A stretch of DNA of 31,668 bases from a virus. Under the pieces are notes generated by a model. That model was not told the DNA's origin, did not search any database, and saw nothing but the letters and a program-made list of their open reading frames with translations. Shown in pieces: positions 1 through 31,668 of this stretch; positions within the stretch are counted from its first letter, which is position 1, and each line of letters opens with the position of its first letter. The DNA is taken from the IMG/VR virus record IMGVR_UViG_3300025462_000002, positions 1 through 31,668 of that record. One strand, 5' to 3'. The translations under genes were made by a program, and so were the position numbers.

Positions 1-584
1 TTGGGCTGAAGGCGAAAGACATTTATGATATGCATCAAAATATACCTGAAATTAAAGCAAAAGCAGAATTTGAGCTTAAGGCTACGAAAGAGTTATGCAT
101 GGCTCAATCAGAGGATAAATTGATTGAAGATTTGTTTGTTTATTATGCAATATTGGAAGGAGTATTCTTTTTTAGCGGTTTTATTACTCCTTTAGCATTT
201 GGTAGGCGTAATTTACTGTCAAATGTGGCTTCGCTGGTGAGATGGATACTTAAAGATGAGACAAGGCATTTAGCGTTTGGCATCCATCTTTTAACTTCTA
301 TCCTTAAAACTTATGATTCTCCAAAGATTAAGAATAGATTTAATCAATTGATGCGAGATGCTGTAGATATTGAAATAGCTTATGCCAAAGTAGCTATGCC
401 TGAACAGATTGTAGGGCTTTCGTTTGAGACCTATTCGCAGTATGTAAAGTATTTAGCTGATAGAAGAATGCGTTCATTAGGATTTGAGCCAATTTACAAT
501 GTGAAAAATCCTATGAAGTGGATTACAACGCAAACTGATTTGCCAGATTTGACTAACTTTTTTGAAGCGAAGGTAGATTATTAA
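1..584 (+). CDS. nrdB: Ribonucleotide reductase class I small subunit (R2), 3' part
   Basis: R2 houses the di-metal centre and generates the radical used by the large subunit to reduce ribonucleotides, supplying dNTPs for phage replication. The reading frame is open to the window edge (from base 3), so the N-terminal half is missing. Visible R2 signatures are an EGVFFFSGF helix, containing a metal-ligand Glu, and the DETRHLAFG motif, containing the metal-ligand Glu and His. The end reads NFFEAKVDY, the block that normally precedes the C-terminal tail. The protein stops right there, so the flexible tail that in most R2 proteins docks into the large subunit is absent or only a few residues long. 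The stop overlaps the next start (TAATG), indicating translational coupling to the RHH gene. The radical Tyr region lies upstream and cannot be checked. Related R2lox oxidases share DExRH, but the NFFEAK end favours true R2. Confidence 0.88.
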   Translation, partial: GLKAKDIYDMHQNIPEIKAKAEFELKATKELCMAQSEDKLIEDLFVYYAILEGVFFFSGFITPLAFGRRNLLSNVASLVRWILKDETRHLAFGIHLLTSILKTYDSPKIKNRFNQLMRDAVDIEIAYAKVAMPEQIVGLSFETYSQYVKYLADRRMRSLGFEPIYNVKNPMKWITTQTDLPDLTNFFEAKVDY

Positions 585-937
585 TGAGATTGACTGAAAC
601 TATAAGCGTATTTTTGACTGAAGAAATGGCTGATATGTTGTATTCTATAGCCTATATGTATAAAAAACCAGTTTCTAAATTGGTTAGAGAGTTGATTGAA
701 GATTATTTATTAAACACAATACCTAATTCTGAAGAGTCAAAATATGAGCGATATCAGGTTCCGATTTATACAGAACGTATTAGAGTTGGTTTAACTCCTG
801 ACCTTAAAAAAGCTTTGTTCCAACGGGCAAGAGAAGAAAAAACAGAAATGTCTAAATTGATTAGAGATATTATAAAAGAATATTTAAAAACTTTAGAGTT
901 GAATATACCACTGATTAAGGTAAGCCAAACTTTCTAA
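584..937 (+). CDS. Tandem ribbon-helix-helix DNA-binding protein
   Basis: This 117-aa protein consists of two copies of an Arc/MetJ-type ribbon-helix-helix unit, at residues about 4-44 and 62-103, joined by an 18-residue linker. The copies align directly: TETISVFLT with TERIRVGLT, then SKLVRELIEDYL with SKLIRDIIKEYL. RHH proteins normally dimerise, the paired beta strands inserting in the major groove, so two units in one chain would act as a pseudo-dimer. The likely role is a transcriptional regulator. A natural candidate target is the 14-bp inverted repeat at 1415-1461, some 480 bp downstream. The gene is coupled to the R2 gene by TAATG and its 3' end overlaps the convergent dNMP-kinase gene by 23 bp. 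The domain call is firm; the target is an inference. Confidence 0.85.
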   Translation: MRLTETISVFLTEEMADMLYSIAYMYKKPVSKLVRELIEDYLLNTIPNSEESKYERYQVPIYTERIRVGLTPDLKKALFQRAREEKTEMSKLIRDIIKEYLKTLELNIPLIKVSQTF

Positions 938-1409
938 TAATATCTTTTGCTTTAGCTTCTACATCATTGCCAGCTACTATTAAGTCTGGGGTAATTAATT
1001 CTATCTCATTTTCGTGATTGTCTACTAACACACCGTTTAATCTTTTAGCTCGTTCTTCTTTTGGGCAGTATATCATTATAATATGAAAACCGTGTTTTCT
1101 AAGCTCTATCTCTTCAAATTTAAAGCGTAAATCGTCTAAAACAATGTTTTCATTGCTTTTTAGTTGGTTTTCTACTTGCTTAACCCAATAATAAAGGTCA
1201 AGTGTTTTGATTGCTTCCGCTATGGCTATAAGACTGTATCGTTCGGTTTCAGTTAAAGGTTTTTCATATTTAAGTTCAGGGAATAATTTTTTGGCTAAAT
1301 CTTTAACGGTTTTGGCAAATGAAATATGTTTAAAATCGTAATGCTCTATAAAATATTTAGCAAGTGTGGTCTTACCGCTTCCAGCGTATCCGCACAATGC
1401 AAGTTTCAT
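915..1409 (-). CDS. Deoxynucleoside monophosphate kinase-like P-loop protein
   Basis: Predicted to phosphorylate dNMPs to dNDPs for phage DNA synthesis. From the ATG at 1409 the protein is 164 aa. It has a Walker A loop GYAGSGKTT at residues 7-15 and a VLDDLRFKFEEIEL segment resembling the DDxRFxxE block of phage dNMP kinases (T4 gp1 type). An upstream in-frame ATG at 1427 would add six residues, but it lies inside the predicted promoter, upstream of the -10 box, so it cannot be on the transcript. The chosen ATG sits 6 nt after the -10 box with no Shine-Dalgarno sequence, so the mRNA is predicted to be leaderless. It is transcribed divergently from the late genes and convergently onto the RHH gene. 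Substrate specificity cannot be read from sequence. Confidence 0.75.
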   Translation of the reverse strand: MKLALCGYAGSGKTTLAKYFIEHYDFKHISFAKTVKDLAKKLFPELKYEKPLTETERYSLIAIAEAIKTLDLYYWVKQVENQLKSNENIVLDDLRFKFEEIELRKHGFHIIMIYCPKEERAKRLNGVLVDNHENEIELITPDLIVAGNDVEAKAKDIIRKFGLP

Positions 1410-1415
1410 GTAAAA

Positions 1416-1444
1416 AATATAACACAAATTCTTGACAATTTCAA
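1416..1444 (-). promoter_or_regulatory. Sigma70-like promoter for the dNMP-kinase gene
   Basis: On the minus strand TTGAAA (1444-1439), a 17-bp spacer, and TATATT (1421-1416). Six bases separate the -10 from the ATG at 1409, so transcription should begin at or next to the A of the start codon. The geometry mirrors that of the forward promoter. Confidence 0.7.
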
Positions 1445-1460
1445 TAGTTTGTGTTATATT
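1432..1460 (+). promoter_or_regulatory. Sigma70-like promoter for the tail-fibre/lysis genes
   Basis: TTGACA at 1432-1437, a 17-bp spacer, and TATATT at 1455-1460. The predicted start is about 1467, giving a 15-nt leader with GAGGG at 1470-1474 before the ATG at 1482. It is paired back to back with the minus-strand promoter at 1416-1444. Confidence 0.8.
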
Positions 1461-1481
1461 TAATCACATGAGGGATAAAGT

Positions 1482-2183
1482 ATGAGTTTAAATTATACCC
1501 AAGCACCGTTTCAGCCTACTAATCCTTATCCAAATCAAGTTACTACTGAGTTAGATTTAGCTAACCAAAATTTTACTACATTGGCTAATATTTTTGTAAA
1601 TAACGACCCGACTACTTTACAACTTACTTTTAACGCTTTGCCTCCTGGCATACGCAACGGCTATGCAAATCCTATCAATCTCACTTCTGCAACCGCTGAT
1701 TATATGCTACAGCCAGGGGAAGTAGCGTATATAAGCTTTACAAGTGCTACAAGTGTCCAGTTAAATATTGCAACAACGAACGGGACTTATTATGAGATGG
1801 ATTTAGTTTTATCAAATAATTCTGGAACAAGTGCAGTCGGAGCTCCTATTTATTTAATACAAAATAACACTACTTATTCAAACGCTTTTCGTTTTGTAGA
1901 AGTTTATTACAACATAAATACAAATAGTCCTCAGGGTTATTCTCAAACGTATAGTGCGTTTAGAATAAGTTGGGCTGTTTCTTCTATAAAAGCTTATATA
2001 ACCAACTTTACTACAAATAAAAATATAAATACGTTTTATAACGAAACTGGCTATTCTACCGCCCCTGATGTATCTATAGCTTCTTGCTTGTGGCTTGACA
2101 CCACCACATCTTGGACTTTACTTGGAACAATTACTTTTCCGCAAGCATCATCAGGCTATATTTTAGTGAGGAGGTTAGCATAA
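1482..2183 (+). CDS. Putative tail fibre/receptor-type structural protein
   Basis: This 233-aa protein is rich in Asn, Thr, Ser, Tyr and Ala, with little charge, the composition of beta-structured virion surface proteins. The N-terminus (MSLNYTQAPFQPTNPYPNQV) is followed by a short helical stretch ELDLANQNFTTLANIF, a layout seen in proteins that dock to a tail and then extend a beta-rich adhesin. The C-terminus (GTITFPQASSGYILVRRL) is also beta-like. It is the first gene after the strong divergent promoter and has a GAGGG site 7 nt before the ATG. No catalytic motif is visible. The family is not recognised; the structural role rests on composition and position. Confidence 0.5.
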   Translation: MSLNYTQAPFQPTNPYPNQVTTELDLANQNFTTLANIFVNNDPTTLQLTFNALPPGIRNGYANPINLTSATADYMLQPGEVAYISFTSATSVQLNIATTNGTYYEMDLVLSNNSGTSAVGAPIYLIQNNTTYSNAFRFVEVYYNINTNSPQGYSQTYSAFRISWAVSSIKAYITNFTTNKNINTFYNETGYSTAPDVSIASCLWLDTTTSWTLLGTITFPQASSGYILVRRLA

Positions 2184-2761
2184 TGAAAGTATGGGCTTAT
2201 TTAAACAGTAATGGTGTTTTATGTTGTGCGTTAAATCAATCTTCTGTGCCAGCGGGCGTAAATGCTACAGAGCTTGACGTAAACTCTCCTGATGATGTAG
2301 TGTATGAGTCTGGAACTATACGACCAAAAACACAAGCAGAGTTATTAGCTGCCGTGCAACAACAAGCATTGCAACAACTTTCACAATCTACACTGTCTTA
2401 TATTTCTCACTACTACCCAGATTGGAAACAACGCTCGGATATATCAGATTTAGCAAATGGTGAAGCTTATTTAACCTACGCTGGGATTAATATCACACAG
2501 ATAAGACAAATTATCACTCAACAAATACTGTCTGGAGCTTCCTATACTCAAGCTTTATCAACACTAAATCAAACATTTAACAGCAACACTAATCCAACAA
2601 TAGGATATTGGTTAGAGCAGTTATTAAAGGTTGGATATAGACAAGACTTTGTTTTTAAAGTAAAACAACAATACTACTCAATCAGCCAACAACTAAGCTC
2701 AGCAACAGCTTTACCGTTGCCATCTTACACAATTAGTGTTCCACCTCCGAATGTGCCATGA
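2183..2761 (+). CDS. Phage structural or tail-fibre-associated protein
   Basis: The start is set at 2183 (MKVWAYLNSNGVL), which overlaps the upstream stop as TAATG and is preceded by GAGGAGG; the frame stays open further upstream but lacks a better site. The 192-aa product has a short beta-type N-terminal part (about 1-50), a Gln-rich helical centre (TQAELLAAVQQQALQQL) and the segment HYYPDWKQRSDISDL, then a proline-rich end. Proteins of this kind, next to a fibre gene, sometimes act as fibre-assembly factors, but I do not recognise a specific family. It is co-transcribed with the preceding structural gene and overlaps the next gene by 4 bp. Confidence 0.5.
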   Translation: MKVWAYLNSNGVLCCALNQSSVPAGVNATELDVNSPDDVVYESGTIRPKTQAELLAAVQQQALQQLSQSTLSYISHYYPDWKQRSDISDLANGEAYLTYAGINITQIRQIITQQILSGASYTQALSTLNQTFNSNTNPTIGYWLEQLLKVGYRQDFVFKVKQQYYSISQQLSSATALPLPSYTISVPPPNVP

Positions 2762-3123
2762 AGCTCACTACTCCGTTAATAATCAGGCTTGAGCCTAATG
2801 GTAGGAAATGGAAAGTAGCTGAGCCATTTTCGGCTTATACTGATATTTCAGAAGAAAGGGAGTGGATACATGTTCCAGTTGACTTTGAAACAGATTTTGC
2901 TTCTATACCTAAAGTGTTTATTCCATTATTACAATGGAAAGACAAATTCAATAAAGCGGCAGTAGTACATGATTATCTTTATTATACAAAACGCTATCCC
3001 AGACACATAGCAGACAAAATATTTTTAGAGCTTCAAATAGCGTTAGGTGTAGAAAAATGGAAAGCTTATATTTTTTATTATGTAGTGCGTTTATTAGGCT
3101 GGACACATTGGAATAAACGATGA
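2758..3123 (+). CDS. DUF1353-family phage protein
   Basis: This 121-aa protein carries the DUF1353 pattern: VPVDFETDFASIPKVF at about residues 39-54, followed by AAVVHDYLYY (about 69-78) and a positively charged C-terminal helix ending GWTHWNKR. DUF1353 proteins are common in tailed phages, usually near tail or lysis genes, and have no established function; the conserved FxTDFASIPR and HDYLY blocks suggest a small enzyme-like fold. Here it lies between the fibre-type genes and the spanins. It overlaps the preceding gene by 4 bp (ATGA) and the next by 4 bp, so it is probably translationally coupled at both ends. Confidence 0.8.
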   Translation: MKLTTPLIIRLEPNGRKWKVAEPFSAYTDISEEREWIHVPVDFETDFASIPKVFIPLLQWKDKFNKAAVVHDYLYYTKRYPRHIADKIFLELQIALGVEKWKAYIFYYVVRLLGWTHWNKR

Positions 3124-3476
3124 TGAACTTTTTAAGCTTAGGGGCTTTATTTAGATTAGGCGTTGCAATTGTTTTATTACTTGCTTTTGGTTTTGATATT
3201 TACGCTATACATCATATCAAAGTTTTAAATCAGACTATAGCATTGCAAAATCAACAAATTAAACAAGAGCAAGAATACATCAAATATTATGCAAATTTAT
3301 ACACTAAAATGAAACATGATTGTCAATTAAGTAAAAAACAAATTATTAAACACTATTCAATCTTGCTTAAAGAAGCTACTACACCTATTCCGCAAATTCA
3401 AATACCAAAAGAGCATAATCAATGTAAAGCATTAAAGGAGATGGTAAATGAGGCTGCTTCTTATTTTAGCAAGTAG
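3120..3476 (+). CDS. Inner-membrane spanin (Rz-like)
   Basis: The i-spanin anchors in the inner membrane and links through the periplasm to the outer-membrane o-spanin to fuse the two membranes at the end of lysis. The 118-aa protein has one N-terminal membrane segment (about residues 10-30, LGVAIVLLLAFGFDIYAI), then a Gln/Lys-rich predicted coiled coil (about 34-85) and a periplasmic end with Cys residues. The second gene of the pair starts inside its 3' end in another frame, the classic Rz/Rz1 overlap. Either of two adjacent ATGs (3120 or 3123) could start it; there is no strong ribosome-binding site, so coupling to the upstream gene is likely. Confidence 0.82.
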   Translation: MMNFLSLGALFRLGVAIVLLLAFGFDIYAIHHIKVLNQTIALQNQQIKQEQEYIKYYANLYTKMKHDCQLSKKQIIKHYSILLKEATTPIPQIQIPKEHNQCKALKEMVNEAASYFSK

Positions 3477-3714
3477 TTTATTATTTGTTAGTTGTGCTAT
3501 GGAGCCTAAGAGAGCTATGCTTCCACCGATTACTAAAGAAGTAATTGTCAAATGTCCTATACCGACTATTCCACATACTAAAAAACCAATTATTAAACAA
3601 CAAGAACCAATTACAGTTAAGCTTCAAAAGATGCTAAATTACATGTTTAAGCTTCAAAGAGAGAATAAATTATTAAGAGAAGTTTTGGAAATTTGCAAAG
3701 GAGGTAATAAATGA
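3448..3714 (+). CDS. Outer-membrane spanin lipoprotein (Rz1-like)
   Basis: This 88-aa o-spanin begins MRLLLILASSLLFVSC: a lipoprotein signal peptide with a lipobox (FVSC) whose Cys16 would be acylated. The +2 residue is Ala, consistent with outer-membrane sorting. A Pro-rich stretch (about 24-52) follows, then a Leu/Lys/Glu helix suitable for pairing with the i-spanin. The start has AAGGAG 7-8 nt upstream and the gene overlaps the i-spanin gene by 29 bp out of frame. A Cys near the end could form a disulphide-linked dimer, as in known o-spanins. The presence of this protein is the best evidence for a diderm host. Confidence 0.85.
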   Translation: MRLLLILASSLLFVSCAMEPKRAMLPPITKEVIVKCPIPTIPHTKKPIIKQQEPITVKLQKMLNYMFKLQRENKLLREVLEICKGGNK

Positions 3715-3977
3715 AGTTTAGAAGTGTTTTAACAAAATATTGGCTGGATATAGCTTTGGCTGTAATCTTTGGTTTTATTGCGTTTGATACAGCTTTAGAC
3801 CATGGGGCATGGGCTTTTGCTTTTGCAAGAAAAATTGCATTGGCAAGCTTGGGGCTTGTTTATTATTACATTACAAGACTTATAAAACTTGGTAATATTG
3901 AATGGAGAGACCCGTATGATAAGATTTATTCTATTGTTCTTCTTTTGTATGTCGCAATTGTGTTCAGCTTGGGTTAA
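3711..3977 (+). CDS. Holin candidate
   Basis: This small 88-aa hydrophobic protein has two or three predicted membrane segments: about residues 12-28 (WLDIALAVIFGFIAFDT), about 35-55 (FAFARKIALASLGLVYYYITR) and about 72-87. It lies between the spanins and the secreted muralytic enzyme, which is where a holin belongs. Translation starts from a good AAAGGAGG site and overlaps the previous stop by 4 bp. Holins have no shared sequence motif, so the call rests on size, topology and context. Because the endolysin has its own signal peptide, this protein may time lysis by dissipating the membrane potential rather than by making large holes. Confidence 0.65.
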   Translation: MKFRSVLTKYWLDIALAVIFGFIAFDTALDHGAWAFAFARKIALASLGLVYYYITRLIKLGNIEWRDPYDKIYSIVLLLYVAIVFSLG

Positions 3978-4545
3978 TCCTCGCTGTGTAAAGCTTGAAA
4001 AACCTATTGAGAAAGCGGCTAAGCAAATTATATCACCAAAGTTTCCCTGGTGGTACAATGTGGCTCTCGCTCAACAAGAGTCTAATTGCAGATGGATTAC
4101 AAGTAGTGATGGGTGGGGTTCAATCGGTTATTTTCAATTAACACCTGCCGATGAAGATTGGTTAATCAGACCTTTATTTCCGCATTGGCAAGACCGTTGG
4201 AGCATGGACGCTTTTTATGGTTTTGCTTATGTGTTAAAAACCTTACTACATTCTACACCAGAGCATAAGCTTTGGATTGCCTATCAACGTTATAACGGCG
4301 GGAATTGGGTTATCTGGGAGTGTAAAGGTGCAGGTTCATATCAGTGGAAGGGTTGTTATGACTATTGTAAAGAGCACATCGGACAGCCAGGTCATCGGGG
4401 TTATGTTTGCGTGTGGAGAAGATGGGGAAGATGTGTAGAGTATAGAAGTGCTTGTGATATCAATTACCTTTACTCCCTTCATATTTTTGAATGGGGACAG
4501 CAGTATAAACCAATGTGTGCTGTTGATTATATAAGTTTTTGGTAA
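3916..4545 (+). CDS. Secreted lytic transglycosylase endolysin
   Basis: Cleaves peptidoglycan glycan strands for lysis. The start is placed at 3916, where GGAGAG precedes MIRFILLFFFCMSQLCSA, a signal peptide probably cut after Ala18; an upstream in-frame ATG at 3889 lacks a site and would bury the signal. The 209-aa protein shows SLT-type motifs: catalytic Glu55 in QQESNC, GSIGYFQLTP (69-77) and AYQRYNGG (122-129). Nine cysteines remain in the mature part (24, 58, 136, 147, 151, 165, 173, 180, 201), six of them clustered in 136-180, suggesting a disulphide-stabilised C-terminal insertion or wall-binding module. The gene overlaps the holin candidate by 62 bp. The SLT assignment is from motifs; the Cys-rich part is not recognised. 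Confidence 0.82.
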   Translation: MIRFILLFFFCMSQLCSAWVNPRCVKLEKPIEKAAKQIISPKFPWWYNVALAQQESNCRWITSSDGWGSIGYFQLTPADEDWLIRPLFPHWQDRWSMDAFYGFAYVLKTLLHSTPEHKLWIAYQRYNGGNWVIWECKGAGSYQWKGCYDYCKEHIGQPGHRGYVCVWRRWGRCVEYRSACDINYLYSLHIFEWGQQYKPMCAVDYISFW

Positions 4546-4566
4546 GATGATGAGCTGGTGTTTTTG

Positions 4567-4595
4567 TTGACAAAGTGTTGAAATGATGTTATCTT
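4567..4595 (+). promoter_or_regulatory. Sigma70-like promoter for the portal operon
   Basis: TTGACA at 4567-4572, a 17-bp spacer, and TATCTT at 4590-4595. Exactly six bases separate it from the portal ATG at 4602, and no Shine-Dalgarno sequence is present. This is the same geometry as at the dNMP-kinase gene, so the portal mRNA is predicted to be leaderless. Confidence 0.75.
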
Positions 4596-4601
4596 ATTAT
4601 T

Positions 4602-6443
4602 ATGGAATTTAATATCACTACAATAAATGGCGAGTATATAGTATCTAAAGAAGATTTAGAAGCTTTTGCAATCACTGTTTATTCCGAACTTCAAGCAGTA
4701 TCTCAATTAAAAAGAGATAAAGTTATGGAGTATGTGGCTGAGCTGAATGGCAACTCCATTGTTCCTGACCCTGATAATGCTTCTGGCAGTTGGCGAACAA
4801 ATCTTAAATCTTCTATTTTTTTTCAAAAAACAATTTTTGCCTATCTTTATCTTCGTGCCTTGTTGCAAAAATCTACAGATGCTTTACTGACATTTAAGAG
4901 CAATACTTATACTTATCTTCCATCTGCGTATAGAAAAATCTTCAATTTGGGTGTTTATAAAACTAAATTGTTTGACAAATTAGATAGAGCTTTGTGGTAT
5001 GGTATTTTGTCAGGCGAACTTACTTTATTGCTTGATGCTGATTATGTAGTGGATGAGTGGGACGATGTAGAGTTTGAAGTGATTGGCAAAGCTCTTAACC
5101 CCCTTAATTATTACAAATCTGCAGATGGGCAATTTTACGCTTATGATACATTTCAGCCAATAGAAGTAGTGAAAGGTTTGTCTACGCTTTGGAAAAATCC
5201 ACCAGAGAAGTTAGAGCCTTACAATCTTACTACAAACAAAGACATTACTGATTACCTAATCACTTCCATAAAAGACAAAGCCACTTACGGAAAGATTACC
5301 TATATTTTTGGAAGATATGTATCACCAAATTTTGATATAATATCATTACCGCTTAAATTAACGCTTTATAATGATAAATACCTTGTTGATGTAGAAACAA
5401 TAACGCATATTGACAAACGCCTTCCAATTATATCTGTGCCGTTTTATAGTGATGACATGCAATTATCTTATGTTGATTTAATATGGGATTATTACAAAGA
5501 AGATAGCAGATTTTTACGAGCTATCATAGATAGAGCCATTTTAGCCACTACGATGGGCTTTGAGATAAATGTATCCGCATTAGATAAAGAACAAGATGTA
5601 TTTACTGTTAAACCCTTTGCGGTGATAAGAACTGTATCAGATGAACCCGCTATTAAACCGTTCTCTATGGCTACGTTTGACCCAAATGTTTTACCTGTTA
5701 GACAGTTAATTGTGCAAGAAAGCCAAAATATCTCAGCTATTACTGAGTTTTTGATGGGGCTCCCTACCTCAAAAGGCAGACCAACGGCTAAGGAAGTTGC
5801 CATTAAAACGCAAATGAGTCAACAAATTATCTCTACCATTATAAACCGTATTGAAGACCAATTTATTAGCTCAGTAGCCAGAAAGTTATTGACTTTAATG
5901 TTCCAATACCATCTTTCAGAGATTTTAAACTCTTCATTATTGACTGAAACCGAGCTTAAAGAAATTAATGGAATTATTAATAAAGCGCTGCTGGAAGATA
6001 AAGAACCATATTATTATCTGGTTAAAGAACTTTATAAAGGAACAGAAATAAAGGTAGAAGGTATGAGTGGTGTTATTAAACAAAAAGATGAAGTAGAAAA
6101 CATCATGAATATGGTGGAGATGGCTACACAGTTAGGCTTAACCCCATTCTTAAACATGCCAGAAATTTTTAAGAAACTGTTTAAAGCCTTACAGCTTGAT
6201 AGCGATTTAGTAAGAATACCCCCACCAGAAGAGCTTAAGGCTATGGCTCAAGTGCAACAAGCTCAAACACAAATAGAGCCAGAAATTTACTCTTCTATTC
6301 TTCAACAAATGATGCAGTCTCCAGAGGTAATGGCTCATGTAGCTGGTAAGCCGCAAGCTTTAAGTCAGTATGTAGATATGTTAGCTCAAGCTAAGGCTCA
6401 ACAAATTATGCAACAGCAACAACAAGGAGCGGGAAATGATTGA
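4602..6443 (+). CDS. Portal (head-tail connector) protein
   Basis: The portal forms the dodecameric ring at one capsid vertex through which DNA is packaged and ejected. The 613-aa length fits podovirus portals. Recognisable portal character includes the segment around residues 375-430, ISAITEFLMGLPTSKG then PTAKEVAIKTQMSQQIIS, resembling the conserved xxTAxEV...(D/E) helix of T7-like connectors, followed by a long amphipathic helix. The C-terminus is very Gln-rich (last 60 residues), typical of the barrel/crown end. The first in-frame ATG lies directly at the predicted transcription start. The gene begins the packaging/structural operon and overlaps the next gene by 8 bp. Confidence in portal identity is good but rests on the overall pattern rather than one diagnostic motif. 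Confidence 0.75.
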   Translation: MEFNITTINGEYIVSKEDLEAFAITVYSELQAVSQLKRDKVMEYVAELNGNSIVPDPDNASGSWRTNLKSSIFFQKTIFAYLYLRALLQKSTDALLTFKSNTYTYLPSAYRKIFNLGVYKTKLFDKLDRALWYGILSGELTLLLDADYVVDEWDDVEFEVIGKALNPLNYYKSADGQFYAYDTFQPIEVVKGLSTLWKNPPEKLEPYNLTTNKDITDYLITSIKDKATYGKITYIFGRYVSPNFDIISLPLKLTLYNDKYLVDVETITHIDKRLPIISVPFYSDDMQLSYVDLIWDYYKEDSRFLRAIIDRAILATTMGFEINVSALDKEQDVFTVKPFAVIRTVSDEPAIKPFSMATFDPNVLPVRQLIVQESQNISAITEFLMGLPTSKGRPTAKEVAIKTQMSQQIISTIINRIEDQFISSVARKLLTLMFQYHLSEILNSSLLTETELKEINGIINKALLEDKEPYYYLVKELYKGTEIKVEGMSGVIKQKDEVENIMNMVEMATQLGLTPFLNMPEIFKKLFKALQLDSDLVRIPPPEELKAMAQVQQAQTQIEPEIYSSILQQMMQSPEVMAHVAGKPQALSQYVDMLAQAKAQQIMQQQQQGAGND

Positions 6444-6714
6444 TGCGTTATTGTTTGCAAACATTGTAGCATTGGTGATTAATAGCATCTTGCTTTTAGG
6501 TGTTATGGTTGAACTGCTTAATCTTAAAAAGCAAGTTGCTATTAAGTTTAAAGTGTTGATAGAGTTAGAAAAAAGTATAGACAAGCTTAATGAAGCAGTT
6601 AAAACAGTGATGAAAAGCCAGATAGAAAGATTAAAACCACAAGAAAAGCCAAAAGTAATTCCTTTCGTTACACAAGATTTGGAGAAACTTAAGGAGGGCT
6701 TAGATGCTTCTTGA
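6436..6714 (+). CDS. Small membrane-anchored coiled-coil protein
   Basis: This 92-aa protein has one strongly hydrophobic N-terminal segment (about residues 4-28, ending LLLGVMVELLNL) followed by a charged helical region with heptad-like spacing (about 30-65) and a basic, Pro-containing tail. It could be a minor virion or membrane protein; no family is recognised. AAGGAGCG lies just upstream of the ATG and both ends overlap neighbouring genes, so it is part of the portal operon. A similar design (one membrane segment plus a helix) recurs in the protein at 22656-22865. Confidence 0.6.
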   Translation: MIDALLFANIVALVINSILLLGVMVELLNLKKQVAIKFKVLIELEKSIDKLNEAVKTVMKSQIERLKPQEKPKVIPFVTQDLEKLKEGLDAS

Positions 6715-7138
6715 TGGTGAGTTTCTTTCATTACAAGAGGCATTTATAAATGAAGTAGATAAACCACGCTTTATAATGTATGACGGGCAAATCATAGGAA
6801 AGAAAATAAAAAATGAAGTGTTTTTTGACTATTGGAATAACGAAAATCTAACTAAACTTATTAAGTTTTATTTAAAAAAGTGTCATTCTGTCCCAATTGA
6901 AGATACATATAATCCAAATAGACAGGCTTTCGTGACTATCAAAGGTCAAAAAATTTACTTTTGTAATGACTTCGTAACATATAAAGGGCAAATCCACCCT
7001 ACATTATTTAGCAAGCAATACACTTCAGACTTTACAGATTTAAGTATTGCACATAATTTATTATTAGTTATGGAAGGTAAAAGAACTACTGAGTATTTAG
7101 ACCAAATTTATAGAGATATAGAGGAGCAATACAAATGA
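6704..7138 (+). CDS. Unknown protein preceding the ATP-grasp gene
   Basis: This 144-aa hypothetical has no recognisable motif. It has mixed alpha/beta character, with YDGQIIGKKI and VTIKGQKIYFC as likely beta hairpins, and an acidic helical C-terminus (TTEYLDQIYRDIEEQYK). It is translated from a strong AAGGAGGG site, overlaps the preceding gene by 11 bp and the ATP-grasp gene by 4 bp (ATGA). The tight coupling makes it a possible partner or substrate of the ATP-grasp enzyme, but that is inferred from position alone. Confidence 0.6.
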   Translation: MLLDGEFLSLQEAFINEVDKPRFIMYDGQIIGKKIKNEVFFDYWNNENLTKLIKFYLKKCHSVPIEDTYNPNRQAFVTIKGQKIYFCNDFVTYKGQIHPTLFSKQYTSDFTDLSIAHNLLLVMEGKRTTEYLDQIYRDIEEQYK

Positions 7139-8346
7139 ATAAAGCATTGGTAATAGGAACAGGAATAGAATTTAGCCATGTGCAAGCATTGGCAGAAAAA
7201 GGTGTGGAAGTATATTATTACACGGATTTTATATCTACGATGCCAACGTTTGACGATTTTTCAACAGGTATAGGATTTGAAAATATTAAAAAAGTGCATG
7301 ACCCATTCTTGTATATAGACAAAGTGGATATTATTTGTAATTTTGATGTGTTAAATGGTGATTTGTTTGATTTCTTAGCGAGAAAAGGTTATAAAGTGTT
7401 TGGTGGTGGTGTTGCCACAGATTTAGAATTAAATCGTAAGAATTTAAAAAATGCTTTAAAAGTTATAGGCATTCCTACACCACCTTATAAAGTTGTGAAA
7501 GGATACGATAATATACCTGTTCCCTCTGTTGTAAAATTGTCAATCTTTCGTGGCTCAATGGAAACTTTTATATTGAAAAATGAGACTCAAAAGAAAAATC
7601 TTAAAACGAAACTTCAATTGGAATTTGGAGCATTCTTAGATAGAATGGAGTTTATAGTTGAAGATATTTTAAGTTTAAGTAAAGATTGGGTAGAAACTGG
7701 AATTGATGCATTCTTTGATTGGCGAACAGGTGGGTTTATCTTTCCAATGCTGGTAGGGGTGGAGTATAAAAAAGGCGTTTATATTGGTAAAGTAGTTCAT
7801 TCATTAGCAGAAGTGCCTAAAGGACTGCAAGATACAATTATAAGATTAGGAGATTTATTAAACAAAACCAAATATAGAGGCATGCTTTCTACTGAAGAAT
7901 TTGTTAATCCTGAAACTGGTCAGCATTACTTTTTAGACTTAACAGTAAGAGGGGCATATCCTTTATCGCTTGGATATCGTTATGCTATAGAAAATTACAA
8001 AGATGTGATATTTAATAGCGATGCTCCTAAGTATAGAGGTAAGTATTATGTTAGTGTTCCATTTGTTGTTGAAGAAACTAAAAATATGTTTGTAAATATT
8101 AAGTTTCCTGATAAAGACAAGCGATTTAATTTTGAAAGCTTAATGAAAGTTGGTAGAGAATACTATATACCAAAGGCTGAAGCTCCAATGGAAGGTATAG
8201 TGTGTGAAGTGTTTGATAAATTAGATTTTACACAAATGAAAGGTGTAATGAGTAATCTAATTAATAAAATAGAAGCTTACTCGCTCAATGATGAATTAGA
8301 GCAGTTGGAGGACTGCTATAATGAATTTGTTAAAGCAATCGGATAG
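7135..8346 (+). CDS. ATP-grasp enzyme (PurD-like ligase fold)
   Basis: ATP-grasp enzymes couple ATP hydrolysis, through an acyl-phosphate, to the joining of a carboxylate to an amine or similar nucleophile. The 403-aa protein follows the GARS/PurD plan. It has an N-terminal Rossmann-like pre-ATP-grasp part (KALVIGTGIEFSHV), then FGGGVATDLELNRKNLKNAL with GIPTPPYKVV like the 'gsKafaK..m...gIPTa.Y' region, a VVKLS strand with Lys134 as the ATP lysine, EDI with Glu176, and a metal-binding end YRGMLSTEEFVN...FLDLTVRGAYP. There the usual E-x-N-x-R reads D268-L-T-V-R272. It lies inside the virion gene cluster with GAGGAG upstream of the ATG. A purine-synthesis role is unlikely in this setting; modification of a virion protein or of a small molecule is more plausible. 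The fold call is good, the substrate unknown. Confidence 0.75.
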   Translation: MNKALVIGTGIEFSHVQALAEKGVEVYYYTDFISTMPTFDDFSTGIGFENIKKVHDPFLYIDKVDIICNFDVLNGDLFDFLARKGYKVFGGGVATDLELNRKNLKNALKVIGIPTPPYKVVKGYDNIPVPSVVKLSIFRGSMETFILKNETQKKNLKTKLQLEFGAFLDRMEFIVEDILSLSKDWVETGIDAFFDWRTGGFIFPMLVGVEYKKGVYIGKVVHSLAEVPKGLQDTIIRLGDLLNKTKYRGMLSTEEFVNPETGQHYFLDLTVRGAYPLSLGYRYAIENYKDVIFNSDAPKYRGKYYVSVPFVVEETKNMFVNIKFPDKDKRFNFESLMKVGREYYIPKAEAPMEGIVCEVFDKLDFTQMKGVMSNLINKIEAYSLNDELEQLEDCYNEFVKAIG

Positions 8347-8713
8347 AAAAAACTTGTTAGATTTAATAGATGAATTTAAAAATATAGAATTTGACAGGGA
8401 TAAACTGTCTAAATATGCTAAAGGTAATCAAATACAATCATTAGCGATGGCTCAAGCTTTGGTTAGAGAAACATTGCTACAAATAGAGATTTTGTTAAAT
8501 GATGATACGCTCTATTCTAAAGTAAAAAATCCTGTTAGAACTAAAGGTGAGCTCATATCAACTAAGAAAGATTTAATCCAAACTTTAGTCCAAATAAGCA
8601 ATGCTTATGAAAAAGTAAAACCACCTGAAGAACAAGCTTCTAAACCTATAATACACATTGACATCAAAACGCAAAACGCTACTGTAGAGCTCCCTGTGGA
8701 GGATTTGGACTAA
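8321..8713 (+). CDS. Helical unknown protein in the packaging operon
   Basis: This 130-aa protein is predicted mostly helical through residue 95 (LLDLIDEFKNIEFDRDKLSKY, with many Leu/Ile/Lys), then has a short beta-like acidic end (IIHIDIKTQNATVELPVEDLD). It starts from a GGAGG site inside the end of the ATP-grasp gene (26-bp overlap). Its size, oligomer-type helices and location upstream of the large terminase make a small terminase subunit conceivable. I see no clear helix-turn-helix, however, so it is left as unknown. Confidence 0.55.
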   Translation: MNLLKQSDRKNLLDLIDEFKNIEFDRDKLSKYAKGNQIQSLAMAQALVRETLLQIEILLNDDTLYSKVKNPVRTKGELISTKKDLIQTLVQISNAYEKVKPPEEQASKPIIHIDIKTQNATVELPVEDLD

Positions 8714-9429
8714 TGAATGTCAATACAATTATAACAGCTCAATCGTTTATAAATTATGTAGAAAGTGCTAATAAATGCGATAATACGGCATGGGCTTATA
8801 AGTTTAATAATTCTTGGAATGAGTGTTGGTATTGGGGCGGTTATAATGTAGTAAGTAATGTAGCTAAAAATTATGTTTTTGATATCAATTATTTATCAGC
8901 GGCCACAAAGTTAAGTTTTCCTATTCCTGTTAAGAGTTATCAACCACAACTCTTTAGCTCTTATATCGCTAATAGTACTGTTCGTCCAGTTAATAATACA
9001 CAAGGTTACATTGTAGGGCAAAAATTTACTGTTGCTAACTCTTTAACAAACGCTGTATTAACTTTTATTGCTGACTCAAATATTAAACTTTCTATACCCT
9101 ATGCAGTTTCTTATTACGGACAAACTTGGATTGGTAATTTAGGTAAAGCAATTATAAAACTTGTGCCAATTGTAAATGCTAACAGGTATATAAGCAAAAC
9201 TTATAAAGCTATAATTAAGTTTTATACTTCGCAAGCTACAATAAATAGAACGGTGTTACCTGTAATTAAAGCTGTATTTAAAGGTAATTCAACTGTGTTT
9301 GCAGATAGATATTTAATTTGCACTGCTAAAATGATTAGTAAAGGCAGTATTTATATCCAACCTAATTGTAGCGTTTCGTGGTGGATTAGGAAGATGTATA
9401 CATGGGAGGATTGTCAAACTTGGAGCTAA
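8713..9429 (+). CDS. Beta-rich virion protein
   Basis: This 238-aa protein is rich in Asn, Tyr, Ser and Ile, with a Trp-rich, Cys-containing N-terminus (WNECWYWGGYNV, with another Cys at residue 22) and a matching aromatic/Cys C-terminus (YTWEDCQTWS). The composition is that of a virion surface or tail component with little catalytic potential. The start overlaps the previous stop (TAATG) after GTGGAGG. No known family is recognised. The two related WxxC patches at either end might pair or contact a neighbour. Confidence 0.5.
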   Translation: MNVNTIITAQSFINYVESANKCDNTAWAYKFNNSWNECWYWGGYNVVSNVAKNYVFDINYLSAATKLSFPIPVKSYQPQLFSSYIANSTVRPVNNTQGYIVGQKFTVANSLTNAVLTFIADSNIKLSIPYAVSYYGQTWIGNLGKAIIKLVPIVNANRYISKTYKAIIKFYTSQATINRTVLPVIKAVFKGNSTVFADRYLICTAKMISKGSIYIQPNCSVSWWIRKMYTWEDCQTWS

Positions 9430-10625
9430 ACCTTTTAAAAACCCCTTTACCTTATATAAGTGGTGATTTTGTAGAACTTAATGAGAGTGCTAATATAATT
9501 TTTCCACAAGTTTTAAACTCTACTACAGCTGTTTATTCCTTAAACGGCGTAAGTTTTTATGATGGATATGAGATAAATAATAAGATTTATTACGCATATA
9601 ACCAATCAGGTACAGACCAAGTTTTATATTCATTAAGCACTGTTTATCAAACACCAAACTTTGCTGGTTTTTGTGTTTTTGGCACTAATTACTTTACTTT
9701 TTATAATAGCAATTCGTGTTTAGTAATTAACACAACTAATAATGCCTCAAATACTGTTTCTATTCAAATAGATGGTGCTACTCAAAACATTGTAAAAGCT
9801 TATCAAATTACACCGCAATTATTCGCATTAGTGACTACCAATCCTACAACTGTTTATATTATGGGTTTAGACAGTGTAGGAGCTATAGCCAATGCCAGTC
9901 CGAGCTCTACAGTTTCTTTAACTGCTTATTCTTATGCTACATTTTCTAATCCAACGGTTAAGATAGATTTAGTAAATGTAAATAATCTTAAATTTACATT
10001 AGAGTATGGTTATCCTCCGATTAATGTTTTATATCTCATAGGCGATGATTATACAGTGGTGTTAAAGCTTGATATTAGAGACTTAATTTATTTGCAAACC
10101 GTAGAAAGTTTCAACTACCGCTTTACACCATTCCAACAATACGAAAAAGCTGGTTTAAAATTTATGAGAGAAACACACTCTTTTTATGTGTTTTATAACA
10201 CACTTTGGAGTAGTTTTGTCTATATTACAAAAGATTTTAAAAATATGTATTTAGGCGAGAATACGATTTATATAACTCCAAATTTGTGTTTAAATATTAC
10301 TAACAATACATTTTATCAATTTACAGACATTTTACAAAACGATACAATAGTTATACCTTCTATGCATAATATTTCTTTCAGAGTTGATACACCGCTTACT
10401 CTATTATCGCAATTGTTTATAGACATTCCAGAAACTCAAATTGGTAACTCTTCAACAATAGCCACATTCAATATTGAGACACGATATCAAAATCAGTATA
10501 ATAATTTTAGCTATAATATACTTTACAACTATCCTACATATAGACTTGGCGTTAGAGGAAGTAGTTTTGTTTTAGGCTTGAGCTCTTCATTAGGCATGAG
10601 AATAACTAATATGGTGCTATCATGA
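9402..10625 (+). CDS. Beta-rich tail or fibre protein
   Basis: This 407-aa protein is dominated by Asn/Thr/Ser/Tyr and predicted beta strands, with many short repeats of the form 'ITPNLCLNITNN' and 'NNTFYQFTD', as in tail tube/nozzle or fibre proteins. The ATG at 9402 has a weak AGGA site; an in-frame TTG at 9420 has GGAGG about 10 nt upstream and is a plausible alternative that would remove six residues. It overlaps the preceding structural gene and ends in an ATGA overlap with the next small gene. Its position between portal and terminase suggests a tail-stem component, but no family is recognised. Confidence 0.5.
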   Translation: MGGLSNLELNLLKTPLPYISGDFVELNESANIIFPQVLNSTTAVYSLNGVSFYDGYEINNKIYYAYNQSGTDQVLYSLSTVYQTPNFAGFCVFGTNYFTFYNSNSCLVINTTNNASNTVSIQIDGATQNIVKAYQITPQLFALVTTNPTTVYIMGLDSVGAIANASPSSTVSLTAYSYATFSNPTVKIDLVNVNNLKFTLEYGYPPINVLYLIGDDYTVVLKLDIRDLIYLQTVESFNYRFTPFQQYEKAGLKFMRETHSFYVFYNTLWSSFVYITKDFKNMYLGENTIYITPNLCLNITNNTFYQFTDILQNDTIVIPSMHNISFRVDTPLTLLSQLFIDIPETQIGNSSTIATFNIETRYQNQYNNFSYNILYNYPTYRLGVRGSSFVLGLSSSLGMRITNMVLS

Positions 10626-10822
10626 TAAAGATTATAAAAGGCGGACAAGGTAAAAAAGCAGTTGTTAATCAAGGTGTAGTGCTTTCTATAAGCTCTACAA
10701 ACTCTGTTTCTGGAACAGTAATTAATTCTCAAACAGAGCTTGACTTGTCTAATGTTTTGTGTATAATTGTATTAACGGAGGTAAATGATTATGTCAACAA
10801 CTTTGACACAAGGGTTCGCTAA
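10622..10822 (+). CDS. Small hypothetical protein
   Basis: This 66-aa product begins MIKIIKGGQGKKAVVNQG and then has a beta-type stretch (VVLSISSTNSVSGTVIN). It starts in an ATGA overlap with the previous stop and has no clear ribosome-binding site, so translation would depend on coupling. Its last third overlaps the next gene by 32 bp. It has no recognised family. It could be a minor structural protein; a non-coding explanation is less likely because the frame is maintained between two coupled genes. Confidence 0.45.
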   Translation: MIKIIKGGQGKKAVVNQGVVLSISSTNSVSGTVINSQTELDLSNVLCIIVLTEVNDYVNNFDTRVR

Positions 10823-11162
10823 TTTAATAGCCCCAAGTTTTACAGCGTGTCAAGTAGCTTTAATAATGCAAAACGGGACAGAGTGTAGCGGTGGGGGATA
10901 TGTCAGGCAAACTTTCGGAAATGTAAGCACTTCATCAGATACGGCTAACGCTTATATATCAAACGATTCACAGATAATTTATTCACAGGCTACGGCTGAT
11001 ATAGCTTCTATGACTAATCCAGTAGCGTTTGTTTCGTTGTATAATTCTTCTACACTGATTGCGACTGTGGCATTACCAGAAGCAAAGCCGTATTTAAATG
11101 GAGACCAATTTATTATTCCAATTGGTGGTTTAACAATAGCTATTCCATTAAGCGTATCTTAA
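10791..11162 (+). CDS. Small phage structural protein of the 'GGGYxRQ' type
   Basis: The start is set at 10791 because GGAGGT lies 8 nt upstream; an ATG six bases earlier is too close to that site. The 123-aa protein has the layout of a common small phage virion protein: an early 'ALIMQNGTE' beta hairpin, SGGGYVRQTFG, a central DIASMTNPVAFVSLYNSS block (like 'dWgtvthfglfda'), and the closing YLNGDQFIIPIGGLTIAI (like 'v..GDtf.ipaGaltit'). These proteins occur in tail/fibre regions of many phages, probably as decoration or tip components. The pattern match is by eye. Confidence 0.6.
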   Translation: MSTTLTQGFANLIAPSFTACQVALIMQNGTECSGGGYVRQTFGNVSTSSDTANAYISNDSQIIYSQATADIASMTNPVAFVSLYNSSTLIATVALPEAKPYLNGDQFIIPIGGLTIAIPLSVS

Positions 11163-11170
11163 GGTGATGC

Positions 11171-12622
11171 ATGGGAATAATATTAACTGACAAACAAGCG
11201 GAGATTTATAATTCTTTCTTTTATGATGATAATGTAAGGTGGGTATTATCCGTAGGTGGTAAAGGTTCGGCTAAAACTACGGTTTCGGTAGTTATTTTAT
11301 TAACGCTATTTTTTGATGAGAAGTATAAAAATTCTAAAATTCTAATTGCTCGTGAAAGTTTAAGAGACTTAAAAAACACACTTGTATCAGAGTTTAAAAA
11401 ACGGTGTGCTGAGATTGGAGCACATGAAGATGAAGTATTTAAGGTAAAAGATGACTTGCAGTATATAGAAAATCTTATAACAGGCACTAAAATTTATTAT
11501 TTGTCGCTATCTGATAAAAATCAGCAATACCGCTCAGTTTTGTCATATGAGTTTAATGTGGTTATAATAGATGAGTTAGACCGTATTAGCGAAGAAGCAT
11601 TTGACGAAGTTAGTCAAAGAATGAGATTAGTGCATAAATTTAATAAAGGCTTGCTTAACCTTAACCCAGTGCCAGAGACACATTGGATATATAGGAAGTT
11701 TATAAAAGATGGCTATCCACAAACTAAAATTGTCAAATCATCTTCCTATGACAATTTTATCAAAGTTAAACTTCCAAGCAGGCAGTTTAAAGAAAAAGCT
11801 CAGCCGTATTATTATGATGAAAAAGAGTATTTTGTCATAGACAATATCCGCTACGAAATTGTTGGAAAAGATGGTGATTTTTATGTAGCTAAACGCTACA
11901 ATTTGGCTCATTCCTTCTATGTAGAAATGGAGCATCGCAATTACGCTTTTAAACGGGTTATGCTTCTTGGAGAATGGGGAAGTGCGTATATTGACGATGG
12001 GCTTTACACCTCTACATTTACAGAAGATAATGTGTTTAAAAGCGTAATATTGCCGAAAGATTTACAGTTTCAATACCGTGTGTATGGAGGCGTAGATTTT
12101 GGTTTTAGAAGACCTGCATTTGTTTTAATAGCTGAAGATGAATGGGGGCGGTATATTGTCATTGATGAATTGCTTGGCGAAAACATATCTTCAGTCCAGT
12201 TTATAGATTATCTTCGCAAACGCTTAAGAGAAAAATGGAAGCTTGATGCATTGGAGATAGAATGGTATGGAGATATTGCAGGAAGGCAAAAATCTCAAAG
12301 CGATGGTGTATCAATTATTAATAGGATTAGGCAAGATTACAACATTGATATTAAAACAAATAAAGTGCCGATTATGGATAGTGTAGGGCTAATTAGAGAA
12401 TTGTTAGAAACAGATGTGAGAGGGCAAAAAGCATTGCAAGTGTCTCCAGAAGCTCCTATCACAATGGCAGGCTTTCTTGGAGAGTTTAAAATGGACGATT
12501 TAGGCAAGCCTATAAAAGATGGTTATTATGACCACATTCATGATGCCCTGCGTTATGTATTGTGGGGTGTGGCAAAAGGTAGAAGGTTTAGCAAGTTTAA
12601 AGTAGTAGCTCCTGAATGTTGA
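11171..12622 (+). CDS. terL: Terminase large subunit
   Basis: The ATP-driven motor and nuclease that cuts and packages phage DNA through the portal. The 483-aa protein shows the full plan: Walker A GGKGSAKTT (residues 29-37), Walker B VVIIDE (130-135), the coupling-type motif NLNPVPE (163-169), and a C-terminal RNase H-like nuclease with acidic residues in GGVDFG (Asp309), WYGDIAG (Asp368) and DHIHDALRY (454-462). It is translated from AAGGTGA 5 nt before the ATG. Unusually for a podovirus, it sits after several structural genes and directly before the scaffold/capsid pair. No small-subunit gene is recognisable beside it. Confidence 0.92.
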   Translation: MGIILTDKQAEIYNSFFYDDNVRWVLSVGGKGSAKTTVSVVILLTLFFDEKYKNSKILIARESLRDLKNTLVSEFKKRCAEIGAHEDEVFKVKDDLQYIENLITGTKIYYLSLSDKNQQYRSVLSYEFNVVIIDELDRISEEAFDEVSQRMRLVHKFNKGLLNLNPVPETHWIYRKFIKDGYPQTKIVKSSSYDNFIKVKLPSRQFKEKAQPYYYDEKEYFVIDNIRYEIVGKDGDFYVAKRYNLAHSFYVEMEHRNYAFKRVMLLGEWGSAYIDDGLYTSTFTEDNVFKSVILPKDLQFQYRVYGGVDFGFRRPAFVLIAEDEWGRYIVIDELLGENISSVQFIDYLRKRLREKWKLDALEIEWYGDIAGRQKSQSDGVSIINRIRQDYNIDIKTNKVPIMDSVGLIRELLETDVRGQKALQVSPEAPITMAGFLGEFKMDDLGKPIKDGYYDHIHDALRYVLWGVAKGRRFSKFKVVAPEC

Positions 12623-12630
12623 AAAAAGAC

Positions 12631-12659
12631 TTGACAAGATTGAGACTTAGTATTAAATT
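12631..12659 (+). promoter_or_regulatory. Sigma70-like promoter for scaffold/capsid genes
   Basis: TTGACA at 12631-12636, a 17-bp spacer, and TAAATT at 12654-12659, in the 54-bp gap after the terminase gene. AAAGGAGGT at 12664-12672 then precedes the ATG at 12677. It would raise output of the capsid genes above the upstream operon. Confidence 0.65.
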
Positions 12660-12676
12660 ATTGAAAGGAGGTAAGT

Positions 12677-13276
12677 ATGGACGAAGAACTTCAGAAGCTT
12701 TTAGATGAGCTTCAAAAATTGACTGAAGGGCAAGTAGAACAGCCTAAACAAGAACAGGTTAGCCAAAGCCAACCACAACCACCGCCACAGTCTAACAACG
12801 CTCAATCACAGACTACTAACAATGTAGAAAACCAAGTTAAAGCTTGGAAAGAAATTGGTATTGTAAGATTTACTGCTAAATATGGAAATCTTCCTAAATT
12901 TAGCCAAATCTTGCAAATGGTTATACCGAAAGCAGACCAAAAGGTGTTAAAAGACGCTCAAACAAATAGCGTTAAATCTGAATACTTTGACTATTTGGAA
13001 GAAGCTTATAATGAAACAATTAAGGAAATAGCTTCATTTACTAAAGAGTTATTTTCCCGCCCCGTTAATCAATCTCAACCAAATCAAAAACCATCAGAGC
13101 CAGAATATAGCATGCAACAATATTACAACGATTATAAACGCATGCTTGAAGATATGACAGCAAAAGAGATAGCTACTATTGAGTTTAGAGATGGCATAAT
13201 GGAAGATGGCAAAGTTAGAAGCGTTGGAATACCAAGAGCTTCTATAGACCAACCAATTAATTTAAGAGTTAATTAA
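12677..13276 (+). CDS. Probable capsid scaffolding protein
   Basis: Scaffolds direct procapsid assembly and leave before or during packaging. This 199-aa protein is acidic and Gln-rich, with an N-terminal helix (MDEELQKLLDELQKLTEGQ), a disordered Gln/Pro/Ser linker (about 22-50), a helical centre, a second Pro/Gln linker and a charged C-terminal part that could contact the capsid shell. This composition, the size, and its place directly before the major capsid gene are the usual signs of a scaffold. It has its own promoter and an excellent AAAGGAGGT site. No sequence family is recognised. Confidence 0.7.
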   Translation: MDEELQKLLDELQKLTEGQVEQPKQEQVSQSQPQPPPQSNNAQSQTTNNVENQVKAWKEIGIVRFTAKYGNLPKFSQILQMVIPKADQKVLKDAQTNSVKSEYFDYLEEAYNETIKEIASFTKELFSRPVNQSQPNQKPSEPEYSMQQYYNDYKRMLEDMTAKEIATIEFRDGIMEDGKVRSVGIPRASIDQPINLRVN

Positions 13277-13295
13277 TTTTAGGAGGTAATAAATT

Positions 13296-14366
13296 ATGGC
13301 AATATTTTGGGATGCAGTAGTTCCTGATGGAAGCACAGGTTTCAGCTCTTCATATTTCATGTATACTGGGACAACCGCCCCTATAACAAGAGCTGAAATG
13401 TCTAAGGAAATAATGAAGAAAGCCGCACCTGAAACTACCTTTAGAAAGTATGTAAGTAAGGTGACGGATTTCGGACAAAATAAAGCCAACTACCTAATCA
13501 TACCAAAGAGAAACACTGGCTATACGGACATTCTTTGGACTGATAATTTAAGCGAGTTTCAAGCATTGCCAACACAAAATATGTCATGGCATACCATAGA
13601 CATATCCGTAAATGAAAGAGGTATGCAAATTCCATTTACTTTAAGGGCAAAGATATTTACTAACTTTGACATCGTGGCTGAAATAAGAGAGCAAGTATCC
13701 GATGCTATGGTGGCTTCTGTAGAGCATGACTTACTCATGAATGCATTTGGCTATATTGATGTGTTGGGCTTAAACACAACTTCTGGCTTGCAAGTTTATA
13801 CTCAATCAACAGTATTACCATCGGCTACATTTGCTACCAATACAGCCAATTATAGTGTGACTAACGTTACTACTACTTCTACCACTTTTGCTCCAATGTC
13901 TATGACAACGATATTATCTTTTGCTCAAGCACTTGAAAATCTATATACTCCATCATATAACGGACAAGGCTACGGTCAATATCTAATAATCCTTAACAGA
14001 CAAGCTCAAAATGAGTTAATGCAAGACCCAATCTTTTATAATGCAGTGACAAGATTTCAAGATAGAGAAAGACTGTATGCGGGATACATAGGCACATTTT
14101 ACGGACAAGAGTTTGTGCTTGATAAAGGTAAATGGATAGATAAATTCTTTTTACCAGCCGCTAATTTAACTGGTAAAGCAGTGGCTATGTTTTTGGCTAA
14201 AGATAGCGTAAAAGAAGCTATAGTAATGCCAGAGCAAGTGCTACCAATGGAAACAGCCGATTTCGGAAGGTTCATGAGTATAGGTATAGACACTTATAGA
14301 GGTGAAATGCCAATCTGGTTTAGCGTAGAAGGTCAGCCTGCTGGTGGAATACTTATAACGGCTTAA
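13296..14366 (+). CDS. Major capsid protein (HK97 fold, N4-gp56-like)
   Basis: Forms the icosahedral shell. The 356-aa protein resembles the N4-gp56 family of major capsid proteins. It has an early charged helix (TRAEMSKEIMKKAAPETTFRK), VTDFGQNKANYLIIPKR as the 'FG...G..V.f.r' strand, a spaced ISVNERGMQIPFT segment, and the long spine helix with DIVAEIREQVSDAMVASVEHDLL at about 128-150. There is no N-terminal protease or delta domain in the frame. Translation is from AGGAGG with moderate spacing. It follows the scaffold gene and shares its promoter. The stop is 5 nt before the next ATG, and a very stable hairpin lies 33 nt further on. Confidence 0.82.
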   Translation: MAIFWDAVVPDGSTGFSSSYFMYTGTTAPITRAEMSKEIMKKAAPETTFRKYVSKVTDFGQNKANYLIIPKRNTGYTDILWTDNLSEFQALPTQNMSWHTIDISVNERGMQIPFTLRAKIFTNFDIVAEIREQVSDAMVASVEHDLLMNAFGYIDVLGLNTTSGLQVYTQSTVLPSATFATNTANYSVTNVTTTSTTFAPMSMTTILSFAQALENLYTPSYNGQGYGQYLIILNRQAQNELMQDPIFYNAVTRFQDRERLYAGYIGTFYGQEFVLDKGKWIDKFFLPAANLTGKAVAMFLAKDSVKEAIVMPEQVLPMETADFGRFMSIGIDTYRGEMPIWFSVEGQPAGGILITA

Positions 14367-14371
14367 TTATT

Positions 14372-15040
14372 ATGACTAATCAAGATTTTATAAACTTTGT
14401 CATAGGGGATAAAAAACTCCCCTATGACGATAACTTGCTTAATCTATTGTGGAATTACTTTACTATAGCTATACAAACATTAGAAACAAGAATTGACTTT
14501 GACTATATGAATAAAGCAGCAATGCTTACAGTATTAGCAGGGAATAATACTGTAAATATTACTGACAATGTAAAGTATATTAAATCTGTTTATAACACAA
14601 CTACAAACAGCGAAGTTTATGGTGCTCCAACAACGAAAGATTTTTATCTTATGTTAGCCAACTCTACATTATCCACCACTAATCCAAACACACTATTTAC
14701 ACTTACGATGGAGCAAGGTTTAAGCTACTATTATGACAACGCAACAAACACTTTAAACTTTAGTATGCCATTGCCACAAGCTACAACATTTGTGGTAGAT
14801 TACTACTTCTATACTTACAACAATCCTACATATATGTCTCAAACGGGTTCTCACCCTATACTAACTCAAAACTTTGAATTATTAAACACAACTATGGCTG
14901 TCCTTATTGAGCGTTATTACACTCCTAATATTCAAATTGACGTTCAACTTCAACAATATTTTGAAACGATGGAGCGAGCCAGACAAGAACAAAGTAAGTA
15001 TAGTAAGGCAATGATAGTTATTGACTATCCAAGATATTGA
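14372..15040 (+). CDS. Head-tail adaptor/connector protein
   Basis: This 222-aa protein immediately follows the capsid gene. It has a helical N-terminal part (about 1-50, NLLNLLWNYFTIAIQTLETR), a beta-rich centre and a long C-terminal helix (TTMAVLIERYY, then QQYFETMERARQEQSKY), a layout typical of the podovirus adaptor that docks under the portal. It ends with a short Tyr/Pro extension. There is no Shine-Dalgarno sequence before the ATG, only AT-rich DNA after the capsid stop, so translation may rely on reinitiation. A strong hairpin occupies codons about 10-19. The call rests on position and secondary-structure pattern. Confidence 0.55.
   Translation: MTNQDFINFVIGDKKLPYDDNLLNLLWNYFTIAIQTLETRIDFDYMNKAAMLTVLAGNNTVNITDNVKYIKSVYNTTTNSEVYGAPTTKDFYLMLANSTLSTTNPNTLFTLTMEQGLSYYYDNATNTLNFSMPLPQATTFVVDYYFYTYNNPTYMSQTGSHPILTQNFELLNTTMAVLIERYYTPNIQIDVQLQQYFETMERARQEQSKYSKAMIVIDYPRY
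14399..14428 (+). repeat. Stable RNA stem-loop just after the capsid gene
   Basis: GTCATAGGGGA (14399-14409) pairs perfectly with TCCCCTATGAC (14418-14428): 11 bp around an 8-nt A-rich loop, extendable by a G-U and a U-A pair. It begins 33 nt after the capsid stop and inside the 5' end of the adaptor CDS. There is no U-tract, so it is not a standard terminator. It may protect the 3' end of a processed capsid mRNA or slow ribosomes on the adaptor gene. Confidence 0.75.
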
Positions 15041-15050
15041 GAGGTGATTT

Positions 15051-16304
15051 ATGGCTGATATTCAAACAGTTATAACAGGCAACGTTCAACAAGCACAGAA
15101 TATATTAAATAATCTATTAAATCAAACATGGAATTATTCTACTGCTTTACAAGGAGATAACTTACAATTTTTTAATCAAGCTCAAAATATAATAAACAGT
15201 TTTCCAAATATTATAGAGCAGTTGTATAATAAAATCATATATGGCACACCTGCTAATTTACCAAACGCATCCCCTCAACAACCATTTATCGTAGGACCTA
15301 ACTTTCCTCCACCTTTTAACCAACCATTTTCAGGATTGGATAGTAGTCCAATAAATTATTTAGGCACACCTCAACTTCAGCCTCATGTAGGATTTGGAGC
15401 TTTTAACGGATATTTTCAGAATGGAACAGTAGCTATTCCTTCAACAGGAGGATTAACCTTTAGACCATTTAGTCCACCTGTGCAAATTCAATCAGGTGTA
15501 GCTCAACCTAACAATATAGAAGGTAATTTCGCTAATACAGAAGCTACAGTGTCTAATATTTATAATGAGTTGGCTAATACTGTAGGACAAAATTTTAATA
15601 ATCTTTATCAAAATGTAGAGCAGCAAATAGAAAATCAATGGGCTAAATCTGCTGATACACTTTCAGCTTTAGGAATGTATAACACACCAGCTACACAACA
15701 AACGCAAGCAGATATAACAACTAATTTATATGGTAAAATAGCTCAAGAAGAAACAAACGCTTTAAATCAAGTTGCAGGACACGAAGCACAAACTTTAGCA
15801 GGATTAAACATTAGTAATATGAACACTTTAAACCAATTAGCCCAATCAGAGTTAGGCACTCTCACAAACTATTATCAAAACTTACCAACTCAAGACCAAA
15901 AACTCGCAGCTTGGAATGTCCAACAAGACCCTAATTTAACTAACTTTCAAATGCAAATGGATATTGCTAAACTTTTAAACGGTTTAAATGTCGGAGCTTT
16001 GCCACAACAAAGTGAGCTCAGTCAATTCGCCCAAGAAGCCCCAGGCATCATAGGAGCACTTGGGGGATTGATGAATATGGGGATGGGGTTATTCGGTATG
16101 GCTACAGGAAACCCGTTAGGAGCGTTTATGGGATTTACAGGTGGTCTAAGCCCGTGGCTTAATATGGCAGGAAACGCTTTAGGCTCACTTTGGAGTGGTG
16201 TAGAAAATGTAGGAAGTGATATAGCTTCTGGCATAGGAAGTATAGCAAGTGATATAGGCTCTGGAATAAGTAGTGTTATAAGCGGAATAGGTAGTTTATT
16301 TTAA
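15051..16304 (+). CDS. Internal virion/ejection protein with undecad tail
   Basis: This 417-aa protein is likely carried in the capsid and ejected with DNA. It has Asn/Gln-rich helices (1-60), a Pro/Phe/Gly-rich middle (about 75-160), a long helical region (about 165-315) and a Gly/Met/Ala-rich, membrane-seeking C-terminal part starting PGIIGALGGLMNMGMG. The last 30 residues (388-417) are an 11-residue repeat: GSDIASGIGSI, ASDIGSGISSV, ISGIGSLF. Undecad repeats of this kind form amphipathic helices that lie on membranes. It is translated from GAGGTGA and leads a run of four helical proteins ending with the 1549-aa protein, as in T7 gp14-gp15-gp16 or P22 ejection clusters. Confidence 0.62.
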   Translation: MADIQTVITGNVQQAQNILNNLLNQTWNYSTALQGDNLQFFNQAQNIINSFPNIIEQLYNKIIYGTPANLPNASPQQPFIVGPNFPPPFNQPFSGLDSSPINYLGTPQLQPHVGFGAFNGYFQNGTVAIPSTGGLTFRPFSPPVQIQSGVAQPNNIEGNFANTEATVSNIYNELANTVGQNFNNLYQNVEQQIENQWAKSADTLSALGMYNTPATQQTQADITTNLYGKIAQEETNALNQVAGHEAQTLAGLNISNMNTLNQLAQSELGTLTNYYQNLPTQDQKLAAWNVQQDPNLTNFQMQMDIAKLLNGLNVGALPQQSELSQFAQEAPGIIGALGGLMNMGMGLFGMATGNPLGAFMGFTGGLSPWLNMAGNALGSLWSGVENVGSDIASGIGSIASDIGSGISSVISGIGSLF

Positions 16305-16316
16305 GGAGGATAAAAC

Positions 16317-17072
16317 ATGGCAGTAGCTTATTTAGGTGGACCTGCAGTTTGGGAACAACAAGCAATGTATAGCAATAACCCATTTTTAAACGCTATTCAA
16401 GACTTAATGCCATTGATGAACTTATTTACTAACTACATGCAATATAAACCGTTTATAGACCAATACTCAAATACTTCGTTATCAGACTTAGCTCCAATTA
16501 TTAAACAATATTTACCTGATGTGGTAAGTAAAGACGGAAAGATAGACTATAAAAAATTGCAGACATATTTAACCGATAGTAAAGACCCTATGAAACAACA
16601 AATCGCATCTCAAGTGTTAGATATAGCACGCACACGATATCAATTTGCTAATGCTCCATTCCAATGGCAAATGCAAGCTTTAAACAATCCTACACTTGCT
16701 ACAATATTAAACGGGCAACAACTTTTGACAAAATCTATAAACACTATGCAGAATGTTAAAAAACTGAATGATTGGATTGATAAATCTAACTTACCGCCAT
16801 CAATAAAAGGCTTTCTACACCAGTATGCACCTAAATTTGTAAATAATCCATATACACTTTCTTACTTAATACATTATCTTTACCCTTCTCAATCTACCAC
16901 TCAGAAAACTAAATCTACTCCTTCCATTCTGCAGCCGTTAAATCAACCTAATACTTCCATTCTTCAGCCGTTAACCGAGACTGCCCCTAACACTAAACCC
17001 AAAACTACACCTAAACCTAAAAAACAGGCTGACCCATTAGAATTAGACACTTATCAAACATTAGGAGCGTGA
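16317..17072 (+). CDS. Internal virion protein
   Basis: This 251-aa, mostly helical protein has aromatic/Met-rich N-terminal helices (AIQDLMPLMNLFTNYMQYK) and a disordered C-terminal tail rich in Thr, Pro, Lys and Gln (about residues 195-240). The tail contains an 11-residue tandem repeat, SILQPLNQPNT then SILQPLTETAP. It is translated from a strong AAGGAGG site. It sits second in the ejection-protein cluster. No family is recognised; the role is inferred from context and composition. Confidence 0.5.
   Translation: MAVAYLGGPAVWEQQAMYSNNPFLNAIQDLMPLMNLFTNYMQYKPFIDQYSNTSLSDLAPIIKQYLPDVVSKDGKIDYKKLQTYLTDSKDPMKQQIASQVLDIARTRYQFANAPFQWQMQALNNPTLATILNGQQLLTKSINTMQNVKKLNDWIDKSNLPPSIKGFLHQYAPKFVNNPYTLSYLIHYLYPSQSTTQKTKSTPSILQPLNQPNTSILQPLTETAPNTKPKTTPKPKKQADPLELDTYQTLGA
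16921..16974 (+). repeat. 33-bp-period tandem repeat in an ejection gene
   Basis: Two 21-bp copies of CTTCCATTCTGCAGCCGTTAA (16921-16941 and 16954-16974) differ by one base and are spaced 33 bp apart, encoding SILQPL twice. Such near-identity at the DNA level points to a recent in-frame duplication. Confidence 0.85.
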
Positions 17073-17073
17073 T

Positions 17074-18000
17074 ATGAATAATTTAGGATTGCCACCATTA
17101 GCAACCCTGTTAGCTGAAGGGGGAAACCCTCGTGTTGAAGATGCATCTTATCAAGAGCCAACCTCTAAACCTACACCTCCATCAAATCCCCCCCCTACCC
17201 ATAGTACTCAATCTCAACCTCTAATGAGCTTTTTAATTAACTCTTCAAAAGCGATAATGCAAAAAGCTCAAGAGGAAGGACAAATTTACAATCAACTTCA
17301 GCAAAATTATATGCAAGTGTCTAATCAATACCAAAACCAACTTACACAATTACTACCTTCTATTGCAATGCTTCTTGCTAAAACTCCTTTATCCTCTATG
17401 ACTGATGACGATTTACCACACCAGATAGAACAACTTTATACAACTGTCCCATTCCAGGTAGCAGTAGAGAATACAAACAAATTAATAAAAGGTTATTACA
17501 TCGCAAAAATGAACGGTATAAATACACAACAATTAGACACAATGGACTTAATGCAAGTAGCGGACAATCCTGCTTTTGCTCGTTCTACTGACGAAAATCT
17601 TGCAGAATTTTTAGGACGACTTGGGGCTATCATTCAACTGAAGATGCAGACGGCTTTAAGAGAAGCAGGTATGGTAAAAGATATGTATGCTGAAAAGTTA
17701 AAAGAAATGCAAATGAACGCTACTATAATGCATAACATCGCAACGGCGTTAGTCGGCATGGCACGAGTAGGAGAAGAACAACGCTATCATGATTTAGAAG
17801 CAACCTACTTACAAGGAAAATTAGGAATAGATAGTGTCGGTCAACAATTGCGTAATGAGTATTTAAATATCTTAGCTCAAAAAGATGAAGCTGAAAGTGA
17901 GCATTGGACAAATGAAGATAACTACCATATCTTACAAATGTTTGAAAAAGAACAAAACAAAAATAATGCAGGACCGCTATCTCCACTCCCTACTAAATAG
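17074..18000 (+). CDS. Helical internal virion protein
   Basis: This 308-aa protein has a Pro/Ser/Thr-rich disordered N-terminus (about 1-48), encoded in part by a run of eight Cs, followed by almost continuous helices with a strong Gln/Met/Glu content (residues 50-295). These include a long coiled-coil-like block (AALREAGMVKDMYAEKLKEM type, about 195-270). It is third in the ejection cluster, with AGGAG upstream of the ATG. It is comparable in place and style to T7 gp15-type core proteins, though no sequence identity is claimed. Confidence 0.5.
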   Translation: MNNLGLPPLATLLAEGGNPRVEDASYQEPTSKPTPPSNPPPTHSTQSQPLMSFLINSSKAIMQKAQEEGQIYNQLQQNYMQVSNQYQNQLTQLLPSIAMLLAKTPLSSMTDDDLPHQIEQLYTTVPFQVAVENTNKLIKGYYIAKMNGINTQQLDTMDLMQVADNPAFARSTDENLAEFLGRLGAIIQLKMQTALREAGMVKDMYAEKLKEMQMNATIMHNIATALVGMARVGEEQRYHDLEATYLQGKLGIDSVGQQLRNEYLNILAQKDEAESEHWTNEDNYHILQMFEKEQNKNNAGPLSPLPTK

Positions 18001-18009
18001 GAGGTTTAA

Positions 18010-21000
18010 ATGGGTTTATTAAACGCAATAGAAAATGTAGCAAAGAAAGTAACTCCAAAAATAGAAGAAGGGTTAGCTCCAATTCTACCGATAGAAATGA
18101 CATTAGGCAATACATTAGCACATGCAGAAGGTAAAACACCTACAGCCCACAACCAAGCAAAAGCATTCTTACAGTCAGGTGTCGGTCATTGGTTCTTGTC
18201 TACGCCTAAAATTGCAACAGAGCTGGCAGATAAGGTATATTCAACAATAACAGGTAAAGACCCACATCTCCTTGTAAAAACAAATGATATGGTTAAACAA
18301 CTTATAGGCACAAAACTATACACTAATCTTCCAACCACTGATGAAGTTTATAACCACCCTGAACGAGCATTGAATACAGCCTTAACTAATAATGATGCAC
18401 ACGCTATTAACACCATTCTACAACTTGCTTCAAAAAATCCACAAACTTATCACAGAGCAATAGTATATTTAACTAACCATACTATAAATGATTTTATAGC
18501 AGTCAATAGCGGTAAAGCTGATACAAAAACACAAAGTTTATTAGCAAATGAATATAATATCCTTAACCAGTTAGCGGTTTCAAATCAACTGCCTGAAAAT
18601 TTACGGCAACCGATTTTAGAGAGATTAAAAGCTATGCAAGACCCTATTTACCATACTGCTATACAATCTATATCTCATTATCAAACAATTAATAAAGCAA
18701 TTGATATTATAAATGGCGTTGGTTTAGCTGCATCTATTTTTGGTGGAATAGGGGGTAAAATTGCTGATGAAGGTTTAGCGTTTGCAGTCAGCAAACTTTT
18801 AGAAACGGGCGGAGCTGTAATGATGGGGACGGGCACACTTGTAGACGCTCATTATAACGCTAAACCATTATCACATGTTTTATCTCCAGTCAATATAGGA
18901 ATTTTTGGAGACGTAATAAGAGGGATAAAAGAATTACCAGAAACATTGCAAACAGAAAAAGCACTTAAAGCCTTAAAAGACCCAAACTTTAATATAACAG
19001 ACTGGGTTACAAACTTTTATAACCCAAAGACAAACCAAGCAGATTTAGATAAGTTAAATGCAGCTTTACGAACCGTAAGCAAGACAGATGAAGCTAATTT
19101 TACCTGGCATGAAAACTTTATAAAAAATTTAAATAAAGTTATAGGAGATAAATTAGGAGCTATTCTGGACGGTGTATTATCCGATTATAAAAAAGAGCAG
19201 ATGTTAGTAAAAGATGCTAAATCATTTATAGAAGGTTTTTATAAATCCGATGTAGTTAAAGACTTTTATAAACCTTATATTAAAGCTGACGGAAGTGTGA
19301 AGATAGACGATGCAAATGAAGTAGAAGAACGCTTACTGCAAGAAGCAAAGAACCACCCTGAAATTGCTAACTTTGTGAAAATGGTCAGGCAAACCCGTTT
19401 CGTATCCGCATTCAGGCAGGCTATAGATTACGGTAATAAAGATATTCAAGTATTTATACATGATTTAGGAAATGAAGAAGAACCAGTTAAACACTTCCTT
19501 TATCAATCTACACAGTCTTTAGAAAGTATGATAAACGAGTTAGAACCATATTGGGAAAAAGGTAATAATGTTGTAGTTAAATACATGAATAAAGAAGGTA
19601 ATTTAATATCTCGCACAATCAAAGCAACTTACCACCCTACATATGACGAATTTAGAATTGTAAGAGGTGTATGGAGAGTATTAGACCATGATGGGGAATG
19701 GAAGGACATTGAAGACGATATAAATATCCCAGTCCATAGGATAGGAGATATTAAAGGAGCAGTAGAAGATGTATTAAGAAGTAAATATCAAAATGTAGAT
19801 TTATCTAAATCAACCATCAATGAAATATTAAAACCAGCAAGCAATATATTCCCTTACAAACTTAACAGGATAGCAGATAGATTAGTTAGATTACAAACCA
19901 GATTAGAGAAAAAAGCTTTTGCCGAGTTTAACAAACATGCAGATATTCTCAATGATTTAAAAGATACCGCAATTAAGATTAACTTCTTAACCGAAGACGA
20001 AGCAAAACAAATAGAAGACCCAAGAGATTTATTCCAATTACTGAAACAGCGTATTAAGAATGCCAGAAAGGACAGCCTACGCAGAATAGAGCCAATAAAA
20101 GAAGGTATCCAGCGAGTAAAAAATAGGTTAGAAGATACAGCAGACTATCTTCACTCCCATAGTAATTACGAAAACTTATTAAACAAATTTGAAAACAAAT
20201 TAAACAAAGTAGAACAAACCTACTGGGGTATATTTAAAAACCAAAAAGAAGAAAAAATGTATAGAGACTTTGTAGAGCAAGCCAGAAATTTAGGCATTCT
20301 CCCAACGCATAAATCAGTAGAAGATTACCTTAAACAGCCTTCGGTAGAAGTGTTAGAACAGGCTAAGAATAACTTAGCTAAACTTTATGACGAATATATA
20401 GACACTACTAAAGACATGAAAAATTACGCTGAAAAAGTATTAGTAGATGAAACAAACTCATTGACAAAACTTATTAAACTTAAACCAATCACTGACACAG
20501 AAAACTTTTCTCACATGCAAAAATTAATTAACAAACTCTTCATATCCAATAAAGACTACTTACGCAGTGAAGAGGGTTTAATGACAGCCATTGGTAAAGA
20601 AGGTAGTCATATCAGAGAAATTGCCGAGACAATACAAAAATTAGCTAAAACATCTGCATCAGACATGAGAAGAGAAGGCTCAGGCTTTGCTAAAGTGTTT
20701 AACAGTTATGAAGACTTCGCTGATTACGGGACATTAAAATACCTGTCTCCAATCTTAAGCAACTTTAAGAGTATGAACTTCCTAAGCAAACTTAATGATG
20801 ACTTAGAAGAAGCTGAAAAAAAAGGTGGATTAAACGAGACCCAAAAAGTGATAAAAAACTTTATTAAAATGGTGCTTTATAAAGACCCGAACGATGTTGG
20901 AAAAGCTCAAAGGCTGTTAGGCTCTTTAATGACAGCCTTAAGCGTGCCAATAAGTTTATCACTTTCTATAACAGGATTTAAAAACGCTCATATCTTATTC

Positions 21001-22659
21001 CCAAGCTTAGATATTGCAAAGATGGGAGAAGTAGATACAGCATGGCTAAAAGAATATAAAAAGTTTATTTACGGACAGGGTATATACAAAATCAATGCTT
21101 TCAATCCTCTAACTTCATTCCCTTATGCTGTATTAAAAGGACATATTCTTTCTAATCTTAAAGATGACAATATCTTTAACAATGTTATAAAAGATTATGC
21201 TAAATATGTAGGATTGGATAATGAAACTGGTATAAACATGTTAAAAGAAATATATAAAGATGATAGAGAAAAATTTGCTGAAACATTATCCGAAATAGCA
21301 ACAGGCTCAGACCCTAAATCACTGCTTCCAGTTTTTGTAAAATATTCTAAAATTGGAGAAACAGGAATGCCGTGGTATAGATATATCACCGCTCCGTTTT
21401 CAATAGGGGTGGAAACCTATAAACGATGGGGAAATCTGCCAGATTATATAGAAGAACATGGAATAGGAAAAGCTATTGCTAAACCATTAGCATTAGGTTT
21501 ATTTACTACTGCATTATTAGGCACACAGTCTTCTATGATTGTAGGACCAGCTCAAACAGCTTATAATTTCCTTCAAAGTGGGGTTAGCGTTTTCGCTCCA
21601 TTTTTTGGTATAAATCATGAACTTTTACCTCAGGAAAGTATAGTATCACTTATTGGTGGAGAAATAGGGCATGAGTTTAATATTAACTTACTTGACCCAG
21701 AAGAAAAGACTAATTTTTACACAAAATTTGGCACATCATTTTTACGTATGATAGCCGCAGCAACAGGCACACATTTAGATACTACTACAGCTGGAAAATG
21801 GCTTGCTACAGGTTTAAACATCTTTACTAATTTAGGCTCCGTGGATGCATTATCGCCTTCAGCAGGGTCATACGCCGCAAATATCCCTGTTCCAGCATTA
21901 TCATTGATAAAAAACATCATGAGACCTATCATTCTTGATAAAACAGAAAGTCAAAAATATTTAGATGTAGCTACCGAAGTTGCTCGTTCTATGCCAGCAA
22001 TAAATAATTTGTATAAAGATATTGTAGGGCAAACAGTAGCTACACATATGGGAACGAAAGGTCATACAAACATATATGAACCTTCTGTGGCACAACAACT
22101 TTTAACCCCACATGCACAAGGTTTTATAGGTTTACTCCACACAATCGGCTTCATCGCTCTAAGTGGATTTGATGGGGTGTTAAACAGTAATGAAGCAAAT
22201 AAAGTGGTAAGGTTAATACAATATGAAATCAACCCAAATAAATACACTTCACCTGTCCATGATGCTGATATCCCTTATAATCCAATATTAAACGGCAGAG
22301 ATTATACTATCGGACTAAAACCTTTACCAGATTTAATAGGAACTTTAAACTCATTAACCCCAGCCCAAAAACAATTAGTAGTAAAACGCTTCTACAATGT
22401 CCTAAACACTAACATAGCAAAGATGAATAAACTTTTTGAAAAACCCACATTAACTCCGCACGAAGAAAAAGAATTACTCCAAAGATATACATCACTCCAA
22501 AATATGGCTATTGCTTTAATTAACACGCATAGTATAGACAATGAACTCGGCACCGAGTTAAGACAAATCTATAATGAAGCCTACCAAGCCTTGCAAAAAC
22601 GTCATATCAATGTAAATTATAATGAGATGCTTAGGGAAAAACGGAAGCTTAAACCATGA
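18010..22659 (+). CDS. Giant internal virion (ejection) protein, 1549 aa
   Basis: The largest gene of the window. The protein is almost entirely helical, with extended charged coiled-coil regions (about 600-900), a Gly-rich membrane-like segment near residues 238-275, and further hydrophobic stretches near 970-985 and 1155-1200 (ALGLFTTALLGTQ). This size, composition and position after smaller helical virion proteins match podovirus channel-forming ejection proteins such as T7 gp16, which enter the host envelope to make a DNA conduit. Unlike T7 gp16, no N-terminal transglycosylase motif is seen. An AGGAGGT site precedes the ATG; the stop overlaps the next start. Its function is inferred. Confidence 0.65.
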   Translation: MGLLNAIENVAKKVTPKIEEGLAPILPIEMTLGNTLAHAEGKTPTAHNQAKAFLQSGVGHWFLSTPKIATELADKVYSTITGKDPHLLVKTNDMVKQLIGTKLYTNLPTTDEVYNHPERALNTALTNNDAHAINTILQLASKNPQTYHRAIVYLTNHTINDFIAVNSGKADTKTQSLLANEYNILNQLAVSNQLPENLRQPILERLKAMQDPIYHTAIQSISHYQTINKAIDIINGVGLAASIFGGIGGKIADEGLAFAVSKLLETGGAVMMGTGTLVDAHYNAKPLSHVLSPVNIGIFGDVIRGIKELPETLQTEKALKALKDPNFNITDWVTNFYNPKTNQADLDKLNAALRTVSKTDEANFTWHENFIKNLNKVIGDKLGAILDGVLSDYKKEQMLVKDAKSFIEGFYKSDVVKDFYKPYIKADGSVKIDDANEVEERLLQEAKNHPEIANFVKMVRQTRFVSAFRQAIDYGNKDIQVFIHDLGNEEEPVKHFLYQSTQSLESMINELEPYWEKGNNVVVKYMNKEGNLISRTIKATYHPTYDEFRIVRGVWRVLDHDGEWKDIEDDINIPVHRIGDIKGAVEDVLRSKYQNVDLSKSTINEILKPASNIFPYKLNRIADRLVRLQTRLEKKAFAEFNKHADILNDLKDTAIKINFLTEDEAKQIEDPRDLFQLLKQRIKNARKDSLRRIEPIKEGIQRVKNRLEDTADYLHSHSNYENLLNKFENKLNKVEQTYWGIFKNQKEEKMYRDFVEQARNLGILPTHKSVEDYLKQPSVEVLEQAKNNLAKLYDEYIDTTKDMKNYAEKVLVDETNSLTKLIKLKPITDTENFSHMQKLINKLFISNKDYLRSEEGLMTAIGKEGSHIREIAETIQKLAKTSASDMRREGSGFAKVFNSYEDFADYGTLKYLSPILSNFKSMNFLSKLNDDLEEAEKKGGLNETQKVIKNFIKMVLYKDPNDVGKAQRLLGSLMTALSVPISLSLSITGFKNAHILFPSLDIAKMGEVDTAWLKEYKKFIYGQGIYKINAFNPLTSFPYAVLKGHILSNLKDDNIFNNVIKDYAKYVGLDNETGINMLKEIYKDDREKFAETLSEIATGSDPKSLLPVFVKYSKIGETGMPWYRYITAPFSIGVETYKRWGNLPDYIEEHGIGKAIAKPLALGLFTTALLGTQSSMIVGPAQTAYNFLQSGVSVFAPFFGINHELLPQESIVSLIGGEIGHEFNINLLDPEEKTNFYTKFGTSFLRMIAAATGTHLDTTTAGKWLATGLNIFTNLGSVDALSPSAGSYAANIPVPALSLIKNIMRPIILDKTESQKYLDVATEVARSMPAINNLYKDIVGQTVATHMGTKGHTNIYEPSVAQQLLTPHAQGFIGLLHTIGFIALSGFDGVLNSNEANKVVRLIQYEINPNKYTSPVHDADIPYNPILNGRDYTIGLKPLPDLIGTLNSLTPAQKQLVVKRFYNVLNTNIAKMNKLFEKPTLTPHEEKELLQRYTSLQNMAIALINTHSIDNELGTELRQIYNEAYQALQKRHINVNYNEMLREKRKLKP

Positions 22660-22865
22660 TAAAACAGATAACTTTAAGCGATATAATAGCGATTGTAGAT
22701 ATCCTCTTAAGCTTTCTTCTACTCCCGTTAGCTAAATTAATTTTTGATTTAAAACTAACTTTAGAACGTGATAAAGTATTAATAGAGCGTATTATAGAAG
22801 ACATAGAAGAGTTAAAAGACGAATTAAAGGAGGTTAAAAATGACTCTAAAACGAGTAGAAATTGA
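22656..22865 (+). CDS. Small membrane/coiled-coil protein
   Basis: This 69-aa protein has a hydrophobic helix (about residues 8-30, DIIAIVDILLSFLLLPLAKL) and a charged amphipathic helix (about 31-62, IIEDIEELKDELKEVK). It starts in an ATGA overlap with the giant ejection gene. The design resembles small holin-like or pinholin-associated proteins and also the protein at 6436-6714. It could be a second membrane effector or a minor virion part. No family is recognised. Confidence 0.55.
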   Translation: MIKQITLSDIIAIVDILLSFLLLPLAKLIFDLKLTLERDKVLIERIIEDIEELKDELKEVKNDSKTSRN

Positions 22866-22998
22866 TTACGGCAACTACAAATTAATTAAATTTGTGGAAG
22901 TGTCAGATACGGAGGTAAAACAAAACGATGAAAAAGCTAAAGAAGTGGAAAGACAAGAGATTGGAAAAGCCAGTAATAAAACGAAGCAAAAAAATTAG
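22840..22998 (+). CDS. Small charged hypothetical protein, 52 aa
   Basis: A short frame with an ideal start: AAAGGAGG at 22826-22833, then ATG at 22840. The 52-aa product is MTLKRVEIDYGNYKLIKFVE..., ending in a Lys-rich tail. A beta-type first third (VEIDYGNYKLIKFVEV) precedes a charged helix. It overlaps the previous gene by 26 bp and, tail to tail, the convergent nuclease gene by 4 bp. It is the last gene of the rightward transcript; the function is unknown. Confidence 0.6.
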   Translation: MTLKRVEIDYGNYKLIKFVEVSDTEVKQNDEKAKEVERQEIGKASNKTKQKN

Positions 22999-23333
22999 AT
23001 ATCGTTAACCCATTCTAAAACACTACATCGGCTTTTTCCATCTCCGTTTCTCACTTCAAAGACATATACGGTAAAGCCTTTACTAAGCCAAGCTATAAAC
23101 TTGGCTTGGTGATAGCTTAAACGGTTATTATTCAATTTGACTTCTACGAAGCTTGGTTTAAGTTTTTCGTCATACGGAGCTTTATAACTCACTACAATAA
23201 AGTCTGGAAAACCTTTTAATATCGGAGTATAAAGCTTTACCGCTTCATTGAATACATAAGTTTTCAGAAATGGATAAACATCTTTTTCTTTTTCAAACAT
23301 TTTATTAATTTCAATCTCTATAACTTTTCTCAT
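22995..23333 (-). CDS. VRR-NUC-type PD-(D/E)XK nuclease
   Basis: A predicted structure-specific or restriction-like endonuclease. Starting at the ATG at 23333 gives 112 aa; GGAGG lies 5 nt upstream. An in-frame TTG at 23351 and ATGs at 23345 and 23336 fit that site less well. The VRR-NUC core is visible: GFPDFIVV (Pro43-Asp44), then FVEVK (Glu64, Lys66) and RLSYHQAKFIAWL (Gln76), the order PD-x-ExK-x-Q of the family. Phage VRR-NUC proteins are thought to act on branched or flapped DNA during replication or packaging, for instance resolving Holliday junctions. It is the last gene of the minus-strand operon, overlapping the zinc-ribbon gene by 23 bp. Confidence 0.78.
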   Translation of the reverse strand: MRKVIEIEINKMFEKEKDVYPFLKTYVFNEAVKLYTPILKGFPDFIVVSYKAPYDEKLKPSFVEVKLNNNRLSYHQAKFIAWLSKGFTVYVFEVRNGDGKSRCSVLEWVNDI

Positions 23334-23514
23334 CATCGCCTCCATCTTCAACTATTACTTCAACCTTTTTTAAATCAACTTTGCCAAATTTTGTTTGAAA
23401 ACAAGTCGGGCAAACATCAATTACAAATAAATCTTTATTCTTTTGAATAGTAAGGAATATTATTTGATATTCTAAACATATGCCTCCGCAAATATCACAT
23501 TGATATAGAGTCAT
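23311..23514 (-). CDS. Small zinc-ribbon protein
   Basis: This 67-aa protein has two CxxC pairs, CDIC at residues 6-9 and CPTC at about 35-38, separated by a beta-type stretch (QIIFLTIQKNKDLFVIDV). This is the geometry of a single zinc ribbon. The C-terminus is acidic (VEVIVEDGGDDE). It is translated from AAGGAGG. Located between polymerase and nuclease, it may be a DNA- or protein-binding accessory factor. The metal-binding call is good, the role open. Confidence 0.65.
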   Translation of the reverse strand: MTLYQCDICGGICLEYQIIFLTIQKNKDLFVIDVCPTCFQTKFGKVDLKKVEVIVEDGGDDEKSYRD

Positions 23515-23523
23515 ATATCCTCC

Positions 23524-25167
23524 TTAGCTTTTAGCTATAGATAAAATTATATCTGGTTTCTCAACCTTCAAGTCAAACTTTTCTATATCCAATTTAGCAT
23601 TTTGACAAATATCCTGCCATGCTAACTCCATCTCCGATTGTAAAAAATCTGCCACATCTTCAGCTTCCACTTTATCACATTCAATTATTATCTCATCATG
23701 AATAAGATTAGCAATCTGCAAAGAAGGAGTTTTACGCTTTAAGTTTATTATTGTCTGTTTCAAAAGCTCTGCTCCGCTTCCCTGTATCTGAATATTCAAC
23801 GCTTCATTAAAGCTATCAGTCCTATACGGTCTTCCTAAAATTGTCTTGTCTTCATACACGTTTTTGGCATACAAAACATCTTTAACTCTTTGATGCTTTT
23901 TAGCTATGGTAGGATAAGTAGCGAGCCATTTACGTTTTATCGCTTCACCTTCGTGTTCGGATAGCCTAATGCCTGTGTTAGTATAAACATAATTGGCAAA
24001 TGCCTTACCGCTCATACCATACAGCAAACCGAAGTTAGCCGATTTTGCTATTTGCCGCTCTGGTTTACTAACATCGGTCATACTTTTACTGTATATTACC
24101 GAAGCAGTGTATTTGTGTAAATCTATATCATTGACAAATGCATCTATCATACTTTTTTCTTGCCAAATCAAACTTGCTAAGCGTAGCTCAATCTGTGGAA
24201 AATCCGCCACTACATAGACCTTACCTTCATCTTCCGTAAAGCCAAAGACAGACCTAAGCTCTCTGGGGATTTGCTGGATATTCTCGGAGCTACAAGTCAT
24301 ACGCCCAGACTTTGCTCCTACTACATTAAACTTTCCATACACTCTATCAGTATTAAACTTGTCTATGAAGTTTAGAAGCTTACTAATTTTTCTGTATTCA
24401 TATATCTGTTTAGCCAACTCATCACCTTGATAAACTAAATCTAAAAGCGTTTCTTTATCGGCTTTGGGTGTGCTTAAGACTTGTGCTACTTGTTGAGGTG
24501 ATAAAGGATTAAAAGGAAAGTTAAACGATTTAAGCTTAGCTGTTAACTCTTGTTTCTTGTTAAATAAAGCCTGTTTATTTACCTTTAAACCAACTCTGTG
24601 AATGTCAAGCATCATTTTAGACACAAATAAATCTTGCCTATAAACTCTATTGGTTTTGAAAAAATTAGGGTGTTGGGTTAAGATGGCATGATATAGTTTA
24701 GGAAGATAATATACATCTGAAGCCGCATACTCTAACTGTGCTTGACTAATGAATAAACCTCCAAAGCCTTGTTTTTGCATAGCCTTTTTATCAATTTTGA
24801 TATCAAGTTTCAATATTGAATTTAAGACATCATATAAACCATAATTTTCAAGCCAGTAATATACAATCTTACTGGCTAAGTATAAATCATCATAAAAATA
24901 TTGCTTTTTTACATCTTCAAACCTTGCCCCTAACACTTCTAAATCGTATTGAAGATTATATCCTACAATGTAGTTAAACGATTTGAGATAGTCCAAAACG
25001 GTTTCTGGGGAACTTCGTTTTACATCAATGATAAACACATGCTCTAAACCTTCTTGGTATAACTGAAGCAAAACAAGACTGCCGTATAATGTAGTAGTCT
25101 CAGTATCTACATAAAGCGTTTTATCTCTTGGTAAGTCTGGTAAAGTATTGATTAGTTTGTATTTCAT
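23524..25167 (-). CDS. polA: Family A DNA polymerase with 3'-5' exonuclease
   Basis: The replicative polymerase. At 547 aa it has exonuclease and polymerase domains but no 5' nuclease. Proofreading motifs: Exo I DTE (Asp21, Glu23), Exo II NLQYD (71-75), Exo III YAASD (147-151). Polymerase motifs: motif A DFPQIELR (322-329), motif B RQIAKSANFGLLYG (371-384, Arg371, Lys375, Phe379, Tyr383), motif C HDE (490-492). GRMTCSSENIQQIP corresponds to the 'GRLSSS.PNLQNIP' block. All catalytic residues are present. The domain plan matches phage replicases and the short, 5'-nuclease-free polymerases of hot-spring viruses and Aquificota; that link is my inference. GGAGG precedes the ATG. Confidence 0.95.
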   Translation of the reverse strand: MKYKLINTLPDLPRDKTLYVDTETTTLYGSLVLLQLYQEGLEHVFIIDVKRSSPETVLDYLKSFNYIVGYNLQYDLEVLGARFEDVKKQYFYDDLYLASKIVYYWLENYGLYDVLNSILKLDIKIDKKAMQKQGFGGLFISQAQLEYAASDVYYLPKLYHAILTQHPNFFKTNRVYRQDLFVSKMMLDIHRVGLKVNKQALFNKKQELTAKLKSFNFPFNPLSPQQVAQVLSTPKADKETLLDLVYQGDELAKQIYEYRKISKLLNFIDKFNTDRVYGKFNVVGAKSGRMTCSSENIQQIPRELRSVFGFTEDEGKVYVVADFPQIELRLASLIWQEKSMIDAFVNDIDLHKYTASVIYSKSMTDVSKPERQIAKSANFGLLYGMSGKAFANYVYTNTGIRLSEHEGEAIKRKWLATYPTIAKKHQRVKDVLYAKNVYEDKTILGRPYRTDSFNEALNIQIQGSGAELLKQTIINLKRKTPSLQIANLIHDEIIIECDKVEAEDVADFLQSEMELAWQDICQNAKLDIEKFDLKVEKPDIILSIAKS

Positions 25168-25177
25168 AACCGCCTCC

Positions 25178-28033
25178 TTAAAAATCTATATCTGGCTCTT
25201 TTTCTGTCTCTTTTACCTCCTTGCTCTCTGCAAACTCTGGCAAGCCTCCGTGAGCAAAGAAGTTGCAAATAGATTGATAAACTTTCAAATCATACTTCCT
25301 ATGTAGCAATTGTTTATACACTAATACGAAGTCTTGCCATTCACTAACTTTGCACATGCCTTTATTATGTTTAAGCCTATCTAAATCCTCTTCTTTGTAA
25401 AGCGGGTCTAAGATTGCAGTTTTGACAAAGCCAAAGTTTCGGCTTTTATAAAGCTTACCAAACACAAGATTAAAAAGTCTTTTCTCATTTGAGTCTAATG
25501 CTTGAAGTGTAATAGCAGCTGTGTTTAAGGCTTTTGTCAATAAGTAAGCCTGAAACTGCTTTTTATTTTGCATAGCTTCTACAAACTTGTTAGAAGCTTC
25601 TATACAAATGTCTTCAAATGTAGTATTGGTAATAACTAAATCTTTTATCAAATCTGATTTATTCAACAAATAAGCAGCAATAAGCTCAATATTTTCTTCT
25701 ATCGCTTTATCAGACATTCCCAAATCCTGATAGAAAAATTTAAACGCCATAAAGGATAATGTGATATGTGTAAAATGCTCTTCATAAAGCGTGTCAATAA
25801 AATGGCTAAACTTGTCTCTGACGAATTTATTCATTTTTACATATTCTTTATTTAAATCGCTTCTCTGAAATGCCGATAAGTGTTTAACAATAAAGCCGTA
25901 ATTTTTATTGAGCGTTGGGAAGATAACGCTATCTATCTCATGCCATATGTCTTTCAAATGCTCTTCTCGTTTCAATAAAAGCGTAAATACTCTTCTAATC
26001 AAGCCGTTAAACTCATTAAAGGCTTTTTCTAATGTAAAATTATTAGGCTCACCTGTTAAAACAATTGGCACAGTAATTGGTGGGGCTGTCTTATAGGCAT
26101 CGGCTTTAATTGAAGCGTTAGCCATGTGATACAACAATGACCGCATCTTTTCATAATCATTGCCTTTGCTAACTACTTCATCTATAAAGATTGGTGTTTT
26201 AATGATGCCAAACTGATTTTTAACTCTCGCTTCAGTTATGGAACTGAAGCTAAACTCTTTTGGCTTGCCAAATAAAGCCAATGCCATTAAAGTTCGCTTG
26301 GTTTTACCAATACGGCTTTCACCTCTAATGGCAACGATTGGTGTAAGAGCAAAGCCAAACTCTTCTCTAAACCAGTCAAGTAGAAAATGTGATAAGAAAA
26401 AGCCAATCAAATAAAGTATGAGTGGCTCTTTCAACTCAAATAAACGAATATACGCCTGCTTCCATTCTTCATGACTGCCTTTAGTAGCTGGCAAGTAATC
26501 TATCAAAACGCTTTCATCTCTGGCAAAATAGCCATATAAAACGCTATAAAGCTCTGGCTCTGAAACATTCTCATTCCCAATCATAACATCCCAAGCTTGT
26601 TGATAAGCTCGTTTTCTATAACCTACAAAATCAATCTCAATCATTGTTTTAGGGTCTGATTGGAGAATGTAAAGATATTCTTCTATCAATTTTCTAAATT
26701 TTTGCTTATTCTTAATAGGAATAATATTTGCAATATGTGATAAATCAATCTCGGCATTTGAGCGATTGTCTTTTTCAATGATGTAGTATTTATTATTTGT
26801 CAAAACTTTCATGTAATCTTCAATAGCAACGGGCATTACTTTTCTAATTAGTTTTGTAATTTTAAAAGCCTTTGACACTTCTATCTTACGCTCTATCGGG
26901 TCTCCGTTTTCTTGCTCTACTCTTTCAATTGCATACCATTTATCGCCTTCCATAATGAAGCCAAGAATTTCAATTTTAAATTTGTTAGCATCTCTAAACG
27001 GATGGGAAAAAATCACACCTTCAGCAGACTTTCTAAACACAAGGCATTTTTCACACACTCCTTTCATATAGAGCTTCCTACATGAAGGGAGTATGAGAGT
27101 GCCTTCTTGTTTTGTCGCAAAGTTAAGAACGGATTTAAACATATCTACAATGGCTTTATAGTTTGGAGTGCCTTTACGCCAAAGCAAAGACTTACTCACA
27201 AAATCTTTTTCTACTTCATCATTATTGTCTGATAAAACATAACGCACAGCATAAAGCCAAGCCATCATAAACCATTGATTGTAATCATGAGTCTCCCATG
27301 AATTGTCAAGGATTTGTATTGATTGACATTGGTTAAATACATCTTCAAACTCTGTAAATGTAGGGGTTATGTATGTGTATTCCGTATTTTCTTTATCAAT
27401 ATGAAGCTCGGCTAAAATATCTTGGGTATAAGTAGCTGGATTGATTATATAAGCTGGGAGCTCAGCGCATATGATACGGGTCATAGCCCCGATGCCATCT
27501 ATTTTATCAATCCATAGAGCTTGATTTTTTACTCTTATACTATCCAAAATAGCTACAAACTTATCAATCAATGCCTCATCTTCTTTTTCAATCCATTCAT
27601 CAGAAATCCAAAAGGCATGCCAGCCTTTATAAGTCTTATGAATGACATTTGGCTTTAACTCACCAAATATCTCAAGCTTTATAAGAAGCTCATCAACAGA
27701 CATAGATTTATCAGTATCAAGCCGAGCAATAACCTTTGTGCTTAGAAAATTCTGCCTTGACGCTGTACCATCATAAAGCCCTAAGGTAAAGCGAATATGA
27801 CGGTAATCATCTGCGTTGAGATGGTCTATTACATTTAAAAGATTTTGAGCTGCAACTCCAAAGGTGTCTGCCCAGCGTTTGTATGTTCTCTCATTGCTAT
27901 CAAAATAGATAGCAGACCCATTAAATTTGTATGTAGATAAGTCTGCTTCTACACCGCCTAATATACCAACTTTATTTTCTTTTGATAATAGACCAATACT
28001 ATACAAAAACGAAGAAAACTTAACCTCTTCCAT
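25178..28033 (-). CDS. Primase-helicase (AEP-like primase plus AAA+/SF3-like helicase)
   Basis: The start is at 28033, where GGAGG sits 5 nt upstream; the TTG at 28045 overlaps that site. The protein is 951 aa. The N-terminal part carries archaeo-eukaryotic primase-type features: an acidic pair in ARLDTD (106, 108), HKTYKGWHAFW with His139, and a further Asp near 176. A Cys set follows (Cys318, 327, 330: LPSCRKL, then VCEKC), as in PriCT-type linkers. The C-terminal ATPase has Walker A GESRIGKT (571-578), Walker B IFIDE (615-619), sensor-1-like VLTGEPNN and an RR finger-like pair, resembling D5/SF3 helicases. It should prime and unwind DNA for the adjacent polymerase. The protein ends EPDIDF. 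Primase identity is less sure than the helicase. Confidence 0.78.
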   Translation of the reverse strand: MEEVKFSSFLYSIGLLSKENKVGILGGVEADLSTYKFNGSAIYFDSNERTYKRWADTFGVAAQNLLNVIDHLNADDYRHIRFTLGLYDGTASRQNFLSTKVIARLDTDKSMSVDELLIKLEIFGELKPNVIHKTYKGWHAFWISDEWIEKEDEALIDKFVAILDSIRVKNQALWIDKIDGIGAMTRIICAELPAYIINPATYTQDILAELHIDKENTEYTYITPTFTEFEDVFNQCQSIQILDNSWETHDYNQWFMMAWLYAVRYVLSDNNDEVEKDFVSKSLLWRKGTPNYKAIVDMFKSVLNFATKQEGTLILPSCRKLYMKGVCEKCLVFRKSAEGVIFSHPFRDANKFKIEILGFIMEGDKWYAIERVEQENGDPIERKIEVSKAFKITKLIRKVMPVAIEDYMKVLTNNKYYIIEKDNRSNAEIDLSHIANIIPIKNKQKFRKLIEEYLYILQSDPKTMIEIDFVGYRKRAYQQAWDVMIGNENVSEPELYSVLYGYFARDESVLIDYLPATKGSHEEWKQAYIRLFELKEPLILYLIGFFLSHFLLDWFREEFGFALTPIVAIRGESRIGKTKRTLMALALFGKPKEFSFSSITEARVKNQFGIIKTPIFIDEVVSKGNDYEKMRSLLYHMANASIKADAYKTAPPITVPIVLTGEPNNFTLEKAFNEFNGLIRRVFTLLLKREEHLKDIWHEIDSVIFPTLNKNYGFIVKHLSAFQRSDLNKEYVKMNKFVRDKFSHFIDTLYEEHFTHITLSFMAFKFFYQDLGMSDKAIEENIELIAAYLLNKSDLIKDLVITNTTFEDICIEASNKFVEAMQNKKQFQAYLLTKALNTAAITLQALDSNEKRLFNLVFGKLYKSRNFGFVKTAILDPLYKEEDLDRLKHNKGMCKVSEWQDFVLVYKQLLHRKYDLKVYQSICNFFAHGGLPEFAESKEVKETEKEPDIDF

Positions 28034-28047
28034 ACTAACCTCCAAAG

Positions 28048-28749
28048 TTATTTTATTTTAGCAAATTTACAGTGCTTTTTATAATGACAATTATTGCAAA
28101 CATTATTAAACAATCCTATAGGTGGAAAGTTATTAGCATATACGCTTGCTTTAACATTATCAATAATCTCATTTAACTCTTCTTTAGCTATCGGTTCAAT
28201 CTGCTTCACTTCCACATGCGTTGGTGTTATGTAATGAAGGTAATAAGCATCTACATTATGAGCTAAGTGATAAATAGAGAGTTGAAGCGTATATTTAACA
28301 TTGTCTTTAATTTGCCCCCGAGTTGTTTTAAAATCAATGATGTGATATTTCTTACCTTCTTTAATAACCAAATCCACATAACCCCGTAGCGTAAAGTCTT
28401 CATCAAGCTTGAGCTCAAAATATTGTTCAGCTTCAACTGGCTCAAGCGTGACAGCTACAGGAGTATAAACATCTAAATAATGCTTCGCTTCACTAATACA
28501 ATCTTCCAATTGTAATGCGTTCATATGAGCGTATTCTTCTAAAGCAATCTTTAGAAAATCTGAAGGAGTGGTTAGCGTGTCTTTGTCTTTCATTTTCTCT
28601 GTAAAATAAAGCTCTAATGCCCTATGCACTAATTTACCTGTTATCAAATAAGGATTTTCCGATGGCACTTCTACCTTATCAATGTATTTAATTTTAAATG
28701 CATAGGGACATTGCAAATATAAATTAACGCCTGAAGCTGATATCTCCAT
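28048..28749 (-). CDS. Cas4/RecB-type Fe-S exonuclease
   Basis: A predicted 5'-3' single-strand exonuclease of the Cas4/AddB PD-(D/E)XK group, processing DNA ends in replication or recombination. The 233-aa protein has SASGVNLYLQCPYAF with Cys14, GKLVHRALE (His42), GYVDLVIKEGKKYHIIDFKTT (Asp126, Asp139, Lys141) and QLSIY (Gln156). A C-terminal triad CNNCHYKKHC (Cys218, 221, 227) completes the four cysteines of the Fe-S cluster. All active-site residues are intact. No cas1/cas2 or CRISPR repeat is seen here, so it is a phage recombination nuclease rather than a CRISPR component. AAAGGAG precedes the ATG; it sits between the SNF2-type helicase and the primase-helicase genes. Confidence 0.88.
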   Translation of the reverse strand: MEISASGVNLYLQCPYAFKIKYIDKVEVPSENPYLITGKLVHRALELYFTEKMKDKDTLTTPSDFLKIALEEYAHMNALQLEDCISEAKHYLDVYTPVAVTLEPVEAEQYFELKLDEDFTLRGYVDLVIKEGKKYHIIDFKTTRGQIKDNVKYTLQLSIYHLAHNVDAYYLHYITPTHVEVKQIEPIAKEELNEIIDNVKASVYANNFPPIGLFNNVCNNCHYKKHCKFAKIK

Positions 28750-28751
28750 TC

Positions 28752-29897
28752 TTAGTCTCCTTTGCGTAAATAATCATAAACACTTGCCTTATCATTTAAT
28801 ATACCATATATCTTATAATCTATACTGTTTTGTAAAATTTTATAGATGGTAACTTTCTGAGTTTGTCCCGTGCGATAAACTCTTGACAACGATTGATTGT
28901 AATCACGATAAGACAATGGGGGAGCTAAAAATACTACATTTTTATAGCGTTGAAGGTTTGCACCTTCTTTAAGTGCGTAAGTAGTGACGATAGCCTTGTC
29001 TTGCCTTGTTAAAGCCATATCAAAGTCTTGACGAAACTCTCCAGTAATAGCATAAACATTATGCTTAATCTTACTTTTTATTGCCATCACAGGGTCTTTA
29101 AACAAACTAAAAACTATTGTGTCTGGATTGTCTTCTATAAAATCAATGACCCAATCAATCTTTGTCTGAGTTATAGACTGTCTAAATTCTTGGATAAAAG
29201 TTGCTACCGTATAGAGCGAAAAATCTTCTATATCAATGTCAATCTTTTCTTTTGGAAGCTTTATAGTTAATTCTTGAAGCGGTGGAAGTTCTACTACATC
29301 TTCCTTCTTTACGACATGAGCGTATTTTAAAAACCAATTTTTAAGCGATTGCTTATGCTCCTGAGACTTTATACGTTCTGGTTTATAGTATTTATCAAGG
29401 TAATAAAAACTGTTTAAAAAATACGAATACGATTTATACTTCTTAAAGAATGCATCGTCAGGATTAAGCACTCTTAATTGCGTATAAATCTCATAAAGCC
29501 TATCCGCAGGTGTCCCAGACAAAAGTAAGCTGGGCGGAAGCTTGTGCCCAATAGCATAAGCAATAGCCTTCTTTGTCATCTTTGCTGAATTATTTTTAAG
29601 TCTGTGAGCTTCGTCAAAGATGACAAAGTCATAGCTTGAAAAATCTCCTATCTTATCCCTAAACGCTTCATAAGTGATAATGGAAAGTTTTAAATCTTGG
29701 AAGTATTGGCTTTCAGTTTGCCACGACAAGTTAGAAGATTTAGGAGCTACTATCAGGAGATTTTTAAAGCCATGAGCATTTGCTATAGCAAGAGAGCCTC
29801 TGGTTTTGCCTGTGCCTGTCTCCCAATTGAGATACAATTTCTGATTTCTTTCTTTAAACAAATTAATAGCTTGCTCTTGGTGTTTAAATAATTGCAT
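28752..29897 (-). CDS. SNF2-type SF2 helicase/ATPase
   Basis: A DNA-dependent ATPase that may remodel forks or displace proteins and recombination intermediates. The 381-aa protein is compact, with motif I ETGTGKT (26-32), motif II DEAH (95-98), motif III SGTP (127-130), motif V-like EGANLQ (311-316) and motif VI QSLSRVYRTGQ (335-345), the QxxxRxxRxGQ signature of SNF2-like phage helicases. AAGGAGGT lies just before the ATG. It opens the second half of the early operon, after a 101-bp gap holding a GC-rich hairpin and a forward promoter. Confidence 0.9.
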   Translation of the reverse strand: MQLFKHQEQAINLFKERNQKLYLNWETGTGKTRGSLAIANAHGFKNLLIVAPKSSNLSWQTESQYFQDLKLSIITYEAFRDKIGDFSSYDFVIFDEAHRLKNNSAKMTKKAIAYAIGHKLPPSLLLSGTPADRLYEIYTQLRVLNPDDAFFKKYKSYSYFLNSFYYLDKYYKPERIKSQEHKQSLKNWFLKYAHVVKKEDVVELPPLQELTIKLPKEKIDIDIEDFSLYTVATFIQEFRQSITQTKIDWVIDFIEDNPDTIVFSLFKDPVMAIKSKIKHNVYAITGEFRQDFDMALTRQDKAIVTTYALKEGANLQRYKNVVFLAPPLSYRDYNQSLSRVYRTGQTQKVTIYKILQNSIDYKIYGILNDKASVYDYLRKGD

Positions 29898-29906
29898 AAG
29901 ACCTCC

Positions 29907-29934
29907 TTGACAAATTAAGAATTTGTGATATAAT
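29907..29934 (+). promoter_or_regulatory. Consensus promoter facing antisense to the early operon
   Basis: TTGACA at 29907-29912, a 16-bp spacer, and a perfect TATAAT at 29929-29934, on the strand opposite all surrounding genes. The start would be near 29941. It overlaps a 7-bp inverted repeat, ACAAATT-aag-AATTTGT (29910-29926), and shares TTTGTGWTATA with the divergent promoter at 1432-1460. No + strand ORF follows. Confidence 0.65.
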
Positions 29935-29974
29935 TAGAGATAACCTACCGCCTCACCTCCAAAGTTTTTTATTA

Positions 29975-29993
29975 AGCGGGCATTACGCCCGCT
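29975..29993. repeat. GC-rich hairpin downstream of the 29999-30352 gene
   Basis: AGCGGGC (29975-29981) and GCCCGCT (29987-29993) form a perfect 7-bp stem with a 5-nt loop, 5 nt after the stop of the minus-strand gene. Neither strand has a proper U-tract after it, so it is a weak terminator candidate, an mRNA-stabilising end, or the end of a short + strand RNA. Confidence 0.6.
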
Positions 29994-29998
29994 GATGT

Positions 29999-30352
29999 TT
30001 ATCTTCTCAAAAATCTGTGGGTCGCTTTAATAAGCTTAACGCTATTTCGTTGTTCTTTTTCTATCTCATATAAGTTTTCTAACGAAGTTAATTCGGTTTC
30101 TATACACTCAACAATTTCATCAACAGAGAATAAGCGTGGTAGTTCAATAGATAAAACATCAGGCACTTCAACACGAATACTCTTTTTAAAATCTATTATA
30201 GTAATCTTAGTAATATTATTCGTGTGCGAAGTTATATGTAAACTGGTGTAAGAAAAATTATCAACTATAATATCAAACTCAGGGCTACATAGAAAGTTAG
30301 ATAATAGGCTTCTACCAGCTGTTTCTTTAGTTAAAAACAATAAAGAAATCAT
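29999..30352 (-). CDS. Tandem paralog B, unknown replication-operon protein
   Basis: This 117-aa protein is homologous to its upstream neighbour (30365-30691): FLTKETAGRSLLSNFLCSPEFDIIVD aligns with YLTDEPTIAKTLIAGVLGAPQFKIVID, and both carry a C-terminal CIETEL motif followed by a basic tail. They are predicted alpha/beta with a central beta sheet. No known family is recognised. It is expressed from a GGAGGT site. A role in replication, or as an early host-takeover protein, is inferred from the operon only. Confidence 0.7.
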   Translation of the reverse strand: MISLLFLTKETAGRSLLSNFLCSPEFDIIVDNFSYTSLHITSHTNNITKITIIDFKKSIRVEVPDVLSIELPRLFSVDEIVECIETELTSLENLYEIEKEQRNSVKLIKATHRFLRR

Positions 30353-30364
30353 ATAATTACCTCC

Positions 30365-30691
30365 TTATCTTTTAACGGCTGTTGCATTAATGACGCCATC
30401 TTCTTCTTTTATTTCAACACTGTAGTAACGTTTAAGATATACGTTTAACTCAGTTTCAATACAGTGTTTAAGCCGTTGCATAGAGATATAGGACTTTATA
30501 ACCAACGGCTGAAAATATGTTGAAACCATCATAAGAGTGTCATTATCTTTTTTAATATCAAACCAAAAATCTTTACTTGACACTCTTACACTATATTGGT
30601 CTATTACAATTTTAAACTGCGGGGCACCGAGCACCCCTGCTATTAAAGTCTTTGCTATCGTTGGCTCATCAGTTAAGTATGTTATCTTCAT
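30365..30691 (-). CDS. Tandem paralog A, unknown replication-operon protein
   Basis: The 108-aa upstream copy of the pair. It shares the N-terminal (YLTDEPTIAKTLIAGVLGAP) and C-terminal (HCIETEL...VKR) blocks with the downstream copy but differs in the middle, where this copy has VSSKDFWFDIKKDNDTLMM. The divergence implies an old duplication with separate roles. It lies 12 bp from its paralog and 11 bp from the SSB-like gene, with GGAGGT upstream of the ATG. The function is not recognised. Confidence 0.7.
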   Translation of the reverse strand: MKITYLTDEPTIAKTLIAGVLGAPQFKIVIDQYSVRVSSKDFWFDIKKDNDTLMMVSTYFQPLVIKSYISMQRLKHCIETELNVYLKRYYSVEIKEEDGVINATAVKR

Positions 30692-30702
30692 GCCTTACCT
30701 CC

Positions 30703-31377
30703 TTAAAATTCAACTTCTGGCTCTAACCCATCTTCTACTTCTACTTGCTCTTCCGTTGGCTCATATTTGTTATAATCTTCCAAAGCCGATTTAAGCTTGT
30801 CAAGACTAATAATAGCTTGTGCCAACACGTTTTCATCGGCTATATCCATTTGTGAAACAAGCTTAAGCTCAGCATATTCTACGGAGCCCTTCTTTTTAGG
30901 CTTTAAACCCAAATGTAAAACAGAAGATATCACTTCTTTACCTTCATTTTTCAAATCCTGCTTTATTTCCATGAAGGACTTTAAAACGGCTCCTTTCATG
31001 TAAAACACTGCTTCTTCCCACTTGCCGTTGTGCTTAACAAATGTCAGAAAGATGGATATATACTTAGGCTTTATATCGCTATCTTTCATTTTCTTAACCA
31101 ATGCTCCGATTTTATGCCCTGTCTTTAAATCAAGGGCATTGTTTATAGCAAACGGCTTTGTAATTTGACTTAGAAGAGTAAGCCTTTGCAACTGTGGGTC
31201 ATAGTAAATGTATTGAGCGTATTCAGAGATAAAGAAGACTTCTACTTCAGTTAGCTCTTGCTCACCCAATACAAACTTCTTAGCCTTACCATCTACTTTT
31301 AGCACTTGAAATGGAAGGTTTCTACGCTTGCCTGTGTTCTCGGCAAGCAACTTTGCCTTAAGCTCTTGAATACTCAT
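30703..31377 (-). CDS. Candidate single-stranded DNA-binding protein
   Basis: The 224-aa protein has a beta-rich core (residues about 20-165), a short helical part (LAQAIISLDKLKSALEDYNKYE) and a highly acidic C-terminal tail EVEDGLEPEVEF ending in Phe. Acidic tails with a terminal aromatic are the hallmark of SSB proteins such as T7 gp2.5 and E. coli SSB. The tail here nearly matches that of the primase-helicase (EPDIDF). Its position in the replication operon supports an SSB role. I do not recognise an OB-fold family by sequence, so it is an inference. It overlaps the upstream gene by 4 bp (ATGA), with AGGAGGT before the ATG. Confidence 0.55.
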   Translation of the reverse strand: MSIQELKAKLLAENTGKRRNLPFQVLKVDGKAKKFVLGEQELTEVEVFFISEYAQYIYYDPQLQRLTLLSQITKPFAINNALDLKTGHKIGALVKKMKDSDIKPKYISIFLTFVKHNGKWEEAVFYMKGAVLKSFMEIKQDLKNEGKEVISSVLHLGLKPKKKGSVEYAELKLVSQMDIADENVLAQAIISLDKLKSALEDYNKYEPTEEQVEVEDGLEPEVEF

Positions 31378-31649
31378 GCTGCACCTCCTAACATTTGATT
31401 TAAACGGTCTTGGATTACCGCCGCAAATTTTAAACGAGCTGAGCGGTCTAAAGTTTTATACCAATCTCCCCACCACTCTGGCATAGAGACTTCCTTGTAT
31501 ATGACCGCTCTATCGCTTAAAGGTAATACGCCTTCAAAACTTTCAACTGGCTGAAGAGCCAGCTTCAAGTCTGAAGTGCGTATTTTTCTTTGAATAAGCT
31601 GGATATAAGTTTCCAGCCCCAACAAAACAGAAACGTTTTTATTTGCCAT
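31374..31649 (-). CDS. Small hypothetical early-operon protein
   Basis: This 91-aa protein comprises an N-terminal helix (VLLGLETYIQLIQRKIRTSDLK), a Trp-rich middle (MPEWWGDWYKTL) and a C-terminal amphipathic helix (ARLKFAAVIQDRLNQML). It is compact, with no recognised family. It is translated from AGGAGGT and coupled by ATGA to the SSB-like gene. It is the first gene of the operon inside the window; the operon promoter must lie further upstream. Confidence 0.6.
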   Translation of the reverse strand: MANKNVSVLLGLETYIQLIQRKIRTSDLKLALQPVESFEGVLPLSDRAVIYKEVSMPEWWGDWYKTLDRSARLKFAAVIQDRLNQMLGGAA

Positions 31650-31668
31650 GCCTAACCTCCTATACTAA

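Follow-up and report, generated by a model that had tools for sequence, protein, structure and literature searches.

A putative accessory ATP-grasp ligase encoded between the portal and terminase genes of a 'Pyrovirus'-like virus

Among the virion genes of the uncultured virus IMGVR_UViG_3300025462_000002, whose record supplied the 31,668-nt stretch of DNA analyzed here (the window), lies a gene for a 403-aa protein. The initial annotation read this protein as a PurD-like ATP-grasp ligase that is tightly coupled to the genes on either side of it, that has an altered catalytic end, and that may modify a virion or host-envelope protein. The locus raises the question of what kind of enzyme the virus encodes and of whether that enzyme serves its neighboring genes, the virus particle, or the host cell. 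The genes from the portal to the terminase are as follows.

4602..6443, plus strand: portal protein (PF23899, E 3.8e-9; phrog_332 head-tail adaptor, E 5e-11)
6436..6714, plus strand: small gene for 92 aa, hydrophobic in its N-terminal stretch; the conserved block begins here (alignment; family collection)
6704..7138, plus strand: 144-aa gene of unknown function, immediately upstream of the enzyme gene (4-base overlap)
7135..8346, plus strand: predicted ATP-grasp enzyme, 403 aa (AlphaFold2 fold; full-length IMG/VR relatives; dN/dS 0.044 against the relative L001)
8321..8713, plus strand: 130-aa gene downstream of the enzyme gene (alignment; 26-base overlap with the enzyme gene)
8713..10625, plus strand: two variable genes that differ in size and sequence among relatives, probably encoding fibers or adhesins
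11171..12622, plus strand: terminase large subunit (PF04466, E 2e-18)

The reading frames of the 144-aa, 403-aa, and 130-aa genes proved to be as annotated, and the three are codirectional, with overlaps of 4 and 26 bases. Placement of the enzyme gene between the portal and terminase genes was also correct, but eight ORFs separate those two genes, and every junction from the portal gene to the gene preceding the terminase gene is an overlap (8 of 8). Because of this, the overlaps are a habit of the genome rather than the mark of a special partnership. The 144-aa gene was present in all loci that cover its position, including two that lack the enzyme gene, and the model of its product (pLDDT 80) matched no fold in the PDB. 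Alignment of the 130-aa protein revealed a largely charged N-terminal part, an invariant K-N-P-x-R-T motif, an I-x-I-x-I-x-T stretch, and an acidic tail. PHROG scans of both neighbors returned matches at chance level only.

Elsewhere in the window, a minus-strand block carries genes for PolA, a DUF927 protein, a nuclease of the PD-(D/E)XK type, and a helicase of the SNF2 type. Together with the genes for the portal, terminase, and capsid proteins, these complete the feature set of 'Pyrovirus', a proposed genus of Aquificota viruses that includes the genomes TOSV and OS3173 and is characterized by PolA with a fused or unfused DUF927 domain, a nuclease, a helicase, a portal protein, a terminase, and a capsid protein (Palmer 2020, PMC7689252). 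In OS3173, the portal protein is ORF16, the terminase subunits are ORFs 24 and 25, and the capsid protein is ORF27 (PMC7689252). Judging from gene content and published gene order, the window virus appears to belong to 'Pyrovirus' or beside it, and, when ORFs are counted against the published map, its ATP-grasp gene would be the counterpart of OS3173 ORF19. At its left end, the window carries a truncated gene for the small subunit of ribonucleotide reductase that is 69 to 71% identical to genes in Hydrogenobaculum/Aquificaceae genomes. This resemblance points to Aquificota, hot-spring bacteria, as the host of the virus.

We modeled the 403-aa protein with AlphaFold2 on an alignment of 11 sequences, which gave a model of moderate confidence (pLDDT 67, pTM 0.63). 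A Foldseek search of the PDB with this model returned PurD (3lp8) as the best match (E 2.7e-14), and VIA comparisons yielded Z scores above 13 to many ATP-grasp enzymes, spanning residues 1 to 400: 15.7 for the L-amino-acid ligase RizA (rmsd 5.2, 314 residues), 15.3 for A. aeolicus PurD (2yw2), about 14 for PurT and PurK, and 13.4 for B. licheniformis LAL (3vot). By both methods, the model has an ATP-grasp fold with a pre-ATP-grasp domain, and at the level of predicted structure the annotation of the protein as a PurD-like ATP-grasp enzyme was confirmed. The closest subfamily, which the initial annotation had proposed to find by structure search, did not emerge with the fold: Z differences of less than 1 were counted as ties, so that RizA stands level with PurD and the subfamily ranks lie within noise. 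A library of viral structures gave only partial, weak matches to the model.

Neither PHROGs nor Pfam provided a significant family for the protein, and none of 14 family members matched a Pfam ATP-grasp family, ATP-grasp_4 included, at E values up to 1. The only NCBIfam family to come near was purD, with weak matches in 7 of the 14 members (best E 0.0026). Comparison of the family profile with profiles from the host phylum by hhalign gave probabilities of 79 to 87% for D-Ala-D-Ala ligase, 68 to 73% for PurK, and 39 to 44% for PurD, set against 0.1 to 2.3% for five viral structural proteins used as controls; the power of this comparison is limited, as the true ATP-grasp families biotin carboxylase and SucC scored near zero. 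The family is new to the profile libraries and is of a known enzyme kind, that of the ATP-grasp enzymes.

Orthology to PurD was ruled out. A search of the window for GARS_A (PurD) found no match, and the same search was positive in 13 of 14 control genomes and above the cut-off in 15 of 16 host-family genomes. Furthermore, host PurD sequences carry the catalytic end E-[FY]-N-x-R-[LF]-G-D-P-E, which is absent from the viral enzyme, where D-[LI]-[TC]-x-R is followed by Y-P-L. Orthology to PurD and the lack of an ATP-binding fold were the two outcomes that the initial annotation had named as speaking against it, and we found neither.

Active-site residues were placed from the spacing of the motifs and from the hhalign alignment with D-Ala-D-Ala ligase.

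7435..7437, plus strand: R101 codon, proposed to correspond to the ATP-contacting Lys/Arg of the linker; invariant
7534..7554, plus strand: K134-LSIFR-G140, core lysine strand and short loop; K134, R139, and G140 invariant
7660..7662, plus strand: E176 codon, acidic residue of the hinge, presumed to serve the adenine site; invariant
7894..7899, plus strand: E254-E255 (S-T-E-E-F), expected first metal-ligand strand; invariant, paired by hhalign with a strand of D-Ala-D-Ala ligase
7936..7950, plus strand: D268-L-T270-V-R272, catalytic end motif, equivalent to E-x-N-x-R; D and R invariant

From the motif spacing to biotin carboxylase, we take R101 to be the linker residue that contacts ATP, and the K134-G140 stretch is paired by hhalign with the lysine strand of D-Ala-D-Ala ligase. 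R101, K134, E176, E254/E255, D268, and R272 are all invariant in the family alignments, such that the complete ATP-grasp residue set (a Lys/Arg, a hinge Glu, two acidic metal ligands, and a catalytic Arg) is present and invariant. Given the predicted fold and these retained residues, the ligase-type reaction that had been proposed would be the natural expectation.

The end motif reads D-[LI]-T-x-R in 14 members and D-I-C-I-R in the relative L040, and the Asn that is usual, though not obligatory, on the last strand of ATP-grasp enzymes is accordingly Thr in 14 members and Cys in L040. The D-L-T-x-R end noted in the initial annotation is indeed there, but it does not support the idea of new chemistry, given that Aquificota have cellular ATP-grasp genes that vary in the same way: chromosomal genes read D-I-T-R-R, D-V-S-R-R, E-L-T-R-R, and E-I-T-R-R at this position. 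Because these genes are recognized by Pfam and have Thr or Ser there, the last-strand Asn is not a defining feature of the superfamily. In the one neighborhood read, an Aquificota gene of this kind (L084 type) adjoins NeuB, a nonulosonate synthase (NeuB E 9e-95), which suggests that it works on surface sugars. The profile match between the viral family and this NeuB-linked family was weak (hhalign probability, 1.9%), implying that the motif variant is tolerated and not that the two are orthologous; their common motif may represent convergence.

Relatives of the enzyme were found in IMG/VR contigs only and always at the same genomic place. Besides the window, the group consists of 15 full-length genes (L040 and L002 among them) and a fragment in L015; repeated profile scans of IMG/VR recovered the same group each time, and two further profile scans for more distant viral relatives added none beyond it. 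In every relative with a full gene, the enzyme gene directly follows the homolog of the 144-aa gene (6704) and, where the homolog of the 130-aa gene (8321) is detectable, precedes it. The block is syntenic in every such contig, an arrangement far beyond chance, and the place of the gene in the late cluster is conserved. Sequenced phages (INPHARED) held no relative; weak tblastn matches in Vibrio phage Aphrodite1 and in Synechococcus phages were dropped because they fall in unrelated structural genes. A collection of genome contigs gave no match, and among 136 Aquificota genomes even the best candidate (E 0.001 over about 110 residues) was not convincing; a host source or provirus in Aquificota was rejected on these grounds.

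The enzyme is under strong purifying selection. Between the window and L001, its dN/dS was 0.044, compared with 0.054 for the capsid protein, 0.054 for the portal protein, and 0.029 for the terminase. It is also the most conserved of the late genes compared across two clades: identity between the window and clade II (L005) was 59% for the enzyme, 52% for the terminase, 45% for the portal protein, 44% for the capsid protein, and 36% for the 144-aa gene, and the order was the same against L040 (enzyme, 56%; terminase, 51%; portal, 48%; capsid, 47%). The enzyme tree, in which several forks are unresolved, has the same two clades as the terminase and portal trees, which fits vertical descent.

A scan with the terminase profile uncovered two contigs, L025 (3300003707) and L038 (3300005962), that lack the enzyme gene. 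Their gene order is otherwise kept, with the portal gene, the 144-aa gene, the 130-aa gene, the fiber genes, and the terminase gene in place; only the enzyme ORF is absent, and the 144-aa gene abuts the 130-aa gene directly in an ATGA overlap. Misassembly was judged unlikely, because the contigs come from separate metagenomes, are 97.7% identical over 7.9 kb, and have an identical junction. The enzyme gene was found nowhere else in the two records, both incomplete at 19 and 8 kb. L025 and L038 group in the portal tree with the gene-bearing L009 (support 98/96) and are nested in a clade that carries the enzyme gene, such that the simplest reading of the absence is one clean derived loss. The enzyme gene and the gene after it are each preceded in related viruses by a similar ribosome-binding stretch, GGAG...ATGA, and recombination between these short repeats could excise exactly the enzyme ORF.

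Since L025 and L038 keep both neighbors without the enzyme, neither neighbor is an obligate partner, and the enzyme can be dispensed with. Together with the overlaps at all eight junctions, this finding removes the basis for a tightly coupled three-gene system. A needed step in virion making is likewise not supported, because the enzyme gene was cleanly lost and the surrounding late genes were kept; the enzyme is probably an accessory helper rather than an essential component of the particle.

What, then, might the enzyme do? The reading we favor, at somewhat less than an even chance, is that it is a soluble, active accessory ATP-grasp carboxylate-amine ligase of the PurD/D-Ala-D-Ala-ligase/L-amino-acid-ligase type that takes small host substrates and whose product alters the host late. 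The virion operon of 'Pyrovirus'-like Aquificota viruses would express it at a late stage of infection. MgATP would be held in the cleft, a carboxylate substrate would be activated to an acyl phosphate, and an amine would then displace the phosphate to give, presumably, an amide. Both substrates would most likely be small molecules of the host, such as amino acids, amino sugars, or precursors of the envelope, and the outcome would be a host cell or a host surface changed late in infection rather than a matured virion protein. The retained catalytic residues, a dN/dS of 0.04, and an identity above that of the terminase, portal, and capsid proteins fit an active accessory ligase. A small host substrate is favored because the enzyme is more conserved than the virion proteins, because its nearest structural matches mostly act on small molecules, and because it was lost while neighboring late genes stayed. 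The chromosomal ATP-grasp genes of the host phylum that carry the same kind of end motif, one of them next to NeuB, also speak for this reading. The order of identities, with the enzyme above the virion proteins, fits what would be expected of an enzyme with a fixed substrate and not of one with a fast-evolving virion partner, although the higher identity does not by itself exclude a protein substrate.

The position of the gene in the late operon would also fit the modification of a virion protein, and a virion or host-envelope protein, as initially proposed, is a possible substrate. The enzyme might extend a structural or fiber protein of the same operon by an amino acid or a peptide, for instance at the acidic C terminus of the 130-aa protein or on the adjacent fibers, in the manner of RimK acting on S6. 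Its gene holds a fixed place in the late operon, immediately ahead of the variable fiber genes, and the tail of the 130-aa protein ends in EEE, EVEE, VEDLD, or NDE (L040) in viruses that have the enzyme, as against VKD in L025 and L038. This difference, however, concerns a single lineage and one or two residues and may mean nothing, and L025 and L038 retain portal, neighbors, fibers, and terminase without the enzyme. A comparison of the C termini of late proteins between viruses with and without the enzyme, made as a search for its substrate, yielded no clear candidate, and the nearest structural matches are mostly small-molecule enzymes; we regard this kind of virion maturation as unlikely. 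A broader proposal is that, late in the infection of Aquificota cells, this virus-only ATP-grasp family couples an amino acid or a peptide to its target, be it a virion protein, a receptor-binding protein, or a glycan on the host surface; the natural loss mutants would then show the purpose of the modification. We hold that proposal to be doubtful.

PurD, PurT, and PurK are among the top structural matches, and purD is the most repeated weak NCBIfam match (best E 0.0026, 7 of 14 members), as would suit an auxiliary metabolic gene of the PurD/PurK/PurT kind that helps to supply nucleotides or amino acids. Such a role is quite improbable: the window lacks GARS_A, the PurD end E-F/Y-N-x-R-L-G-D-P-E is missing from the viral enzyme, no copy among the 136 Aquificota genomes was convincing (best E 0.001, about 110 residues), and 15 of 16 host-family genomes score above the PurD cut-off, so that the virus would gain little. 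There is only a small chance that the gene is an envelope-modifying amidoligase module of the kind described by Iyer and colleagues in phages of the phiEco32, LUZ24, and phiM6 type, shrunk to a single gene. Those modules pair ATP-grasp with amidoligase and GATase genes, and a change to peptidoglycan or the exclusion of other phages has been proposed for them. In the window, however, Pfam scans of most genes recognized no amidoligase, GATase, or GGCT partner; PF12224 was not found in 11 records, in a search that had no working positive control; the enzyme has no detectable similarity to any phage record (INPHARED); and its gene lies in a late operon, whereas the UFV-P2 module is early. That the protein is a catalytically inactive ATP-grasp scaffold, serving in structure or regulation, might be suspected from the replacement of the last-strand Asn by Thr or Cys and from the short, glycine-poor loop after K134. 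We consider this highly improbable, as the remaining residues expected to contact ATP and metal do not vary, dN/dS is 0.044, and changes from N to T or S and from E to D are also seen in Aquificota chromosomal ATP-grasp genes.

Overall, the protein is a well-supported member of a known enzyme kind with a putative function. It adds to the little-known uncultured viruses of hot springs an enzyme family that standard profile libraries miss, and a comparison of viruses that carry it with those that lack it offers a natural way to ask how a phage benefits from an amide ligase of its own. As a thermophilic ATP-grasp ligase, it may also serve as a useful enzyme. If it is true that the enzyme modifies virions or host surface sugars, this would be a new step in phage biology.

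Several known systems invite comparison. The 'Pyrovirus' genomes TOSV and OS3173 resemble the window in having PolA, DUF927, nuclease, and helicase genes and the order portal, terminase, capsid, but the ATP-grasp enzyme of the window has no place in the published text: the main text of PMC7689252 mentions no ATP-grasp enzyme and contains neither the word "grasp" nor the word "ligase". Among cellular enzymes, RizA (4wd3) and B. licheniformis LAL (3vot) share the full-length fold (Z 15.7 and 13.4), but identity is 12 to 13%, and the viral enzyme has no significant Pfam or NCBIfam match and has D-[LI]-[TC]-x-R as its catalytic end. PurD is the top Foldseek match and is similar by eye in the N-terminal strand and the F-G-G/P...L-E linker; the viral enzyme nevertheless falls below any PurD cut-off and lacks the PurD catalytic end, and host-type genomes encode PurD themselves. 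D-Ala-D-Ala ligase, as an Aquificota profile, gave the top profile-profile score among the families compared (79 to 87%), but it is about 100 residues shorter, has an E-x-N end, and differs in its C-terminal part. The L084-like Aquificota genes show the same kind of variation in the end motif (D-I-T-R-R, D-V-S-R-R, E-L-T-R-R), yet the motif is followed by I-P-G-D in those genes and by x-x-Y-P-L in the viral enzyme. The modules of UFV-P2/LUZ24, phiM6, and phiEco32 have in common with the window an ATP-grasp gene in a tailed phage and a proposed amide-bond chemistry; that of UFV-P2 is an early, multigene module with a 291-aa gene, whereas the window has a single gene for 403 aa in a late operon. 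These phage amidoligase/ATP-grasp modules are the nearest functional precedent for the viral enzyme.

Further features of the window and of two contigs are listed here; positions are those of the window unless a contig is named.

30-584, partial ribonucleotide reductase small-subunit gene
8713-9429 and relatives, strongly variable gene
10785-11162, gene adjoining the terminase gene on its upstream side
L040 (an IMG/VR contig) 4148-5323, most divergent member of the viral ATP-grasp family
L068 (an Aquificota chromosomal contig) 41-3154, NeuB gene clustered with an ATP-grasp gene

The L040 enzyme carries the end motif D-I-C-I-R, in which Cys replaces Thr, and is missing the F-S-H near the N-terminus that is constant in other members. 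The ATP-grasp gene of L068 bears D-I-T-R-R, and we found only five clear members of its chromosomal family (E <1e-60) among 136 Aquificota genomes. The ribonucleotide reductase fragment was 69 to 71% identical to copies in Hydrogenobaculum and Aquificaceae genomes.

The product of 8713-9429, which ranges from 217 to 499 aa across relatives and has repeated tryptophan-rich motifs (e.g., W-x-x-V-x-T-W-x-D-F-Y), is probably a fibre or adhesin. In the 130-aa protein (8321-8713), K-N-P-x-R-T is invariant, one stretch reads I-x-I-x-I-x-T and the tail is acidic; on general resemblance only, this protein could be a candidate small terminase subunit. In the 'Pyrovirus' genome OS3173, that role was inferred for ORF24 from gene position and length (PMC7689252). 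By position, ORF24 is the counterpart of 10785-11162, the product of which gave matches at E = 3.2e-10 to PF23140 (GP4 fibre protein gp80) and at E = 1e-5 to the phrog_240 head protein; the small-terminase-subunit label of ORF24 may therefore be wrong.
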